Assembly (NCBI GenBank): GCA_002840735.1
Contig: PHBY01000006.1
Location: 1 to 64,000, forward strand
DNA: 64,000 nucleotides
Direction: 5' to 3'
Origin: Chloroflexi bacterium HGW-Chloroflexi-2
Lineage (GTDB): Bacteria > Chloroflexota > Anaerolineae > Anaerolineales > Anaerolineaceae
Under the pieces are notes generated by a model that saw only the letters and a program-made list of their open reading frames with translations, searched no databases and was not told the DNA's origin. Each line of letters begins with the position of its first letter. The stretch's first letter is position 1. The position numbers and the translations under genes were made by a program. Positions 1 through 64,000 of the stretch are shown in pieces.

Positions 1-190
1 GTATCGTGTACCTAGTGGAAGTCGGCCTGCCGGATCCCCTACCTTATATTATCGAAGATTATTTTCCTTGTAACAATATCCCTTTTAACATACTAGTGGT
101 AAGGTTTTGCCCCCCAAAAAAAATATAACCATATGTCCATGATAAAAAGGAAACAAGAACCGGATCAGTAAATTTTATTACCAAATCCGT
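1..190. other. Non-coding window edge
   Basis: I see no gene, RNA or clear signal here. The last ~45 bases stay open in the frame of the phosphoesterase remnant that follows, but a stop at 143-145 closes that frame upstream. No N-terminal half of the enzyme is therefore present next to it. Confidence 0.5.
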
Positions 191-427
191 GTGTCCCTGA
201 TCAAAGAATCATTACTGATTGAAAATGAAGATCAGATCATGCTGATCTTTTCCCATCGCCCGATCGTCCCTCTTGAAGACGGTTGGATCAACCTTCATGG
301 TCATATTCATAATGTCCCACCGCCGCCTGAAGGTTCCAATCTGGGACCCAACCATATCAATATGAGTGTTGAGGTCAGGGAGTATCGTCCCTGGCGGTTG
401 GGTGAAATCATAGAGCCATTTATTTAA
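191..427 (+). pseudogene. C-terminal remnant of a calcineurin-like metallophosphoesterase
   Basis: The 78 codons contain INLHGHIHN, the GHxH metal-binding motif found near the C-terminus of calcineurin-like phosphoesterases. It is followed by the usual ending in which an Asn/Val-rich strand leads to YRPWRLGEI. In intact relatives this motif is preceded by well over 100 residues carrying the other metal ligands (DxH, GNHD), and none of these is present. The only available start is a GTG with no convincing ribosome-binding site. I read it as the surviving 3' end of a gene, part of the same decayed patch as the integrase and tRNA remnants downstream. Confidence 0.65.
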
Positions 428-548
428 TTGTCTAAAGTGGCGCTATGATATTAGCCAGTTTTCTCACAAAAAAACATGGATTACGTTGACTTTTCGGATG
501 ATTTGATCGATAATTAGGTTAATCAACCTGAAGGGCAGTTAACCTAAA

Positions 549-2213
549 ATGGATTATTTTTATCCTTCTGACCAGCAAGCTCTTTTTACCAATCGTCGCC
601 AGGAATTGGCGACACTTGATCACTACCATCACAGCCTGATCGATGGGCCTGTAGAACATGTTGCTTTATTTGGCCTGCGCAGAATAGGAAAAACACTTTT
701 ATTAAAAGAGTTCATGCGCCGATTGAGGGAGACGAATTCTGCAGAGCGACCCGCATTTCTGGATTTTTCTATCATTTGCAGTTCACCTGAGAATTTTACG
801 TTAGGTTTTATTGGCTCAATCTGTTATTGGTTGCTTGAGGAAGGCATTAGCGACCCGGAGCCTTATCTTAATCCTGCTACTTTAGGTTCTGCTGTTTTAA
901 GAGCGGGGGGAGATAAACTCTATGATGAGATTCAGCCCATCCTTCAGGAATTACAGCGGTCTCGACCAGATCGCCAGGCATTGTTGCGCCAGGTTTTTCG
1001 ATTTCCGCGTCAGGCCGCAGTTGCTTTGGATAAAAAACTCATTTTGATTTGCGATGAATTTCAAGAAATCCGCACCCTGGAGAACTATCCAAACAGCCAA
1101 AATGTAGTTGCGCTGCTGCGTGCAGAACTTCAATCTCAAAGCGTGGTGCAGTATATTTTGGCCGGCTCAGCTATCAGCGTCCTGGCGGGATTGTTATCCA
1201 ATCCTGACAGTCCTTTGTTTGCTCAGTTTACACGTATTTCTGTTGAGCCCTTTGATCGTGAGAGTACCCAAGAATTAGCCAATAAGCTCTTGTCCGATCC
1301 GCTAGAAGCCGATTTATACCCCCTATTGCACTCCCTTACCTGGGGACATCCTTTCTACATCACCGCAGTTGCACAGCGCATGAGTTATTTATTGGATGTA
1401 GTACAACGACCTTTATCTTCTGATGTAGTCAAACAAGCCTTTTTGGTCGAGACTCTCTCGCCCGGGGGAAGGATTTATGATTTCTGTCAGTATGTTTATG
1501 ATCTTTCCTTACAGAAGGCCAAAGGCTATGGAGCGCTTAAGTCGGTGTTACAAATTCTGGCTCAAGAGGAAGGCCTTTCTGCTTCCGAGGTGGCCCGCCA
1601 GTTGCGTGTCACTTCTGGCAGCGCCAGCGATTACCTGCGCTGGTTGTGCGAAGTTGACCTGGTGGTAGAAAAAGAAAAAGCATATTACTTCCGCGACCCG
1701 GTTCTACGATTTTGGGTGGGAAACGTGATCAAAGGAATCGAGATCAGTCTCACATCTGAACCCATGGATCTGAAAGGTCTGATCCACCGTCTGGATCAGC
1801 AATTCCAACGCGTCTCAGAGGAATTGGGTGATGCAAAGGAAAGCTCTGTGCGTGAACTGATGCGCCATTTCAACGGTCAAAACGTTCCGAAAGAAGTTTT
1901 TCATGCGCAAGAATCAGTAACCCTGCCGGTGTTCTGGGATGTAAAAGAAGAAGTCTCGCCGGATGGTCAAATCGAGCTGGACGCTGTCGGCGAAAGGACA
2001 GAACGCTGGGTCGTGGAAGTGAAATGGCGTAACAAACGGGCAGGAAGTAAGGAATTGGAAAAGTTATTAATACATGCCAAAGAACGAAAAGCTCGAGCCT
2101 GGCTCGTTTCAAGATCGGGTTTTTCCGCAGATGCAATTAAATACGCAGTTGAAAATGGGATTTTGATTACTGACAAAGATGGATTGGAAGCCTTACGCAA
2201 ACAAATACTGTAG
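549..2213 (+). CDS. AAA ATPase with C-terminal winged-helix and restriction-nuclease-like domain
   Basis: This 554-residue protein opens with an archaeal-type AAA ATPase domain. The Walker A is GLRRIGKT (about residues 42-49) and the Walker B is LILICDEFQEI (about 163-173). A helical winged-helix section follows (SASEVARQLRVTSGSASDYL, about 346-365). The C-terminal ~90 residues contain ELDAVGERTERWVVEVKW, the D-x(n)-ExK arrangement of PD-(D/E)XK nucleases such as the DUF234 and Mrr-like groups. Such proteins are often called ATPase-of-unknown-function or DUF234 proteins. Roles in mobile-element or defence biology have been proposed, but the activity here is not established. The gene stands alone beside a phosphoesterase remnant and an integrase fragment, so it may be cargo of a decayed element. 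Confidence 0.7.
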   Translation: MDYFYPSDQQALFTNRRQELATLDHYHHSLIDGPVEHVALFGLRRIGKTLLLKEFMRRLRETNSAERPAFLDFSIICSSPENFTLGFIGSICYWLLEEGISDPEPYLNPATLGSAVLRAGGDKLYDEIQPILQELQRSRPDRQALLRQVFRFPRQAAVALDKKLILICDEFQEIRTLENYPNSQNVVALLRAELQSQSVVQYILAGSAISVLAGLLSNPDSPLFAQFTRISVEPFDRESTQELANKLLSDPLEADLYPLLHSLTWGHPFYITAVAQRMSYLLDVVQRPLSSDVVKQAFLVETLSPGGRIYDFCQYVYDLSLQKAKGYGALKSVLQILAQEEGLSASEVARQLRVTSGSASDYLRWLCEVDLVVEKEKAYYFRDPVLRFWVGNVIKGIEISLTSEPMDLKGLIHRLDQQFQRVSEELGDAKESSVRELMRHFNGQNVPKEVFHAQESVTLPVFWDVKEEVSPDGQIELDAVGERTERWVVEVKWRNKRAGSKELEKLLIHAKERKARAWLVSRSGFSADAIKYAVENGILITDKDGLEALRKQIL

Positions 2214-2390
2214 GAATTGTTTAATGTGAAATAACCTAAAAGAGTAGAACCATATTAATAATTAGAACATCAACTCTCGCATCCGGCAAATGCAAATACT
2301 GCAAAAGATGTGCTATTCGTTCGTCCAAAGTTCGAATCGATTAATACTCCATTGACAGTTGAAAATACTACTTAATAAATCTCTTATGAT
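2214..2390. other. Intergenic stretch without a recognisable feature
   Basis: AT-rich DNA between the ATPase stop and the gene fragment on the opposite strand. I see no RNA, repeat or convincing promoter in it. Confidence 0.4.
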
Positions 2391-2534
2391 TTAATCAATA
2401 AAGTTCCGATATACTTCAGAAAAATAAGAGGGATAATGGTCTAAAATATCGAAGATCTGTTCTTGCCTTGCTCGGAACGTATGAATAATTACATCTCGTT
2501 CGGGGTCTAAATCTTCAAATATTGGACTTAGTCA
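2391..2534 (-). pseudogene. Short C-terminal gene fragment, family not recognised
   Basis: On the minus strand a stop-to-stop frame of 47 codons reads like real protein: LSPIFEDLDPERDVIIHT, then a charged helix-like stretch, ending in YRNFID. There is no start codon and no ribosome-binding site. It lies directly downstream of the broken integrase, so it is probably the tail of another gene brought there by a deletion. I cannot name the parent family. Chance coding cannot be excluded at this length. Confidence 0.3.
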
Positions 2535-2559
2535 CAATCCGTTGGGCAGCTAGACCACG

Positions 2560-2907
2560 CTAAGTGCTGTGATCGTGTGCCCAAACATTACGGATGGACT
2601 TAGCAGACAATGGCTCTTTACTACCATTGAAGCGCACCGGCTTGTATTCGGCGCGCAGCCAGGCCATGTAACCAGTAAGATCGGATGCCTGAATTTCCGA
2701 TACCACTCGATCTCCGATGTAATCCAACCAATGACCAAGAGTAAACTCGTAGGAGGTAATTGTGCGTGGTCTTAGTCCTTCTGCCGTCTTGAATTTAAGA
2801 TATCCATCGATGGCTTTTACTAAGGTAAGTGATACTTTGGGTTTTGACGAACCCGGCGAGCTGCGGTTCACACCTAAGGTGCACAGACGTGTAAGAAATT
2901 CCTCCAT
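2560..2907 (-). pseudogene. Truncated tyrosine recombinase (N-terminal SAM-like domain only)
   Basis: From the ATG at 2905-2907 the frame encodes about 115 residues. They match the core-binding (SAM-like) domain of phage-type integrases: LVKAIDGYLKFKTAEGLRP, then TITSYEFTLGHWLDYIG, and a terminal SAKSIRNVWA where intact proteins continue into the catalytic domain. The reading stops at 2560 without any of the R-K-HxxR-Y catalytic residues, so it is inactive. The open frame extends further upstream, but that part is only a read-through of the tRNA remnant and terminator. It lies just downstream of a tRNA remnant on the same strand, the usual arrangement for an element integrated in a tRNA gene. 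Confidence 0.7.
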
Positions 2908-2982
2908 TTCGCAAAGCGTCCCCGTGGGAGGAAAAATCAACCGCTGTGCGCCGGGCTCGCGACTGCGTTCCTTTGGGAAACG

Positions 2983-3031
2983 AAAAACCAGAGCCTCGCG
3001 TAGCATCCCCTTGGGGACAGGACTCTGGTTT
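2983..3031 (-). terminator. Hairpin terminator of the tRNA-Met remnant
   Basis: AAACCAGAG (2985-2993) pairs with CTCTGGTTT (3023-3031). A second short CCCC/GGGG stem lies inside the loop. Read on the minus strand, the stem ends in TTTTT. It sits 10 bases after the 3' end of the tRNA remnant, which fits a factor-independent terminator. Confidence 0.55.
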
Positions 3032-3040
3032 GACTTTAGT

Positions 3041-3092
3041 AGCGGGGAGCGGATTCGAACCACTGACCTCCGGGTTACTGCTCTACCCCGCA
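3041..3092 (-). pseudogene. tRNA-Met remnant lacking its anticodon arm
   Basis: Read on the minus strand, the 5' end GCGGGGTAGAGCAGT matches the acceptor and D-arm start of a bacterial tRNA-Met. The 3' part AACCCGGAGGTCAGTGGTTC, then GAATCCGCTCCCCGCT, matches the variable loop, T-arm and acceptor. About 20 bases that should hold the rest of the D-arm and the CAT anticodon loop are missing. The acceptor halves (GCGGGG and CCCCGC) still pair. It cannot be a working tRNA. The nearby integrase fragment suggests an integration or excision scar. Confidence 0.7.
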
Positions 3093-3235
3093 TCGTTTAT
3101 TGAACGATCAGAATTTTACCTCACCTTGCCTGATCCGTCAAGCCAAACATTATCAACTAATCAACCATATTCACGATTTTTCCTCAATATTCAATCTTTT
3201 TTGTACTTTATGACTGAATTTAAGTTAAATGTCAC

Positions 3236-3263
3236 TTGACAGATGGGTAGGATTTTGTAGAAT
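3236..3263 (+). promoter_or_regulatory. Sigma-70-type promoter for the AOR-molybdenum hydroxylase operon
   Basis: TTGACA (3236-3241), a 16-base spacer and TAGAAT (3258-3263). Transcription would start near 3270, giving a leader of about 115 bases before the aldehyde oxidoreductase gene. I found no recognisable riboswitch fold in that leader. Confidence 0.55.
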
Positions 3264-3386
3264 CGTAATTAGAAAAGAAATTTTTTCTACCAATCTCCAC
3301 TTTATCAATGCTATCCTGATTTCATCTTAACTGATCAAAAGTGGGTCAAAATCAGTGATTGTCTATCATAATCAATTGAGGTAAAA

Positions 3387-5288
3387 ATGGCTAAAACTGC
3401 ATGGATAAATCTATCGACCGCTGAAATCCGGGTGGAAGAAACAAATCCGGAACTGCACCAGCAATATCTGGGTGGACGTGGATTAGGGGCAAAATATTTA
3501 TATGATCTTGTGCAACCCGGGATTGACCCGTTTGGACCGGAAAATTATTTGATTTTTACCAATGGTTTATTCAGTGGCACCTCCTGGCCTTCCGCTTCTC
3601 GCTACCATGTCACCTTCAAATCCCCGGCTACCAATGGGTATGGATACGCCAATTCTGGTGGTGGATTTGGTCCGGAGCTTGCCATGGCAGGCTATGATGC
3701 CCTGGTTTTCTATGGCATCTCCCCCTCACCGGTTTATTTGAAGATCACTGACGCGTCCATTTCCCTGGAAAATGCCGAGCATCTTTGGGGAAAACGCACC
3801 GGAGAAGTACAGGATATTTTATTAGGAGCTGGTACGCCAACCGGCGCCAATGGTCGCGTATCCTGTATTGGGCCAGCAGGTGAGAATCTCGTTCGCATTG
3901 CATCCATCATTAATGATTATGGCCGCGCTGCTGCCCGTGGTGGTCCAGGGGCTGTGATGGGATCCAAAAACCTGAAGGCTGTTCATGTCAAAGCCTCTTC
4001 CAAAGGCAAGAACAATCCCGAACTACGTGGAGAGATTAAACGTCTGAACCAACACCTGCGCAAAGACCCAAAGATGCAGGGATTGATCGACACCGGCACT
4101 GTTTTTCTGATGCGTATCAAAAACATCAGTGGTGATCTCCCCGCCAGGAACCATCAATTCGGGCAGGTACCTTTCATCGACAAGATGGATGGCACTGCCT
4201 TGAAGGAATACCGCACCAAACGGATGGGCTGCCGTTTCTGTCCGGTACAATGCTCCTGTGAATCAGTCGGACAGGGATCTGAAGGTCTCATTCATACGGA
4301 AGGTCCGGAATATGAGACTACCGATGCATTGGGTCCTGTGGTCTGGAATGATGATGTCAATGTTATTATTGAAGGCAATTATCTCTGTAATGAACTGGGA
4401 TTGGATACCATTTCAACTGGCAAAGTAATTGGATTTGCGATGGAATGCCATGAAAAAGGAATTCTCTCCGATGCAGATTTTAGTCTGGAGTGGGGTGATG
4501 CCTGCACCATTCTTGGTTTGATGAAAAGTATTTCCTATCGCAAGGGGATCGGTGATCTGCTGGCAGAAGGTACTAAACGTGCTGCTGAAAAAATTGGTCA
4601 TGGTGCTGATGCTTATGCCATGCATGTAAAGGGACTTGAAATCCCGGAGCAGGAACCTCGCGTTTCCAAGGGCTTTGGTTTGGGACATGCAGTCTCTAAT
4701 CGCGGCGCCGATCATCTGTATGGGTTACCTGCCATTGATCTGGGTGGTAACTTTGAAACCGCCAGAAAGATTTTCCCCGCAGAAATTATTGATGAACTGA
4801 TGGAATCGTATAACGAAAAATATAAAGCAGACATGTTAATTTATGGTGAGCATTTCTGTGCTTTAACCGATGCTTTTGGTGTCTGCAAATTCACTACCAC
4901 TGAGGAATACAGCCTCTTACCATCTGATTTCTTGCCTGGTTTAAAGATTCTGGGATACGACCTGGATGAAAAATCTTTATTAAAGATTGGTGAACGTATC
5001 GTTAATCTGGAACGTCTCTTCAATATTCGTGAAGGCTTTAACCGCAAAGATGATAATTTGCCCAGGCGATTTACGACTGAAGAGATGCCGATTTATGCCA
5101 ATGAAAGAGATCCCGAAACAGGAAAAACAATCCTGGGCAAGCAAATCGGAACAGCAATCATTCAGGATTTGGATGCCATGCTGGATCGATATTATCAGTT
5201 ACGCAACTGGGACGAAATGGGAAAACCAAAACCTGAAAAACTTCAGGAACTGGATTTATTAAGGGAATTTGACATAACAATTGGTTAA
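3387..5288 (+). CDS. Tungsten-type aldehyde:ferredoxin oxidoreductase
   Basis: The 633-residue protein has the full length of AOR-family enzymes, which oxidise aldehydes to acids with ferredoxin as electron acceptor. It opens with the family N-terminus (LGGRGLGAKYLYD) and carries the pterin-binding stretch AAARGGPGAVMGSKNLKA. The [4Fe-4S] ligands appear as C282-x2-C285-x3-C289 (CRFCPVQC), with the distal Cys near residue 500 (FGVCKF). The start is supported by GAGG seven bases upstream. It is the first gene of an operon with a three-subunit molybdenum hydroxylase and a MoaD-like protein, which suggests joint processing of an aldehyde or aromatic compound. The metal could be W or Mo, and the substrate cannot be read from sequence. 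Confidence 0.9.
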   Translation: MAKTAWINLSTAEIRVEETNPELHQQYLGGRGLGAKYLYDLVQPGIDPFGPENYLIFTNGLFSGTSWPSASRYHVTFKSPATNGYGYANSGGGFGPELAMAGYDALVFYGISPSPVYLKITDASISLENAEHLWGKRTGEVQDILLGAGTPTGANGRVSCIGPAGENLVRIASIINDYGRAAARGGPGAVMGSKNLKAVHVKASSKGKNNPELRGEIKRLNQHLRKDPKMQGLIDTGTVFLMRIKNISGDLPARNHQFGQVPFIDKMDGTALKEYRTKRMGCRFCPVQCSCESVGQGSEGLIHTEGPEYETTDALGPVVWNDDVNVIIEGNYLCNELGLDTISTGKVIGFAMECHEKGILSDADFSLEWGDACTILGLMKSISYRKGIGDLLAEGTKRAAEKIGHGADAYAMHVKGLEIPEQEPRVSKGFGLGHAVSNRGADHLYGLPAIDLGGNFETARKIFPAEIIDELMESYNEKYKADMLIYGEHFCALTDAFGVCKFTTTEEYSLLPSDFLPGLKILGYDLDEKSLLKIGERIVNLERLFNIREGFNRKDDNLPRRFTTEEMPIYANERDPETGKTILGKQIGTAIIQDLDAMLDRYYQLRNWDEMGKPKPEKLQELDLLREFDITIG

Positions 5289-5339
5289 TCTGACCAAGTA
5301 ATTCTAAATAATCACTTTGTAAGTGAGAATGGATAAAAG

Positions 5340-6215
5340 ATGGCAAAATTTGAGTATGTATTAGCAAAAACGATGGATGATGCTGTTCGTCTTCTAAATG
5401 AACCGGATATACGCAGTATTCCTTTAGCAGGTGGCACCGATGTTTATGTCGCCTTAAGGGTAAATCCGGTCTGGTTTGACCGATTGGTAGATATACGTCG
5501 AATTCCTGAATTAAACGAAATATCTATTGAAGGTGATCAGTTCAAACTCGGTGCGGCAGTAACATTTTCACACGCGATTAAAAATCCCATATTGCAGAGA
5601 GTTGCACCTTTTCTTGTGGAAGCCTGCAAAACCATCGGTGGACCAGCCGTCCGAAATTGTGGAACATTCGGTGGCAATGTATCCAATGCAGCTGCCTGCG
5701 CCGATTCACTTCCTTCTCTGGTGTGCCTGGAAGCTGTCGCTCATTTGCGATCAACCAAAGGCGAACGCCAGCTTAAAGTAGAGGATCTGGTCACCGGCCC
5801 TCACCAGACGCAGATCGAACCTGGCGAATTATTAACCCATTTCACCTTCAAAGTTCCTCCTGAAAATGCCAGAAGTTGTTTTATTAAGATCGGCCGTCGT
5901 AAAGCACAATCCATTTCACGGTTAAGTATCGCGGTTATTGGCACAGTGGATGCTGCGGGTATGGTGGATTATATTCGTGTCTGTCCGGGTGCAGCAGTTG
6001 CCACACCGGTTCGTTTTCCCAAAGTTGAGGGCGTTTTGCTCGGGAAAAAACCTGACAAAGAAGCCATCACTGCCGCCGCCGATCAACTGGTTGCAGATAT
6101 GATCGAAAGCACCGGTAGACGCTGGTCAACCGAATACAAAGAAATAACACTGAAAGCGATTGCGGAAAGATCACTCACGAAAATTTTTCTGGAGGATGGA
6201 TACCATGTTAATTAA
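5340..6215 (+). CDS. Molybdenum hydroxylase FAD-binding subunit (CoxM/XdhB type)
   Basis: This 291-residue protein is the medium subunit of a xanthine dehydrogenase-family enzyme. It passes electrons from the iron-sulfur subunit to FAD. The FAD-binding signatures are visible: PLAGGTDVYVALR near residue 30, and TIGGPAVRNCGTFGGNVSNA at about 98-117. The C-terminal CO-dehydrogenase flavoprotein domain follows from about residue 175. It lies 51 bases after the AOR gene and overlaps the next gene by 11 bases, so the subunits are almost certainly co-translated. Confidence 0.92.
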   Translation: MAKFEYVLAKTMDDAVRLLNEPDIRSIPLAGGTDVYVALRVNPVWFDRLVDIRRIPELNEISIEGDQFKLGAAVTFSHAIKNPILQRVAPFLVEACKTIGGPAVRNCGTFGGNVSNAAACADSLPSLVCLEAVAHLRSTKGERQLKVEDLVTGPHQTQIEPGELLTHFTFKVPPENARSCFIKIGRRKAQSISRLSIAVIGTVDAAGMVDYIRVCPGAAVATPVRFPKVEGVLLGKKPDKEAITAAADQLVADMIESTGRRWSTEYKEITLKAIAERSLTKIFLEDGYHVN

Positions 6216-6699
6216 TTTCACTCTGAATCATAAACCAGTCTCGATAGACATCCCGACTGATATCACCTTATCAGTCATGTTAAGGGAACACCTTAAACTT
6301 ACCGGTACAAAAGAAGCCTGTGAGATTGGAGAATGCGGTGCCTGTTCTGTTCTCCTGGATGGTGAACTGGTCAACAGCTGCCTGGTGGCAGCTCCTTCCG
6401 TGATGGGACGCGAGGTGATTACCATCGAAGGTATCCATGCTGAGGACGGCGGACCTAATGATCTGCAGCGCAATTTTATTGAAAAGGGTGCTGTGCAATG
6501 TGGATTTTGTATCCCTGGCATGGTAATCGCTGGAGAAGCACTCCTGGCGATCAAATCCGAACCTTCCCGCCTTGAAATCAGAGAAGCATTGGCAGGCAAT
6601 CTGTGTCGCTGCACCGGTTATATGCAAATTGTTGACGCTATCGAAACAACCGCAAAAGAGCGTGCTGAAAAACCTAATCTTTCAAAGAGGGAGAGGTGA
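6205..6699 (+). CDS. Molybdenum hydroxylase 2Fe-2S subunit (CoxS/XdhC type)
   Basis: The 164-residue small subunit carries two [2Fe-2S] clusters. The N-terminal plant-ferredoxin-like motif is CEIGECGACSVLLDGELVNSC, written here as CxxxxCGxC followed by a distal Cys. The C-terminal motif is QCGFCIPGM with NLCRC. I chose the ATG at 6205 because GGAGG lies nine bases upstream. A start at 6160 is possible but would place 45 more bases inside the preceding gene. The stop overlaps the start region of the large subunit. Confidence 0.92.
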   Translation: MLINFTLNHKPVSIDIPTDITLSVMLREHLKLTGTKEACEIGECGACSVLLDGELVNSCLVAAPSVMGREVITIEGIHAEDGGPNDLQRNFIEKGAVQCGFCIPGMVIAGEALLAIKSEPSRLEIREALAGNLCRCTGYMQIVDAIETTAKERAEKPNLSKRER

Positions 6700-6704
6700 A
6701 CAAA

Positions 6705-9041
6705 ATGGCTGACCTGAAATATATTGGACAACCTGCACAACGAGTCGATGCCCTCGATAAAGTAATGGGTAAAACCAAATATGTTGGTGATATGTCTATT
6801 CCTGGCATGTTGTACGCGCGCACCCTGCGCAGTGAACTCCCCCATGCCCGCATTGTAAGATTGGATACATCACCAGCTTTACAAGTGCCAGGCGTGGTGG
6901 CAGTCGTCACCAGCGCTGATTTTGTCAATCATAGTAATTTTGGCTTTCCCATTTCGGATATGTACATGCTAGCCCACGAAAAAGTTCGCTACGTTGGTGA
7001 AGGTATTGCGTCCGTGGCTGCAGAAACACCAGAAGCTGCTCTGGAGGGCGTCAAAGCCATTATCTGCGAATTAGAACCACTCCCAGCAGTGTTTGATATG
7101 GCTCATGCACTTGACCCGGATGCTCCTCAAATTGGACCAAACCGAACCGATGGCAAACACCCCAATTACATCGGGCATTATCCGGTGTACAAAGGCAACC
7201 CAAAAGAAAAATTATTGCAATGTGATATGGTGATCGATCAGAAATATGAAACCGTAATGCAGGAACATGCCTACCTGGAAACAGAAGGTGGTTTAGCCAT
7301 TCCCACCCCGGAAGGCGGTGTGGTGGTTTATCTTTCCTGCCAGAGTCCTTTTATTCCAAGAAATGATCTCTGTAAAGTTTTAGGGTTACCAGCAGATCGT
7401 GTCCGTGTGATCGTTCCTCCTGTTGGCGGTTCATTTGGCGGCAAAGATGATCTGAATTACCAAACCGCCGGTCAGGTGGCTGCCCTGGCATTAAAAGCCA
7501 AACGACCCGTGCGCATGACCTTCTCTCGTGAGGAAAGTATCATCGCCAGTTACAAACGTGGTTCCATGCGCATGAACATCAAATTGGGTGCTGACAAAGA
7601 TGGAACTTTGCGAGCCTGTGAATTCAGAAGCCTGTATGACTCTGGCGCTTATTCTTCTCAAAGCCCGTTCACCAGCTGGCGAGCCAGCATTCATGCTATG
7701 GGTGCATACCGTTACGATGATTGCACGGTTGATATTGATACAGTCTATACTAACACCGGATATGCTGGCGCTTACCGTGGCTTTGGCAACACCGAAGTCT
7801 GTTCAGGGATTGAACAGGCAATTGACGAAATGGCAGATGCTCTGAAAATGGATCCGCTTGAATTTCGCTTGAAGAATTGCTTGAAAGTAGGCGATGTCAC
7901 CCCTCATGGACAACTGCTTTCTGAATCGGTAGGGTTGAGGGATTGTCTGCTGGCTGTTCGCAAAATGAGTGATTGGGATCGCAAACGTAAGGATTTCGCC
8001 AACCAATCGCCTTCCGCCGAAAAACGACGCGGGATTGGCGTCTCAGCACTATTCCATGGCACTTCTTTGGGTGCTGAAGGATTGGATGAGGCCACAGCCA
8101 CCATTGAGATCCATGCCGATAACCAGGTTACCATTACATCCGGATTGACCGATTATGGTACCGGCGCCCGTACAGTCTACACCCTGATTGCTGCTGAGAT
8201 CCTAGGCATTCAACCAGAACGCATCAAAGTTCACAATCCGGACACCAACACCGCCAAAGACAGTGGCCCGACCGTCGCCAGCCGCACCACCATTCTGGCA
8301 GGCAACTCCGTACGGGTTGCTGCGCAAAATCTGCTACAGAATCTGGATTGGGCAGCTGCAGATCTGTTGAAGTGTGATGTTTATCAGGTTCATCGTGTCG
8401 GTGAAGATTACATCGGCCCCAGCGAAGAACTGGTTTCCTGGGATATCGTCGTAAAGCATGCCCGGGAAATGGGATTGGTACTTTCAGCATTTGGCAGATG
8501 GTCTGCCCCACAAATTCACTGGGACGAAGAAAAAGGTACCGGCACACCCTATTTTGCCTATCATTTCGGTGCCCAGGTAGCCGAGGTAGAAGTGGATCTA
8601 AAAACCGGGCATACCGATGTTGTCAACATCTGGGCAGTTCATGATATTGGTAAGGTGATATTCCCACAGGGAGCTTACGGTCAGTTATATGGCGGCATTT
8701 CTCACGGGCTGGGATATGGACTATATGAAGACCTGGATTACCAGAATGGTTATGCACAGTCGATTAACTTTGACACCTATCTCATCCCAACCTCAATGGA
8801 CATGCCTGAGATCCAGGGAGGATTTGTGGAAGCTACATTCTCTGCCGGACCATTTGGTGCGAAGAATATCGCTGAACCTGCCATGGTGCCAACTGCTCCC
8901 GCTATTTTGAACGCCATTGCCAACGCCACTGGAAGAAGAATCCGCAAACTGCCAGCCAACCTTGAACGCGTGATGCTCGGAAAGGAACTCACTAAAAAAG
9001 GGTCGCCTTTCAGCTGTAAAGTTGCTCTTAAAATCACATAA
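6705..9041 (+). CDS. Molybdenum hydroxylase large, molybdopterin-binding subunit (CoxL/XdhA type)
   Basis: The protein of about 778 residues is the catalytic subunit of the xanthine dehydrogenase/CO dehydrogenase superfamily. Visible hallmarks are VGGSFGGKDD (cofactor binding), GAYRGFGNTE in the active-site loop, and GAKNIAEPAM with the conserved catalytic Glu near the C-terminus. The loop reads AYRGFG, not the AYRCSFR of true aerobic CO dehydrogenases, so a hydroxylase of a purine, aromatic or aldehyde substrate is more likely. The ATG at 6705 has GAGAGG eight bases upstream. A GTG at 6696 in the same frame, overlapping the previous stop, is the alternative. Confidence 0.9.
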   Translation: MADLKYIGQPAQRVDALDKVMGKTKYVGDMSIPGMLYARTLRSELPHARIVRLDTSPALQVPGVVAVVTSADFVNHSNFGFPISDMYMLAHEKVRYVGEGIASVAAETPEAALEGVKAIICELEPLPAVFDMAHALDPDAPQIGPNRTDGKHPNYIGHYPVYKGNPKEKLLQCDMVIDQKYETVMQEHAYLETEGGLAIPTPEGGVVVYLSCQSPFIPRNDLCKVLGLPADRVRVIVPPVGGSFGGKDDLNYQTAGQVAALALKAKRPVRMTFSREESIIASYKRGSMRMNIKLGADKDGTLRACEFRSLYDSGAYSSQSPFTSWRASIHAMGAYRYDDCTVDIDTVYTNTGYAGAYRGFGNTEVCSGIEQAIDEMADALKMDPLEFRLKNCLKVGDVTPHGQLLSESVGLRDCLLAVRKMSDWDRKRKDFANQSPSAEKRRGIGVSALFHGTSLGAEGLDEATATIEIHADNQVTITSGLTDYGTGARTVYTLIAAEILGIQPERIKVHNPDTNTAKDSGPTVASRTTILAGNSVRVAAQNLLQNLDWAAADLLKCDVYQVHRVGEDYIGPSEELVSWDIVVKHAREMGLVLSAFGRWSAPQIHWDEEKGTGTPYFAYHFGAQVAEVEVDLKTGHTDVVNIWAVHDIGKVIFPQGAYGQLYGGISHGLGYGLYEDLDYQNGYAQSINFDTYLIPTSMDMPEIQGGFVEATFSAGPFGAKNIAEPAMVPTAPAILNAIANATGRRIRKLPANLERVMLGKELTKKGSPFSCKVALKIT

Positions 9042-9046
9042 TCATA

Positions 9047-9337
9047 ATGAATCCCAGGCAAATTACAGTAACGGTTCGTTTCTTCGGTATTTTGGAAAAG
9101 TATGCTGGTGCACGATTTATAGTTTTTGATGTACCGGAAGGATATACACTTCAAGCATTATTGGATAAGCTGGAAGAAATCAATCCGCCAGCCTATCGAG
9201 ATTTATTACGTCAAATCCCTGAATCTGAGCATTTTTTAAGAATCATGATCAATGATGTTCTGACCCATGAAGATGAAGAATTTCCATTGTCTCAGGATGA
9301 TGTCATCACCTTACTTCCCGGAATTTCTGGTGGATAA
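9047..9337 (+). CDS. MoaD/ThiS-family sulfur-carrier protein
   Basis: This 96-residue protein has the beta-grasp pattern of molybdopterin synthase small subunits, starting TVRFFGILEKYAG and ending LLPGISGG. The terminal Gly-Gly is the residue pair that is adenylated and thiocarboxylated in MoaD. It follows the large hydroxylase subunit by five bases. This implies it supplies sulfur for the pterin cofactor of the two metalloenzymes in the operon, and a version dedicated to the tungsten cofactor is possible. The ribosome-binding site is weak, consistent with translational coupling. Confidence 0.85.
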   Translation: MNPRQITVTVRFFGILEKYAGARFIVFDVPEGYTLQALLDKLEEINPPAYRDLLRQIPESEHFLRIMINDVLTHEDEEFPLSQDDVITLLPGISGG

Positions 9338-9361
9338 ATGAGTAAACTGGGTGGAACATTC

Positions 9362-9604
9362 CTAATCTTTGTTAATCTTTTTAACGAAAATATCCAACCC
9401 AAATAAAAACAGGGCAACCAGACCAATGGGGACTAATCCACCAATTAAGCATAGCAAGCCGACCAAAGCCGCCCCGGTTCCATAAAAAATAGCGATTAAT
9501 CCCAGACCCACAACAAATAACAGTACAAAGCCCCCAATGATCAACTGCATATTAGTTTGAGATGCATACTTCTTTAAATCACGAGACATGTGTACTCGAT
9601 CCAT
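9362..9604 (-). CDS. Small two-helix membrane protein
   Basis: The 80 residues hold a charged N-terminus (KKYASQTN) and two hydrophobic segments at about residues 20-44 and 48-71, ending KKINKD. I do not recognise a family. It follows der by 20 bases on the same strand and probably shares the transcript. An internal ATG at residue 6 is an alternative start. Confidence 0.6.
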   Translation of the reverse strand: MDRVHMSRDLKKYASQTNMQLIIGGFVLLFVVGLGLIAIFYGTGAALVGLLCLIGGLVPIGLVALFLFGLDIFVKKINKD

Positions 9605-9624
9605 TTAATCTTGAGCCGGGTAAA

Positions 9625-10983
9625 TTATGACCGTTTCTTAAAAACAATAAAGATGGGTGTCCCGGTAAATGGGTACTCTTCACGAATGGTATTTTCTATA
9701 AACCGAATAAATGTGAAGTGAGCCAACTTGGGCTCATTGCAGTAGATCATGAAGGTCGGTGGATCTGAACGTACCTGGGTACCATAATACATTTTGAATA
9801 CCCGCCCTGCTCTGGATGGTGTGTGCATATCCTGAACATGTTGGATAATCCGGTTCAAAGCAGATGTTGTCATTCTGGCAAGTCGTTCTTCCTGAACTTT
9901 CAATGCCATGGGCATTACCTGTTCTACACGTTGCCCTGTTTTTGCAGAAATAAAAAGCAGGGGCACATAATCCATAAAATTCAGATCTTTACGAATTTGT
10001 TCGGTAAATGCCACCATGGTAAAAGTATCTTTCTCAATCGCATCCCATTTGTTTACAACCACCACACAACTTTTTCTTGCTTCCAGGATATATCCAGCAA
10101 TATGAGCATCCTGGGCAGTGATGCCTTCAATCGCATCGATCAATAGCAATGCCACATCCGCTCTTTCAATGGCACGCATGGAACGCAAAACTGAATATTT
10201 TTCCACGCCTTGTTCAACCTTCCCACGACGTCGAATTCCTGCTGTGTCAATTAAGGTGATGGGCAATCCATCAAACTCCATTTTGCTATCAATTGCATCG
10301 CGCGTTGTGCCTGGAATGGAGGAAACGATCATCCTTTCTTTACCGATCAAACGGTTTAAAAGACTGGATTTACCAACATTAGGTTTTCCCACTAATGCAA
10401 TCTTTACAGATTCGTCTTCTTCCTTTTCAAGGTCTTCAGGAAAAGTAGCCACCAATGCATCCAGTAAATCCCCGGTTCCAGTTCCATGCACTGCAGAAAC
10501 TGCAAAAGGTTCACCCATTCCCAACTCGTAAAATTGATATACCTCATCACGAAATGTTTTACTATCCGCTTTATTTGCAACCAACAAAATGGGTGGAACA
10601 AGTTCGCCGTTGATGGTCTTTTGTTTTCGGCGTAAGATCTCAGCCACTTCCTGATCGGCAGGTGTGACACCAGAAATGGCGTCCACCACAAACAGGATCG
10701 TATCTGCGTCTTCAATGGCGATTTCAGCCTGAGCTTTGATCTCCTCTATAAAATTTGCAGAGCCAATCGAAAGAGGTGTTCTTCCACCAACAGATGGGTC
10801 AATCCCTCCAGTGTCAATTACATAAAATGGGCGTCCTGTCCATTCAGCTTCAGACATCAATCGGTCACGGGTAGTGCCAGGGATATCATCAACAATCGCT
10901 TTTCTCTCACCGGTCAGGCGATTAAACAAAGTACTTTTGCCGACATTAGGACGTCCGACAAGTGCAACAATCGGTTTATTCAT
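9625..10983 (-). CDS. der: Ribosome assembly GTPase Der (EngA)
   Basis: The 452-residue protein has the tandem GTPase layout unique to Der. The first G domain shows GRPNVGKS, DTGG and NKAD. The second, starting near residue 190, shows GKPNVGKS, DTAG and NKWD. A C-terminal KH-like domain follows. Der acts in maturation of the 50S ribosomal subunit. It sits 17 bases after cdaR on the minus strand, in the coaE-cdaA-cdaR-der block. Confidence 0.97.
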   Translation of the reverse strand: MNKPIVALVGRPNVGKSTLFNRLTGERKAIVDDIPGTTRDRLMSEAEWTGRPFYVIDTGGIDPSVGGRTPLSIGSANFIEEIKAQAEIAIEDADTILFVVDAISGVTPADQEVAEILRRKQKTINGELVPPILLVANKADSKTFRDEVYQFYELGMGEPFAVSAVHGTGTGDLLDALVATFPEDLEKEEDESVKIALVGKPNVGKSSLLNRLIGKERMIVSSIPGTTRDAIDSKMEFDGLPITLIDTAGIRRRGKVEQGVEKYSVLRSMRAIERADVALLLIDAIEGITAQDAHIAGYILEARKSCVVVVNKWDAIEKDTFTMVAFTEQIRKDLNFMDYVPLLFISAKTGQRVEQVMPMALKVQEERLARMTTSALNRIIQHVQDMHTPSRAGRVFKMYYGTQVRSDPPTFMIYCNEPKLAHFTFIRFIENTIREEYPFTGTPIFIVFKKRS

Positions 10984-10999
10984 TACTTACTTTCCGCGT

Positions 11000-12253
11000 T
11001 TATCCACCAGGCGTGGGTGTTGGCGCTATGATTACTTCAATATCGATTAATCCGGGTTGGATACTATCCACCGTGATCTCTTCGGAGGGTAATTCTACCA
11101 CTGGTTCTAATTGGTATGTTCCGACTTCGTAATCAGTTAAGTCAAGGAAGACTCGAATATCTCCTGGTTTGATGCCATCCAGAATAGGAAGTGGCCCTGA
11201 AATCAGTAACGTGATCATTTCAGGAGCAATTATCGCCTGCAAATTCTCTGGTAATCCAATGATTTCTATCGGTAGATTTGCAATAGGCATACTGGATTGC
11301 ACAGCAGCAATACTAACCCGCACTAATACTGTACGGTTATCACCCACCACCAGAATACCTTCCGGTAAATCCAGAAGTAGGGATACATCAATATCATCTT
11401 TCATTCCCTCCAGATTCAATGGCATTGTTTGCACATAGCCAGGAAGATCGTTAACAATCTGAGGGTTGGATGAATAAACCGTCACGGCTAGAGGAATTAC
11501 AGAAATATTGGTCAGCCGGTATCCATCTGCCACCTGACCTTCGATGGTCACAGAAACAATTACATTACGATAACCGTAACGCTGGTTGATTTCCAGAAAC
11601 ATTTCGACACGATCAGGCGTAAGGGTGACATCATTAATAACCACTTCATTTTCATCCAACGCCACAACATTGATCATTCTGGAAATATCTTCATAAGTCT
11701 GGTTAATATCCAGGGTAGCTCTGACTTCAGCCACTCTATCCACTTGTGAGATCGGGCCGGTCACTGTAATCTGTTTTACATCTACCACTGGATCCTCAAC
11801 CTGATACCCGATTGCTGGTTCACCACGAATATCCAGAGATAACGGTATTACCTTGCTGGAAAGACTTTCCAGGGTAACAGAAACGGTTCTGGGGGAATAA
11901 GAAACAACTTTTACCGGTCGAATGTTTACCTGAATCTGAAGATCGACGATATGGGTTCCTGGTTGTAGACCTGAAAGGTCTACAACCGCACGTACCGGGG
12001 ATTGAGCGCTGATCATTTTATCCCATACCGATTGTGGGGTATTGAGAACAATCGACACATTCGACGGCAAATCGCTGGTCATTACCAGATTTGTATCCTG
12101 CCCAACAATTTCAATCGGTACATTACGTGGATACGATCGATTTTCTGCCGGATCACTGGTTGTAACAGCAATAATCCAGACAGTGATCGCTAAAATTAAC
12201 GCCGTCAGGAATGTTGGAAAAACTCTTTTCGATTTTCGAAGGAAGCTCCACAT
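11000..12253 (-). CDS. cdaR: YbbR-domain protein, CdaA regulator (CdaR-like)
   Basis: This 417-residue protein has one N-terminal membrane helix (about residues 12-30). A long extracytoplasmic region follows, made of repeated YbbR units with recurring PxxVxV motifs. CdaR-type proteins bind the membrane cyclase CdaA and adjust c-di-AMP synthesis. The ATG is preceded by AGGAAG and lies only two bases after the cdaA stop, so the two are surely cotranscribed. A short C-terminal APTPTPGG tail is present. Confidence 0.9.
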   Translation of the reverse strand: MWSFLRKSKRVFPTFLTALILAITVWIIAVTTSDPAENRSYPRNVPIEIVGQDTNLVMTSDLPSNVSIVLNTPQSVWDKMISAQSPVRAVVDLSGLQPGTHIVDLQIQVNIRPVKVVSYSPRTVSVTLESLSSKVIPLSLDIRGEPAIGYQVEDPVVDVKQITVTGPISQVDRVAEVRATLDINQTYEDISRMINVVALDENEVVINDVTLTPDRVEMFLEINQRYGYRNVIVSVTIEGQVADGYRLTNISVIPLAVTVYSSNPQIVNDLPGYVQTMPLNLEGMKDDIDVSLLLDLPEGILVVGDNRTVLVRVSIAAVQSSMPIANLPIEIIGLPENLQAIIAPEMITLLISGPLPILDGIKPGDIRVFLDLTDYEVGTYQLEPVVELPSEEITVDSIQPGLIDIEVIIAPTPTPGG

Positions 12254-12255
12254 GA

Positions 12256-13137
12256 TTAATCTTCCTCCTTATGGTGGAAACCGGGTATTCTAATTTTCCA
12301 TCCAAATATTTTGATGTAATCAACGATGCCAGGTACAGGCTGGAAAAGCGCTATTAACATATTTTCCAATCGATCAGAATCCAACCCTCGAATCAAACGC
12401 CCGGACTGTGCAACCGAAATTGACCCGGTCTCTTCCGAAACCACAATGACCACCGCGTCACTGGCTTCAGAGGAACCTAACGCTGCCCTGTGGCGTAATC
12501 CCATTTGTCGCTCAGGTGTGCGATTCAAAATACCACTTGCGGATAAAGGCATGACACTGGAAGCTGCTAAAATCCGGCTTCCGGAAATTACAACAGCGCC
12601 ATCATGCAATGGTGAATTGGGATAGAATATCTGCAATAACAATTCTGGTGAAACGACAGCATCCATGTAAACACCAGTTTGAACATATTCCTGTAAAGAA
12701 TCAATTCTTTCCAGCACAATTAATGCTCCATGTCTACGAGCGGAAAGCCGGGCACATGCAATACTGATGATATGCATCGTGTTCTTGATGGCTTCTTGAG
12801 AATCCAGATTTCGCCGAAACAGGTTTGAAGATCCAGCTCGTCCCAAACGTTCCAACCCACGTCGAATCTCAGGAGCAAATATGACAGGAATAGCCAATAG
12901 AAGGGCAGGTAACGTCGTTTGAATTAACCAGGAAAAGGCAGGCAGTTCGATGAATTGTGTTAATAATGCCAATAAAATAACCAGGAATATCACACCTCTT
13001 AATAAGATGGTTGCCTGTGTATCCCGTAAGAGTGTCAGAATCGTGAAAAAAATAAGGGTAACCAACACCAGGTCAAGCACACTTAACCAGTTTATCCGTT
13101 GGAATATAAATAAAATCTCATTTAAAAACTCTGACAC
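12256..13137 (-). CDS. cdaA: Diadenylate cyclase CdaA
   Basis: The 293-residue protein has three N-terminal membrane helices (about residues 15-85) and a DAC (DisA_N) domain. The catalytic motifs LHDGAVVI and GLRHRAALG-like (MGLRHRAAL) are both intact. It makes c-di-AMP from two ATP at the membrane. That messenger controls potassium and osmotic balance in many bacteria. The gene lies between coaE and cdaR with ten- and two-base gaps, the classical cdaA-cdaR pairing. Confidence 0.96.
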   Translation of the reverse strand: MSEFLNEILFIFQRINWLSVLDLVLVTLIFFTILTLLRDTQATILLRGVIFLVILLALLTQFIELPAFSWLIQTTLPALLLAIPVIFAPEIRRGLERLGRAGSSNLFRRNLDSQEAIKNTMHIISIACARLSARRHGALIVLERIDSLQEYVQTGVYMDAVVSPELLLQIFYPNSPLHDGAVVISGSRILAASSVMPLSASGILNRTPERQMGLRHRAALGSSEASDAVVIVVSEETGSISVAQSGRLIRGLDSDRLENMLIALFQPVPGIVDYIKIFGWKIRIPGFHHKEED

Positions 13138-13147
13138 GATTCCCTCT

Positions 13148-14290
13148 TTAGATTGGTTTTAACACACGATCCTGTCTTAATTTTTTGAATAGTAAAATGG
13201 AGCCCTCTGGCATGGAATCTCGTGCTGCAAACATCCAGGCAATCACCTTTAATTCATCCGGGGTGCGGATTTCATAACCTAATGGGTGCCAGATTTGTTC
13301 CAACTTTGCCATCTTTTCATTCAGGAACAACAATGATATCTCACACTGTAATTCTCCCGAAGCATGTTCCATTTCATTTATTAAAAGGGGAATTGCTTTG
13401 TCATATGGAACATGATCAAGAATGCGTAGGTCTACCGTTCGAGCAATCAGATTTTCAACCTGCCATCCCAAAATTCCGACCATTGTCTCACCAGCCTGTA
13501 AAACCAGAAATGCTTTCTCTCCAAAAGCCTCCATGATATCCCGGCGATTGAATGGCCTGCCATTATCAGGAAATTGGTTAAAGAATTCAGCAATCTCATT
13601 CGATCGACGAGGAGTACCTCTGCGGACGGTTAATTCACCACTGATGGATTGAACTGTCGCCAGGGTAGCTTCACTTTCGGAGGCTTGTTTTGGAACAAGC
13701 TTGAGCCAGTTATCATAAACTTGTTTCCAGGTATCTTCAACAGAACCGGCATTATCAACTACCACGTGAGCCGCTTTGATTTTTTCTTCCTGTGGAGGTT
13801 GGGCATCGATCCGTTGTTGGGCGTCTACAACACTCATTTTCCGGCGAATGACCAAACGCTCAAGCTGGATATCAGGTGGGGTTTGTGTAACCCAAATGCT
13901 ATCGCAAGCATCTTTGATTTCTGATTCCAGAAGCTTGATGGCTTCAATCACAATGACTTTGTGTTTTACGCGTTTAATGATGTAATCCAATGCCTGAAAA
14001 ACCAGTGGATGAACTATGTCCTCCAGGATTTTCAAAGCATCAGGATCATTAAAAACCAAACGACCCAGTCTTTTGCGGTCAATTTCTCCATCGTCACTCA
14101 CCATCCATTGACCAAATTGGGATATGACTTTTTTGTAACCCGGAGCACCTTTAGCGATAGCCCGATGTGCAAGTGCATCCGCATCAATACCAAAAGCTCC
14201 CTGGTGTTCCAGCATACGCCGAACAACACTTTTTCCTGTACCAATATTTCCGGTTAACCCAATAACGAGCTTACCAGCCCATTTGCCCAA
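13148..14290 (-). CDS. coaE: Dephospho-CoA kinase with an extra GNAT-like C-terminal domain
   Basis: Residues 1-200 are a dephospho-CoA kinase, the last step of CoA synthesis. The P-loop is GLTGNIGTGKS (about 11-21), followed by DADALAH and the VTQTPPDIQLERLVIRRKMS lid region. Usual CoaE proteins are about 200 residues, but this one has 380. The added ~175 residues (LTVRRGTPRRSNEIAEFFNQ onward, with FLVLQAGETMVGILGWQV) look like a GNAT-type acyltransferase fold, though I see no clear acetyl-CoA-binding RxxGxG/A motif. The start is a TTG four bases after GGAGG. An ATG nearby is out of frame. Confidence 0.9.
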   Translation of the reverse strand: MGKWAGKLVIGLTGNIGTGKSVVRRMLEHQGAFGIDADALAHRAIAKGAPGYKKVISQFGQWMVSDDGEIDRKRLGRLVFNDPDALKILEDIVHPLVFQALDYIIKRVKHKVIVIEAIKLLESEIKDACDSIWVTQTPPDIQLERLVIRRKMSVVDAQQRIDAQPPQEEKIKAAHVVVDNAGSVEDTWKQVYDNWLKLVPKQASESEATLATVQSISGELTVRRGTPRRSNEIAEFFNQFPDNGRPFNRRDIMEAFGEKAFLVLQAGETMVGILGWQVENLIARTVDLRILDHVPYDKAIPLLINEMEHASGELQCEISLLFLNEKMAKLEQIWHPLGYEIRTPDELKVIAWMFAARDSMPEGSILLFKKLRQDRVLKPI

Positions 14291-14395
14291 TTTTCCTCCT
14301 TAATTATGGAAAAAGATCAATAATCCTCCTTCATTTTAGCTTTGGGAGGCGAGAATGTCAAAGGTTTATGATTTGTAAAATTTATGGATCCATAA

Positions 14396-15757
14396 TCATT
14401 TCTTAGAAACAATTGGAAGGAAGACCTTATGGTTTAACCCTTCAGGAATTATTAAGCTACGAAGTCGAATGGTACCTTCATAGTTTTGACCTTGCCAGGT
14501 AGGTAAAGACTTCCAGACTCCAGACTCGTTTTTGTACCAGGTTTTATCAGATGACAAAGGACCCAGATGATCCAGCGCAATAGGATAAAAATATGATTTA
14601 TTTTTCACATTCAGAACAACTGCAATTTCACGATTTCCTGGTATTTTTAGGTTCTCGTTTATCTTAAATTGGTGGTATCCAGTGTAGGGAATATCTATTT
14701 CAGCTGATTGAAAAAGATTGTTGAACGGTTCAATTCCATCAAATAGCTCGTATAGTTCAATTGAAACGGTAGCTGCATCATTTGTCCAAAATTCAACTGC
14801 CTGTGGAATTTCATTCGATCTAATAGGAAATAATGCCATGGCTGATCCACTAAAGAAATCTTTCTCACTTGTACTTATTTGATTTGTGTGACCAGCTTCA
14901 TCATAGAAATGAATTTTATTAAATACAGAATTTCGCTCCCAGCCTGTCACCGTCGCCAATGAGCTTCCAATCCCTGCTTTTCCATAGGCAATGTTAAAGT
15001 ATCCATCATTACCCCACTCTGTGCCATAGCTGTTCTTCACAATCCAGGCACCTTTCCCACCAGTATAGCTCAGATCATCATCCCAACCCACAATTAAAAC
15101 GCCATGCGTCCATTTATTCGGATCCGTGGATGTGCTGTCCAGCACATAACCACCATCATAACTGGAAAAACCAGAAATTTTCGGGTCCATCTGAGAATAG
15201 AGCGGACCATGTTCTTTTAACATTTGTTTGATCAAATCAGTTGGTGCAATTTCAAAGTTTGGACTGAATTGTTGCCATTCTTTAATGTAATATGTAGTTG
15301 AACATTTCGGCATACATTCTGTGGCATCTTCCTCAACGCAACGTGTACTGCACGAATCATCATAATCCACATAAGGATCACAATTTTCAAGAACCAACCC
15401 CTCCTGAGTAAAAAGGTTGGTTAACATCTTGAAATTTCCACCTTCACAGGTGTTGAGTGGTAATCCAGCATAATGGGTCAATGCATGCCAGTTACACTCT
15501 TTGGCATGATTCACCGAAAAATCCACCTTAACCTTATCTTTCTTCCAGATGGCTGCCTGTACAGCATCCACGGCTGCAAACGCATAACCTGCGTTACAAT
15601 TTCCCTGATCATGGACAGGAAAATCATAGCCATCATTACGCCAATCATATTGGGTGGGTAAATCCAGTTCTGTGGCTTGACTGGCAGTTTTGGGGAAAAT
15701 AAGTAAAGAAATGAAACCTACGAAAATCAAAATTCCTCGTAACAATGAGTGCTGCAT
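14396..15757 (-). CDS. Secreted papain-fold (C1A) protein lacking the catalytic cysteine
   Basis: I start at the ATG at 15757, which has GGAGG at the right distance and opens a clear signal peptide (residues 1-30). The C1A fold begins at LPTQYDWRNDG. The oxyanion Gln (Q51), catalytic His (H218 in THGVLIVGW) and Asn (N242 in VKNSYGTEWGNDG) are present. The loop that should read QGxCGSCWAF reads QGNCNAGYAF: the catalytic Cys is Gly57 (codon GGT) and the following Trp is Tyr. A beta-rich C-terminal domain ends in HKVFLPIVSKK, a tail style common in secreted Chloroflexota proteins. It is probably an inactive, possibly binding or inhibitory, homologue. Confidence 0.85.
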   Translation of the reverse strand: MQHSLLRGILIFVGFISLLIFPKTASQATELDLPTQYDWRNDGYDFPVHDQGNCNAGYAFAAVDAVQAAIWKKDKVKVDFSVNHAKECNWHALTHYAGLPLNTCEGGNFKMLTNLFTQEGLVLENCDPYVDYDDSCSTRCVEEDATECMPKCSTTYYIKEWQQFSPNFEIAPTDLIKQMLKEHGPLYSQMDPKISGFSSYDGGYVLDSTSTDPNKWTHGVLIVGWDDDLSYTGGKGAWIVKNSYGTEWGNDGYFNIAYGKAGIGSSLATVTGWERNSVFNKIHFYDEAGHTNQISTSEKDFFSGSAMALFPIRSNEIPQAVEFWTNDAATVSIELYELFDGIEPFNNLFQSAEIDIPYTGYHQFKINENLKIPGNREIAVVLNVKNKSYFYPIALDHLGPLSSDKTWYKNESGVWKSLPTWQGQNYEGTIRLRSLIIPEGLNHKVFLPIVSKK

Positions 15758-15997
15758 TGAAACCTCCAGGGTATTTGATACATTGATTATAGATGAAGAA
15801 TTAAATGCAAATTGCATAACACTGGTATAAATCGTTCATAGTCAGGATTGCAATTCCCGGATATAATCACGGCTGTTTCATTAAAATACCATCACCACAA
15901 TGATCTTTGAAACGAAACATAATGATCTCGATTTATTGGTAAAATTCAAAAATTATTAGACGGAATCAGTCATTAGCTGATGAGATGAGGATGTTCT

Positions 15998-16912
15998 ATG
16001 TCCATGAAAGACTTTAAGAATCAATTAAGCCGTGAAATTTCCACGATGAAATTTACCCGTACCACATTTAAAGATTATTTCTTTATCATCCTGGGTGTAA
16101 CCATCCAGGCTTTTGCCATGCGCCTCTTCCTGGTGCCTGCCTATCTCGTTAGCGGTGGCGTCAGTGGAGCAGCCCAGTTGATCAATCACCTCACTAATTT
16201 CCCGATCGGTCTGATGGTGTTAATTGGCAATATTCCCCTTTTCATCCTGGGATGGCGCTATCTGGGCGGTCTAAAATTTGCCATGCGGACTGCTGTAGCC
16301 ATCCTGATTTTCTCCTTCTTCACCGATTTTCTAGTCTTGTTTATCTCACCTGAAGGGGTGACCGATGATCTGGTTCTTAATAGCATTTACGGTGGCTTGA
16401 TGTATGGGATCGGTTTGGGTATGGTCTATCGCGGAAAAGGCACCAGTGGTGGCAGCGACATTCTCGGGCGTATCCTTAACCATCGCTTTGGTATTTCCAT
16501 CTCCACATCCTATCTTATAACGGATTCCCTCGTGGTGATATTGGGCGGTTTGGTCTTCGATTGGGAGCGTGCGCTCTATGGTTTGGCAGTCATTTATGTC
16601 AGCGGACTGGCAGCTGAGATCGCCTTTGAAGGGCGAGCGGTATACCGCACTGCGATGATTATTACCTATGATCCAGAAGAAGTATCCAAAAGAATTTTTA
16701 CAACCCTGGAACGTGGTGTCACCATGCTGCATGGTATGGGAGGATACACACATGAAGAAAGGAATGTCTTGTATTGCGTCATTACCCAATCGGAAATTCC
16801 GCAACTTAAGGAAATCGTCAATGAAGTTGATCCACGCGCATTTATGGTGATTGGACAGGCGCATGAAGCGCTTGGGGAAGGTTTTCGCCCATTGATGGAA
16901 GCACAGAATTGA
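15998..16912 (+). CDS. YitT-family membrane protein with DUF2179 domain
   Basis: The 304-residue protein has five or six membrane helices in residues 25-210. These include the family's LVPAYLVSGGVSGAAQLINH and the glycine-rich GKGTSGGSDILGRIL. A C-terminal soluble DUF2179 domain follows (TTLERGVTMLHGMGGYTHEE, then EVDPRAFMVIGQAHEALGEG). YitT proteins are widespread and no transport substrate is established. The gene is monocistronic. Two ATG codons (15998 and 16004) are possible starts. Confidence 0.9.
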   Translation: MSMKDFKNQLSREISTMKFTRTTFKDYFFIILGVTIQAFAMRLFLVPAYLVSGGVSGAAQLINHLTNFPIGLMVLIGNIPLFILGWRYLGGLKFAMRTAVAILIFSFFTDFLVLFISPEGVTDDLVLNSIYGGLMYGIGLGMVYRGKGTSGGSDILGRILNHRFGISISTSYLITDSLVVILGGLVFDWERALYGLAVIYVSGLAAEIAFEGRAVYRTAMIITYDPEEVSKRIFTTLERGVTMLHGMGGYTHEERNVLYCVITQSEIPQLKEIVNEVDPRAFMVIGQAHEALGEGFRPLMEAQN

Positions 16913-16916
16913 CCTG

Positions 16917-17591
16917 TTAAAGCAAACCCAGCATCATCAATGCACCAGCAGTGATACCTATTTGCCCCAAATGATAGGTGAACATCACCAAAAAATTTCC
17001 GTACGGCACAGGGCGTAGAAACCGAACAGTCGCCAGCAGAGTATCCGAAATAGTAAACAAAAGGGCACCAACACTTGCCAACAAAGCTGCTTCAACTGTC
17101 CATTGATCACGGAACCAGGTCATCATAGCAGATAGAAGCATGATCGTGATGGTCAGCATATACAAAACCACTGGTAGCCACAATCTCTTGTGTTCCAATT
17201 TACGCCGCACACCTCCCACGATGCGAGGATAAGCCATAATAACAAGACCTACCACTAAAAGAACGGGTAAGAGCACCCATATGTTAAGTTTAAGTGCTCC
17301 GAAGCTAAATCCAATAATATAGAGTAGATGCGCAATCAGAAATGAAAATAAACCCGCGAAAAAGAATCGCGAGCGTAACAACAAGAATATATCTCCAACC
17401 AGTGAAAATAGAAGACCAGCGCCAAACCAAAACCCTGGTTGAACCCACCCTCCCAGAAACGAAAAAATAAAAATCAACAAAATCAATGAAAGTGGTTTTG
17501 TAATGAAACGCACCCTGATCCAGCTTTTTCCTGCTGCCACCCATTCCAATGGCATAACCAACCCCAAAATGATCGCCATATAAGAGATCAT
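16917..17591 (-). CDS. YhhN-family (lysoplasmalogenase-like) membrane protein
   Basis: This 224-residue protein has about eight hydrophobic segments. It carries the YhhN/TMEM86 signatures KPLSLILLIF and LLFSLVGDIFLLL, and a late SDTLLA motif. The acidic residues in GD and SD are conserved in the family, whose animal members cleave lysoplasmalogens. The bacterial role is unclear. The gene ends four bases from the convergent yitT-like gene, leaving no room for a separate terminator. Confidence 0.85.
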   Translation of the reverse strand: MISYMAIILGLVMPLEWVAAGKSWIRVRFITKPLSLILLIFIFSFLGGWVQPGFWFGAGLLFSLVGDIFLLLRSRFFFAGLFSFLIAHLLYIIGFSFGALKLNIWVLLPVLLVVGLVIMAYPRIVGGVRRKLEHKRLWLPVVLYMLTITIMLLSAMMTWFRDQWTVEAALLASVGALLFTISDTLLATVRFLRPVPYGNFLVMFTYHLGQIGITAGALMMLGLL

Positions 17592-18273
17592 GAATCCACC
17601 TGAAAAAAATTTCGTATTCGTTTTAAAACATTGGAATTAATTCGAATTCTTATTATCCATTCAAAAACACCAGTCTCCATCATCCTCCCACCCCAATCAA
17701 ACCTTAATAATTTTTTTACAGATCGCCGTATCCATCAACAATGCAACCCTGTACCAATCCTTTACTCCATGTGAAAATCACAAAAATTTTTTATATCAAT
17801 TGCTATGCTTTGATTATAGATGGTAATCTGAATCCAACCGTTAATAATGTCTTTCTAATCATTTTTCTGTCAGCCAAAGACCTCCCGAAAATCAGATTCG
17901 GTTTTTTTACAACAACACGAAAAGTCCTTGCAACTTTATTTCAAACAAGTATAATGAATAAATCAATTGAGTAAAAAGATAAAATTTGTAAACTCTAAAT
18001 TGTTTGTTCTTTTTCGAAAACAGGCATGGAAAAATTTATTGTCTTTTAACTTGATTCAAGCTCATCAAACTTCCTTAAGCTCCCGCTTCTATCAAAAATT
18101 TTTCCTAAAAAATCTATAAATTAGTCAATAACGGTATCTGTCTGATCAATGCTCTTCTTTGAACTGGAGGTGATGACTATAGGTTTTTTTGACTTTTTGA
18201 CGTCTGGATTGAGGGTAACAATCGTATAACAATCACTTTATGATAACTGGTGTAGTTTGAGAAGGATGAGAAA
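17592..18273. other. Long AT-rich intergenic region upstream of livJ
   Basis: About 680 bases lie between two divergent genes. The plus-strand frame at 17741-17974 has no ribosome-binding site and an atypical composition, so I do not count it. The one clear signal is the promoter listed at 17928-17955. If that promoter is used, livJ has a leader of over 300 bases, long enough for a regulatory RNA, although I cannot recognise one. Confidence 0.5.
17928..17955 (+). promoter_or_regulatory. Candidate promoter for the liv operon
   Basis: TTGCAA (17928-17933), a 16-base spacer and a perfect TATAAT (17950-17955). It points towards livJ, 318 bases upstream of the start codon. Confidence 0.4.
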
Positions 18274-19449
18274 ATGAAAATTAAAATGCTCTTTAGTATT
18301 GTTTCTGTTTTACTAGTTACTGCGTTTTTTGCTTCAGCGTGTGCTGCTGGGGGTGGAGATACAATCAAAATTGGCATCAATGCTGAAATCACAGGTGATA
18401 AGCCAAAAGTTGGCGAGCAAAGTAAATTCGCAGCAGAAATGTATGTAAAAGAAATTAATGACGCAGGTGGAATAGATGTTGGTGGGAAAAGTTATAAGCT
18501 TGAATTAGTCATCGAGGATAATAACGCAACGGCAGAAGGTGCTGCAGGAGCGGCAAATAAACTGATCAGTCAGAATAATATTCTTGCAATGGTCGGTCCT
18601 AACCCCAGCAATGCTGCGGTCCCGGCAGGCGAGGTTGCAAATAATCTCGAGACACCCATGATCAGCCCCTGGTCAACCAATCCAAACACAACTTTGAATC
18701 GACCCTGGGTGTTTCGCGCTCCATTCCTTGACCCCTTCCAGGGTCCGGTTGTAGCAAATTTTGCCACAAAACAATTTAATGTGACTTCAGCTTGTGTTTT
18801 ATTTGATATTGCCAGTGACTATCCGAAAGGACTTGCAGATAATTTCAAAACAGCTTGGGAAAAATTACATGGTGCAGGTTCAGTATTACAATTTGAAAGT
18901 TTCACAACCGGTGATCAAGATTTTAGTGCCCAATTAACCTCTATTAAATCTTCTGGTTGTGAAGTACTCTTTACCCCCCAATACTACCAGGAGGTTCCAT
19001 TAATTGTTTCACAGGCAAAGGATCTTGGAATGGACATTCCAATCATGGGAAGTGACTCATGGGGAGATCCGCAACTATTAGCACTTTGTGGCAATGATTG
19101 CGAAGGAGCATTTTTCAGCACCCACTATGTTGCCAATGGTGCAACCGGCGCAACCAAAGATTTCATCGATAAATACAATGCAGCACATGGCTACATACCA
19201 GGCGATGTGGCAGCATTAACCTGGGATTCAATGATGATCGTGACACAAGCCATTAAAAATTGTGGAACGATAACCGGAAATCTCACCGAAGATCGCACAT
19301 GCATTCGTGACGGTATGGCATCAATCGAAGATTTTGACGGCATTACTGGTAACATGACATTTGATGAGCAAGGTGACCCAATCAAATGTGCAGTTATTGT
19401 CCAGATTCAAAATGGTGAATTCATCGCCTTTGATCAAGCTTGCCCTTAA
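18274..19449 (+). CDS. livJ: Branched-chain amino-acid ABC transporter, substrate-binding lipoprotein
   Basis: The 391-residue protein starts with a lipoprotein signal ending in the lipobox FASAC (Cys at about residue 23). The mature part has the periplasmic-binding type I fold of LivJ-like proteins: IKIGINAEITGDKPKVGEQS, then AMVGPNPSNAAVPAGEVAN and ISPWSTNPNTT in the ligand cleft. It captures branched-chain or related amino acids, and the exact ligand is uncertain. It leads a five-gene operon. A strong hairpin after its stop probably lets the binding protein be made in excess over the membrane parts. Confidence 0.92.
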   Translation: MKIKMLFSIVSVLLVTAFFASACAAGGGDTIKIGINAEITGDKPKVGEQSKFAAEMYVKEINDAGGIDVGGKSYKLELVIEDNNATAEGAAGAANKLISQNNILAMVGPNPSNAAVPAGEVANNLETPMISPWSTNPNTTLNRPWVFRAPFLDPFQGPVVANFATKQFNVTSACVLFDIASDYPKGLADNFKTAWEKLHGAGSVLQFESFTTGDQDFSAQLTSIKSSGCEVLFTPQYYQEVPLIVSQAKDLGMDIPIMGSDSWGDPQLLALCGNDCEGAFFSTHYVANGATGATKDFIDKYNAAHGYIPGDVAALTWDSMMIVTQAIKNCGTITGNLTEDRTCIRDGMASIEDFDGITGNMTFDEQGDPIKCAVIVQIQNGEFIAFDQACP

Positions 19450-19488
19450 ACGGGATCATGAATAAATTATCGGGTTAATCGTTTAAAT

Positions 19489-19531
19489 CCAATCTCCCGA
19501 CTGCAACAAAAGTTCGGGAGATTGGGTTTTC
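19489..19531 (+). terminator. Terminator-like hairpin between livJ and livH
   Basis: CAATCTCCCGA (19490-19500) pairs with TCGGGAGATTG (19514-19524), followed by GGTTTTCTC. The stem is a perfect 11 bp. The T-run is short, so it probably acts as a partial terminator or mRNA stabiliser. Confidence 0.7.
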
Positions 19532-19568
19532 TCAAAAACAATCCAGAAATCATTGCAAGGAGGATTTA

Positions 19569-20501
19569 GTGACTCTCGATTTCTTTATCCAGAATTTTAT
19601 TAATGCCATGCAATGGGGCAGTTTTTTGGCTTTGATTGCGGTTGGGTATACGTTGGTGTATGGAGTTCTGTTACTAATTAATTTTGCACACGGCGACATA
19701 TTTATGGTTGGAGCGTACACAGGGTATTTCATTGGAACATTTCTAACCAATAATTTTGAAATAAAATTACCATTTGATCTGCCAGGTTGGGTTGTCATTC
19801 CTGTAACCATTGTTGCTACTATGTTCATTACTGCCCTGGTAGGTGTGGCAATCGAACGAATTGCTTATCGGCCTTTGAGAAATCGAGGTGCACATAGACT
19901 TTATCTGGTGATCACAGCGCTCATGTTTGGTCTTTTGTTGGAGTATGGTAATCTTGCATTGCTAGGAGCCAGTGATCGACAGTTTCCGAATTTGTTCGAT
20001 AAAATTATTTACTCCATTGGCGGGATCACTGTTACCAATATCAAAATTTACGTTATTTTACTTTCATTCCTGATCATGGGAATTCTCTGGTGGATTGTGC
20101 AAAAGACGCGTTGGGGTATGGCCATGCGAGCCATCTCTTATGACAGACTTGCCGTACCATTAATGGGAATTTCTGTTGATCAAATTATTTTGTTTACATT
20201 TGTGCTCGGATCATCAATGGCAGCATTAGCTGGTATTATGTACGGAACCGCATTTCCTATTCTCCGTTTTAATATGGGCATGCTAGTTGGATGGCAAGCA
20301 TTCATTGCAGCTGTGGTTGGTGGTATTGGCTCAATACGTGGGGCGATGGTAGGAGGATATATTTTGGGATTTACCCAAATATTTGTCGCAGCGTTCTTAC
20401 CTTCAACGTATCGTGATTTAATTGCCTTTGTTGTCCTTCTGCTCATCCTGGCAATTAAGCCGACGGGGCTGTTTGGTGTTCCTCGTCGCACCAAGGTTTA
20501 A
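19569..20501 (+). CDS. livH: Branched-chain amino-acid ABC transporter permease LivH
   Basis: A 310-residue permease with about eight membrane helices. It has the LivH signatures: GYTLVYGVLLLINFAHGDIF near the N-terminus and GIGSIRGAMVGGYILGF near the C-terminus. The start is GTG, with AAGGAGG nine bases upstream. It forms the translocation channel together with LivM. Confidence 0.95.
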   Translation: MTLDFFIQNFINAMQWGSFLALIAVGYTLVYGVLLLINFAHGDIFMVGAYTGYFIGTFLTNNFEIKLPFDLPGWVVIPVTIVATMFITALVGVAIERIAYRPLRNRGAHRLYLVITALMFGLLLEYGNLALLGASDRQFPNLFDKIIYSIGGITVTNIKIYVILLSFLIMGILWWIVQKTRWGMAMRAISYDRLAVPLMGISVDQIILFTFVLGSSMAALAGIMYGTAFPILRFNMGMLVGWQAFIAAVVGGIGSIRGAMVGGYILGFTQIFVAAFLPSTYRDLIAFVVLLLILAIKPTGLFGVPRRTKV

Positions 20502-20535
20502 ATTAGCAAATCTTTAGAAAAATCCAGGAGGATCT

Positions 20536-21582
20536 ATGAAACGCTTTGGTATGCCTGCATTAATCGGGATCTCATTTCTCATTTGTATTGTGCCATCCTG
20601 GTTGGGTTGGTTCAGTAATTACATTCAATTCATTATTACATTAATAGGTATTAATATCATACTGACCGTAAGTTTGAACCTTATTAATGGTTATATGGGT
20701 GAGTTTTCCGTTGGACATGCAGCTTTTATGGGTGTTGGAGCTTATACCTCCTCTCTGCTAACGGTCTATTTGCTTACCGAAAATCCGTTTTTTGGAAAAG
20801 CAATCTTACCCGAAGAATTATCAATTCTAATTTTCCCTATTTCTCTTCTCATTGGAGGTGTTGCTGCAGCTATTTTTAGTTTATTGATAGCGATTCCTTC
20901 TTTTAGAACCAGGGGAGATTATCTTGCGATCGTTACCTTAGCCGTCAATTTCATTTTTAAAAGCTCGATTGAGAATATTGATGCAATCGGTGGCCCACGT
21001 GGTTTTATGGGAATGGGAAAAGTTGTAAAAGCCATGGATAATCTGGTTAGTTTTCCATGGTTAATATTTTGGACATTTTTGATCGTTGTATTTTCAATTT
21101 TCATCATTCGGAATTTTGTTAACTCAACAATGGGTAAAAGCATTATAGCCATTCGGGATGATGAAATTGCATCTGAATTGATGACGGTCAACACACGCTG
21201 GCTGAAAATTGTTGCCTTTATGCTCTCTTGTGGATTGGCAGGTATGGCGGGCGGATTACATGCTCACACAGTTACCTTTATCAACCCATCCAGCTACTTT
21301 ATTTTGCAGTCAACCTATATCCTGGTTATGGTATATCTGGGAGGAATGGGTTCGCTGAGTGGCTCAGTGATCAGCGCAGTTCTATTTACGATATTACTTG
21401 AGATGCTACGACCACTGGATGTATGGCGATGGGTAGCAACCCCATTATTGCTAATCATCTTAATGTTGTTTCGACCGACTGGCATCATGGGAAGTCGCGA
21501 GTTATTGGACGTGTTCCCAAAATTGAAAAAATATTTTTCATCTCTGCAGGAGCGATTAACAAATGCCTTTATTAAAAGTTGA
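20536..21582 (+). CDS. livM: Branched-chain amino-acid ABC transporter permease LivM
   Basis: A 348-residue permease. The LivM signature SLNLINGYMGEFSVGHAAFMGVGAY is split here as SLNLINGYMGEFSVGHAA, and GGMGSLSGSVISAVLFT appears near the end. It has about ten hydrophobic segments. It has an AGGAGG ribosome-binding site and overlaps livG by 20 bases. It partners LivH. Confidence 0.95.
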   Translation: MKRFGMPALIGISFLICIVPSWLGWFSNYIQFIITLIGINIILTVSLNLINGYMGEFSVGHAAFMGVGAYTSSLLTVYLLTENPFFGKAILPEELSILIFPISLLIGGVAAAIFSLLIAIPSFRTRGDYLAIVTLAVNFIFKSSIENIDAIGGPRGFMGMGKVVKAMDNLVSFPWLIFWTFLIVVFSIFIIRNFVNSTMGKSIIAIRDDEIASELMTVNTRWLKIVAFMLSCGLAGMAGGLHAHTVTFINPSSYFILQSTYILVMVYLGGMGSLSGSVISAVLFTILLEMLRPLDVWRWVATPLLLIILMLFRPTGIMGSRELLDVFPKLKKYFSSLQERLTNAFIKS

Positions 21583-22330
21583 TAAACTCACACATTACTT
21601 TGGAGGTCTACGTTCAGTCGATAACTTCAATCTTGAGTTAAGCGAAAATGAACTTGTCGGACTCATTGGCCCCAATGGGGCTGGGAAAAGCACTGTTTTT
21701 AATCTGGTTTGTGGACTTTACCGCCCGTCTGAAGGATCAATAACCTTTAATGGCCATAATCTGATTGGCCGATATCCTCATCAAATCACTTCACTGGGAA
21801 TTGGTAGAACATTTCAAAATATCCGTTTATGGAATGAATTATCAGTCATAGATAATTTACGAATTGCTCACTTCTCACAAATCGATTATAAGCTGCTAGA
21901 TTCGCTGTTTTTCACCGGAAGATTGGTAAGAGACGAGCAAAAAGTTACACAAGAAGCAATGGACCTGTTGGATAAGTTCAACCTGGTTCCTTATGTTAAT
22001 GAATTACCACGCAACCTGCCCTATGGTATCCAACGCAGGGTCGAAATTTGTCGGGCTTTGGTGATGAAGCCCAGTTTATTGCTCCTTGACGAACCTGCTG
22101 CAGGCATGAATCAAGGTGAAATTGGTGAATTGATAAATTTAGTGCGCTGGGTCAAAGATGAGTTCAAAGTCACGGTATGGATTATTGAGCACCAGATGCG
22201 TGTGATCATGAACATTTGCGAGAGAATCCAGGTACTTGATTTCGGTTCAATTATTGCTGAAGGAACTCCTAAAGAGATTCGCGATAATCCACTTGTTATC
22301 AAAGCTTACCTGGGTGAGGAGGTTACATAA
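21563..22330 (+). CDS. livG: Branched-chain amino-acid ABC transporter ATPase LivG
   Basis: The 255-residue ABC ATPase has Walker A GPNGAGKS, a Q-loop in GIGRTFQNIRLW, Walker B LLLLDEPAAGMN and the switch His in IIEHQMRVI. The signature loop reads LPYGIQRRVEICRAL; the usual LSGGQ/LSYGxQRR is slightly altered, as is common in LivG. It powers import with LivF. Its start lies inside the end of livM and its stop overlaps livF by one base. Confidence 0.94.
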   Translation: MPLLKVDKLTHYFGGLRSVDNFNLELSENELVGLIGPNGAGKSTVFNLVCGLYRPSEGSITFNGHNLIGRYPHQITSLGIGRTFQNIRLWNELSVIDNLRIAHFSQIDYKLLDSLFFTGRLVRDEQKVTQEAMDLLDKFNLVPYVNELPRNLPYGIQRRVEICRALVMKPSLLLLDEPAAGMNQGEIGELINLVRWVKDEFKVTVWIIEHQMRVIMNICERIQVLDFGSIIAEGTPKEIRDNPLVIKAYLGEEVT

Positions 22331-23055
22331 TGTTGCTGAGCATAAAAGACCTGGTCGTTTCGTATGGAGCAATCCAAGCATTACATGGAATCTCCTTTGA
22401 TGTAGAAGAAGGGGAAATAGCCACATTGATTGGCGCAAATGGCGCAGGAAAATCAACCACCTTGTGGTCAATTGTACGCCAGATCAAAGAAATGGGTGGA
22501 AGAGTTGTTTCGGGTTCAATCGAATTCAAGGGTGAAGATTTGTTGAAATATCCACCACACGATATTGTCAATAAACTGGGTATTACACTTGTTCCTGAAG
22601 GACGCAGGGTTTTTGGAAATCTGACCGTCCTGGAAAACTTGAAAATAGCAGCCTATGGTCGCAGAGATAATAAAGGTATTGAAGAAGATTTTAAGCGTGT
22701 CTTTAAAATTTTTCCTCGCCTGGAAGAACGGAAATCTCAATTAGCTGATTTATTGAGTGGTGGTGAGCAACAAATGCTGGCCGTCGGACGTTCGATGATG
22801 AATCGAGGTAAATTGATGTTACTCGATGAACCTTCCATGGGATTGGCCCCGATTTTAGTAAAAGAATTATTCGAAAACCTTGCAAAAATAAATCAAGAAG
22901 GGACTACCATTCTCCTGGTCGAACAAAACGCACACTTAGCTTTGCGATATGCGACCAAAGCATATGTCATTGAAACCGGTACAATCACCCTTTCAGGCAC
23001 ATCAGAGGAAGTGGAAAAGAATCCGGAAGTCAAAAAAGCATATCTGGGCACATAA
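22330..23055 (+). CDS. livF: Branched-chain amino-acid ABC transporter ATPase LivF
   Basis: The 241-residue ABC ATPase carries Walker A GANGAGKS, signature LLSGGEQQMLAVGRSMM, Walker B LMLLDEPSMGLAP and the switch His-containing LLVEQNAHLAL. VPEGRRVFGNLTVLENL is typical of LivF. GAGGAGG lies upstream of the ATG. It closes the operon and is followed by a strong two-way terminator. Confidence 0.95.
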   Translation: MLLSIKDLVVSYGAIQALHGISFDVEEGEIATLIGANGAGKSTTLWSIVRQIKEMGGRVVSGSIEFKGEDLLKYPPHDIVNKLGITLVPEGRRVFGNLTVLENLKIAAYGRRDNKGIEEDFKRVFKIFPRLEERKSQLADLLSGGEQQMLAVGRSMMNRGKLMLLDEPSMGLAPILVKELFENLAKINQEGTTILLVEQNAHLALRYATKAYVIETGTITLSGTSEEVEKNPEVKKAYLGT

Positions 23056-23057
23056 AT

Positions 23058-23101
23058 AAAAATCTGGTTAGTAAGAAAAAATTCTTACTAACCAGATTTT
23101 G
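23058..23101. terminator. Bidirectional terminator between livF and era
   Basis: A near-perfect 19-bp stem, AAAATCTGGTTAGTAAGAA against TTCTTACTAACCAGATTTT, with a four- to five-base A-rich loop. T-runs arise on both strands. It serves the convergent livF and era transcripts. Confidence 0.88.
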
Positions 23102-23123
23102 TATTTAAATCCTTGTAGAGTGC

Positions 23124-24068
23124 TTAACTATCCTGAACGATATATCCCATTAAATTCAATGCATCAGGATTATTTCGCCAATTTTTATGCACTTTCACAC
23201 GTAAATCCAGATAGACATTTCTACCGGTCATGCCTTCGATCTCTTTTCGAGCTGTCTTCCCAATGTCACGGATCATGCTACCCTGTTTACCGATCACAAT
23301 CCCCTTCTGAGAGTCGCGTTCAACAAACAAAGTTGCCATGATGTAAGCCTGATCCTCACCCCGATCCTCATAGGTATCCAACCGGACAGCCACAGCATGC
23401 GGGACTTCTTCCTCCAGATGCCGCATCACAGCCTCCCGGATTAATTCCACAGCAATATCCCGTTCATAATAATCAGTTACCTGTTCCTCATCATAATAGG
23501 GGTCACCATCCGGTAATTTTTTAATGATAATTTGCACCAGTTCAGCAACCCCTTTTTGTAAACTTGCACTGAGAGCAATACATTCAGACTCTGGCACCAG
23601 ATTCTGATAAAGCACTTGATTTTGGGCTAACTTATCAGGCGAAATTAAATCGATTTTATTCAGAATAATCAATAGTTCTGGACGACGAGAGAATGCATTT
23701 ATTTTTTCGGCAATCAAGCGATCTTCTTCTGTAGGTGGCACAGAAACATCAACAATCCATAGGATCAAATCCCCATCAAACAATGCCAACTCAGCAACTT
23801 TGTTCATATAATCACCCAGTTTGTGGCGCGCAATATGCATGCCTGGTGTATCCATGAAAATAATTTGTGCCAGATCATTTGTGAGAATTCCCAGTTGTTG
23901 TTTGCGGGTTGTCTGAGGTTTTGGTGACACAGCAGCAATTTTTTGCCCTAAAATTGCATTGAGCAAGGTCGATTTTCCCACATTGGGTCTGCCTATCACT
24001 GCGACAAAACCAGATTTATACGATCCACCTGGTTCAGAATTTTCTAGCATTGGATCAATATGTTGCAT
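23124..24068 (-). CDS. era: GTPase Era
   Basis: This 314-residue protein has a G domain with GRPNVGKS, DTPGMH and NKID, and a C-terminal KH domain containing VERDSQKGIVIGKQGSMIR. Era binds 16S rRNA during 30S subunit assembly. The ATG has GAGG six bases upstream. It stands alone and converges on the liv operon. Confidence 0.97.
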   Translation of the reverse strand: MQHIDPMLENSEPGGSYKSGFVAVIGRPNVGKSTLLNAILGQKIAAVSPKPQTTRKQQLGILTNDLAQIIFMDTPGMHIARHKLGDYMNKVAELALFDGDLILWIVDVSVPPTEEDRLIAEKINAFSRRPELLIILNKIDLISPDKLAQNQVLYQNLVPESECIALSASLQKGVAELVQIIIKKLPDGDPYYDEEQVTDYYERDIAVELIREAVMRHLEEEVPHAVAVRLDTYEDRGEDQAYIMATLFVERDSQKGIVIGKQGSMIRDIGKTARKEIEGMTGRNVYLDLRVKVHKNWRNNPDALNLMGYIVQDS

Positions 24069-24229
24069 TCTTTTCCTCTACTAATGATTATTTTGTCTGT
24101 TATACATAACGTAAATCCAATATACCACTAATTATCGATCGTAAATCCAGATATTATTTAAATTTGGGATTTCCCGAAAAAATTTTTCATTTGATTCATT
24201 ATAGCTATTCTATAAATCCAAATATTGAT

Positions 24230-24470
24230 TCATTCCAATAGAATCTACTTCGTAAAATTTTCCTGGGGCAAGGAAAAGAGCCATTTTAGGAAATCTAACA
24301 AAATTGTCAGGCAATTGGTACCCGAGCGTAGGGTAAGCGTAGGGTAAGCGTCAAGTATTGTTCCAAATGTTCTGGTAATATTGTAAACAACAAAGGGCGA
24401 CTTCTCTTCTTCTCCTCCTTAAAATGAGAGCCGGGGGCGGCGTACCCGGCTCTCACTAAATTTAAAAAGA
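24230..24470 (+). other. Intergenic region with possible small RNA
   Basis: A non-coding stretch that ends in two hairpins. The first is TGAGAGCCGGG (24425-24435) paired with CCCGGCTCTCA (24445-24455), and the second is the terminator at 24471-24498. It also holds a short direct repeat of GCGTAGGGTAA near 24335. No protein gene lies upstream on this strand, so the terminator may end an untranslated transcript. I cannot match it to a known RNA family. Confidence 0.3.
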
Positions 24471-24498
24471 CAACCTGATTTTTTCAGGCTGTTTTTTT
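24471..24498 (+). terminator. Factor-independent terminator with no upstream gene
   Basis: CAACCTGA pairs with TCAGGCTG (one mismatch), separated by a T-rich loop and followed by seven Ts. It is a good intrinsic terminator on the plus strand. Confidence 0.6.
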
Positions 24499-24532
24499 GT
24501 TAATCATAATTTTTCAGATACAATAAAGATAA

Positions 24533-24622
24533 GTGTCCTTTCAATAATTAGAGGTCAGGGTGTTTTTGGCGTGCGTCTGCACGCCAAAAACACCCGCTTG
24601 CCCCGATTTATTGAGATGATAC
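24533..24622 (+). repeat. Palindromic dispersed repeat, copy A
   Basis: A ~90-bp element starting GTGTCCTTTCAATAATTAG and ending TTTATTGAGATGATAC. Its ends are imperfect inverted repeats of each other. The centre is a perfect 17-bp stem, GGGTGTTTTTGGCGTGC (24558-24574) with GCACGCCAAAAACACCC (24579-24595), around a GTCT loop. Copies B and C lie at 30809-30900 and 33929-34018. Confidence 0.88.
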
Positions 24623-24653
24623 AAAGATAAGTTTAATTATCAAGAGGGAAGCT

Positions 24654-27143
24654 ATGAGTAATAATCGAGATTTCTATCTGGGAAAAGAATTCGACTTCAA
24701 AAACAAAGTTCTAACCGATAACATCATTTATTATGATCCTGCTGATCTCACCACACACATGTTTGTGACCGGGATGACTGGCTCTGGTAAAACTGGTCTA
24801 TGTGTGGGTTTAATGGAGGAGGCTGCTTTACAGAATATCCCGGCTATCGTCATTGATCCAAAGGGCGATCTCACCAACTTACTCCTTCATTTTCCTAATT
24901 TATTGCCCACTGATTTTGAACCCTGGATTGATCCTGAAGAAGCACGCCGTGAAAATAAATCCACACAGGCTAAAGCGGAAGAAACAGCCACGATGTGGAA
25001 GAATGGTCTCGCAGATTGGGGATTGACCGGAGAAAATATTCAGAAACTGCAGGACTCCGCAGAATTTACCATATACACACCTGGTTCCACATCTGGTATC
25101 CCGGTTGACATTCTTTCCTCATTCGCTGCACCAGAATTGGATTGGGATGAAAATCAAGAGGTACTTCGCGAACGAATCGCATCCAATATAACGGCTTTAT
25201 TGGGACTAATTGGGTTCAACGATATCGATCCTCTCAGTTCTCGAGAGCACATTCTGCTTGCAAATATCATGGAGTATTACTGGAGTAAAAGCAAATCATT
25301 TGATTTAAGTGATTTGATCATGCAAACGCAAAGCCCTCCTTTTGACCGCCTGGGTGCATTCCCCATTGACCGTTTGTTCCCAGAAAAAGACCGTTTTGCA
25401 CTGGCTATGAAACTCAACAACTTCCTGGCATCTCCTTCTTTCCAAACCTGGATGCAAGGGCAACCTCTCGATATTTTAAAAATGTTATTTTCTGAAAGTG
25501 GCAAACCTCGCCAATCAATCTTTTATCTGGCTCATTTGAGTGAAAATGAGCGCATGTTCTTCGTTACGTTGTTATTTGGTGCAGTTGAATCCTGGATGCG
25601 ACGACAAAGTGGTACCAGTGGATTACGCGCAATTATTTACTTTGACGAAATTTTAGGCTATTTACCCCCTGTTGCCAACCCGCCCTCTCGCCCGATCATG
25701 TTGCGCATGTTAAAACAAGCCAGGGCTTTTGGTGTCGGGTTGGTGTTGGCAACCCAAAACCCCGTAGATATGGATTATAAAGCGCTCTCAAACGCTGGAA
25801 CCTGGATGATAGGGCGTTTACAAACGGATCAGGATAAAGAGCGCCTTATGGATGGATTACAAAGTGCCAGTGGAAGCATTGACAGAGTCGAGGCCAATAA
25901 GTTGCTATCCAATCTGGGTAAAAGGGTTTTTCTGCTCCATAATGTTCATGAGAAAGGTCTAAAACTTTTTAATACTCGTTGGGCCATGAATTATCTGGCC
26001 GGTCCAATGACTCGTTCTCAAATACCAGCATTGAATGCACTGGTTGGAGTAGGTGTCAATAGAGCAAAAGTTAGCCCACGATCTGCCGCCAATGAACCTA
26101 AGACCCAACCAGTCAAATCACAGTCTGCAGCCTCTGAGCCTGTGACTACTCAATCTGTGCTCAGACCGGTTCTTCCCAGCGGCATCATTGATTATCACCT
26201 GCCAAACAATTTGACGCTTCAAAATGCAGTTCAAAAGGCTAATATTTCTTTATCCAGCGGTTCAAAGATGGTGGCGATAGAATATCATCCCCGTTTACTT
26301 GCTCAGGCTGAAATTCGTTATCTGGACAGAAAATATAATGTTCAAAGCATGCAAAAAAAGTCTGTACTGGTGGAAGATGAAACAGGAAAAATGATCAGAT
26401 GGGAAGATCATTTAACCGGAGCCATTGATCAGGATGTAATTGAGCGTTTTTCGCTTCCGGAAACAGGCTATCAACAAATGCCTGTCTGGATGGCTGACCC
26501 CAAAACGATTAAGATCCTCGAATCAGATTTCCTCGATTGGGTATACCGCACGGATAATATGAAAATCCGTGCCAGTCAAAGCTTAAAAATCTTTGCCGGT
26601 CCTGAAGTTTCAGAACAGGAATTCCAGGCACAAATCAGTCAAGCCATCAAAGATCAGATGGAGCTAGAAATTGAAAAAGTAAAATCGACCTACGAAAAGA
26701 AAATTACAGCCCTGGAACAAAAACTGGATAAAGAAAAACGCGATGTGGAAACGGCGGAAGACCGTCTGGGACAACGCCGCTTGGAGGAGGCAGGTACACA
26801 CGGTGAAATGTTGCTTGCACTTTTATCAAAACGCAAGAAGTCCATTTCCTCCTCTCTTACCAAGCGTAGAATGACAGCCGAGGCAAAAGATAAACTTCAG
26901 AATGAAAAAAAGGATGTAGATAATGCAATCGCCAACCTGACTGCAATGCAAACTGAAATGAAGGAAGCAATAGCTCAATTAGAGAAGGAATGGTCTGGTA
27001 AAGCGAATGATATTACTGAAATAACTATTACTCCGCTGAAGAAAGATATTTTTGTTGAGCTTTTTGGAATTGCCTGGGTACCTTATTATGTTGTCGAAAT
27101 AGATGGTCGTAACCGGCGCATCTGCGCTTTCAGCACTAACTAA
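24654..27143 (+). CDS. HerA-like ATP-binding protein with C-terminal coiled coil
   Basis: The 829-residue protein belongs to the HerA/FtsK-like motor ATPases. It has Walker A GMTGSGKTG (about residues 41-49), IVIDPKGDL, Walker B AIIYFDEILGYLPP (about 331-344), and ATQNPVDMDYKALSNAGTW with sensor residues. Residues 480-510 form a Ser/Gln-rich linker. A long charged coiled coil (about 660-780, EIEKVKSTYEKKITALEQKL) leads to a small C-terminal domain. Relatives are annotated as DUF87/helicase HerA-like. DNA pumping or a membrane-associated role is possible but unproven. It appears monocistronic. Confidence 0.8.
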   Translation: MSNNRDFYLGKEFDFKNKVLTDNIIYYDPADLTTHMFVTGMTGSGKTGLCVGLMEEAALQNIPAIVIDPKGDLTNLLLHFPNLLPTDFEPWIDPEEARRENKSTQAKAEETATMWKNGLADWGLTGENIQKLQDSAEFTIYTPGSTSGIPVDILSSFAAPELDWDENQEVLRERIASNITALLGLIGFNDIDPLSSREHILLANIMEYYWSKSKSFDLSDLIMQTQSPPFDRLGAFPIDRLFPEKDRFALAMKLNNFLASPSFQTWMQGQPLDILKMLFSESGKPRQSIFYLAHLSENERMFFVTLLFGAVESWMRRQSGTSGLRAIIYFDEILGYLPPVANPPSRPIMLRMLKQARAFGVGLVLATQNPVDMDYKALSNAGTWMIGRLQTDQDKERLMDGLQSASGSIDRVEANKLLSNLGKRVFLLHNVHEKGLKLFNTRWAMNYLAGPMTRSQIPALNALVGVGVNRAKVSPRSAANEPKTQPVKSQSAASEPVTTQSVLRPVLPSGIIDYHLPNNLTLQNAVQKANISLSSGSKMVAIEYHPRLLAQAEIRYLDRKYNVQSMQKKSVLVEDETGKMIRWEDHLTGAIDQDVIERFSLPETGYQQMPVWMADPKTIKILESDFLDWVYRTDNMKIRASQSLKIFAGPEVSEQEFQAQISQAIKDQMELEIEKVKSTYEKKITALEQKLDKEKRDVETAEDRLGQRRLEEAGTHGEMLLALLSKRKKSISSSLTKRRMTAEAKDKLQNEKKDVDNAIANLTAMQTEMKEAIAQLEKEWSGKANDITEITITPLKKDIFVELFGIAWVPYYVVEIDGRNRRICAFSTN

Positions 27144-27177
27144 GAAAAAATCCCGCTTCATCTGAGGCGGGATCATT
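27144..27177. terminator. Terminator between the HerA-like gene and recR
   Basis: ATCCCGC (27150-27156) pairs with GCGGGAT (27167-27173). AAAAAA lies before it and a T-rich stretch after it, so it can end both convergent transcripts. Confidence 0.8.
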
Positions 27178-27180
27178 CTT

Positions 27181-27789
27181 TTAATCCAATTCCTGTCTGC
27201 CAGCCAATGCCCTCAAAAGTGTATTCTGGTCGGCGTATTCCAGGTCACCGCCCATTGGTAACCCCCTTGCCAGACGAGTTAACCGTACCGGCAACCCATT
27301 TAATTGCTGTTTGATATACAAGGCTGTTGCATCCCCCTCCATCGACGGGTTGGTGGCAATAATGATTTCCTTTATATTTCCTGCTTTAACACGCTCAACC
27401 AATGGTCTGATTTTTAAATCATCCGGCCCAATACCCTCAATAGGTGAAAGTGCACCATGGAGAACATGGTACATCCCCATAAATCCACCTGTCCTCTCCA
27501 AAGCCAGCACATCCAAAGGTTCTTCCACTACACAGATCTGGCTATCATCCCGTTGATTGCTGGCACATATTTCACAAAATTGATTGCCTGCCATGGTGAT
27601 ATTAAAACACTGCTCACAGAAAGTTGTCGAACTTTTTAAATTCTGTAATGCATCTGCTAAATTCCTGCTGGCCTCATCCGAAGCGCGCAACAAGAAAAAG
27701 GTCAGCCGGGAAGCTGATTTTGGTCCGACTCCTGGAAGTCGTTCAAAGGCATTGATTAAATTCTGAACAGGTTCAGGTAAGATAGGCAT
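27181..27789 (-). CDS. recR: Recombination mediator RecR
   Basis: The 202-residue protein has the RecR layout. A helix-hairpin-helix region (LPGVGPKSASRLTFFLL) comes first, then a C4 zinc finger (CEQCFN...CEIC), then a Toprim domain (ICVVEEPLDVLALERTGGF, NPSMEGDATALYI). RecR loads RecA with RecF and RecO at gaps. It closes the dnaX-ybaB-recR block, a conserved bacterial arrangement. Confidence 0.97.
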   Translation of the reverse strand: MPILPEPVQNLINAFERLPGVGPKSASRLTFFLLRASDEASRNLADALQNLKSSTTFCEQCFNITMAGNQFCEICASNQRDDSQICVVEEPLDVLALERTGGFMGMYHVLHGALSPIEGIGPDDLKIRPLVERVKAGNIKEIIIATNPSMEGDATALYIKQQLNGLPVRLTRLARGLPMGGDLEYADQNTLLRALAGRQELD

Positions 27790-27813
27790 ATTGTTCCAAA
27801 GAGAATCGTGATA

Positions 27814-28161
27814 TTAGAAACCCAGTCCGGGGATTCCTCCAGCCAGCGGTCCCATCTTCTGAGATTGCAGCTCGCGGGATTGATCCAATGCCATATTAAC
27901 AGCTGATAAGATCAGATCCTGCAGCATTTCAGCATCTGCATCCTGCAACAAATCTGCAGCAATTTCAACGGACTTACAATGTTGGTCGCCAGTCATGGTT
28001 ACCTTTACAGCACCACCGCCCACACTGGCTGTAACGGTTTCATCCGCCAGAGAAGCCTGGGCAGCTTCCATTTGCTCCTGTAATTTTTGCAGCTGGCGCA
28101 TCATTGCATTTTGACCACCTCCCATTCCACCACCCATTTTTCCGCCAAATCCTTTTGCCAT
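27814..28161 (-). CDS. YbaB/EbfC nucleoid-associated protein
   Basis: This 115-residue DNA-binding protein begins with a glycine-rich segment (MAKGFGGKMGGGMGGG). An amphipathic helix follows (MMRQLQKLQEQMEAAQASLA) and then the YbaB core, VTMTGDQHCKSVEIAADLL. It ends in GGIPGLGF, typical of the family. GGAG lies upstream of the ATG. It sits between dnaX and recR as in many bacteria. Confidence 0.94.
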   Translation of the reverse strand: MAKGFGGKMGGGMGGGQNAMMRQLQKLQEQMEAAQASLADETVTASVGGGAVKVTMTGDQHCKSVEIAADLLQDADAEMLQDLILSAVNMALDQSRELQSQKMGPLAGGIPGLGF

Positions 28162-28164
28162 TTT

Positions 28165-29823
28165 TTACTCCTTATCTACAATTTTTCCACCCAGGTCAAG
28201 GGCTGCGCTAACCAGACTATCCGGTTCGAATTCTTCTTCATGATCAATGAGATTTGATTTTGCATTGATAACCACAGCCTTTACTCTTGCCTCTGCTCCC
28301 AGTACATGGGAGAAGGCACGTTGTATGATCTCCTGGTGGTCTCCTTTTTCCATTCTTTCCTTTAATACCGGACTTTGAAAGCCGATAATGATCACGCCAT
28401 TTTTCATCGAAAAACTTCGAGCCGACGCCAGTAATGCTTCGGTATTTTTTCGATAATTACGAATTAAATTCTTAACATCGGTTAAAGATTCACGAACTTC
28501 GTTGATGCCAAAAGAGGCTTGCACACTGTGTTCTTCGCCTTCAGTCATCAGTTCCAGAGGATCAAGAATGTTTTCTTGGGCGGGGCTTTCGAAGACTTTT
28601 TCAACCTCGCTCTTTTCCGATTCATGAATTACACGATCAACCAGCTTCGGATTGCCTGATTCTTCCTTAGTATTACTTTGTTTAACCGATTTCGCTTCAA
28701 CTTCTCTAATTTCAGTTGAAACCTGGGATTGTGATGCTTGCATGTCAAATAATTGAACGCCCTGGGCAATTGCCAGTTCCAGTGCCAGACTGGGTTGCCA
28801 GGCTAATCGACTCTCATTGGCAGCGTTATTAAATAACTTCACCAATTCAGTCAGTCTGAGCATTGAAATTTTTTGCGTCTGCTTTCCCATGATCTGGCGA
28901 ACTTCGTCAGTGACATCCATGGATTTTTCATTGCCCAATTGGATTAACATCAATCCACGTAAATAATCTACCATCTGACGGGCAAATTGGCGTGGATCGG
29001 TACCAGAATCGAGTGCAGTGTGCAATTGATCCAGACAACCTTTTGTATCCTGAACGCAAATCATATCAACCAGATTGATCACCGTCTGATTGGTTGCGGT
29101 ACCTAAAACCTGTTGTGCCAATTCAAGTGTGATTACATCACCGGTAGAAGAAAGTTGGTCCAGTAAGGATATTGCATCTCGCAAAGCCCCGGTGGATTGT
29201 CGCGCGATCATAAAAAGTGTGTCTTCGTCCACTTTTAATTTTTCTGCAACCACTAACTCTTTGAGTAGATCCACAATGGTTATCACAGGAATGCGACGGA
29301 ATTCATGTCGCTGACATCGTGAGAGCACGGTAGCGGGGATTTTATGTACCTCAGTGGTTGCCAGTATAAAAATCGCATGGGGTGGAGGTTCTTCGAGCGT
29401 TTTCAACAACGCATTAAAAGCCGCTGTTGATAACATATGAACTTCATCGATGATATAGACCTTAAATTTTCCCTGTGAAGGTGAAAAACCAATTTTTTCG
29501 CGTAAATCACGCACGTCATCCACACTGGTGTTGGAGGCAGCATCAATTTCAATCAGGTCCATGAAGCGACCTTGATTTACCGATAAACAATTTTCACACT
29601 TGTTACAGGGTCGTGTCCTGAGATCATCACTCTGACAATTTACCGCTTTTGCCAACAAGCGTGCAGTGGTGGTTTTTCCTGTGCCACGCGGTCCAGAGAA
29701 TAAATAAGCATGTCCAATACGATCACTACGAATAGCGTTTTTTAGGGTTTGAACAATATGATCCTGGCCAACTACTTGATCCCACAATTGGGGACGCCAT
29801 TTCCTGTACAGAGCCTCTGACAT
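28165..29823 (-). CDS. dnaX: DNA polymerase III subunit gamma/tau
   Basis: The 552-residue clamp-loader subunit has Walker A GPRGTGKT, a zinc-binding module (CNKCENC with an upstream Cys), Walker B IIDEVHML, and the SRC motif in ATVLSRCQRHEF. The C-terminal part (about residue 380 on) is a variable linker followed by a polymerase-binding-like region. I saw no obvious slippery sequence that would yield a separate gamma form. It is cotranscribed with ybaB three bases downstream. Confidence 0.97.
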   Translation of the reverse strand: MSEALYRKWRPQLWDQVVGQDHIVQTLKNAIRSDRIGHAYLFSGPRGTGKTTTARLLAKAVNCQSDDLRTRPCNKCENCLSVNQGRFMDLIEIDAASNTSVDDVRDLREKIGFSPSQGKFKVYIIDEVHMLSTAAFNALLKTLEEPPPHAIFILATTEVHKIPATVLSRCQRHEFRRIPVITIVDLLKELVVAEKLKVDEDTLFMIARQSTGALRDAISLLDQLSSTGDVITLELAQQVLGTATNQTVINLVDMICVQDTKGCLDQLHTALDSGTDPRQFARQMVDYLRGLMLIQLGNEKSMDVTDEVRQIMGKQTQKISMLRLTELVKLFNNAANESRLAWQPSLALELAIAQGVQLFDMQASQSQVSTEIREVEAKSVKQSNTKEESGNPKLVDRVIHESEKSEVEKVFESPAQENILDPLELMTEGEEHSVQASFGINEVRESLTDVKNLIRNYRKNTEALLASARSFSMKNGVIIIGFQSPVLKERMEKGDHQEIIQRAFSHVLGAEARVKAVVINAKSNLIDHEEEFEPDSLVSAALDLGGKIVDKE

Positions 29824-29848
29824 GCTGCTTCCAATCCACTTAATAGTC

Positions 29849-30244
29849 TTATTCCTGTTTGATACTCAGCAGAATTTCTTCTAAAGTAATTGTCCTTCTT
29901 TGTAAGCGGACACCAGGAACACTTAAATTGTAATCGAAAATTTCCTTATTTATCTTCAGGATTTGATTTGAAATTTCTTCTTCTGCCACCTTACTTAATG
30001 GGGTCATCAACGCTATTTTAATTTTCAAATCAATAATCAATTTCTCTATTTCTTTGCGTTTCTCCATCCAGGGATAAGCCAGATCGTTTTTCTTGAGTAA
30101 ATCTTCTGCCATGCGCCATTCATTGGGCGTAAATGGGTTATCTTTCCATTCAATGGGTTTTCCGGTGCCAGGTAAATTATCAAATTCACCAGCTTCCATT
30201 GCTCTTTTTATGATTTCGTCTATTAACCTATCCGTGTTTGGCAT
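29849..30244 (-). CDS. DUF1992 (DnaJ-C28-like) domain protein
   Basis: The 131-residue protein carries the DUF1992 core: IDEIIKRAMEAGEFDNLPG, TGKPI and NPFTPNEWRMAEDLLKKN. A charged helical C-terminus follows. The domain is shared with eukaryotic DNAJC28, and its biochemical role is unknown. It lies 25 bases upstream of dnaX on the same strand. Confidence 0.85.
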   Translation of the reverse strand: MPNTDRLIDEIIKRAMEAGEFDNLPGTGKPIEWKDNPFTPNEWRMAEDLLKKNDLAYPWMEKRKEIEKLIIDLKIKIALMTPLSKVAEEEISNQILKINKEIFDYNLSVPGVRLQRRTITLEEILLSIKQE

Positions 30245-30252
30245 GTGAATGT

Positions 30253-30741
30253 TTATGGAATCTCAAAAACAGCTCGTTCCTGTCCAGCTGAATCAAAAAT
30301 CCGCGCGATTTCTCCTGCAGACCAGATGGGTTCATCGCTCCCCCAAAAAAGTGTATTGACTGTGTTGGTTCCTGGCCTCGAATACACGGATATCTGCCCT
30401 TTTACCAGGTCAATAGATGGAAAAACAAACGCATTTTTATCCTGATCGATGATCTGCCAACCAGATAAATTTAGTTCGCCTTCTCCAATACGTTCGACAA
30501 TCAGTAGTTCATTTTGGAGGTCATCAGCCGCAAACACATTTGCTATGGCAATAACAGGTGTGTCCAGTGGAGGTAACTCGCCCCAAACCGGCTGCTCAAG
30601 GGAATCTGGGGCAGATGCTGGCGGATATTCAGGTACGATACTGTTTGCCGTATTGACACGATTCCAAATGGTAAGCACCAGCAGGGTCGTAGCCGCTGAG
30701 ACAATGATATTGACAATCAAGAATGGTAACCAACGTTTCAA
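30253..30741 (-). CDS. Membrane-anchored lamin-tail-domain protein
   Basis: I choose the TTG at 30741, because AGGAG stands six bases upstream (30748-30752) and no ATG exists in the frame. The result is a 162-residue protein. It has one N-terminal membrane helix (LPFLIVNIIVSAATTLLVLT) and a short Pro/Ala linker. The beta-rich domain reads LLIVERIGEGELNLSGWQII and then ISVYSRPGTNTVNTLFWG. These are marks of the LTD/intermediate-filament-tail fold, which is often extracellular in bacteria. The function is unknown. It precedes the DUF1992 gene by eight bases. Confidence 0.75.
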   Translation of the reverse strand: MKRWLPFLIVNIIVSAATTLLVLTIWNRVNTANSIVPEYPPASAPDSLEQPVWGELPPLDTPVIAIANVFAADDLQNELLIVERIGEGELNLSGWQIIDQDKNAFVFPSIDLVKGQISVYSRPGTNTVNTLFWGSDEPIWSAGEIARIFDSAGQERAVFEIP

Positions 30742-30808
30742 TTCGGTCTCCTGGTTCTTTTCACTTTTGTGCACAAAACGTACAAAATTACACAAATTCA
30801 GTAAATTG

Positions 30809-30900
30809 GTATCATCTCAATAAATCGGGGCAAGCGGGTGTTTTTTGGCGTGCGTCTGCACGCCAAAAAACACTCTGACCGCTAATTATTGAAAGGATAC
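30809..30900 (-). repeat. Palindromic dispersed repeat, copy B
   Basis: This is the same element as copy A in opposite orientation, with terminal sequence GTATCCTTTCAATAATTAG on the minus strand. The central stem has six Ts and six As where copy A has five of each. The two arms changed length together, which keeps the stem perfect. It lies between two divergent genes. Confidence 0.88.
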
Positions 30901-30974
30901 GTAAATTGGTTAATTTGCTTGAATCATAGCATACTTTCAACGTAAAATAAAATGATGAAAGGACACTTTGAAGA

Positions 30975-31457
30975 ATGATTTTGATTGATGGTCATAATTT
31001 GGTACCAAAGATAAAGGGACTCAGCCTTAGCATGGAAGATGATGAAATGGCGTTAATCCAGGTATTGAGTGAGTATACTCGCCTTACCCGAAAAAAATTA
31101 GAAATCTATTTTGATAATGCACCGATCAATAAGGCAGGTACGAGAAAATTTGGTTCGATCACTGCCCATTTTGTTAGGGAGGGATCAACAGCTGATGAAG
31201 CGATCATCCAGCGTATTCGCAAAATGGGACGCAAAGCCCGTAATGTGAAAGTAATCAGCTCCGATCAACACATTCTTCGCCAGGTACAGGCCTGCCAGGC
31301 GGAGACTCTTACTTCGGATTTATTTGCGAAAGAAATTGAAAAAGTTCTCGCATCCAGCCCGGGAGGTGGAAAACCAGACCCACAAAAAATGTCTGAAATG
31401 GAAATTGAAAACTGGTTGAACCTCTTCAAAAACAAAAATTCTCAAAAAAAAGATTAA
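30975..31457 (+). CDS. YacP-like NYN-domain (PIN-like) ribonuclease
   Basis: The 160-residue protein has the NYN pattern: MILIDGHNLVP with the first acidic residue, LEIYFDN in the middle, and STADEAIIQRIRK plus VISSDQHI carrying the later acids. YacP/Rae1 proteins cleave mRNA in the ribosomal A site in Bacillus, so a ribosome-linked RNase role is likely. The C-terminal tail is polar and probably disordered. The ribosome-binding site is weak. Confidence 0.85.
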   Translation: MILIDGHNLVPKIKGLSLSMEDDEMALIQVLSEYTRLTRKKLEIYFDNAPINKAGTRKFGSITAHFVREGSTADEAIIQRIRKMGRKARNVKVISSDQHILRQVQACQAETLTSDLFAKEIEKVLASSPGGGKPDPQKMSEMEIENWLNLFKNKNSQKKD

Positions 31458-31513
31458 ATTTCTCTTAGTTTTATTTAATATAATATGTACTATTATGATC
31501 TATAATATCCATT

Positions 31514-31651
31514 AGACACCCATTAATGGTTAAAATCAGGTGTCTCAGTCAGAAGATCTGTAAACATTTCCCCCGATGTTTACATCCAGGATCTTACTGA
31601 TGGCATTCCCTCCCTGGAGACCGCCATGCATTCCCCAAGTGCATGGCGGTC
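31514..31651 (+). ncRNA. Candidate structured RNA with three consecutive hairpins
   Basis: Three stems lie in a row. The first is AGACACC/GGTGTCT (31514-31545). The second is a compound stem with CAGT, AAGATC and TAAACAT arms (31546-31599). The third is a perfect 12-bp stem, GACCGCCATGCA with TGCATGGCGGTC (31619-31651). There is no ORF and no terminal T-run. It could be a small RNA or a processed trailer of the yacP transcript. The assignment rests on base pairing alone. Confidence 0.35.
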
Positions 31652-31682
31652 GTGCTATTAAGGTTTGATAAGTAACCTTAAC

Positions 31683-31710
31683 TTGACGAGCACTCACAAT
31701 CCACTAGAAT
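31683..31710 (+). promoter_or_regulatory. Promoter of the lipoprotein gene
   Basis: TTGACG (31683-31688), a 16-base spacer and TAGAAT (31705-31710), 30 bases before the start codon. Confidence 0.55.
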
Positions 31711-31739
31711 TTGATTAACAATCAATCACGGAGGTTCGC

Positions 31740-32624
31740 ATGAAAAAAACATTTGTATCTACGCTTATTCTATTTATTTTTCTATCACTGGCTTGTAGTG
31801 TTCCTTTTGACTTGCTTTCACAAGATGTTGAACCATCCGCAATACCTGAGGTGGTTGTAAAACAAGAGGCTCCGCAGGAAGTTGCAAATCCCACCAACAC
31901 TGTATATGCGCCACCAACAGCCAGGCCTACAAGTGATGTGACGGCAACACCGGAACCATCTGCCACTCTTGAACAAATCGAAGTAACACCTACTGAACCT
32001 GTTGCCCTATGCCCACCCTATGGCATCGAAGAATTCGACTCACCCAATGATTGTTGGCCAGATACATTGGACGAAGTTTTCGCTCCAGCCTCTATCTCAA
32101 ATCGCAACAAGGTTTTTGTCCAGGTTGCCAACAGCCGCCTGGAATTCGAGTCGCAATTAGCAGAAGATGTTTTTCTTTATTCCTTTTATAAAGAGAATGA
32201 GTATGATGAAGTTAATCTCCTGGCTTCCATTACAAAGATTGAGCCGAGTGTGAACCAAAATGGTTTTGCTTTAGCCTGCCATGTGAATGAGGATGGCTGG
32301 TATGAAGTCCGTATTGAAAGTAGTGGCACCTTTGATATCTTCCAATACGATTCGTTTAAGAAACAAAATGACGAGAATCCATATGTATCTTTGGGGAATG
32401 GTGGAGCGGCCGCTTATCGAATTGGTACCGGACGTGAAAATATCATCGAGTGGCAATGCCGCTATGACAGCCTGACTCTGATCATCAATGGAAAACAGAC
32501 CTGGGAGAAAAAAGGGTTCACAAGTATAAATAGCGGCGGCGGGGTTGGTGTTGGATTGGCATCCTATTCCGGAAAGCTCCCTCGCCACATCGCATTTGAA
32601 TATGTAGAAATTGTAGAACCGTAG
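31740..32624 (+). CDS. Exported lipoprotein with Thr/Pro linker and concanavalin-like domain
   Basis: The 294-residue protein starts with a lipoprotein signal ending in LSLAC (Cys about residue 20). A Pro/Thr-rich linker of about 70 residues follows, and then a beta-rich domain (from about residue 95). That domain resembles LamG or DUF1080-type concanavalin folds: GFALACHVNEDGWYEVRIES, and later YDSLTLIINGKQTWEKKGF. Such domains bind sugars or surfaces. The gene appears to stand alone behind its own promoter. Confidence 0.75.
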   Translation: MKKTFVSTLILFIFLSLACSVPFDLLSQDVEPSAIPEVVVKQEAPQEVANPTNTVYAPPTARPTSDVTATPEPSATLEQIEVTPTEPVALCPPYGIEEFDSPNDCWPDTLDEVFAPASISNRNKVFVQVANSRLEFESQLAEDVFLYSFYKENEYDEVNLLASITKIEPSVNQNGFALACHVNEDGWYEVRIESSGTFDIFQYDSFKKQNDENPYVSLGNGGAAAYRIGTGRENIIEWQCRYDSLTLIINGKQTWEKKGFTSINSGGGVGVGLASYSGKLPRHIAFEYVEIVEP

Positions 32625-32643
32625 TAGTTTCAGGATATCAACC

Positions 32644-32672
32644 TTGTCGTGAAAGCAGCCAGATGCTATAAT
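32644..32672 (+). promoter_or_regulatory. Promoter of tRNA-Arg
   Basis: TTGTCG (32644-32649), a 17-base spacer and TATAAT (32667-32672), ten bases before the mature tRNA 5' end. Confidence 0.75.
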
Positions 32673-32681
32673 CGCCTTGTT

Positions 32682-32754
32682 GCCCCAGTAGCTCAATGGA
32701 CAGAGCAAAGCACTCCTAACGCTTAGGTTGGGGGTTCGATTCCCTCCTGGGGCA
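32682..32754 (+). tRNA. tRNA-Arg(CCT)
   Basis: A 73-nt cloverleaf. The acceptor GCCCCAG pairs with CTGGGGC, the D stem is GCTC/GAGC, the anticodon loop is CTCCTAA (anticodon CCT, codon AGG), and the T arm GGGGG-TTCGATT-CCCTC contains one G-T pair. The last anticodon-stem pair is A-C. CCA is not encoded; only the discriminator A is present. Confidence 0.93.
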
Positions 32755-32786
32755 CTTTATTTTCAATATAATCCTCTTTTTACCTC

Positions 32787-32861
32787 TTGCTATTTTTTGT
32801 TTTTATGTTAAAATATTGTTTAGATAAACGCTTGGGTGCCCCCCTCACCTAGGCGTTTATC
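32787..32861 (+). ncRNA. Candidate small RNA with C-rich loop hairpin
   Basis: A promoter-like TTGCTA (32787-32792), 16 bases, TAAAAT (32809-32814) is followed at the expected start point by a 16-bp stem. GATAAACGCTTGGGTG (32823-32838) pairs with CACCTAGGCGTTTATC (32846-32861) around the loop CCCCCCT. C-rich loops are typical of small RNAs that bind Shine-Dalgarno sequences. There is no ORF, and no strong T-run follows. Confidence 0.35.
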
Positions 32862-32885
32862 ATTTAATCTCTGTAATCATGTATT

Positions 32886-32914
32886 TATAAAAAAGACCCT
32901 GTTTTTCAGGGTCT
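32886..32914 (-). terminator. Terminator of the acidic conserved protein gene
   Basis: On the minus strand AGACCCTG pairs with CAGGGTCT around AAAAA, followed by TTTTTT. It lies 18 bases after the stop at 32933. Confidence 0.82.
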
Positions 32915-32932
32915 GAAATGATTCACAGTTCA

Positions 32933-33304
32933 CTAATTGTCAAAATTTGGTGTGTCGTCATCCTCATCATCTGCGTCAAAATCAAAATCGTATTCGATTT
33001 CACCGGCTTTACGACGTATCCATAAATATAGTACCTGTCCTTCAGTGGAATCTGATGAACGGGCAGCCATGATCGGAACTTTTTCTTCCAGACCATAATC
33101 ATTACGATAATGGAGAAAAATCGTGTCTTTTCTTCGCCAGGCTCGATGGCAACGCTCCACCAATGCCGGACCATTAAAGGTACGTAACCGTGTCAGTGCC
33201 AGATCATACAAACCAGGTCCTTCGTTTAATCCCAAAGCCCAGCCATCATCAATCACCTCAAAACTGGGTGGTGGTCCTTCAATAATTGTTATTTTATCAT
33301 CCAT
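32933..33304 (-). CDS. Conserved hypothetical protein with acidic tail
   Basis: The 123-residue protein has a compact, probably alpha/beta core (FEVIDDGWALGLNEGPGLYD, then RCHRAWRRKDTIFLHYRND). It ends in a highly acidic tail (DFDFDADDEDDDTPNFDN). I do not recognise a named family. It has its own terminator and diverges from hsp20, so it is probably a single-gene unit. Confidence 0.65.
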   Translation of the reverse strand: MDDKITIIEGPPPSFEVIDDGWALGLNEGPGLYDLALTRLRTFNGPALVERCHRAWRRKDTIFLHYRNDYGLEEKVPIMAARSSDSTEGQVLYLWIRRKAGEIEYDFDFDADDEDDDTPNFDN

Positions 33305-33404
33305 AAAACTCCCCGATCCATAATTGTTCCTTTAATGAATCTGAGATCATTTTACCCCGAATTTTATAAAAGTCCATGAGAAGAATGTTAATTCTTTATT
33401 AGAG

Positions 33405-33418
33405 TTTCGGCACCGAAA
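33405..33418. promoter_or_regulatory. Inverted repeat upstream of hsp20, possible operator
   Basis: TTTCGG-CA-CCGAAA is a perfect 6+6 palindrome about 98 bases before hsp20, in the shared upstream region. It is not the CIRCE heat-shock operator. A regulatory role is only suggested by its position. Confidence 0.25.
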
Positions 33419-33515
33419 TTTATAAAACATTAATATTTTTCATTCAAAAAACTTATGTTCAGCAGGTAAGATTATCTCAACGAACAAAACTATTAACAAA
33501 TTATTGGAGGAAATA

Positions 33516-33929
33516 ATGCCTACTTTTTATGTAAGAAACCCTTATCGTCAACTGACCCGCCGTCCTGTGGGTTCCATCAATGAAAATTACATCGAAGAAC
33601 CAAATGTAATCTTTCCGGTAGATATCAGAATTTCAGACGAAGAATACATGGTCGAAGCATTTCTGCCTGGTGTTTCAACGGAAGATCTGGATATTCAAAT
33701 TGTAAGCAATGTTGTCACCATCAAAGGTGAATTAAAAATTGAAGGTAACGAAGATGATCGCTACCTCTTACGGGAACGACCATCAGGAATGTTTCAACGA
33801 TCAATCGAATTACCAGATGATGTAGATGCTGAAAAAGTGGAAGCAGAATTGAAAAATGGTGTGCTCACATTGCGTCTGCCAAAATCTGAGCTAGCAAAAC
33901 CACGCAGGATTAAAATATCCAACAATTAG
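33516..33929 (+). CDS. Small heat-shock protein Hsp20
   Basis: This 137-residue protein has the alpha-crystallin domain. PVDIRISDEEYMVEAFLPG opens the fold, DLDIQIVSNVVTIKGE follows, and the closing motif is VEAELKNGVLTLRLPKSE. It holds unfolding proteins in a refoldable state. The start is the ATG at 33516, five bases after GGAGG; a TTG further upstream lies in front of the ribosome-binding site. Repeat copy C begins on the last base of the stop codon. Confidence 0.94.
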   Translation: MPTFYVRNPYRQLTRRPVGSINENYIEEPNVIFPVDIRISDEEYMVEAFLPGVSTEDLDIQIVSNVVTIKGELKIEGNEDDRYLLRERPSGMFQRSIELPDDVDAEKVEAELKNGVLTLRLPKSELAKPRRIKISNN

Positions 33930-34018
33930 TGTCTTTTCAATAATTCGCAGCCATGGTGTTTTTGGCGTGCAGCTGCACGCCAAAAACACCAGTTTACCCC
34001 GATTAATGGAGATAATCC
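33929..34018 (+). repeat. Palindromic dispersed repeat, copy C
   Basis: Third copy of the 90-bp element, more diverged at its edges. Its core is a perfect 36-bp palindrome, with half-site GGTGTTTTTGGCGTGCAG. It starts on the last base of the hsp20 stop codon, so it probably forms the 3' end of that mRNA. Confidence 0.86.
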
Positions 34019-34148
34019 AACAATTAGATGCCATTCAATCCAATTCCAGGGGTCTCAGCAGCATGCTGGGACCCCTGTTCTTAATTTTTCAACGATCGCA
34101 AAAATTTTTGTTACCACTTCTCATTGTGTATTGCGGTAAAATGGATGC

Positions 34149-34946
34149 ATGTCAATTCCAGAAGCATTTATTAAAGCAATTCAAAGTACATCTGTACCAC
34201 AATTCAAATATTTCTCCAGTATCGATTCCACCAATCTGATCGCGTTGGAATGGCTGGAAAATGGCGCACCGGATGGAGCGATCGTATTTGCAGATCATCA
34301 GCGTTCCGGTCGTGGACGCTTTGAACGAAAATGGGTAACCCAGTCTGGCAGTGCTATCGCAGTTTCAATCCTCGTCAGGACTGATGCGAGAGAGCAAAAA
34401 TACTTGCCCCTTTTTTCACCTCTGGCAGGCATCGCTCTATCAGATGTCTTAAAACACAGACTGCAGATTGATGCCGAGATTAAATGGCCAAACGATGTTT
34501 TGATCAATCGCATGAAGACCGCCGGTATTCTGACGGAGACTGTCTGGAATGGAGAAGAATTGCTTGGATTGGTGGTGGGAATCGGGGTAAATGTCCTTCC
34601 ACAATCAATCCCACCGAAGGAATCACTGCAATATCCGGCAACCTGTATCCAGGATCACTGTTCATTTCCAATCGATCGCTTTGAAGTATTGGCAGCGTTG
34701 ATGAATGCTTTTTCTTATTGGCGATCACAAATTCATTTACCCGAATTTATGAATCAATGGCAAAAAACACTGGCATTTCGCGGGGAAAAAGTATATATTA
34801 AGCAAAAAGATGGAAGTGTTCAATTGAGTGGTATATTGTCAGGCTTAACCTCCAATGGAGAATTGGAGATTTTATCCGAGAATAAACAAAAACAAACCAT
34901 AACAGTAGGAGATGTCCATCTTCGACCTGCTGAACCAGAAAATTAA
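34149..34946 (+). CDS. birA: Biotin--[acetyl-CoA-carboxylase] ligase
   Basis: The 265-residue enzyme attaches biotin to carboxylase subunits. It shows SIDSTNLIALEWL, the biotinyl-AMP loop HQRSGRGRFERKW, IKWPNDVLI and GIGVNV, and a C-terminal SH3-like domain. It lacks the N-terminal winged helix of E. coli BirA. It is therefore a class I ligase that should not act as a repressor. Confidence 0.95.
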   Translation: MSIPEAFIKAIQSTSVPQFKYFSSIDSTNLIALEWLENGAPDGAIVFADHQRSGRGRFERKWVTQSGSAIAVSILVRTDAREQKYLPLFSPLAGIALSDVLKHRLQIDAEIKWPNDVLINRMKTAGILTETVWNGEELLGLVVGIGVNVLPQSIPPKESLQYPATCIQDHCSFPIDRFEVLAALMNAFSYWRSQIHLPEFMNQWQKTLAFRGEKVYIKQKDGSVQLSGILSGLTSNGELEILSENKQKQTITVGDVHLRPAEPEN

Positions 34947-34955
34947 GAGGTAAAT

Positions 34956-35165
34956 ATGTTAGATGATTTACGAAACACAGCCGAAGCATCATTTATTGAA
35001 GAAGAATCAGTCATAGAAGCCCAACGTTTATTAAACCCAAAAGAGAAAAGGTTTCTGGGAATGACAGCTGCCCAACGCTTCATTCTGGCTCTTCTATTAT
35101 TAATCCTGGTTATCGTCCTGGGCACTTTATTTCTCTTAGTCTCAGGGAAAATGATTCTACCTTGA
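34956..35165 (+). CDS. Small membrane protein downstream of birA
   Basis: The 69 residues comprise an acidic helical N-terminus (FIEEESVIEAQRLLNPKEKR) and one strong membrane helix (FILALLLLILVIVLGTLFLL). GAGG precedes the ATG, and it follows birA by nine bases. No family is recognised. The clean ribosome-binding site and following terminator support a real gene. Confidence 0.65.
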   Translation: MLDDLRNTAEASFIEEESVIEAQRLLNPKEKRFLGMTAAQRFILALLLLILVIVLGTLFLLVSGKMILP

Positions 35166-35178
35166 TGTCGTCCTAACC

Positions 35179-35207
35179 AAAAAATGCCTGGCATACAGGC
35201 ATTTTTG
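35179..35207. terminator. Bidirectional terminator between the small membrane gene and gyrA
   Basis: AAAAATGCCTG (35180-35190) pairs with CAGGCATTTTT (35196-35206) around GCATA. T-runs are present on both strands. Confidence 0.88.
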
Positions 35208-35223
35208 ATTTAAATTAGCTAAA

Positions 35224-37707
35224 TTATTCAACTACAGCATTTTCGGATGTATCACCTTCACCAGCAAGGATTTCAGCGCTAATTCTGGCCATGGAGGCTA
35301 CACTATCTCCGTCATCAATATCCATCACACGCACACCTCGGGTTGAGCGTCCCATTTGTGAGATATCGCGAACTTTCATGCGAATCATCACGCCATTGGT
35401 AGAAATCATTGATACCTCATCATCCAATTTAACAATTCTGGCAGTCGAGATTAAACCACTCTTCTCAAGATTGTGTTTATCAATGGTGGAAACACCTTTT
35501 GACCCCCGACTCTTGGGGTTGTATTGTCCTAAAGGTGTTCGTTTTCCATAGCCTTTGTCCGTGATAACCAACAACTCAGCATCCGGCTCCAATACATCCA
35601 TACTGGTCACACGATCTTTGGCATCCATACGGATTCCAGTTACCCCGCCGGCTGGTCTTCCCATGCAGCGAATTTCACTTTCATCCATACGCAAGGCGCG
35701 TCCATATGCGGTCACCAACATCACTTCATCTTTTCCGCTGGTTAATCGCACCCAACCGAGTTTGTCATCTGGTTTCAAATCCATGGCAATCAAACCGGAT
35801 GGACGTACATTCGCAAATTCAGAGAGCTGCACGCGTTTAATTTTCCCCTGTTCGGTTGCCATCGTACAAAATTCAGCCTGTTCAAAGTCCGGTACCGGAA
35901 CAGCCGCCGTCACACGTTCACCTGGATTGAAGGCCAGAATATTCATGATCGAGATACCTTTATCAGTTCTTCCAGCTTCCGGCAGGTTGTAAACCTTCTC
36001 AGAATATACTTTTCCGCGATCGGAGAAGAACAATACCGTGTTCAGGGTTCTTGCGGGGATCAACAACATGACTTCATCTTCATCGCGCATGGATTGACCA
36101 ATCACACCACGTCCACCACGGCCCTGTGTGCGAAACAGATTCGCCCGTGTACGTTTGATATATCCTTTTTCAGTAACAGTGATCAGAACTGCTTCGTCTT
36201 TCACCAACTCGGCTTCGGAGAACTCTTCTTTGGCATCAAAACTGATCAGTGTTCTGCGATCATCTCCATATTTATTGGACATCTCCGTCAGGTCTTCCTT
36301 GATTAAGGAAAGGATTTTCTGAGGATTTGCCAATAAATCTTCCAGGTATGCGATGGTCGTGAGAATTTCTTTATATTCATCTTCAATTTTCTGGCGTTCC
36401 AAGGCAGCCAGACGGCGCAATTGCATATCCAGAATGGCCTGTGCCTGGATTTCGGTTAACTTGAAGCGGGAAATTAAATTCGCCTTGGCTTCCTCCGCAT
36501 CCATCGCTTTTCGAATGGTATTGATCACATCATCCAGATTGGCTAATGCGATTAACAATCCATCCAGAATATGGGCACGGTGTTTGGCTTTGTCCAGATC
36601 AAATTGAGTTCGACGGGTGATGACTTCTTTACGATGCTCAATGAAGATTTGCAGCATCCTTCTCAAGGACAGTGTACGTGGCTCGCCATTGATTAATGAG
36701 AGCATATTCACGCCAAAAGTGGACTGTAATTGCGTGTACTTATATAACTGATTCATGACACGCTGTGGCTGAGCACCACGCTTCAGTTCAATTACGATAC
36801 GCATACCTTTACGGTCAGACTCGTCACGCATATCTGAAATCATATCCAGTCGACCTTCGCGTACCAGTGCTGCAATTCTTTCCAGCATGGTCGTTTTATT
36901 TACCTGGTATGGGATCTCGGTGATAATGACGGCGTGTCTGCCAGCTTTGAATTCTTCAATTTCAGCTTTACCCCGCACCACCAGACGCCCACGCCCAGTG
37001 GAATAAGCCTGACGAATCGATTCCTGCCCAATGATGATGCCGCCGGTTGGAAAATCGGGGCCTGGCAGGAATTTGATCAAATCCTCGACTGTGACATCTT
37101 CCAAATTCTCGTAATTGTCAATCAGATGATTGATGGCTGCTACCAATTCGCGTAAATTATGCGGTGGGATGTTGGTCGCCATACCCACAGCAATACCCGA
37201 TGAACCATTCAACAACAGGTTGGGCAGTCGGGCAGGCAAAACCAGTGGCTCTTTGAGCGAGCCATCAAAATTATCCGTGAAATCGATGGTATTTTTACCG
37301 ATGTCAGCCAGCATATCCTCGGCCATGGCAGAAAGTCTGGCTTCGGTGTAACGCATGGCTGCCGGAGAATCACCATCGATGGAACCAAAGTTTCCCTGGC
37401 CATCGACCAGCATGTAGCGCATCGAGAAATCCTGCGCCATGCGCGACATGGCATCGTAAACCGATAAATCGCCATGCGGATGATACTTACCCAACACTTC
37501 ACCCACAATACGGGCAGATTTTTTATATGAAGTATTCGCACGAATGCCCATATCATGCATTGCAAACAGGATGCGCCGGTGTACTGGCTTCAACCCATCC
37601 CGTGCATCCGGCAACGCCCGGGCGACAATCACGCTCATCGCATAATCTAAGTAAGCGGAACGCATCTCATTGTCAATGTCCACCATTCGAATATTGCCTA
37701 TTTCCAT
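35224..37707 (-). CDS. gyrA: DNA gyrase subunit A
   Basis: This 827-residue protein is a type IIA topoisomerase subunit. The winged-helix/tower region holds the active-site Tyr in [11 protein letters not shown], with [20 protein letters not shown] at the N-terminus. The C-terminal part has repeated beta-pinwheel blades. The GyrA-box appears as [12 protein letters not shown], which supports gyrase over topoisomerase IV. It introduces negative supercoils with GyrB, whose gene is not here. The stretch after residue 800 is acidic. Confidence 0.96.
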
Positions 37708-37843
37708 GTACGTTCATCCTCCAATTATCAGCGTGCAGGCTGGTAAACCTTCAATTAAATGACTTCCCCAAACCCTAATTATACCTCACTACAGGTGTGT
37801 TCAGTACGATTCTTCCTATTAAATATGCAGGGGATTGCTTCCC

Positions 37844-37872
37844 TTGCCAATCTGATGTCTATTTGCTATAAT
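37844..37872 (+). promoter_or_regulatory. Promoter of tRNA-Val
   Basis: TTGCCA (37844-37849), a 17-base spacer and TATAAT (37867-37872), twelve bases before the tRNA. Confidence 0.75.
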
Positions 37873-37884
37873 CACCGTCACCAA

Positions 37885-37958
<74 letters not shown>

Positions 37959-37973
37959 CAAAACGCTACCGAA

Positions 37974-38010
37974 GGCATCACGGAATACAATTTCGCCTTT
38001 CCGTGATGCC
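37974..38010 (+). terminator. Hairpin just inside the left end of the element
   Basis: GGCATCACGGAA (37974-37985) pairs perfectly with TTCCGTGATGCC (37999-38010). It lies 16 bases after tRNA-Val and may replace the displaced tRNA terminator. A role as a recombination arm site is also possible. No long T-run follows. Confidence 0.4.
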
Positions 38011-38167
38011 AAAGGTAAAGAAAAGCCAGCAATTTGTCATTTGAACCATCAACAAAAGAATTCACGGTTAGTTTCCGGCGAGGTCGCAAGTAACTCGTTT
38101 TTTTTATTATATAATAATAGAACATATTATCAGAAAATATTTTCTATAACGAAAGGACACACGGAAT

Positions 38168-39094
38168 ATGCACTCAATCACACTCTCCCAGGCCATTGCT
38201 GGTTATCTCATCAATTTATCGGCCAGACATCTTTCACAAAATACCGTCAACGATTACACCCACACGCTTAATAAGTTTTCAAGGATCATTGGATCCGAGA
38301 TTTTGGTTTCTGAAATTGGGATTGATCAGATAAACAGATTCTTGGCCAACCAAACCGACCTTTCCAATAAAACTTTATCAAATTACCATTCCACTTTGAG
38401 CACCTTTTTTGAATGGATGATTACAAGTCGCTTAGTAAATGAAAATCCGGTCAAATATATAAAACGAGCAAAACCAGAAAGAAGGGTGATAGATCCAGTA
38501 CCGGCTGAGGAAATCAAAAAGCTGTTGGATGCGGTGACCTACTCCAAATCATACAGCCGGAGAGGAAAAAAGACTTGCCGGAATAAACTCAACGGTCATG
38601 AGAAAAATGTGGCTATTATTCTCTTTTTCCTCGATAACGGGGTTCGAGTTTCTGAGCTTTGTAATTTGAGGATAAAGGATCTCGATCTCAAACAGCAACG
38701 AGCCTTCATTTTTGGAAAAGGCGCGAAAGAACGCTTTGTTCCATTTTCACCAAGGACCAGCCAGGCAATCTGGAAATATCACACAAAACGTGGAGAAATC
38801 TACCCAGAGGATTTTGTTTTCACCACAGAAAATAATCGCCAGCTCCGGCGAGGGTACATCCAGAAAATGCTCGAACGTGCAACCGAACGAGCTGAGATAT
38901 CCCATGTCCACCCCCACCGGCTCAGACATACTTTCGCGGTAAATTATTTACGAGCTGGTGGTGATGTTTTCACGCTGCAGATGATTCTTGGCCATGAGCA
39001 CCTGGAGATGGTCCGGCATTACTCCAGATTGGCGCAATCGGATATTAAAAGGGCTCACCGACGAGCAAGCCCCGTTGAGTTTTTAAGGTTGTGA
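38168..39094 (+). CDS. Tyrosine recombinase (integrase)
   Basis: The 308-residue protein has an N-terminal SAM-like DNA-binding domain (SARHLSQNTVNDYTHTLNKF) and a full catalytic domain. The catalytic Arg lies in DNGVRVSELCNLR, the Lys in FGKGAKERFVP, then HPHRLRHTFA and GHEHLEMVRHYSR ending in the nucleophilic Tyr. All catalytic residues are present, so it may be active. It resembles XerC/D and phage integrases in length. It lies 210 bases from tRNA-Val in the same direction. Confidence 0.93.
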   Translation: MHSITLSQAIAGYLINLSARHLSQNTVNDYTHTLNKFSRIIGSEILVSEIGIDQINRFLANQTDLSNKTLSNYHSTLSTFFEWMITSRLVNENPVKYIKRAKPERRVIDPVPAEEIKKLLDAVTYSKSYSRRGKKTCRNKLNGHEKNVAIILFFLDNGVRVSELCNLRIKDLDLKQQRAFIFGKGAKERFVPFSPRTSQAIWKYHTKRGEIYPEDFVFTTENNRQLRRGYIQKMLERATERAEISHVHPHRLRHTFAVNYLRAGGDVFTLQMILGHEHLEMVRHYSRLAQSDIKRAHRRASPVEFLRL

Positions 39095-39101
39095 TTCTAT
39101 T

Positions 39102-40058
39102 TTAAAAAAAAGGTTCTTGAATTAATTCGGATGGACTGACCTTAATACTAAGACCATACTTGTCGATAACATCATTTACTAACTCTCCAAACCAATTTGG
39201 AGCGTTAGGTGAAATGAATACTTCTTCTAACAATTGGGATAAATCGCAAGGAATCACTTTTCCTTTTTCAAGATGATGCATGTCCAAAATTATAGCCCTA
39301 ACTTCCTTTTCATGCTCAAATGAATTTCTTTTACACCAGAAAGAGTCGTTAACCCCAGCAAAATTCTTTTGATAATCAATGTACTTTACTCTCCCTATTT
39401 TTATTGAAGGATTTCGACCTAAAGATTCATAAAGACTTTTATATGTTGTTCTTATCGCGATTGCGTTTTCAAGATAACTTGAGTACAACCTCCACATAGC
39501 CTCAGATTCATTTTCATTTTCATGCCAACAATTAATAAATGTTCTTTTTTTTCCATTTATTCCTCCTTTTTCAAGATCGTGAAGTAACTTTTCCGCCTGA
39601 GACTCAATTTCTTCGTCGGTGTAGGTTACCTCACTTCCATCAGGAGGATTCATTATCAACTCTTTGAAAAAACTTAGATAAAACTGATCCCACTTACTTT
39701 TATTTTTCAAGGTTCCTTTTGCACCTTCGTAAATGTCTTGAAAGCAATCCGCCCGAGCAAAGTATAAACCTTTCATAGAAAGCATACTCACAAATTTGGT
39801 AAAGTCCATGTACCTCCATAATTTACATTTATCAGGAGGGATTTCATAAAAACGCGGCATGAATACATTCCTTACCGCGGTTTCTTCCAATAAATGATCA
39901 CAGTCATCACAAACATAAAGAGGCTCATCGTTCTTGCTGTAACCTGAGTGAGAAGTGTCTCCTTCTTTAAATTTGTACCCGCAAGAGGAGCAATAATCAT
40001 GATGCTCAAACATTAGAAGTCTAAGTTCAGGTGTGATTCGGTGGGTCATTTTTTGCAT
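39102..40058 (-). CDS. DUF2971 protein with N-terminal zinc-finger-like module
   Basis: The 318-residue protein begins with two CxxC pairs (CSSCGYKFK and CDDC, about 30 residues apart) that resemble a zinc ribbon or HNH remnant. The DUF2971 domain follows: LWRYMDFTKFVSMLSMKGLY, FARADCFQDIYEG, and later WHENENESEAMWRLYSS. DUF2971 proteins are common on mobile elements and in defence-rich regions, but their activity is not established. AAGGA precedes the ATG. It converges on the integrase with a seven-base gap. Confidence 0.7.
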   Translation of the reverse strand: MQKMTHRITPELRLLMFEHHDYCSSCGYKFKEGDTSHSGYSKNDEPLYVCDDCDHLLEETAVRNVFMPRFYEIPPDKCKLWRYMDFTKFVSMLSMKGLYFARADCFQDIYEGAKGTLKNKSKWDQFYLSFFKELIMNPPDGSEVTYTDEEIESQAEKLLHDLEKGGINGKKRTFINCWHENENESEAMWRLYSSYLENAIAIRTTYKSLYESLGRNPSIKIGRVKYIDYQKNFAGVNDSFWCKRNSFEHEKEVRAIILDMHHLEKGKVIPCDLSQLLEEVFISPNAPNWFGELVNDVIDKYGLSIKVSPSELIQEPFF

Positions 40059-40110
40059 AACAAAATCCTTTATCCAAGAATTAAATTATACAGTTATTAA
40101 TTTTCCATTA

Positions 40111-40653
40111 CTAATCCATATACTGATAATCCCCGTGCACAATCGCACTCCATCCATCCTTATCCTTCACCCAAACGCTACGCTTATTATTTATCTGCAA
40201 ATCCAGAACATCGACTACCTCCCCAGCTTCTCGAAATCGGATCTCCTTTGAAAAAATCGACGTGTTGGGCATTTCTCTAACTCTCACCCGGCTTATAACC
40301 TTCAGCTGAATTTTAACAACTGGTAGCTCCGGATCTTCTGGCTCATCCTCAGGTGGCTGCTCAGGCTTTCCAAAGGTTTGATCAGCCCTAATCACCTCAA
40401 AGACCTCCGGTAGATCCCGCTCAGTTTGGTACCATACCCAGAAGTTACAACCTTCAAACCCGAGTTCTTTTGACTTCAAAATAAATCGCCTTACCTGCTC
40501 CGGAGAAGTTTTCCACTTTCCAACCTTATAAGCAGGACCAGTTGGGAAGTAAGAAAGTTGTGGAGATAGAGCACTAAATTGGTTATAAGAAATTTCAAGC
40601 TGCAATTCACCAGCCTCATCTCTGAAATCCTGTTCCCAATAGACCTGGGGCAT
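40111..40653 (-). pseudogene. Truncated glycoside-hydrolase/lysozyme-like protein with SH3b domain
   Basis: The frame encodes the last beta-strands of a TIM-barrel (FILKSKELGFEGCNFWVWYQ), a Pro/Glu linker and a C-terminal SH3b domain (VRVREMPNTSIFSKEIRFRE, ending with WVKDKDGWSAIV). This layout is typical of phage-type or GH25-like endolysins. The N-terminal catalytic half is missing. Upstream of the ATG the frame continues for only about 13 codons and then hits a stop at the hairpin beside the right attachment site. It therefore appears cut off by the recombination boundary. Confidence 0.6.
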
Positions 40654-40737
40654 ATCAAAATCGACATAAGCTCTGAATTGTTTCTCGTAGACACCTCAGC
40701 AGTTTTGCTGAAGGTGGTGTCCCTCCGTGCCCAAAAG

Positions 40738-40763
40738 AAACACTCTGCGAAGGGTGTTTTTTT
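40738..40763 (+). terminator. Terminator after the right attachment site
   Basis: AAACACT pairs with AGGGTGTTT around CTGCGA (one G-T pair), followed by a run of Ts. It probably ended tRNA-Val transcription before the element inserted. Confidence 0.6.
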
Positions 40764-41016
40764 GTATTATTTCTTTCTGAATTGTTAGGTTTTTATTTTT
40801 TATATTTGCTATAATAAAAATCGATGTAAAAGATTTTGCTTTTGCTTGTCCAACTAACTTAGTAAGCTAAATAATCCATAAAATTCATAAGGGTGATCAA
40901 CAATTTAAAAACTACATTTTCTTAGAATAATCCCTTGATTATAGATCAGTTGTTCTAATATTTGAACAAAATTAGAAAATTTGCAAGATATCAAAATCAC
41001 AAAATTGGAGGGAAAA
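40764..41016. other. AT-rich intergenic region
   Basis: Very AT-rich DNA between the element's right end and the next gene. I see no firm promoter, RNA or ORF. Confidence 0.4.
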
Positions 41017-41841
41017 TTGAACGAGAACATTGAAAGAAAAGGAAATATTGTTAGTAAGTTTTTCGGTTGGTATAAAAGCAAAAAGTTGCTTGGAAAGATA
41101 GTCATAATTTTTATTGCATTGACGGTTTTGACCTGTCTATGCAGTGTTCCAGCCGCGTTACTTTCACCCTCATCGGATAAAACACCAACCGCAATAGCTG
41201 GCGTTATAGATGAGTCTGTTTCACAGGAAAATTCAGCTGAACCTGAGGCAACCACCATACCAGAAAAAACAGCTACCGATATTCCTACACCAATCCCAAC
41301 CAAAGAGCCAACTAATACACCAATCCCAACAAATACTCCAGATCCAAACATCTTTCGACCTGGTACCTACATTGTTATGCAAGATATTCAACCAGGGCTT
41401 TATAAAGGACAGGTAGGCACCAATATCTTCGATTCATGTTATTGGGAACGGCTTACTGACCTGTCTGGTGAATTTGGTTCCATCATAGCCAATGACAATA
41501 GCATCGGACAATTCTATATACAAATCGCAGAAACTGATTATGCTTTTTCCTCTACCTGCCAATTTGCCTATTTGCCGGAGATTCCTAAGCCGGTGGAAGA
41601 ATTTCCGAAAACAATTGGTCCCGGAATGTACCTAGTAGGAATTGATATTCAACCAGGACTCTACAAAGGCCAGGTTGGTGAGGATATCCTGGATTCGTGC
41701 TACTGGGAACGGTCCAGGAGCGCATTACATGAACTTGGCTCTATCATCGCAAACAATAACAGCACCGGGCAATTCTACATTCAAGTTGCGCCAACTGATT
41801 TCGCATTGAAAGTTGCATGTGACCTCGAATTTCAGAATTAA
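41017..41841 (+). CDS. Membrane-anchored protein with two tandem ~66-residue repeats
   Basis: The start is a TTG with GGAGGG four bases upstream (41007-41012); an upstream TTG at 40981 lies before that site. The 274-residue protein has a cytoplasmic N-terminus, one membrane helix (VIIFIALTVLTCLCSVPAAL) and a Thr/Pro linker. Two repeats follow, each with the pattern PGxYxVxxDIQPGLYKGQVG, DSCYWER, GSIIA and GQFYIQ. The repeats are closely alike, which implies a recent duplication. I recognise no enzyme motif. Cysteines recur at matching positions in each repeat and could form disulfides outside the cell. Confidence 0.65.
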   Translation: MNENIERKGNIVSKFFGWYKSKKLLGKIVIIFIALTVLTCLCSVPAALLSPSSDKTPTAIAGVIDESVSQENSAEPEATTIPEKTATDIPTPIPTKEPTNTPIPTNTPDPNIFRPGTYIVMQDIQPGLYKGQVGTNIFDSCYWERLTDLSGEFGSIIANDNSIGQFYIQIAETDYAFSSTCQFAYLPEIPKPVEEFPKTIGPGMYLVGIDIQPGLYKGQVGEDILDSCYWERSRSALHELGSIIANNNSTGQFYIQVAPTDFALKVACDLEFQN

Positions 41842-41965
41842 TTGTCTTGTGAAATATCTGTAAAGCTGTTATTTTTTAGTATAAAAAAACAGACATCAGC
41901 AATCTGTATTTACAAAATAAATATAAATACTTACACTTATATTCATAAGAAATCCAAGAGTAAAA

Positions 41966-42263
41966 ATGTCTGGAAAAGCACATCATGTTGTTCCAAATAA
42001 GGACCGCGGCGGCTGGGATGAAAAAAAAGAATAACACCAAGCAGTCAAGTGTTCATACCGAAACAAAAAATGAAGCGGCAGACAAAGCCAGACAATTCAG
42101 CAAAAATCAAAAAACTAAGCTGGCGGTTCACAACAAAGATGGACAGATTTTCGATCCGACAGCCACGGAAACGATCCAAATCCACCAAATGATAATAAAT
42201 AAACGGAAAAATCAATTATCAAAAAAGTTGAAGGATTTAATAATCCAGAAGGAGTTGAGGTAA
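41966..42263 (+). pseudogene. DUF2188 protein gene with a frameshift in an A8 run
   Basis: The first 19 codons read HHVVPNKDRGGWDEKKE and then stop. Shifting by one base at the A8 run (42021-42028) restores NNTKQSSVHTETKNEAADKA, RQFSKNQKTKLAVHNKDG, which completes a DUF2188 domain. Seven As instead of eight would give one continuous frame. It may be a true mutation, a sequencing error in a homopolymer, or slippage during expression. DUF2188 proteins are small and of unknown function, and are often found near mobile elements. Confidence 0.65.
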
Positions 42264-42317
42264 TAATATTAATGTCATAAAATAAAGAAAAATAATTATC
42301 ATATTCATGAGGAAAAA

Positions 42318-43073
42318 ATGAAAAACAAAATTGGCATGAGATTGTTTGGTGAAGTGCCTCTTGAAATATACGCAAAAACCTTACAAAATCTTCATACCTT
42401 AATTACTGAATTAGCTAAACAAATCGAACCTGGAACAAAGATCGAATGGAGCATTGACGAACTAGAAGCAGGATCTGCATTCACAGCTGTTAAGGGATAT
42501 TATTTCGAGATGGAAAAGGTTGAGAAGGTTGTAATTGGTTTTGAGAACACTGGTGTCGCGTTAAGTAAGAATCAACCTATACCTTACAATCAAAAAGTAA
42601 CAAATGCTGCTAATCAGTTGGTTAAAGTTATAAATGGAAAGGTAAGTTCCATCGATTTTATTACTACTCCTGATTTCTTTGTTGAAGTCTACAAATCTCC
42701 AGATATTGAAGGTGAAAAAGAAAAATCTCTTGTTTATGGAACTATAACTGGTAGAGTTGAAACATTATCCAGTAGGCAGACATTAAGATTCATTTTATAT
42801 GATAGTCTATTTGACAGAGCAATAAAATGTATTGTGGATGAAAGTAAAAAAGAGTTATTGAAGGAGATTTGGGACAAAGATGTAATTGTCACCGGCCAAA
42901 TTCGGAGAGATGTTACAACTGGAAGGCCTAACGAAATCAGAAATATTGAAGATATAAAAATTCTTACGGATACGCCCCAGGGAAATTTCTTAAAAGCCAG
43001 GGGGATCATACCTTGGAAAGAAGGCATTGAAAAAGCGGAAACCATCATAAGGCGGTTAAGAGATGAAGAATAA
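42318..43073 (+). CDS. Unrecognised 251-residue partner of a PIN-domain protein
   Basis: I do not recognise a named family. The N-terminal half is alpha/beta (MRLFGEVPLEIYAKTLQNLH, IEWSIDELEAGSAFTAVKG). The C-terminal ~100 residues look OB-fold-like (VYGTITGRVETLSSRQTLRF, IWDKDVIVTGQIRRD). GAGG precedes the ATG. Its end overlaps the downstream PIN gene by 11 bases, so the two are translationally coupled. The position is that of an antitoxin, but at 251 residues it is far longer than classical VapB antitoxins and shows no DNA-binding motif that I can see. Confidence 0.7.
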   Translation: MKNKIGMRLFGEVPLEIYAKTLQNLHTLITELAKQIEPGTKIEWSIDELEAGSAFTAVKGYYFEMEKVEKVVIGFENTGVALSKNQPIPYNQKVTNAANQLVKVINGKVSSIDFITTPDFFVEVYKSPDIEGEKEKSLVYGTITGRVETLSSRQTLRFILYDSLFDRAIKCIVDESKKELLKEIWDKDVIVTGQIRRDVTTGRPNEIRNIEDIKILTDTPQGNFLKARGIIPWKEGIEKAETIIRRLRDEE

Positions 43074-43581
43074 TGAATCATTAATTTATTGGGATAGTTG
43101 TATCTTTTTATCCTATATCAATGACGAACCAAAAAGAGTAAATATAATTGAAGATGTTTGGAGAAACATTTTAAACGATAAGAAGAAAGTGCTTACCTCA
43201 ACAATTAGCATTGTGGAAGTAGCTCACGGAAGTGAAGAAAAAATTCAATGGAAATTAGATCCAAACATCATATCAATAATAGATCAAATATGGACTGACC
43301 CATCAATAAACCTTGTTGAATTTAATGGTTCGATCGCGGAAATAGCACGTGAATTAATACGTAATTCACTTCCAAAAAAAAGGGTATTAAAGTCCAAAGA
43401 TGCTATTCATTTAGCTACTGCAATTTGGATTAATGAGCATTATCGCTCCATAAAGGAATTTTTTACATATGATGAAGGACTAGTAAAATTTGGTCCTGAA
43501 GTTGGTTTTAATATTTGCCAGCCTTACACGCTTCAACCTAGTTTATTAAATAAACCTAAAAATCAATCATCCAAAAATTAA
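43063..43581 (+). CDS. PIN-domain ribonuclease, VapC-like toxin
   Basis: The 172-residue protein shows the acidic residues of PIN nucleases: Asp in YWDSCIFLSY, Glu in SIVEVAHG, Asp in KSKDAIHLATA and Asp in FFTYDEGL. Such domains cleave RNA and many act as toxins. It is slightly longer than typical VapC proteins. Its start lies within the end of the preceding gene, so the pair behaves as one unit. Confidence 0.82.
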   Translation: MKNNESLIYWDSCIFLSYINDEPKRVNIIEDVWRNILNDKKKVLTSTISIVEVAHGSEEKIQWKLDPNIISIIDQIWTDPSINLVEFNGSIAEIARELIRNSLPKKRVLKSKDAIHLATAIWINEHYRSIKEFFTYDEGLVKFGPEVGFNICQPYTLQPSLLNKPKNQSSKN

Positions 43582-43582
43582 T

Positions 43583-43726
43583 ATGAACACACTCTACTAC
43601 GGCGACAACCTCGACATCCTCCGCAACTACATCCCCGATGAATCTGTGGATTTGATCTACCTTGATCCACACTTCAATTCAAACCGCACCTATAACGTCC
43701 TCTTCAAGGATGAATACGGAGAATAA
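43583..43726 (+). pseudogene. N-terminal stub of a DNA methyltransferase
   Basis: Forty-seven codons read MNTLYYGDNLDILRNYIPDE, then SVDLIYLDPHFNSNRTYNVL, and stop. This is the start of an N4/N6 DNA methylase of the type III kind, in which the catalytic motif is normally DPPF/Y; here it is DPHF. The rest of the enzyme is absent. It starts two bases after the PIN gene. Confidence 0.7.
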
Positions 43727-43936
43727 TCTACCTCCCATATTTTTGGGAAGAAATTTAATTTACCTAAAACACCTATTCAAAGTTAAATATCAACATTCGC
43801 TTCACAAAAACATTACTCTTTAACCTTTATATAAATAAGTGGATGGATGCACGGTTCGGGTCCGTGAGGTAATTAGTTAATCCTACCAATGTTTATCCGT
43901 GGAGATTTTATTGAGAATGTTTTATCTCCTTTGGTT
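43727..43936. other. Intergenic region with tRNA-like fragment
   Basis: Positions 43849-43870 read GCACGGTTCGGGTCCGTGAG and on, a complete anticodon arm. It differs from the tRNA-Val arm in this window only at three loop bases, giving a CGG (Pro) anticodon. No acceptor, D or T arms surround it. It is probably a recombination scar. Otherwise I see nothing. Confidence 0.4.
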
Positions 43937-44185
43937 TCAAAATTGATCCCATCTTCGTTGCAAATTCATCCAGAAGTCCGGAGATGTATTGAAATATTTT
44001 GCTAAACGCAATGCGGAACTAGGAGTAATTTCGCTGCGGCCATTGACGATGTCGTTAATCCTTTGATAAGGGACGAGGATAGCGTCAGCCAATTCTCTTT
44101 GTGTTAATCCCATAGGTTTGAGATATTCTTCCAGAAGCATTTCTCCTGGATGAGTAGGTTTTCTATTTGTTGGTTTTCGTATCAT
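43937..44185 (-). CDS. higA: HigA-family addiction-module antitoxin, short form
   Basis: The 82-residue protein has the HigA pattern HPGEMLLEEYLKPMGLTQRE with an XRE helix-turn-helix (LADAILVPYQRINDIVNGRS). It ends in FWMNLQRRWDQF, where most HigA proteins continue for another ten to twenty residues. No higB toxin gene is visible on either side. It may be an orphan antitoxin or a truncated one. Confidence 0.8.
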   Translation of the reverse strand: MIRKPTNRKPTHPGEMLLEEYLKPMGLTQRELADAILVPYQRINDIVNGRSEITPSSALRLAKYFNTSPDFWMNLQRRWDQF

Positions 44186-44499
44186 AATTCACTTCTTTCA
44201 CTTAATGATAATCGATGATTTTATCTGTTGAATAATTAATTTAACAATTCAATAGCCCCAGTGGCGCACTTATCCAGCGAGGTGGCGGGACCGGCCCTTT
44301 GAGACCTCGACAACCTGCTGATCATCAGTAAGGTGCCAAATCCGGCGGAAATTCTGAAAGATGAGAGGCGAGCGATTTTTCATTGCCCCTCTCAGCGTGG
44401 GGTTTTCTATTTCTGAGAGGAGGACAAGACTCATTAGCTTTTTATGGAGAGATGACCAAAATTCATCTATCCATTTTAACAATTCCTCACCTTTTTTCC
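44186..44499. other. Intergenic region between higA and the LacI promoter
   Basis: The minus-strand frame at 44270-44482 encodes 70 residues with no ribosome-binding site or recognised motif, so I do not annotate it as a gene. No HigB-like sequence is seen in the space where the toxin gene would be expected. Confidence 0.4.
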
Positions 44500-44528
44500 T
44501 TGACTTAAATTTTTAGATTTGCTATTAT
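44500..44528 (+). promoter_or_regulatory. Promoter of the LacI-type regulator gene
   Basis: TTGACT (44500-44505), a 17-base spacer and TATTAT (44523-44528). Transcription would begin near 44536, exactly where the direct repeat starts. Confidence 0.65.
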
Positions 44529-44535
44529 GTTATTA

Positions 44536-44563
44536 GTTCGTTCGTTTTATTGTTCGTTCGTTT
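44536..44563 (+). repeat. Tandem GTTCGTTCGTTT repeat, possible operator
   Basis: GTTCGTTCGTTT occurs at 44536-44547 and 44552-44563, a 16-base period. It covers the predicted transcription start of the regulator gene, which suggests an autoregulatory protein-binding site. LacI proteins usually prefer inverted repeats, so the binder is uncertain. Confidence 0.4.
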
Positions 44564-44596
44564 GATAAAGAATTTCCCCAGGAAAGCCATAATACG

Positions 44597-45631
44597 ATGC
44601 CTACAGTTCGTCAAATTGCACAACATGCAGGTGTTGCCAAAAGCACAGTCTCTTTGGTAATGAATAACAAACCCGGTGTTTCTGATCAAACACGTCAGAT
44701 CGTTCTCAATGCCTATCAGGAATTAAATTCACAATATGAAAATAATTCGGCTGACAACTCAGAAAAGAACATTTTCTTTAATCATTCGCATTATGTAACC
44801 AAAAAACCTTTGTCGTTCGTGGTCTTTCATCCTTCCATTCTTGGATCCAACCAGGTTTTTTCAGAGTTACTGGCAGGTATTCAGTATGGAGCAGATCAGT
44901 ATCATGCACAGCTTCGTCTTACAATCAATGAAAGGAAGATTCCTTCTAACCATATTAGTAATATATATTTAAAAAATCCCTCTCTACAGCCAGATGGTAT
45001 TTTGATTATTGGAGCAAGAGAAAAAGAACCAGTATTAGAAGAAGCAGAGCGCCAGCAAATCCCCTATGTAATCGTCAGCCGAACTGTCTCAGATCCATCC
45101 ATTTCTGCAGTCGGTCGTGACGAGGTAAAAATAACAATGGAAGCCGTGAATTATTTACTTGAATTAGGTCACAAAGCCATAGGTTTTGTTGGCGGGAATC
45201 CCTTATATAGTTATACCCATCAGAGAATTCAAGGCTATCAAAAAGCTCTTAAGTCATCCGGTATTACACCACTCGATCGTTGGGTTTCATTAGGCGTTGG
45301 AGATGAAGCCGCAAAGACCATATTACAAAACAGTCCAGAGATAACAGCCATCGTTTTTGTTAATGATACGTTTGCCATGCAAGCTCTACCAGTTCTTATT
45401 CAAGCCGGGCATCGAATTCCGGACACATTATCGATTGTTTCATTTGATGATACGGACGAAGCTCAAAATTATAACCCCCCAATAACTTCAATTCATCATC
45501 CACGTTATGAAGAAGGAGCATGGTCTGTCCGAATCCTGGTTGAAAAAATCCGAAATCCTCATTTTGAAGAATGCCAGATCATTCTAAAATCAAAATTAAT
45601 ATTGCGGGACTCCTGTTCTCGACCAAAATAG
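44597..45631 (+). CDS. LacI-family transcriptional regulator
   Basis: The 344-residue protein has the LacI helix-turn-helix and hinge (TVRQIAQHAGVAKSTVSLVM, NNKPGVSDQTR). A periplasmic-binding-like effector domain follows (PDGILIIGAREKEPVLEEA, GFVGGNPLYSYTHQRIQGYQ, SIVSFDDTDEA). It probably controls the adjacent sugar importer and GH31 gene in response to a sugar. It starts 97 bases before the binding-protein gene and has its own promoter. Confidence 0.93.
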   Translation: MPTVRQIAQHAGVAKSTVSLVMNNKPGVSDQTRQIVLNAYQELNSQYENNSADNSEKNIFFNHSHYVTKKPLSFVVFHPSILGSNQVFSELLAGIQYGADQYHAQLRLTINERKIPSNHISNIYLKNPSLQPDGILIIGAREKEPVLEEAERQQIPYVIVSRTVSDPSISAVGRDEVKITMEAVNYLLELGHKAIGFVGGNPLYSYTHQRIQGYQKALKSSGITPLDRWVSLGVGDEAAKTILQNSPEITAIVFVNDTFAMQALPVLIQAGHRIPDTLSIVSFDDTDEAQNYNPPITSIHHPRYEEGAWSVRILVEKIRNPHFEECQIILKSKLILRDSCSRPK

Positions 45632-45727
45632 ATCAAATTGGAGAATTTTCTCTTAACAGAGGAGGTGAGATTTAAAAATAATTTCTAAAAAACTGTAAAA
45701 AAAACAATAATATAAATTCAGAAAGGA

Positions 45728-47137
45728 ATGAAAATGAAGAAGAAAATTTTTACATTATTTGTAACGTTGATGGTTGTCGCATTGATCATCACCTCTTGCG
45801 CGCCTGCAGCCCCTACAGCTGCACCAGTTGTTGAGCAGCAACCTACAAAAGCACCGGAACCAACCAAAGCGCCAGAACCAACCGCGGCAACCGTTGAAGA
45901 ACCTGCGCCACAACCAGTTGAAACAGTTGAATTACGCATGACCTGGTACACAGATGGCAATGAAGATGTAGCCATACGTGAGCTGTTGGACAAATTCGAA
46001 GCTGCCAATCCGGATATCAAGGTGGTTTTAGATAATGTCGCTTATTCAACAATTCTGGAGAATTTACCTATCCAATTAGAAGCTGGTCAAGGCCCAGATA
46101 TGGCTAGAGTAACCCAATTAGGGGATTTATCCCCATACTACCTTGATCTAACACCCTATCTTTCTGATCCAGGTTATTGGGAAGAAAACTTCGGTCCGTT
46201 CCTGAATTGGATGCGCCCTCCTGGAGATACTGAAGGTATCTACGGTATGATGACCCAATTGACTGTTACCGGCCCATACATCAACCGAACCTTATTTGAC
46301 CAGGCTGGCATTGCCGTACCCAGTGACAGTTCCGACTCAGTTACCTGGGAAGAATGGGCAGATGTAACCCGACAGGTGGCCGAAGCTACAGGAACAGATT
46401 TTGCTATGACGATGGATCGAACCGGACACCGCTTGGCTGGTCCAGCCATCAGCCAGGGAGCTAAATTCTTTGATGCAGATGGTTTTCCTGTCATTGATGA
46501 TGAAGGATTCCGCAAAATGGCTCAATTGATGATTGATTGGCACAAAGACGGAACAATGCCCATGGACGTTTGGGCAGGCGCTACCGGTTACCTGCCTGCA
46601 GCTGATTTCTTTATCAATGGACAGACAGTATTATATATGTCTGGCTCATGGCAGATCGGACAGTTCAATGAGAAAATTGGTGATGCCTTCGATTGGGAAG
46701 TGATTCCAAATCCATGTGGTCCTGCAGCCTGTACTGGTATGCCTGGTGGTGCTGGTTTGGTTGGTATTAAAACAACCAAATACCCTGAACAGGTTGCCCG
46801 AGTTCTCGATTTCCTGGCACAGGAAGAAAATATTGCCCAATTCTCGGCCAAGACACTTTTCATTCCTGGACATTTAGGATTATCAGTGAAGGGTGTTGAA
46901 TACGAAACTGATCTGGAACAGGCTAAACAAGCCTTGAATATGTTCGTTTCTCAGGTTGGAAAATTGGACCAGATTGCTTATGATATGCAGGCTTACACCT
47001 ATAATACCATTGTGCTTAACGCAATCCGTGATAGATTAACACAGGTATTTGTTGGTGAATTAACCCTTGATGAAGCAATCGTGCGTATGCAACAAGAAAT
47101 TGATGATGGTCTTGCTGCAGAAGGTGTTGTAAGATAA
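45728..47137 (+). CDS. Sugar ABC transporter substrate-binding lipoprotein
   Basis: This 469-residue family 1 binding protein has a lipobox LIITSC (Cys about residue 25) and a Pro/Thr-rich linker. It then has the MalE-like fold: ELLDKFEAANPDIKVVLDNV, GQGPDMARVTQLGD, MTWYTDGNEDV. It delivers an oligosaccharide or sugar to the two permeases that follow. The ligand cannot be read from sequence. A strong hairpin after the stop likely boosts its expression over the permeases. Confidence 0.92.
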   Translation: MKMKKKIFTLFVTLMVVALIITSCAPAAPTAAPVVEQQPTKAPEPTKAPEPTAATVEEPAPQPVETVELRMTWYTDGNEDVAIRELLDKFEAANPDIKVVLDNVAYSTILENLPIQLEAGQGPDMARVTQLGDLSPYYLDLTPYLSDPGYWEENFGPFLNWMRPPGDTEGIYGMMTQLTVTGPYINRTLFDQAGIAVPSDSSDSVTWEEWADVTRQVAEATGTDFAMTMDRTGHRLAGPAISQGAKFFDADGFPVIDDEGFRKMAQLMIDWHKDGTMPMDVWAGATGYLPAADFFINGQTVLYMSGSWQIGQFNEKIGDAFDWEVIPNPCGPAACTGMPGGAGLVGIKTTKYPEQVARVLDFLAQEENIAQFSAKTLFIPGHLGLSVKGVEYETDLEQAKQALNMFVSQVGKLDQIAYDMQAYTYNTIVLNAIRDRLTQVFVGELTLDEAIVRMQQEIDDGLAAEGVVR

Positions 47138-47154
47138 ATTAATTTAATACCTTA

Positions 47155-47191
47155 TACAGGGTGGAAGTAAGTTCCACCCTGTAATTTTTTC
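47155..47191 (+). terminator. Terminator-like hairpin after the sugar-binding protein gene
   Basis: TACAGGGTGGAA (47155-47166) pairs perfectly with TTCCACCCTGTA (47172-47183), followed by ATTTTTT. It stands between binding protein and permeases, the same arrangement as in the liv operon. Confidence 0.78.
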
Positions 47192-47214
47192 TTTGAAAAA
47201 CATTGGAGATCTGA

Positions 47215-48243
47215 ATGAATAATATTAATAAACCCAATCTCATAAAAATTATCAAAGATGGTCTGACAGCTTCCGCAAATTGGATTCTTAACATCTTTGT
47301 TAATACGATGGATTGGATCATGGATCCCATTCAACGAAAAATTGGCGTAAAACGAATGGCGTATATTTTCTTGTTGCCAAATTTATTGATTTTTGGAATT
47401 TTTGTATTATTTCCAATGTTACTAAATTTCTATTATGCTTTTACTGGTGGTACTAAATTATTTCCTCAGGATCGACCATTTGTCGGATTTGAGAATTTTC
47501 GAATCCTATTGGAATGTGAAAATTATTTTAACCCCAACACCTGCACAGAAGATTTATTCTGGCGGGCAGTCTATAACACCTTGAAATTTGTTGTTTTTCA
47601 GGTTGGGGGAATGATAATTCTGTCATTAATTACTGCACTTATTCTTAATCGCAAAATCGTTGCACGTGGATTTTTCCGCAGTGTTTTCTTTTATCCAGTC
47701 TTATTATCTCCCGTCGTGGTTGCTTTGATCTGGAAGTGGATCTTACAACGTGATGGCTTGTTCAATGCCGTCATCATGCAATTTGGTGGAGAGCGTATTA
47801 ACTTCCTGCTGGATGCAAATTGGGCTACATTTTGGGTTATATTTATCAGTATCTGGGCAAATATGGGCTTCTTTACCCTGATTCTTCTGGCAGGTTTGCA
47901 GTCTATACCTCCTGATTTATATGAAGCAGGGTCCATGGATGGCACAAATGACTGGCAAAGTTTCTGGCATATCACCATGCCATTATTGATGCCCACCATG
48001 TTTGTTGTTTTAGTGCTTTCATTGATTCGAGCTGTTCAGGTATTTGATCAGATATACGTGTTAACCGGTGGTGGTCCTGGTTCAGCAACTTTGTATATGG
48101 TGCAGTACATCTACAACAAAGGTTTTTCTGACCAGATCCACATATTTGGTCTGGCTGCAGCAGCTTCCGTGTTAATGGCAGTTGTATTAATGATCTTCAC
48201 CCTGATTCAATTGTATCTTACCCGAAAATCAGATGCTGTATAA
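47215..48243 (+). CDS. Sugar ABC transporter permease (MalF-like)
   Basis: The 342-residue permease has six or seven membrane helices. It carries the EAA loop EAGSMDGTNDWQSFWHITMPLLMP, shown here by EAGSMDGTNDWQSFWHITMP. A longer N-terminal cytoplasmic stretch (about 45 residues) precedes helix one. It pairs with the next gene. No ATPase is encoded in the cluster, so a shared MsmX/UgpC-type ATPase from elsewhere is likely. Confidence 0.92.
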   Translation: MNNINKPNLIKIIKDGLTASANWILNIFVNTMDWIMDPIQRKIGVKRMAYIFLLPNLLIFGIFVLFPMLLNFYYAFTGGTKLFPQDRPFVGFENFRILLECENYFNPNTCTEDLFWRAVYNTLKFVVFQVGGMIILSLITALILNRKIVARGFFRSVFFYPVLLSPVVVALIWKWILQRDGLFNAVIMQFGGERINFLLDANWATFWVIFISIWANMGFFTLILLAGLQSIPPDLYEAGSMDGTNDWQSFWHITMPLLMPTMFVVLVLSLIRAVQVFDQIYVLTGGGPGSATLYMVQYIYNKGFSDQIHIFGLAAAASVLMAVVLMIFTLIQLYLTRKSDAV

Positions 48244-48262
48244 CCGAAAGGTATAGGAAATT

Positions 48263-49315
48263 ATGGATATTAAAAAATTTCTATTCCGAACTCGTATTTC
48301 TAAAAAGATTGGTGTTTCCGATATTCTCACTTATCTCTATTTGTTCTTTGGTGTGATACTGATGTTTGGTCCAGTTCTCTGGCTTATCCTATCTTCATTT
48401 AAAACACCGGCAGCATTAGTAAAATTTCCTCCATCCATATTGCCCTATGGACAAGAATCCATCGTGGTTGAAGGTTTTGACGATCCATTACCATTGTACA
48501 TTGTTACTTTTCCTGATGGTAGTGAACAAAAAATGGCTCAAGTCCGTAGAGTGGGATTAGAAGCTCAAATGATTGATCCTGAGAATCCCTCTGAGATCGT
48601 AAAAGTTTCCATCAATGATCGCACGGAGTCAAATAAGCTTCAATTTGAGTGGGCGAATTATACAGATTCCTTAAAGAGCTTTAATTTCATAACCTATTTA
48701 AAAAATAGTGTCGTTGTTACCGTTGCAGCAACAATTGTCACTTTGATCATCAACAGTATGGCAGCCTTTGCCTTAAGTAAATATGAATTCAAAGGAAGAA
48801 ATCTGATATTTATAATCATTATCAGCACATTGTTAATCCCTATTTCCGTTATCCTGGTGCCTGTTTTCCTGGTTATCACTGAAATGAACCTGAATAATAA
48901 TCTGTGGGGAGTGATTATTCCAGGAGCAGCGACGCCAACCGGTGTGTTTTTGCTGCGACAATATATGTTAACCATTCCAGATGAGTTGATTGCAGCCGCA
49001 AGAATTGATGGCGCATCCGAATGGCGTATATATTGGCAGGTGATGCTACCATTGGCAGCACCTGCATTAGCTGTACTAACCATATTTTCGGTCATGTGGC
49101 GTTGGAATGACTTTTTATGGCCATTAATTGTTCTCAGCAAAAATGAATTGTTCACACTTCAGGTAGGTCTCAATTCCTTCCAGGGTGAATTAAACGTAAA
49201 ATGGAATTATATTCTGGCTATGACGGTTATGACCTTATTACCTATTTCTGCTGTCTTTGCCTTCTTGCAAAAATACATAACCACAGGGATCTCTTCAACT
49301 GGATTGAAAGGCTGA
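48263..49315 (+). CDS. Sugar ABC transporter permease (MalG-like) with enlarged external loop
   Basis: The 350-residue permease has six helices and the EAA loop AAARIDGASEWRIYWQVMLP. Between helix one and two (about residues 50-130) it has about 80 extra hydrophilic residues (VTFPDGSEQKMAQVRRVGLE), forming an extracytoplasmic insert absent from standard MalG proteins. It may contact the binding protein. AGGA precedes the start. Confidence 0.92.
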   Translation: MDIKKFLFRTRISKKIGVSDILTYLYLFFGVILMFGPVLWLILSSFKTPAALVKFPPSILPYGQESIVVEGFDDPLPLYIVTFPDGSEQKMAQVRRVGLEAQMIDPENPSEIVKVSINDRTESNKLQFEWANYTDSLKSFNFITYLKNSVVVTVAATIVTLIINSMAAFALSKYEFKGRNLIFIIIISTLLIPISVILVPVFLVITEMNLNNNLWGVIIPGAATPTGVFLLRQYMLTIPDELIAAARIDGASEWRIYWQVMLPLAAPALAVLTIFSVMWRWNDFLWPLIVLSKNELFTLQVGLNSFQGELNVKWNYILAMTVMTLLPISAVFAFLQKYITTGISSTGLKG

Positions 49316-49385
49316 TCATCTCCTTAAAAATTATCTTTGTTGAATTACTGACAATCAATCCAATCAAAAACGAATCAATGAAATT

Positions 49386-51767
49386 ATGCGAATTATTCAA
49401 CCGAGTCCTCTAACCCTCAAAGAATCATCATTAAATGGACTGAAATTTATAGGAAAACTTCAAGAGACATTTCAAATTACGATTCTCGAAGAAGATATCA
49501 TTCGTGTTCAACATTTTCCTGATGGTGATCCACGTTTCCATCGAACCTGGTCAATCGCAAACGAGTCCGGTGATGTTCCGTTGGAAGGCCGCTCGCGAGA
49601 AGATTTAAGTTCTTTCAGTTTGCCAGCTTATCATTCTGGCACAAACGATGACCTGGTGCAGATTTTGACAAAAGAATTACGGATTGAAATTGACACTAAG
49701 GATGGCAGCCTTACCTGGTTTACTCATCCAGCTGGAGAAGTCTTTGCAGCCGATCTTAAACGAAGAGCATATTCTTACGATCAAAATGGTGAGGCTGTCT
49801 ATCATTATCTTGAACGACGTCCAGATGAACATTATTTTGGATTTGGAGAAAGATCCGGGCCACTGGATAAGTACGGACGCAGAATGAGAATGCTCAATCT
49901 GGATGCCCTGGGTTATGATGCTGAAATAGGAGATCCGCTATACAAACACATTCCCTTTTATATTACCTATATTCCAACTTTGAATCTCGCCTATGGATTA
50001 TTCTATGACAATCTCAGTACATCCATATTCGATATGGGTCAGGAGCGAGATAATTATCATGGACCCTATCGTTACTACCAGGCTGAAGCGGGTGACCTTG
50101 ATTATTACTTGATCTTTGGCCCACAAATTTCTGACGTAGTTCAAAAATTTTCTAAACTCATTGGTCGTCCAGCTTTACCACCACGATGGTCATTGGGTTA
50201 TTTAGCTTCCAGTATGCTATATACCGATGCAGAAAATGCTCAGGAAGCATTAAATGAATTCATAACAGACTGTGAAAAACATCAAATTCCATGTGATATG
50301 TTTCATCTCTCCTCTGGCTATGGTTCAGGTGCAGATGGAAAAAGGTATGTATTCAATTGGAATTTTGAAAAGATTTCCGATCCTCACAAAATGGTAGATG
50401 ATTTTCATCAATCTGGCATTCACTTGATGGCAAATATCAAACCTTGCCTGCTGGAAAGCCATCCACTTTTTGATGAAGTTGCCAAATTTGATGGATTTAT
50501 AAAGGACTCAGAAAGTGGAAAACCCCGTTTGGATTATTTCTGGGATGGTTATGGTTCCCATCTTGATTTTACAAATCCAACTACTTTCAATTGGTGGAGT
50601 TCCAATGTACAAAAATGGTTGTTAGATTATGGGATTGATGCGACCTGGAACGATAACAATGAGTACCCCATTTGGGATGACGATGCGAAATGTTTCGGGT
50701 TTGGAGAAGAAATTAAGATTAAATATATTCGGCCATTACAACCATATTTGATGGTAAGAAGCTCTCTAAAAGCCCAATGTGCTGATGCACCTGAGAAACG
50801 TCCATTTTTGCTTGCCAGAAGTGCCTCACCCGGAACGCAAAGATATGCCCAAACCTGGTCTGGTGATAATGAGACATCCTGGAAAACGCTTCGTTATAAT
50901 AATCCAATGGGGTTGGGGTTGAGCCTTTCTGGTTTCCCAAATACCGGACATGACGTTGGTGGTTTTACAGGTCCAGGTCCTTCGGAAGAGTTACTGGTCC
51001 GCTGGGTACAAAATGGTATCTTTCATCCCCGTTTTACCATTCATTCTTGGAACACGGATGGCACTGCTAATTCTCCCTGGATGTTTGCAGAAGTTCTACC
51101 GATTATTCGTGAAACGATTAAATTCAGATACCGTCTCATACCTTACTTGTATACTCAGTTTTTTGAAGCTTTTCGCAATGGAAGCCCCATCATTCGTCCG
51201 ATGGTATACCAGTTTCCTGAGGATGAAAATTGCCATCAAGAGTCCTTTGATTTTATGCTAGGACCAAATTTATTGGTCGCATCGGTATTGGAGCCCGAAC
51301 AGCGCACCCGAGAGGTCTATTTACCAAAAGGTCAAAATTGGGTGGATTTTCACACCGGTTCTACCTACGAAGGAGGACAAACCGTTCAGCTTCAAGCACC
51401 GTTAGAACACATTCCACTATTGGTTATCGCAAGTTCCGTCCTGCCACAAATGCAGGATATGCGTTTTGTAGGCGAAAAACCCGATGATGTTCGTCTTTTA
51501 TATCTATATCCAGATTCCGGAGAAAGTGAACGAACTACATTATTGGTGGAGGATGACGGTGTCAGTCTGAAATATAAAGATGGTGAATACACTGAGATTT
51601 ACCTGACAGTCACCTCAACATCTGAGAAAATTCGGCTGGACATCCTTTACGGTCATTATGGATATCAACCATCATATAAAATTTTTGAGGTGATTCTCCC
51701 AACCTGGGAACCCCGTCCTATAGCTATTTCCTGTCCAGAAGGAATGTCAGCCACCATTCGGAAGTAA
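49386..51767 (+). CDS. GH31 family glycosidase (alpha-glucosidase-like)
   Basis: The 793-residue enzyme has an N-terminal beta-sandwich, a TIM barrel and C-terminal beta domains. The catalytic nucleophile is Asp423 in ATWNDNNEY and the acid/base is Asp494 in WSGDNETSW. HLSSGYGSGADGKRYVFNWN marks the alpha-glucosidase-like branch. It has no signal peptide and acts in the cytoplasm on an imported saccharide. It does not show the KRxxW motif used by sulfoquinovosidases. The ribosome-binding site is weak, and it follows the permease by 70 bases. Confidence 0.9.
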   Translation: MRIIQPSPLTLKESSLNGLKFIGKLQETFQITILEEDIIRVQHFPDGDPRFHRTWSIANESGDVPLEGRSREDLSSFSLPAYHSGTNDDLVQILTKELRIEIDTKDGSLTWFTHPAGEVFAADLKRRAYSYDQNGEAVYHYLERRPDEHYFGFGERSGPLDKYGRRMRMLNLDALGYDAEIGDPLYKHIPFYITYIPTLNLAYGLFYDNLSTSIFDMGQERDNYHGPYRYYQAEAGDLDYYLIFGPQISDVVQKFSKLIGRPALPPRWSLGYLASSMLYTDAENAQEALNEFITDCEKHQIPCDMFHLSSGYGSGADGKRYVFNWNFEKISDPHKMVDDFHQSGIHLMANIKPCLLESHPLFDEVAKFDGFIKDSESGKPRLDYFWDGYGSHLDFTNPTTFNWWSSNVQKWLLDYGIDATWNDNNEYPIWDDDAKCFGFGEEIKIKYIRPLQPYLMVRSSLKAQCADAPEKRPFLLARSASPGTQRYAQTWSGDNETSWKTLRYNNPMGLGLSLSGFPNTGHDVGGFTGPGPSEELLVRWVQNGIFHPRFTIHSWNTDGTANSPWMFAEVLPIIRETIKFRYRLIPYLYTQFFEAFRNGSPIIRPMVYQFPEDENCHQESFDFMLGPNLLVASVLEPEQRTREVYLPKGQNWVDFHTGSTYEGGQTVQLQAPLEHIPLLVIASSVLPQMQDMRFVGEKPDDVRLLYLYPDSGESERTTLLVEDDGVSLKYKDGEYTEIYLTVTSTSEKIRLDILYGHYGYQPSYKIFEVILPTWEPRPIAISCPEGMSATIRK

Positions 51768-51873
51768 AACTCAACTCCCATCAGGTAGAACGAGTGGCTA
51801 TTGGTTATGCTTCAGTTCACTGAATGTGTTGGAAAATGAAAATCATCATCTCGATTGATTAATGAATTACTTA

Positions 51874-52617
51874 TTAAAATATCTTTATAATCATAAAAAC
51901 TGCTGTTGCTATCAAAAAAAGATGAATCCCTTTTTCAAAAGCAGATAATGACATCGAGCGATTGATCCTATCCCCCACGAATAGACCGATGAAAAACATG
52001 GGAACCAATACCCAGAAATATTGAATTACTTCCTCAGTGATCAATCCAGTTGCTCCTTGGCCCAGTAAAATGATGATCCCAACCGGAAAGAAGTAGGCTT
52101 GCAAAGTAGCACGAAATGAATCGGCTGGCCATTTTCGGAGTGTTCCAAAAATAACTGCCAAAGGTCCATTGGCGTTGTACGCTGCTCCCAATATCCCCGC
52201 AAAAAAACCAAATATGTAAGCGGTGTGTTTACTTACCCTAGCTTTCATCTGTGGTTTGATTAAATTATATACAGAAAAAATGATGATAACCACCGCCAGG
52301 ATGCCGGTAACCAGTGCCTCGTACACCTTGGTTAGCAACAAAAGCCCTAATGGGATTCCACATAACGACGCCAGAACCAGGCGCCAGGCACTGCTGATGT
52401 CCACTTTCCGCCAATTAAATAGCAAAATAAATAAAGCGTTGAATGTGTTTAAAGCAGCAGCAATCGGCGCAGCTGTTTGAACACCAATTACGAGAGTCAA
52501 TAAGGGCATTGCTATTAACCCGCCCCCAAATCCAAATACTGAACGAACCATCGTAGCAAAAAATAGAATAAACCCAATCAATATGGGTAACAAACTAATA
52601 TCATTCATTAAATCCAT
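51874..52617 (-). CDS. TauE/SafE-family anion exporter
   Basis: The 247-residue protein has about eight membrane helices. It shows the family signatures FGFGGGLIAMPLLTLV and GFFAGILGAAYNANGPLAVI. TauE/SafE proteins export sulfite, sulfoacetate and other organosulfonates or organic anions, and several sulfonate-degradation clusters include one. AAAGGA precedes the ATG. It is the last gene of the eight-gene operon, 55 bases after the aldehyde oxidoreductase. Its position suggests export of the acid made by that enzyme. Confidence 0.9.
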   Translation of the reverse strand: MDLMNDISLLPILIGFILFFATMVRSVFGFGGGLIAMPLLTLVIGVQTAAPIAAALNTFNALFILLFNWRKVDISSAWRLVLASLCGIPLGLLLLTKVYEALVTGILAVVIIIFSVYNLIKPQMKARVSKHTAYIFGFFAGILGAAYNANGPLAVIFGTLRKWPADSFRATLQAYFFPVGIIILLGQGATGLITEEVIQYFWVLVPMFFIGLFVGDRINRSMSLSAFEKGIHLFLIATAVFMIIKIF

Positions 52618-52672
52618 TTTTTTCCTTTGAATAACCTATCCGGAATTTTTTCATTTACAACAACTTGCCATG

Positions 52673-54517
52673 CTATTTTGAAAATGAGGTGAGCTCCAAG
52701 CGAGTTTTTGTCTCCTGGTTGGGTTGACCCTGTTCATCCCAGCCTCTCAGGGCATAATAATCATTCAGAATGATCTCCATATCGGGTAATTTCCCTTTTG
52801 ACCCGCCAGTGGGACGAGGAAAAGTTTTAAGTCGCTGAGGGAGATCATCATCTTTGCGAGAAACTCCCAGGCGATTATTGATGATCCGTTTCAAATTGAA
52901 AATTCGTTCACCCGTTTCCAGCAATTCTTTCTCCGTGATATCCCAGCCTGTGGCAGCATTGATGAAATCACCCAGTAATTGTGGGCTCGGGCTGGCTTTT
53001 CCTATAAATTTGCAAATGCCCAGTGGGTTGTAGGTGGAAAAAAAATTTTGAAATGCCACAGCTTCCTGAGCGGCATCTTCATTGGAGAAGCGATCGACTT
53101 TCTTCGGTGACCACGCGGAAGCATCCAAACCGTAAATTGCCCAATACGATAACCCTTCCAGGTGACAGCCGCCCCGATTCGCCGTTGCATAGTTTGCTGC
53201 CATAGAAAACGTCGCCCTGGGATCATGATAAGCCAATTCCAGACCTTTTACATGCGTTGCATAAACCTCAGATTGATTTTGTAAATGCTGGGATGCTGCC
53301 CGTGAGCCTGATGATAGGATCACACCAACACCACGACGCTCAACCATCAATTTTAAACAAACCATCAACGAGTCCGGGTTACCCCATTCCAATGGTTGTT
53401 GATCACAATCTTCTTTTTGAATCAATCCGTTTTCATAGGCTTCAAACGCAAAAGCAGCGGTGGCTGAAGCGCTGATCGTATCAATTCCCATACGATTGCA
53501 AAAGTCATTTGCTCTCAACATGGTGTCCAGATCGTCAATCTCCAACATCGCGCCAAGTCCTGCTAATGTTTCATATTCAGGCCCTTCACCTTGAATCACA
53601 GTTCCATCCTTCAAAACAGCATCGACTCTTTTACCACAACCAATTGGGCAGGCAAAACAAAAGGTTTGTTTTACAGTATGTTGTTCTGCCATACTTTGGC
53701 CACTGATATTTTCAGCGCCATCTGACCAATTTCCAACCAGATAATTATGAATGGGTAAATCCCCCATTGCTTCTGCACCGGCTACCCCCCCAGCTGTGCC
53801 AAATTTTGATAAGCCGACCGTTTTGCTTTGAATGACAGGGTTCTGTTGCTTGACTAATGTGTGGAATAACTTTGGATCGGCTGGCTCAACCTTTTCCTTG
53901 CCATAAGCAACAATGCCTTTCACCAATTTACTGCCCAAAACTGCCCCCATGCCACCTCTGCCGGCAGCGCGACTGTGCGTACGCCCCCCCTGAAGCACCG
54001 CTGCAAACAGGACTAGATTCTCGCCAGCCGGCCCGATCAAAGCTGCCCTTGCTTTTGGATGAGTTTCATTAATCAATTGATCATACGTATCGAATGTATC
54101 CAGTCCCCACAGGTGTTTGGCAGAACGAATTTCCACTTCTCCATCATGAACAAACAAATAAATTGGTTGATCTGCTTTTCCAGTGATCACCAGCCCATCA
54201 ATGCCTGCTTTTCTTAATTCTGCGCCAAAATGACCACCCAGATTGGATTCATTCCAAATCCCGGTTAGAGGGCTTCTGCCACAGAAACTAATCCGGCATG
54301 CAGTTGGCAAAATCGATCCGGTTGTTAACCCATTGAAAATATATATCGAATTTTCCGCTTCCAATGCGCCAACAGTTGGATCCATTTCTCTGGCATAGAG
54401 CATGGCTGCAAACCCGCTACCAAGAAAATAACGACGTGCATCTTCTTCGCGAATATATTCTGTTTTCACTTCTCTCGTTGAGAGATTAACACGCAGATAT
54501 TTGCCTGAAATTACCAT
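52673..54517 (-). CDS. Aldehyde:ferredoxin oxidoreductase (second copy)
   Basis: I start at the ATG at 54517, with GAAAGGG upstream, giving 614 residues. It has the AOR pterin-binding stretch RAAGRGGMGAVLGSKLVKG and the [4Fe-4S] ligands C287-x2-C290-x3-C294 (CFACPIGC), with a late Cys in LGICKF. It differs from the 3387-5288 copy throughout, so it is not a recent duplicate. It lies between a GH31 gene and a TauE/SafE exporter. This suggests it oxidises the terminal aldehyde of the sugar pathway and passes electrons to ferredoxin. Confidence 0.9.
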   Translation of the reverse strand: MVISGKYLRVNLSTREVKTEYIREEDARRYFLGSGFAAMLYAREMDPTVGALEAENSIYIFNGLTTGSILPTACRISFCGRSPLTGIWNESNLGGHFGAELRKAGIDGLVITGKADQPIYLFVHDGEVEIRSAKHLWGLDTFDTYDQLINETHPKARAALIGPAGENLVLFAAVLQGGRTHSRAAGRGGMGAVLGSKLVKGIVAYGKEKVEPADPKLFHTLVKQQNPVIQSKTVGLSKFGTAGGVAGAEAMGDLPIHNYLVGNWSDGAENISGQSMAEQHTVKQTFCFACPIGCGKRVDAVLKDGTVIQGEGPEYETLAGLGAMLEIDDLDTMLRANDFCNRMGIDTISASATAAFAFEAYENGLIQKEDCDQQPLEWGNPDSLMVCLKLMVERRGVGVILSSGSRAASQHLQNQSEVYATHVKGLELAYHDPRATFSMAANYATANRGGCHLEGLSYWAIYGLDASAWSPKKVDRFSNEDAAQEAVAFQNFFSTYNPLGICKFIGKASPSPQLLGDFINAATGWDITEKELLETGERIFNLKRIINNRLGVSRKDDDLPQRLKTFPRPTGGSKGKLPDMEIILNDYYALRGWDEQGQPNQETKTRLELTSFSK

Positions 54518-54632
54518 GATTACCCTTTCCAATCACTCAGATCACTATTCTTTTCTTAGAACGAACCCTGCAATTTAATTCTGCTACACACCAAAAATTC
54601 ACGCACGAATTGTTTTAACAACCTAACCGCTA

Positions 54633-56831
54633 TTATGCTGGTCTAAAATGCTTAACTTTTACCTCTTGTGGAGTGGTAAATTGGCTTTTTCCGTCTATGG
54701 ATTCCCATTGGAGATAAGATATATTACGACATAAGTCCGGTTGAGGTTCACCGAATATCCACAATTCTTCTACCACTTCAATTTCGTTTAATTGACCGGT
54801 ATGTTGCACAACGGGTCCTAAAGGCAAACAGGTTCCTTCCCTGCCAAACACAGGAATTTCATTGAGGGGAACATCGGTAAAAGACACTTCTTGTCCACCT
54901 TGATATAATTGCCCACTCCAAAGATGATACCAGTTACCTTTTGGAAGATAAACACTTACCTGATTGCCGGGTTGGATGATCGGAGCAACCAATAATGTTT
55001 CTCCAAGCAAGTATTGTTCTTCAAACGACCAGGCTGCTCTTTCATGAGGAAAAGCCAGAGCCATCGATCGAACAACAGGCAATCCAGCTTGATTGGCTTC
55101 TTTCTCACAACCCTTAACATACGGGATTAAACGATATCGAAAACGAATCCATTCTGTGATAATTGCTTCAACTTCGGGACCAAAAATCCAGGGTTCACGT
55201 TCACCGACTCCATGAAAACGAGTGTGAGAACACATAACACCTGCCTGGGCCCAACGCACAAACAATTCTGGATCTTTCAGCGTTCCATACCATCCCCCGA
55301 TATCATGAGCAGAAAAAGAACCACCACTCATTCCCCAGGACTGTACCCCGCGAATACTGGCTGCCAGACCTTCCCAATCGGATTGTGGATCACCGCCCCA
55401 TCCAAATGGAAAACGCTGACTACCCGTCCAACCAGAACGTCCCCAAACCATTGGCTTTCCTTTTCCATAAAGGGTCGTTGCTTCATAAACACATTGGTTA
55501 TATAGCAAAGAATAAACATTATGGAGCCGTTCGCCACTATCACCGTTGTAGGCTATTGCTTCATCAGGAACAGACTCACCGAAATCAGTTTTCATCACAG
55601 CCACACCCAAATCAAACAGGTCTTTATGTTTGTCACGGTACCATTCATATGCTTTGGGATTGGTTAAATCGATAATCCCACTTGGACACAATTGGGGTAA
55701 CAAGGTTTCATAAGGTTCTGGTGTCCAATAGTGGACATAAGGAAATCCTTCTTTATTCTTTAATAAAAATCCTGAACTGGCTAATTCACTGAATAATGGA
55801 TTAAATGTTGAAATATAAGGATATTCCCATAAACACAAGCGAACATCCAGATCATCCAGTTGTTTGATGAAAGCCTTCGGATCAGGATATCGATCAGGGT
55901 CCCAGGAAAAATCAAATCGAGTTTCCGGTTTATGCCAGGCTCTTCCATCCAATAAAATTACATCAAGTGGAATTTGTTTTTCACGCATTTTTTTCACAAC
56001 ACTCAGCAATTCATCCGCAGTCTGGTAATAAGCTCTTGCCATCCAAACACCATAACTCCATAAAGGCAACTCTGGTGATTTACCGGTAAGATCTGTATAT
56101 TTATCCAGAATTTCTGCTGGTGAATCCCCCACAAAAAAGAAGAAGTCCAGATTCGAATCTTCAACGCGAAGGATATAACTACGATGTGACCAGGGTGCAA
56201 AACCAATGGCATGCACCACTCTTCCAGGCGTATGAACCAATATTCCCCAACCTTCTGGTGACCAGGCAAAAGGATTGTTTTTGTAGCACCGCTCAGAATT
56301 CAATCCTAAAGCATCATAATTCCAACTGGTGATCATCTCACCGCGATGATTGAGTTTTCCAAATTTTTCCCCAAGTCCAAATAATGGTTCACCACTTTTT
56401 AAAGCTAAGGACATCTGCCAGGCTTCGCTATTTTTATGCGCAAAGGGATGAAAACGAGGTTTTCCTTCCATGCTAATATCTGTAATACTTTCAAGCAGTT
56501 TTTTATCTCCTTTTTTTAGTTTTATCGAGAAAGGAGAATAAATAATTTCTATAGATACATCAGCGGATTGAATGATCACAGATGAACCAGTTTTAATCAA
56601 CTCACAATCGACTTCGCTTTTCTCAGCAACCAGTAATCCATAATCGAACACTTCTTTTGACTGAAAATTAAATCGAATGAGACCTGGAGCATAGAAATAC
56701 ACATCCAGGGGACCGCATTCACTAAAAAAACGCATGCCACCAGGTATTGGATGATTTGGTTTTACCGAAGTCATTCTTTGAAACCCGATTTGTGCATGAA
56801 TTGACTCTAGGTCTAAAAATTCACACTTCAC
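54633..56831 (-). CDS. GH31 family glycosidase (alpha-xylosidase/YicI-like)
   Basis: The start is GTG at 56831, because AAGGAG stands six bases upstream (56838-56843); the longer frame from TTG at 56921 has no ribosome-binding site. The 732-residue enzyme has nucleophile Asp416 in KTDFGE and acid/base Asp481 in WGGDPQSDW. LLDGRAWHKPETRFDFSWDP is closer to the YicI alpha-xylosidase branch. The KRxxW sulfonate motif of sulfoquinovosidases is not present at the matching position, where the sequence reads ETRF. It sits mid-operon between the RpiB-like isomerase and the AOR. Confidence 0.88.
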   Translation of the reverse strand: MKCEFLDLESIHAQIGFQRMTSVKPNHPIPGGMRFFSECGPLDVYFYAPGLIRFNFQSKEVFDYGLLVAEKSEVDCELIKTGSSVIIQSADVSIEIIYSPFSIKLKKGDKKLLESITDISMEGKPRFHPFAHKNSEAWQMSLALKSGEPLFGLGEKFGKLNHRGEMITSWNYDALGLNSERCYKNNPFAWSPEGWGILVHTPGRVVHAIGFAPWSHRSYILRVEDSNLDFFFFVGDSPAEILDKYTDLTGKSPELPLWSYGVWMARAYYQTADELLSVVKKMREKQIPLDVILLDGRAWHKPETRFDFSWDPDRYPDPKAFIKQLDDLDVRLCLWEYPYISTFNPLFSELASSGFLLKNKEGFPYVHYWTPEPYETLLPQLCPSGIIDLTNPKAYEWYRDKHKDLFDLGVAVMKTDFGESVPDEAIAYNGDSGERLHNVYSLLYNQCVYEATTLYGKGKPMVWGRSGWTGSQRFPFGWGGDPQSDWEGLAASIRGVQSWGMSGGSFSAHDIGGWYGTLKDPELFVRWAQAGVMCSHTRFHGVGEREPWIFGPEVEAIITEWIRFRYRLIPYVKGCEKEANQAGLPVVRSMALAFPHERAAWSFEEQYLLGETLLVAPIIQPGNQVSVYLPKGNWYHLWSGQLYQGGQEVSFTDVPLNEIPVFGREGTCLPLGPVVQHTGQLNEIEVVEELWIFGEPQPDLCRNISYLQWESIDGKSQFTTPQEVKVKHFRPA

Positions 56832-56923
56832 TTCTAACTCCTTGGTTATGTTATTAGTTGACTCATCATGACTAATTTCAGTAGATGTTTTCGATTGAAA
56901 ATTTAAGGCAAACGTAATCAAAT

Positions 56924-57409
56924 TTATTTAAAATTTTTTTCCTCTAAGACCTGCACCTGACGAAATGCGTTCTTGAGAAAATCAAGTTTGAACTCCATTT
57001 TTTGGGTAAATTGGACACTCAGCCAGGCATCTACAATCTGGGTGCCAAGAAAAGGAGCTGTGATCCAACCCCCCATTGTAATGATGTTGGCATTATTCAC
57101 AATTTTTGCTCTTTCGCCAGAGAAAATATCGTCCACCACACAGGCGTACACTCCTTTATGTTTATTGGCTACAATCGCCATACCCTGACCTGTACCACAG
57201 ATCAATATTCCTTTTTCTACGCGTTGAGTTTGAACTACCTCAGCAACTTTCGGAGCCTGTTCAAAATATGGTTTTGGATTTTCAACGGAATCAATCCCAA
57301 AATCGAGCAGGTCGATATCTCCTCTTCGCTTCAGGTGATCAACAATCGCTTGTTTTAAAGGAAAACCAGAAAGATCGGATGCAATGGCGATACTAATTTT
57401 TTCAGTCAT
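56924..57409 (-). CDS. RpiB/LacAB-family sugar isomerase
   Basis: The 161-residue protein has the RpiB fold: IAIASDLSGFPLKQAIVDHL, then GILICGTGQGMAIVANKHKG containing the catalytic Cys, and NANIITMGGW. RpiB interconverts ribose 5-phosphate and ribulose 5-phosphate, while LacAB homologues act on other sugar phosphates. The sulfoerythrose isomerase of the sulfo-transketolase route is, as I recall, from this family. GGAG precedes the ATG. It follows the transketolase genes by 11 bases. Confidence 0.9.
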   Translation of the reverse strand: MTEKISIAIASDLSGFPLKQAIVDHLKRRGDIDLLDFGIDSVENPKPYFEQAPKVAEVVQTQRVEKGILICGTGQGMAIVANKHKGVYACVVDDIFSGERAKIVNNANIITMGGWITAPFLGTQIVDAWLSVQFTQKMEFKLDFLKNAFRQVQVLEEKNFK

Positions 57410-57420
57410 AATTTCTCCTT

Positions 57421-58380
57421 TTAGATTTTTACCGCAGTCATTTTCTTTTCGAGTACTTTTTCAGCGTGCTCTACAATGACGGTTGCTGTTAATCCAAACC
57501 TCTCTTTGAGATAATCAAGTGAACCTACCTCCCCGAAGAGATCTTTCACACCAACCCTCACCATAGGTGTGGGAATTTCTTCCACAAGAACTTCAGCAAC
57601 AGCAGAGCCAAGCCCATTAACAATTTGATGATTTTCGCAGGTCACTATCGCGCCACAGGTCGCAGCAAGCTGAATGACAAGGTTGCGATCGATTGGTTTA
57701 ATGGTATGCATGTCAACAACCGTAGCAAAAATCCCTCTTTCTGCCAGTAAAGTAGCAGCTTTCAAAGCTTCACCTACCATCACAACACCGGTTGCAATCA
57801 GCGCTACATCCTGACCCTCCCGCAAAATTTTTCCTTTTCCCAATTCAAAATCCTCATTTTCATCGTATAACACATCAGCAAAACTACGATGTAATCGCAT
57901 GTAGGTACATCCATAGTACTCAACACAGGCCTGCATAAGTTTTTTTAATGATATGGGGTCACTCGGTTCAAATATGACTAATTTTGGGATGGTCCGCATA
58001 ATTCCCATATCTTCAAAAGCCATATGGGTACCACCATTTAATGCAGCCGTGACTCCAGGGTCACTACCAACCAGCTTGACATTGAGTCTGGCATAATTGG
58101 CAGAAATGAAAAATTGATCAAACGTTCTTCGGGTTGCAAAACATGCAAATGTATTGGCGAAAGGTAGTTTGCCGGCAGAAGAAAGTCCAGCAGAAATACT
58201 GACCATATTAGCTTCGGCAACGCCCACATTAAAGGTTCGATGAGGAAATTCATCTTTAAAGTTTTTCGAACCAGTTGCCCGCATAAGATCAGCCTCTAAG
58301 AGAACAATCCGTTCATCCAGTTGACCTAATTTAAGCAGAGTTTCTGTGTAGACAGCACGCATTTCTAATTGATTACTCAT
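57421..58380 (-). CDS. Transketolase, C-terminal subunit (split type)
   Basis: The 319-residue subunit carries the pyrimidine-binding domain of a two-gene transketolase: GVAEANMVSISAGLSSAG, PFANTFACFATRRTFDQF. The C-terminal transferase domain follows (AATCGAIVTCENHQIVNGLG). The ATG at 58380 has AAGGAG upstream. It must pair with the next gene upstream to be active. The partner lies 17 bases away. Confidence 0.92.
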   Translation of the reverse strand: MSNQLEMRAVYTETLLKLGQLDERIVLLEADLMRATGSKNFKDEFPHRTFNVGVAEANMVSISAGLSSAGKLPFANTFACFATRRTFDQFFISANYARLNVKLVGSDPGVTAALNGGTHMAFEDMGIMRTIPKLVIFEPSDPISLKKLMQACVEYYGCTYMRLHRSFADVLYDENEDFELGKGKILREGQDVALIATGVVMVGEALKAATLLAERGIFATVVDMHTIKPIDRNLVIQLAATCGAIVTCENHQIVNGLGSAVAEVLVEEIPTPMVRVGVKDLFGEVGSLDYLKERFGLTATVIVEHAEKVLEKKMTAVKI

Positions 58381-58397
58381 TTTTTCTCCTTGCATGT

Positions 58398-59216
58398 TTA
58401 TAATTTTGCAATGGCTGCAAGAGCAGTTTCATAATCCAGTTTCATATTATGGTTGGTAGACTGATTTTCAGCAAAATCTACACCCTTACCTTTTATCGTA
58501 TCCATAACGATCATGGAAGGTCTCAAAGGCTCATGTTTCGCCCTTTCAATAGCTAAATCGATTTGTGGCAGATCATGGCCATTTATTCTTTGAACAAACC
58601 AACCAAAACTTACCCATTTGGCTGTCAGGTCTTCGATGTTCATGATTTCATGCATGAAACCATCCAGTTGTAATTTGTTGTAGTCGGTAAAAGCGATAAT
58701 ATGATGTAATTTGAACTGTGCGGCAGCCTGTGCTGCTTCCCAGACCTGACCTTCGTTTGATTCCCCATCACCAATGATGACAAAGATTTTGCTGGCGATG
58801 CCATCCAATCGATGACTGAGCGCAATACCAATAGCTGCAGACAACCCTTGCCCTAGGGAACCGGTTGTCATATCAATCCCTGGTGTCAGATTTCGATCAC
58901 AGTGACTGGGTAAACGTGTACCACCTCGATTGAGGGTATGCAACCAATCCTTGGGGAAGTAACCTTTATCAGCCAACACACTATAAAGCGCGGGGCCAGC
59001 ATGTCCTTTGGATAAAACCAGTTGATCACGATCCACTTTACGTGGATTTGAGGGATCAATATCCATGTGACGGTAATACAACATGGTAAGCACTTCCACA
59101 ACCGACATGGAACCACCTAAATGCCCAATACCTAGATAACCAATGGCATCAATCGTCAGGGCTCTGATTTCTTTTGCTTTGTCAGTCAATTCTGCAAGGG
59201 TTTTGTCGTCCATCAT
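58398..59216 (-). CDS. Transketolase, N-terminal (thiamine-diphosphate-binding) subunit
   Basis: This 272-residue subunit has GHLGGSMSVVEVLTMLYY, SKGHAGPALYSVL, GSLGQGLSAAIGIAL, and the ThDP/metal motif GDGESNEGQVWEAA with the later Asn in FTDYNKLQ. The ATG at 59216 is preceded by AGGAGG nine bases upstream. An earlier ATG at 59240 overlaps the preceding stop (ATGA) and is the alternative. Together with the next gene it transfers two-carbon ketol units. Confidence 0.93.
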   Translation of the reverse strand: MMDDKTLAELTDKAKEIRALTIDAIGYLGIGHLGGSMSVVEVLTMLYYRHMDIDPSNPRKVDRDQLVLSKGHAGPALYSVLADKGYFPKDWLHTLNRGGTRLPSHCDRNLTPGIDMTTGSLGQGLSAAIGIALSHRLDGIASKIFVIIGDGESNEGQVWEAAQAAAQFKLHHIIAFTDYNKLQLDGFMHEIMNIEDLTAKWVSFGWFVQRINGHDLPQIDLAIERAKHEPLRPSMIVMDTIKGKGVDFAENQSTNHNMKLDYETALAAIAKL

Positions 59217-59236
59217 TCTATGAATCCTCCTGATTC

Positions 59237-60568
59237 TCATAATGCAAGCGTAGGTATCTTTAGATAACGTGCAATCGTAGCTAATTCAGCTGTAAAATTT
59301 CCATAGGTAAGGGAAAGATGGTGCTCCAATCCATTGCTCATAATGGTATCCAAAACCTTTCTGGCAGGATTATCAAATCGCACCAATCCGGAAGTGCCAG
59401 AGAATTGTCTTTCGGACGCTAACATGTTTGCTTTTCCAATTACCAATTTAAAATCGAGGGAGGCTTCACTTAGTCGGGCCAGTGTAATTTCTCCGGGTTT
59501 GAGTGAAAATTCCATTAATAATGGTAATTTACGATTGGTATGAACAATCCCGCGAGGTTTCACTTTGGGATCTGCCATGGAGAGTGGAGCTAACCCACAG
59601 TGCCAAAAGACCGCTGTGTCTTCCTCTAAATTCATGTGAACCAGATCTGTTCCAAACGCAGGTTCACCACTCAATGTTTGTAAGATCAATTGTGTAACCG
59701 TTCCATTCAGATCTGCCTCACAACTGCATGGGATGCGTTGATCAGACATTAATGACATGGCACCGCAAGCTGCACATCCTAATTCTGTAAAAAATTCTGG
59801 CCAACAGCGCACCGCCAAACCTTTCAAATTCTCTTCCTGTGAGACTTCCTGCATTACCAGATACGTTTTTAATGTACCATTCAAGGATGCCTGATCAAGA
59901 TCCTCCAGACCGTCCAGTCTTTGATACAGATCCTTACGTAAAGGACCGATTGAATGGTCGGATATCTTCCTGACACGGTTAAACAAAGTGTCCAATTCGA
60001 TTTGAACCATCTCCAGACCAAAAATCTTTTCCAATCCGGTTGAATTGGGGATACAACTATCAAAGCCATTTGGATGGTATCCAAATTTGCCAATTTTTGT
60101 TCCTTTTAAAGTCCTGATGGCGTAACCGGCATTGGTTAAAACTTTAATTTTTTCAAGGGCAGCTGGTTCTTCTGGCAATGTGTATAAATAATCATAGGTA
60201 TAACCGGTACGATGCAAGGAGTGCCCGGTTAGATTGATCCCACACAGGGAATTTAGCCGCAATCTCCCACCACCCGGTTCTTCTGGTACCGCCCATAGTA
60301 ACACCGGACCGTCAGTCTCGCTGACAATTTGTTTTGCTAAATCACTATCGGCAAATGAACAATATAGCAAAATGATCAAATCGAATGGGTTTTGATTCAT
60401 TTGATGAATAATTTCTTGAACTCTTGAGGAATCAGTCACCAATTCCGATGGACCGGAGAGGACAAATCCAGCCTGTGATAATGCTGTTTGTGTCCTCTGG
60501 AAAATTTCTGATGCAAAGGGAATATCAAACGTCGTTCGAGCGATAGGAATTAATGCGATGGTTCTCAA
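59237..60568 (-). CDS. FucI/AraA-fold sugar isomerase
   Basis: The 443-residue protein has the L-fucose/L-arabinose isomerase superfamily layout. An N-terminal Rossmann-like half ([40 protein letters not shown]) is followed by a C-terminal barrel containing [40 protein letters not shown] and a HCG/H-containing strand. Such proteins interconvert aldoses and ketoses using Mn2+. As I recall, the sulfoquinovose isomerase of one published sulfoglycolysis route belongs to this superfamily. The TTG start overlaps the ROK gene's stop by four bases, with GGAG upstream. Confidence 0.82.
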
Positions 60569-61803
60569 AAACTTTTCTCCTGTTCCTGAATTTCATTGAG
60601 GTCGTAAAAATAAGTACTTAATGCCAAAGCAGAAGCACCAATCACACCGGTTTTCTGCCCAAATCCTGATACACAAATCCTAACCTGATCTCCAAGGTGA
60701 CTGAAAGAATATTCATTTACTACCTTCTTGATCTCCGGCAAAAAGTATTCTTCACCCTGTTCCAGTATCCCGCCTAACACAATCAAGTTGGGATTAAGAA
60801 TATTGATTAAATTTGCTAGTGCAATACCAAAATATTTTGCTTTTTCTGCAAGCATTTTTAAAACTTCTTCATCTCCATCCTGAGCGGCGGAAAAAACACA
60901 ATCCATTTCATTACTTTGACAATCTCCAAATTTTTGCGCCAGAATGCCGGTTGGGTTTGCTTCTGCCAGATACATTGCAGATTTTATGATCGCATTCTGT
61001 GATACCAATGTCTCCAGGCAGCCATGATTACCGCAACTACATTTTTCTCCACCATCCGGAATCATAATACTATGCCCGATTTCACCTGCCCCGGCAGCCA
61101 TACCACGAAACAATTTTCCATTAACAAATAAACCAGCACCGACCCCCACTCTGGCATACACAAAAGCCATCACATTGTCGGTTTTGCCTTCCCCAAACAT
61201 TGCTTCTGCCAGGCACATTAAGCGTACATTATTGTCCACAATCACCGGTAATCCAGTTCCCAGATGGATCCAATCCCGAATGGGAATGTGTTGCCAGCAC
61301 AAATTTGGTGCATTGATATTCACACCCGTTTCAACATTGACCAAACCAGAAGCGCCAACCCCAATTCCCACAATAAGATTTTTTGAAATCCCGGATTGAA
61401 TGATCAGGAGATCAATCTGAGTAACAATTTCTTGAATGACAATCTCAGCAGACTCACATACCTCAAATTTTTGTGTTGTAAATGAGACAATATTTGCCAA
61501 TAGGTCTGTAATAACAATCTGATACTCCCCAATTCCGATATGAACACCGATCGCAAATCGAGCATCCGGTATAAGTTCAACCGTCATTCTCGGGCGACCG
61601 ACACGTGGGGAAATCACCTGTTCAATTCCATTTTCACGAACCAATCCCTGCGATAATAATTCATTTACCAGATTACTGATGGTTGCCGTCGTGAGACCCG
61701 TAAGCTCTGCCAACTCAACTCGCGAAATTTGTTGATGGTAGAGTAAAGCTTTCAAAATGGAACGAATATTTAGGGATTTTGCTGTAACCTGATTACTGCC
61801 CAA
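60565..61803 (-). CDS. ROK-family transcriptional repressor (NagC/XylR-like)
   Basis: The 412-residue protein has an N-terminal winged helix (LLYHQQISRVELAELTGLTT) and a ROK domain with the zinc site (CSCGNHGCLETL). The ATP site that would read DxGxT reads GVHIGIG, so it is a sugar-sensing repressor and not a kinase. It is the first gene of the operon and starts with a TTG. A promoter with an AT-rich inverted region lies just upstream, which fits autoregulation. Confidence 0.9.
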   Translation of the reverse strand: MGSNQVTAKSLNIRSILKALLYHQQISRVELAELTGLTTATISNLVNELLSQGLVRENGIEQVISPRVGRPRMTVELIPDARFAIGVHIGIGEYQIVITDLLANIVSFTTQKFEVCESAEIVIQEIVTQIDLLIIQSGISKNLIVGIGVGASGLVNVETGVNINAPNLCWQHIPIRDWIHLGTGLPVIVDNNVRLMCLAEAMFGEGKTDNVMAFVYARVGVGAGLFVNGKLFRGMAAGAGEIGHSIMIPDGGEKCSCGNHGCLETLVSQNAIIKSAMYLAEANPTGILAQKFGDCQSNEMDCVFSAAQDGDEEVLKMLAEKAKYFGIALANLINILNPNLIVLGGILEQGEEYFLPEIKKVVNEYSFSHLGDQVRICVSGFGQKTGVIGASALALSTYFYDLNEIQEQEKSF

Positions 61804-61849
61804 GTTGGCTCCGGGGGAATCATAAATAATAAATTAAATTGATTAATTA

Positions 61850-61878
61850 ATTATATGCCCGGGTAGAAATTGCGTCAA
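61850..61878 (-). promoter_or_regulatory. Promoter of the ROK-transketolase-AOR operon
   Basis: On the minus strand TTGACG (61873-61878), a 17-base spacer and TATAAT (61850-61855). The AT-rich stretch just downstream (61825-61850, rich in AATTAAT repeats) is a good candidate for the ROK operator. Confidence 0.65.
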
Positions 61879-62071
61879 GTTCTTTTCTATTTGAATTGCC
61901 GTTTTTAGTAAAAAAAATTAACATTGGGGACAATAAACCAATTTATCTGACTCCCCTCCAAAGTTTTTTCCTTTCGCAGGATTGGATACAATTAATAAAA
62001 TACACAACAAAAAGGCAAAAATTTGTCTTATCCGCTTCTTCGTAACATATTAAAATAAACCAAAAAAAACC

Positions 62072-63103
62072 ATGTCTGATGAATTTCTGTTTCATTCCAA
62101 TTCTAAAATATTGAGACATCCTGAAAATCCGATTCTCACAAGACACGATGTGCCATATCCTGCCACATTGGTATTTAATGCTGGTGTCACTTTTTATTCA
62201 GGTGAATACGTATGTGTATTTCGTAATGATTTTGGTGAATGGGGTAATCCTGAGTTAGTTGGTACGAACCTGGGGTTAGCTACCAGTAGCGACGGTATTC
62301 ATTGGAAAGTGAATTCAAAACCAATCTGGACTGTAGAAGATGTTATCAAAGACACTGCAACATTTTTTTCTGATTTTTCAAATGAGAGTGAAATTCTTCG
62401 CGCTTATGATCCAAGACTTACGGTCATTGAAGACCAATGTTATATGTGTTTTGCTTTGGATACCCGTCATGGGTTGAGGGGTGGTATAGCAAGAACTACA
62501 GATTTTCACCATTTTGAAGTGCTCAATTTATCCACACCTGACAACAGAAATATGGTTCTTTTTCCAGAAATGATCAACGGAAAATATTTTCGCCTCGAAC
62601 GTCCGATGCCAGTATATAGCCGTCAGATGCAAACCCATTTTGATATCTGGAGCTCAGATTCGTCTGATTTGAAGTATTGGGGGAACCATCAAGGCGTTTT
62701 ATGGCTTGAGCAGGTACCTTTTGCCAATGATAAAATCGGCCCATCTGCTCCACCCGTTAAAACCAGATATGGTTGGTTGACATTGTTTCATGCTGTAGAC
62801 CGTGATCCTAATAGAGGTAAAAATGGTTGGGAGGAAATCTGGCAAAAACGTTATTCAGTTGGTGTCATGTTGCTGGATTTGGAAGATCCGGCAAAGGTAA
62901 TCGGTATGAGCAAAGAACCCTTGATGGTTCCTGAATATTCATATGAGAAAAATGGATTTCGGAATGATGTGTTGTTCCCGGGAGGTATGATACTTGAAAA
63001 AAGTGGAGAAGTTAAAATATATTATGGTGCAGCTGATACTGTTGAATGTTTAGCTACAGCAGATGTAAATGATTTATTGAACCTGTGTGTTAACCGGCCG
63101 TAA
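62072..63103 (+). CDS. GH130-family glycoside phosphorylase-like protein
   Basis: The 343-residue protein has the five-bladed propeller pattern of GH130 beta-mannoside phosphorylases: NPILTRHDVPYPATLVFNAG, LGLATSSDGIHW, AYDPRLTVIEDQCYMCF, and NDVLFPGGMI with IYYGAADT. The family releases mannose 1-phosphate or similar products from beta-mannosides. It diverges from the ROK operon and may share its regulation. No strong ribosome-binding site is visible, so a very short leader is possible. Confidence 0.85.
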   Translation: MSDEFLFHSNSKILRHPENPILTRHDVPYPATLVFNAGVTFYSGEYVCVFRNDFGEWGNPELVGTNLGLATSSDGIHWKVNSKPIWTVEDVIKDTATFFSDFSNESEILRAYDPRLTVIEDQCYMCFALDTRHGLRGGIARTTDFHHFEVLNLSTPDNRNMVLFPEMINGKYFRLERPMPVYSRQMQTHFDIWSSDSSDLKYWGNHQGVLWLEQVPFANDKIGPSAPPVKTRYGWLTLFHAVDRDPNRGKNGWEEIWQKRYSVGVMLLDLEDPAKVIGMSKEPLMVPEYSYEKNGFRNDVLFPGGMILEKSGEVKIYYGAADTVECLATADVNDLLNLCVNRP

Positions 63104-63530
63104 TGAATAAGAGAAAATCTTATATTTTTTGATTTTTTTTGCTGTTGTCTTTGTACTTTTAGTGTTGGCATCTATTTCCTGCCTCCTGTGCAATCCCGGC
63201 TTTCCTGGCGATTGGCCTCTTTCCCGGCTTGGGGGTATTTTTCATTTCTGAGAGGAGATTGGCTTTGGTGACTTTACATTATTAGCTAATCAATTTAGTA
63301 GTTATGGGTTCAGGTGATTTTCAACCGTTGGAGTTTTAGGCCGTAACAATCATATTCAAGAAGGAACAAATCATGGATAAAAATAATAATGGTTTTGAAT
63401 AAAGAGAAAAATCTTAAAAATCTGATATATTGACAAAATCTCATATTATTAAATGAGGAGAAATTCATCCAAAAAGGAAAAATATTCAAAAGCAAGCCAG
63501 GAATAATTAAATATAAAGGATTTGGTCGAA
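63104..63530. other. Intergenic region without a recognised feature
   Basis: AT-rich and non-coding as far as I can tell. The minus-strand frame at 63310-63540 lacks coding character. A 14-base word (ATTTCTGAGAGGAG) also occurs near 44408, but no longer similarity is evident. Confidence 0.4.
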
Positions 63531-63767
63531 ATGAATGCAATCCAAGCTTACAAACATTATTACATTGATAGAGACCATGAACAGGTGGATTTATTTCGTC
63601 TTCTCAAAAATGAATATGGCATAGAAAAGATAATCTATCCTGGAAGTTATATTCATATTTCCCCGTCTTTCATTTTTCCAGATGTAGTCTACATCGACTC
63701 TGATAAAAATGCAAAAATGTATTTTCAAAGCAACGATTTAATTCATTTAGTCAATACAAAAAAGTAA
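63531..63767 (+). CDS. Hypothetical protein, probably truncated
   Basis: The ATG at 63531 has AAGGA ten bases upstream. It encodes 78 residues (AIQAYKHYYIDRDHEQVDLF, GIEKIIYPGSYIHISPSF, PDVVYIDSDKNAKMYF). The composition is that of a real alpha/beta protein, but I do not recognise the family. After the TAA the frame continues with YPEDPKIVFFG, which looks like the same protein. A CAA-to-TAA change may therefore have truncated a longer gene. Confidence 0.5.
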   Translation: MNAIQAYKHYYIDRDHEQVDLFRLLKNEYGIEKIIYPGSYIHISPSFIFPDVVYIDSDKNAKMYFQSNDLIHLVNTKK

Positions 63768-63815
63768 TACCCTGAAGACCCAAAAATTGTTTTTTTCGGA
63801 CTGATTTTCCTTAAT

Positions 63816-63855
63816 GACAAAGAGGGAGATCTAATTCTTCCTCTTTGTCTTTTTG
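63816..63855 (+). terminator. Factor-independent terminator
   Basis: GACAAAGAGG (63816-63825) pairs with CCTCTTTGTC (63840-63849), followed by TTTTTG. It is a strong intrinsic terminator after the hypothetical gene. Confidence 0.8.
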
Positions 63856-63915
63856 TCAATTTTATCTGTCAACTTTAACTTTCCGTTTTCATTTGATTAA
63901 TGATAAAATCTTAAG

Positions 63916-63943
63916 GACAGGCTGATGAACCTCTCAGCCTGTC
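63916..63943 (+). other. Hairpin in the leader of the last gene
   Basis: GACAGGCTGA (63916-63925) pairs perfectly with TCAGCCTGTC (63934-63943). It lies about 50 bases before the start codon at 63995. It could be a regulatory leader hairpin, since the terminator just upstream already serves the previous gene. Confidence 0.35.
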
Positions 63944-63994
63944 TCTTTAAGAAAATCAGATGATCACGTCGCGTAACTTAAGGAGTATCAAACT

Positions 63995-64000
63995 ATGACT
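63995..64000 (+). CDS. Start of a gene cut by the window edge
   Basis: ATGACT follows TAAGGAG (63979-63985) at nine bases, a good ribosome-binding site. Only two codons are inside the window, so the product is unknown. Confidence 0.4.

Follow-up and report, generated by a model that had tools for sequence, protein, structure and literature searches.

Sulfoquinovose (SQ) is a plant sulfosugar produced in gigaton amounts, and other microbes are supplied with sulfonates when it is broken down anaerobically. In the sulfoglycolytic transketolase (sulfo-TK) pathway, SqvD isomerises SQ, SqwGH serves twice as a TPP-dependent transketolase, and SqwI is a second isomerase, of family PF02502 (PMC12890257, PMC9594981). 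The pathway is known to end in either of two ways: NADH-dependent SqwF forms isethionate, which is exported by SqwE, or, as far as reviews recount it, the CoA-acylating, NAD-linked SqwD and the ADP-forming SqwKL yield sulfoacetate and ATP (PMC12890257, PMC9594981). A first-pass annotation of the DNA studied here had stated that pathways of this kind normally finish with an NAD(P)-dependent enzyme, and both known endings agree with that.

Ferredoxin-linked oxidation of a sugar-derived aldehyde does have precedents, as PfGAPOR and CbGOR oxidise glyceraldehyde 3-phosphate in this way (PMC13328260). The same annotation therefore went too far in supposing the principle undescribed for sugar breakdown; for sulfosugars, no paper with an aldehyde:ferredoxin oxidoreductase (AOR) in a sulfo-TK pathway was found in the CC-licensed PMC literature, where absence is weak evidence. 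The main text of a 2026 classification of tungsten-containing oxidoreductases (WORs) has no transketolase, TauE or Chloroflexota (PMC13328260), and no discussion of Chloroflexota as sulfo-TK hosts was found in the literature covered. AORs near sulfonate genes are already known, from the DHPS operon of Desulfovibrio and from Pyrococcus furiosus, for whose WOR5/ASOR activity on aliphatic sulfonates has been reported (PMC13328260). The purified Desulfovibrio AOR failed to reduce viologen when given sulfolactaldehyde, lactaldehyde or acetaldehyde, and the NAD-dependent SlaB did the sulfolactaldehyde step in that organism (PMC6278857).

The window analysed here, a stretch of 64 000 nucleotides, comes from an uncultured member of the Anaerolineaceae (Chloroflexota), as placed from its relatives. 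It holds eight genes that are transcribed in the order ROK regulator, SQ isomerase homologue, transketolase N-terminal half, transketolase C-terminal half, RpiB-family isomerase, GH31 glycosidase, AOR and TauE (table 1). Upstream of GH31, the five genes either overlap or are separated by 2–11 nt, GH31 ends 115 nt upstream of the AOR, and TauE follows 55 nt downstream. Since all share one strand and the upstream genes are so closely spaced, a single operon is plausible, in keeping with the first-pass annotation, which had placed the AOR in one operon with its GH31 and TauE/SafE neighbours and had left its strand (minus) unstated. Its description of a sugar-degradation operon also holds and can be narrowed to the sulfosugar type, as the SQ-isomerase-like gene, split transketolase and RpiB-like isomerase make up a sulfo-TK core. 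GH31 and the AOR aside, the gene set is, by homology, that of the sulfo-TK pathway, and the AOR is found where one would look for an enzyme known to act on sulfoacetaldehyde (SqwF, or SqwD with SqwKL).

Table 1. Positions of the features discussed; those without a locus label refer to the window.
Feature	Position	Strand	Evidence
ROK-family regulator, N-terminal winged HTH, operon gene 1	60565..61803	-	PF00480 2.3e-51 and HTH matches
SQ isomerase homologue, SqvD/SftI-like	59237..60568	-	NCBIfam NF048012 337 bits, E 1.5e-100, full length
Transketolase N-terminal, ThDP-binding half, SqwG/SqwH-like	58398..59240	-	Transketolase_N 1.6e-49
Transketolase C-terminal half, SqwH/SqwG-like	57421..58395	-	Transket_pyr and Transketolase_C (Pfam)
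RpiB/LacAB-family isomerase, SqwI-like	56924..57409	-	PF02502 1.5e-37
GH31 glycosidase (GH31x)	54633..56921	-	Pfam GH31 domains
AOR, WorL-type, 614 aa	52673..54517	-	Pfam AFOR_N and AFOR_C, 1aor match
TauE/SafE-family anion exporter, SqwE-like position	51874..52617	-	PF01925 6.6e-30
Sugar ABC transporter	45728..49315	+	Binding protein 45728-47137, permeases 47215-48243 and 48263-49315
Sulfo-transaldolase-type cluster with TauE and distant AOR	L095:17292-21328
Sulfo-transaldolase-type cluster with TauE and distant AOR	L115:11384-15933

Clostridium sp. MSTE9, whose sulfo-TK pathway (SqvD, SqwGH, SqwI, SqwF, SqwE) makes isethionate, resembles this locus, which has an SQ-isomerase-like gene, a split transketolase, an RpiB-family isomerase and a TauE/SafE protein; the locus differs from it in having an AOR for the NADH-dependent SqwF, a GH31 enzyme without the YihQ signature and a host from the Chloroflexota rather than the Clostridia. 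The Acholeplasma-type pathway (SqwD with SqwKL), as portrayed in reviews, has the net conversion predicted here, sulfoacetaldehyde to sulfoacetate, but uses two enzymes and gains NADH and ATP, where this operon would use one enzyme and gain reduced ferredoxin. A sugar ABC transporter is encoded convergently with the operon. Its permeases are 59–71% identical to permeases encoded right next to the SQ isomerase at numerous Chloroflexota loci, the transketolase loci L100 and L092 among them, and it is a candidate importer of SQ or SQ glycosides; it is not next to the cassette in two other genomes of the genus (G005 and G002), so the linkage varies. A gene for a GH130-family, mannoside phosphorylase-like protein (62072-63103) lies divergent from the operon and is an operon neighbour in G007 too.

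The equivalog cut-off of the NCBIfam sulfoquinovose isomerase model is 700 bits, and the window's homologue falls below it. Its score is nevertheless higher than those of isomerases found beside a YihQ-type sulfoquinovosidase and an FSA-type transaldolase at four other loci (L049, L115, L138 and L144; 293–324 bits, 47–52% identity), so the shortfall looks like divergence of the phylum. A PDB search with the SQ-isomerase profile returned only marginal matches to L-fucose/arabinose isomerases. A second gene of the SQ-isomerase family in the same genome (L064:7642-8961, contig C24), 28% identical and beside a GH31 gene, may serve a different substrate. For the transketolase, present as a split pair, we propose sulfofructose as substrate. 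The RpiB-like isomerase is 66–91% identical to homologues in other transketolase clusters and keeps D9, C66, T68 and N100 of E. coli RpiB, with H10 changed to L, H99 to V or I, and the R of ‘GSRVVG’ to W. In RpiB, H10 and H99 presumably serve phosphate binding and sugar-ring opening. As 4-deoxy-4-sulfoerythrose has no hydroxyl for ring closure, the loss of both histidines is consistent with a SqwI acting on this four-carbon sulfonate, and we propose the protein as the 4-deoxy-4-sulfoerythrose isomerase, having set it against E. coli RpiB rather than a characterized SqwI.

The AOR gene runs from ATG to stop codon with no internal stop, and the protein matches AFOR_N (1.7e-66) and AFOR_C (3.1e-119) over nearly their full length, bearing out the first-pass description of a complete AOR. 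The closest solved structure is P. furiosus AOR (1aor), matched end to end (E 3.6e-122; about 36–40% identical). The cluster site consists of C287-x2-C290-x3-C294 plus C502, while E316 and H452 are the counterparts of the P. furiosus active-site residues E313 and H448. By sequence, the protein is a member of the AOR/WOR family. No gene for the small subunit WorS was found when the operon was searched with Pfam. In this respect, as in its full-length homology, its four cysteines for the cluster and its catalytic Glu/His pair, the protein resembles P. furiosus AOR and the class I tungsten oxidoreductases; unlike P. furiosus AOR, it belongs to a sulfosugar operon, with which it is conserved. Tungsten would be the metal and ferredoxin the acceptor, as in class I, and a WtpA tungstate-uptake gene is present in the genome, scoring over the curated cut-off. 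P. furiosus WOR5/ASOR (6x1o, 6x6u) is likewise an AOR-superfamily enzyme with a sulfonate link, but it is of class II, has a WorS subunit and a cold-adaptation role, and belongs to a distant clade (E 7.8e-61 versus 3.6e-122 for 1aor). The AOR of Desulfovibrio sp. DF1 (130621), likened here by description rather than by sequence, also lies in a sulfonate-degradation cluster and was proposed for sulfo-aldehyde oxidation; there, SlaB is a partner and the recombinant AOR was inactive, whereas no such partner is found here.

About ten AFOR genes are carried by the genome, the others being at most 38% identical to the cassette AOR; one of the family lies elsewhere in the window (3387-5288, about 33–36% identical). 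In a phylogenetic tree, the cassette AORs form one clade with support of 100/100. The nearest AORs outside it (43–52% identical) have class-III aminotransferases or genes of ABC transporters as neighbours, in one case a polyamine-type transporter, and the cassette link is therefore specific to one AOR clade. The wider subfamily, judged by its neighbourhoods, is not tied to sulfonates, which counts against a role in sulfosugar breakdown. Two of the sister AORs (L159:9486-12652 and L164:2923-5291) directly adjoin class-III aminotransferases, which suggests an amino-acid-derived aldehyde as substrate. Another point on the same side is that the sequence comparison revealed no basic residue specific to the cassette AORs and assignable to the substrate pocket; the few cassette-specific charged residues (K103, K576, R29 and R606) have no pocket location assignable from sequence.

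Four further congeneric genomes carry all eight cassette genes, with AOR identities of 59–92%, so their juxtaposition is not due to chance. The eight-gene order is the same in G007, G005 and G002 (AOR identity 90, 77 and 59%, respectively). In G006, the cassette spans two contigs, one ending in GH31 (L068) and the other starting in GH31 and continuing with the AOR (92%) and TauE (L016); we assign both to one genome because the best AOR of the genome of L068 is at the contig number and position of G006. TauE directly follows the AOR throughout L016–L019, and neighbours outside the eight-gene block differ between genomes. Five of the eight genomes of the genus have the AOR as well as SqwI, and the other three have neither (Fisher p 0.018, only a guide as the eight genomes are related). 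No alcohol or aldehyde dehydrogenase is encoded in the conserved block or within about 18 kb upstream, and neither SqwF nor SqwD with SqwKL is found in the block, leaving the AOR as its sole aldehyde-converting enzyme. Gene content, order and conservation are thus matters of observation, as are the cofactor and active-site residues of the AOR. The first-pass annotation had staked its idea on the AOR co-occurring with transketolase and TauE genes, and the neighbourhood survey finds them together in five genomes. The perfect linkage of AOR and operon rests on one genus, which counts against the role in sulfosugar breakdown.

The real start of the GH31 gene is probably near 56831, since homologues begin near residue 31. 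At the positions of YihQ Q288, R301, W304 and Y508 (E. coli numbering), the window's enzyme has L, E, F and W, and this lack of the sulfonate-binding signature, read from the alignment, counts against SQ as the substrate of the operon; the Q, R, W, Y signature is intact in the GH31 enzymes of L049, L115, L138 and L144. The best NCBIfam match is the alpha-xylosidase YicI model, and at the YicI -1 subsite (F277, C307 and F308) the enzyme has Y, G, and A or R, with gap placement near F308 uncertain. An invariant Arg lies two residues before the F277 position in cassette-type GH31. Among 80 of 154 confirmed SQ-isomerase loci, drawn from a scan that yielded Chloroflexota only, a ROK gene adjoins the SQ isomerase in most; there are 16 occurrences of cassette-type GH31 and 30 of a GH4 gene, and no locus has the two side by side (Fisher p 2e-4, the loci being related). 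L138 holds both a cassette-type and a YihQ-type GH31. We regard the window's GH31 as a candidate unconventional sulfoquinovosidase, perhaps of a new type. The question is of interest since, for some bacteria with the sulfo-TK pathway, neither of the known sulfoquinovosidases is reported to be present (PMC13219744). The GH4-family gene of the SQ-isomerase clusters (for example, L092:14947-16353 and L090:14456-15883; about 30 of the 80 loci) is a possible further sulfoquinovosidase type. An assignment of the 469–476 aa gene of many clusters as a GH188 sulfoquinovosidase was ruled out, as Pfam places it in GH4.

The same scan brought up a second AOR lineage. Two near-identical relatives, L095 and L115, which we count as one event, combine an SQ isomerase with an FSA-type transaldolase, TauE and an M24 peptidase-like gene, and their AOR belongs to a distant clade; L115 also encodes a divergent GH31 with the YihQ signature intact. 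A distant AOR in two related sulfo-transaldolase clusters with TauE suggests that AORs were recruited there independently, and makes this one a candidate sulfolactaldehyde:ferredoxin oxidoreductase. A third AOR type is found near the contig end of L072 (the same contig as L048), along with an SQ isomerase, an ABC transporter and an MFS protein, and in yet other clusters of the Chloroflexota an aldehyde dehydrogenase takes the place of an AOR. The contig of the transketolase locus L100 ends after GH31; L164 was considered as its missing end and rejected, having a truncated AOR followed by an aminotransferase and belonging to the sister group. We entertain, tentatively and with more doubt than belief, a broader scheme in which Chloroflexota twice recruited an AOR as terminal sulfo-aldehyde oxidase, for sulfoacetaldehyde in the sulfo-TK clusters and for conversion of sulfolactaldehyde to sulfolactate in the sulfo-transaldolase clusters L095 and L115, giving a ferredoxin-linked branch of sulfoglycolysis, with the cassette GH31 as a third sulfoquinovosidase type.

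For the operon itself, we consider it probable that it encodes a sulfo-TK pathway whose last step, from sulfoacetaldehyde to sulfoacetate, is ferredoxin-linked, with export via TauE. GH31, perhaps with the neighbouring ABC transporter, would supply SQ, which the SqvD-like isomerase would convert to 6-deoxy-6-sulfofructose. The split transketolase would transfer two carbons to glyceraldehyde 3-phosphate, and 4-deoxy-4-sulfoerythrose would remain; after conversion of this to the ketose by the SqwI-like isomerase, a second transketolase round would release sulfoacetaldehyde. The AOR would then turn sulfoacetaldehyde, H2O and two oxidised ferredoxins into sulfoacetate and two reduced ferredoxins (two electrons), and TauE would export the sulfoacetate. 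An aldehyde/acid couple is able to reduce ferredoxin, that of acetaldehyde/acetate lying at about -0.58 V. We infer the substrates, the ferredoxin acceptor, the tungsten, the energy gain and the cargo of TauE. A gene for a nickel-iron hydrogenase large subunit is present in the genome and is a possible electron outlet; neither an FeFe hydrogenase that could play this part nor the sulfoacetaldehyde acetyltransferase Xsc was found in the genome. WtpA, the hydrogenase, the failure to find Xsc, the isomerase score and the second AOR lineage all lend further support to the predicted ferredoxin-linked pathway. The hydrogenase gene lies outside the window (L190, contig C19:18644-20200) and contains a single in-frame TGA, exactly where the N-terminal RxCGxC motif has its second Cys (RICGV-U); this may point to a selenoprotein with an unusually placed Sec, or to a sequencing error. 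Just beyond the window, the same contig encodes a cytochrome cd1-type protein (cytochrome D1 heme domain and cytochrome c; L189:3981-6065), hinting that the organism may respire besides fermenting.

Another view of the AOR would keep the sulfo-TK operon but have sulfoacetaldehyde turned mainly into isethionate by an alcohol dehydrogenase encoded elsewhere, with the AOR removing leaked aldehyde or balancing redox state. Cultured sulfo-TK bacteria do make isethionate (PMC13219744), and aldehyde detoxification is often assigned to AORs (PMC13328260). Near the transketolase/SqwI/TauE cluster of L092 there is neither an AOR nor any other evident enzyme for sulfoacetaldehyde, which counts against the ferredoxin-linked pathway and means that an unlinked enzyme must act there; the inactive Desulfovibrio AOR counts against that pathway too, by analogy. 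On the other hand, all five genomes retain the AOR at an identical place in the operon, and in three congeners its loss goes with that of SqwI. Detoxification would not require an enzyme to follow the pathway this closely when the genome has about ten other AFOR genes, so we hold this view to be unlikely, though it deserves to be taken seriously.

We think it distinctly unlikely, too, that the operon serves a sugar other than SQ, such as another C6-modified hexose that the transketolase would cut stepwise, the AOR then acting on acetaldehyde (from a 6-deoxyhexose) or on glycolaldehyde. The isomerase match below the equivalog cut-off and the YicI-like rather than YihQ-type GH31 would be explained in this way, yet the GH31 lacks the YicI specificity residues as well, the related isomerases beside intact YihQ-type enzymes and FSA-type transaldolases score no higher, and a TauE-family exporter suits a sulfonate product where plain acetate would need none. 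AOR-family reactions are reversible in principle, which would allow the AOR to run in reverse, or as a ferredoxin-balance regulator, on sulfoacetate imported via TauE. Bilophila does reduce sulfoacetate to sulfoacetaldehyde, by means of SauCD and SauS (PMC12890257). Sulfoacetaldehyde is, however, the predicted end product of the operon, none of whose enzymes would consume an extra supply, and no Xsc was found in the genome; we judge this reversal highly improbable.

The operon is best described as a ferredoxin-linked variant of the known sulfo-TK pathway, well supported by comparative genomics, in which the activity of the AOR is a prediction. If the AOR does carry out the last step, low-potential electrons would be kept, as opposed to being spent by SqwF or recovered only as NADH by SqwD, and this step could yield energy to the cell. 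A physiological role has been assigned in only five of 92 AOR-family clades (PMC13328260), and one more would then gain such a role, with sulfoacetate added as a product of the Chloroflexota.
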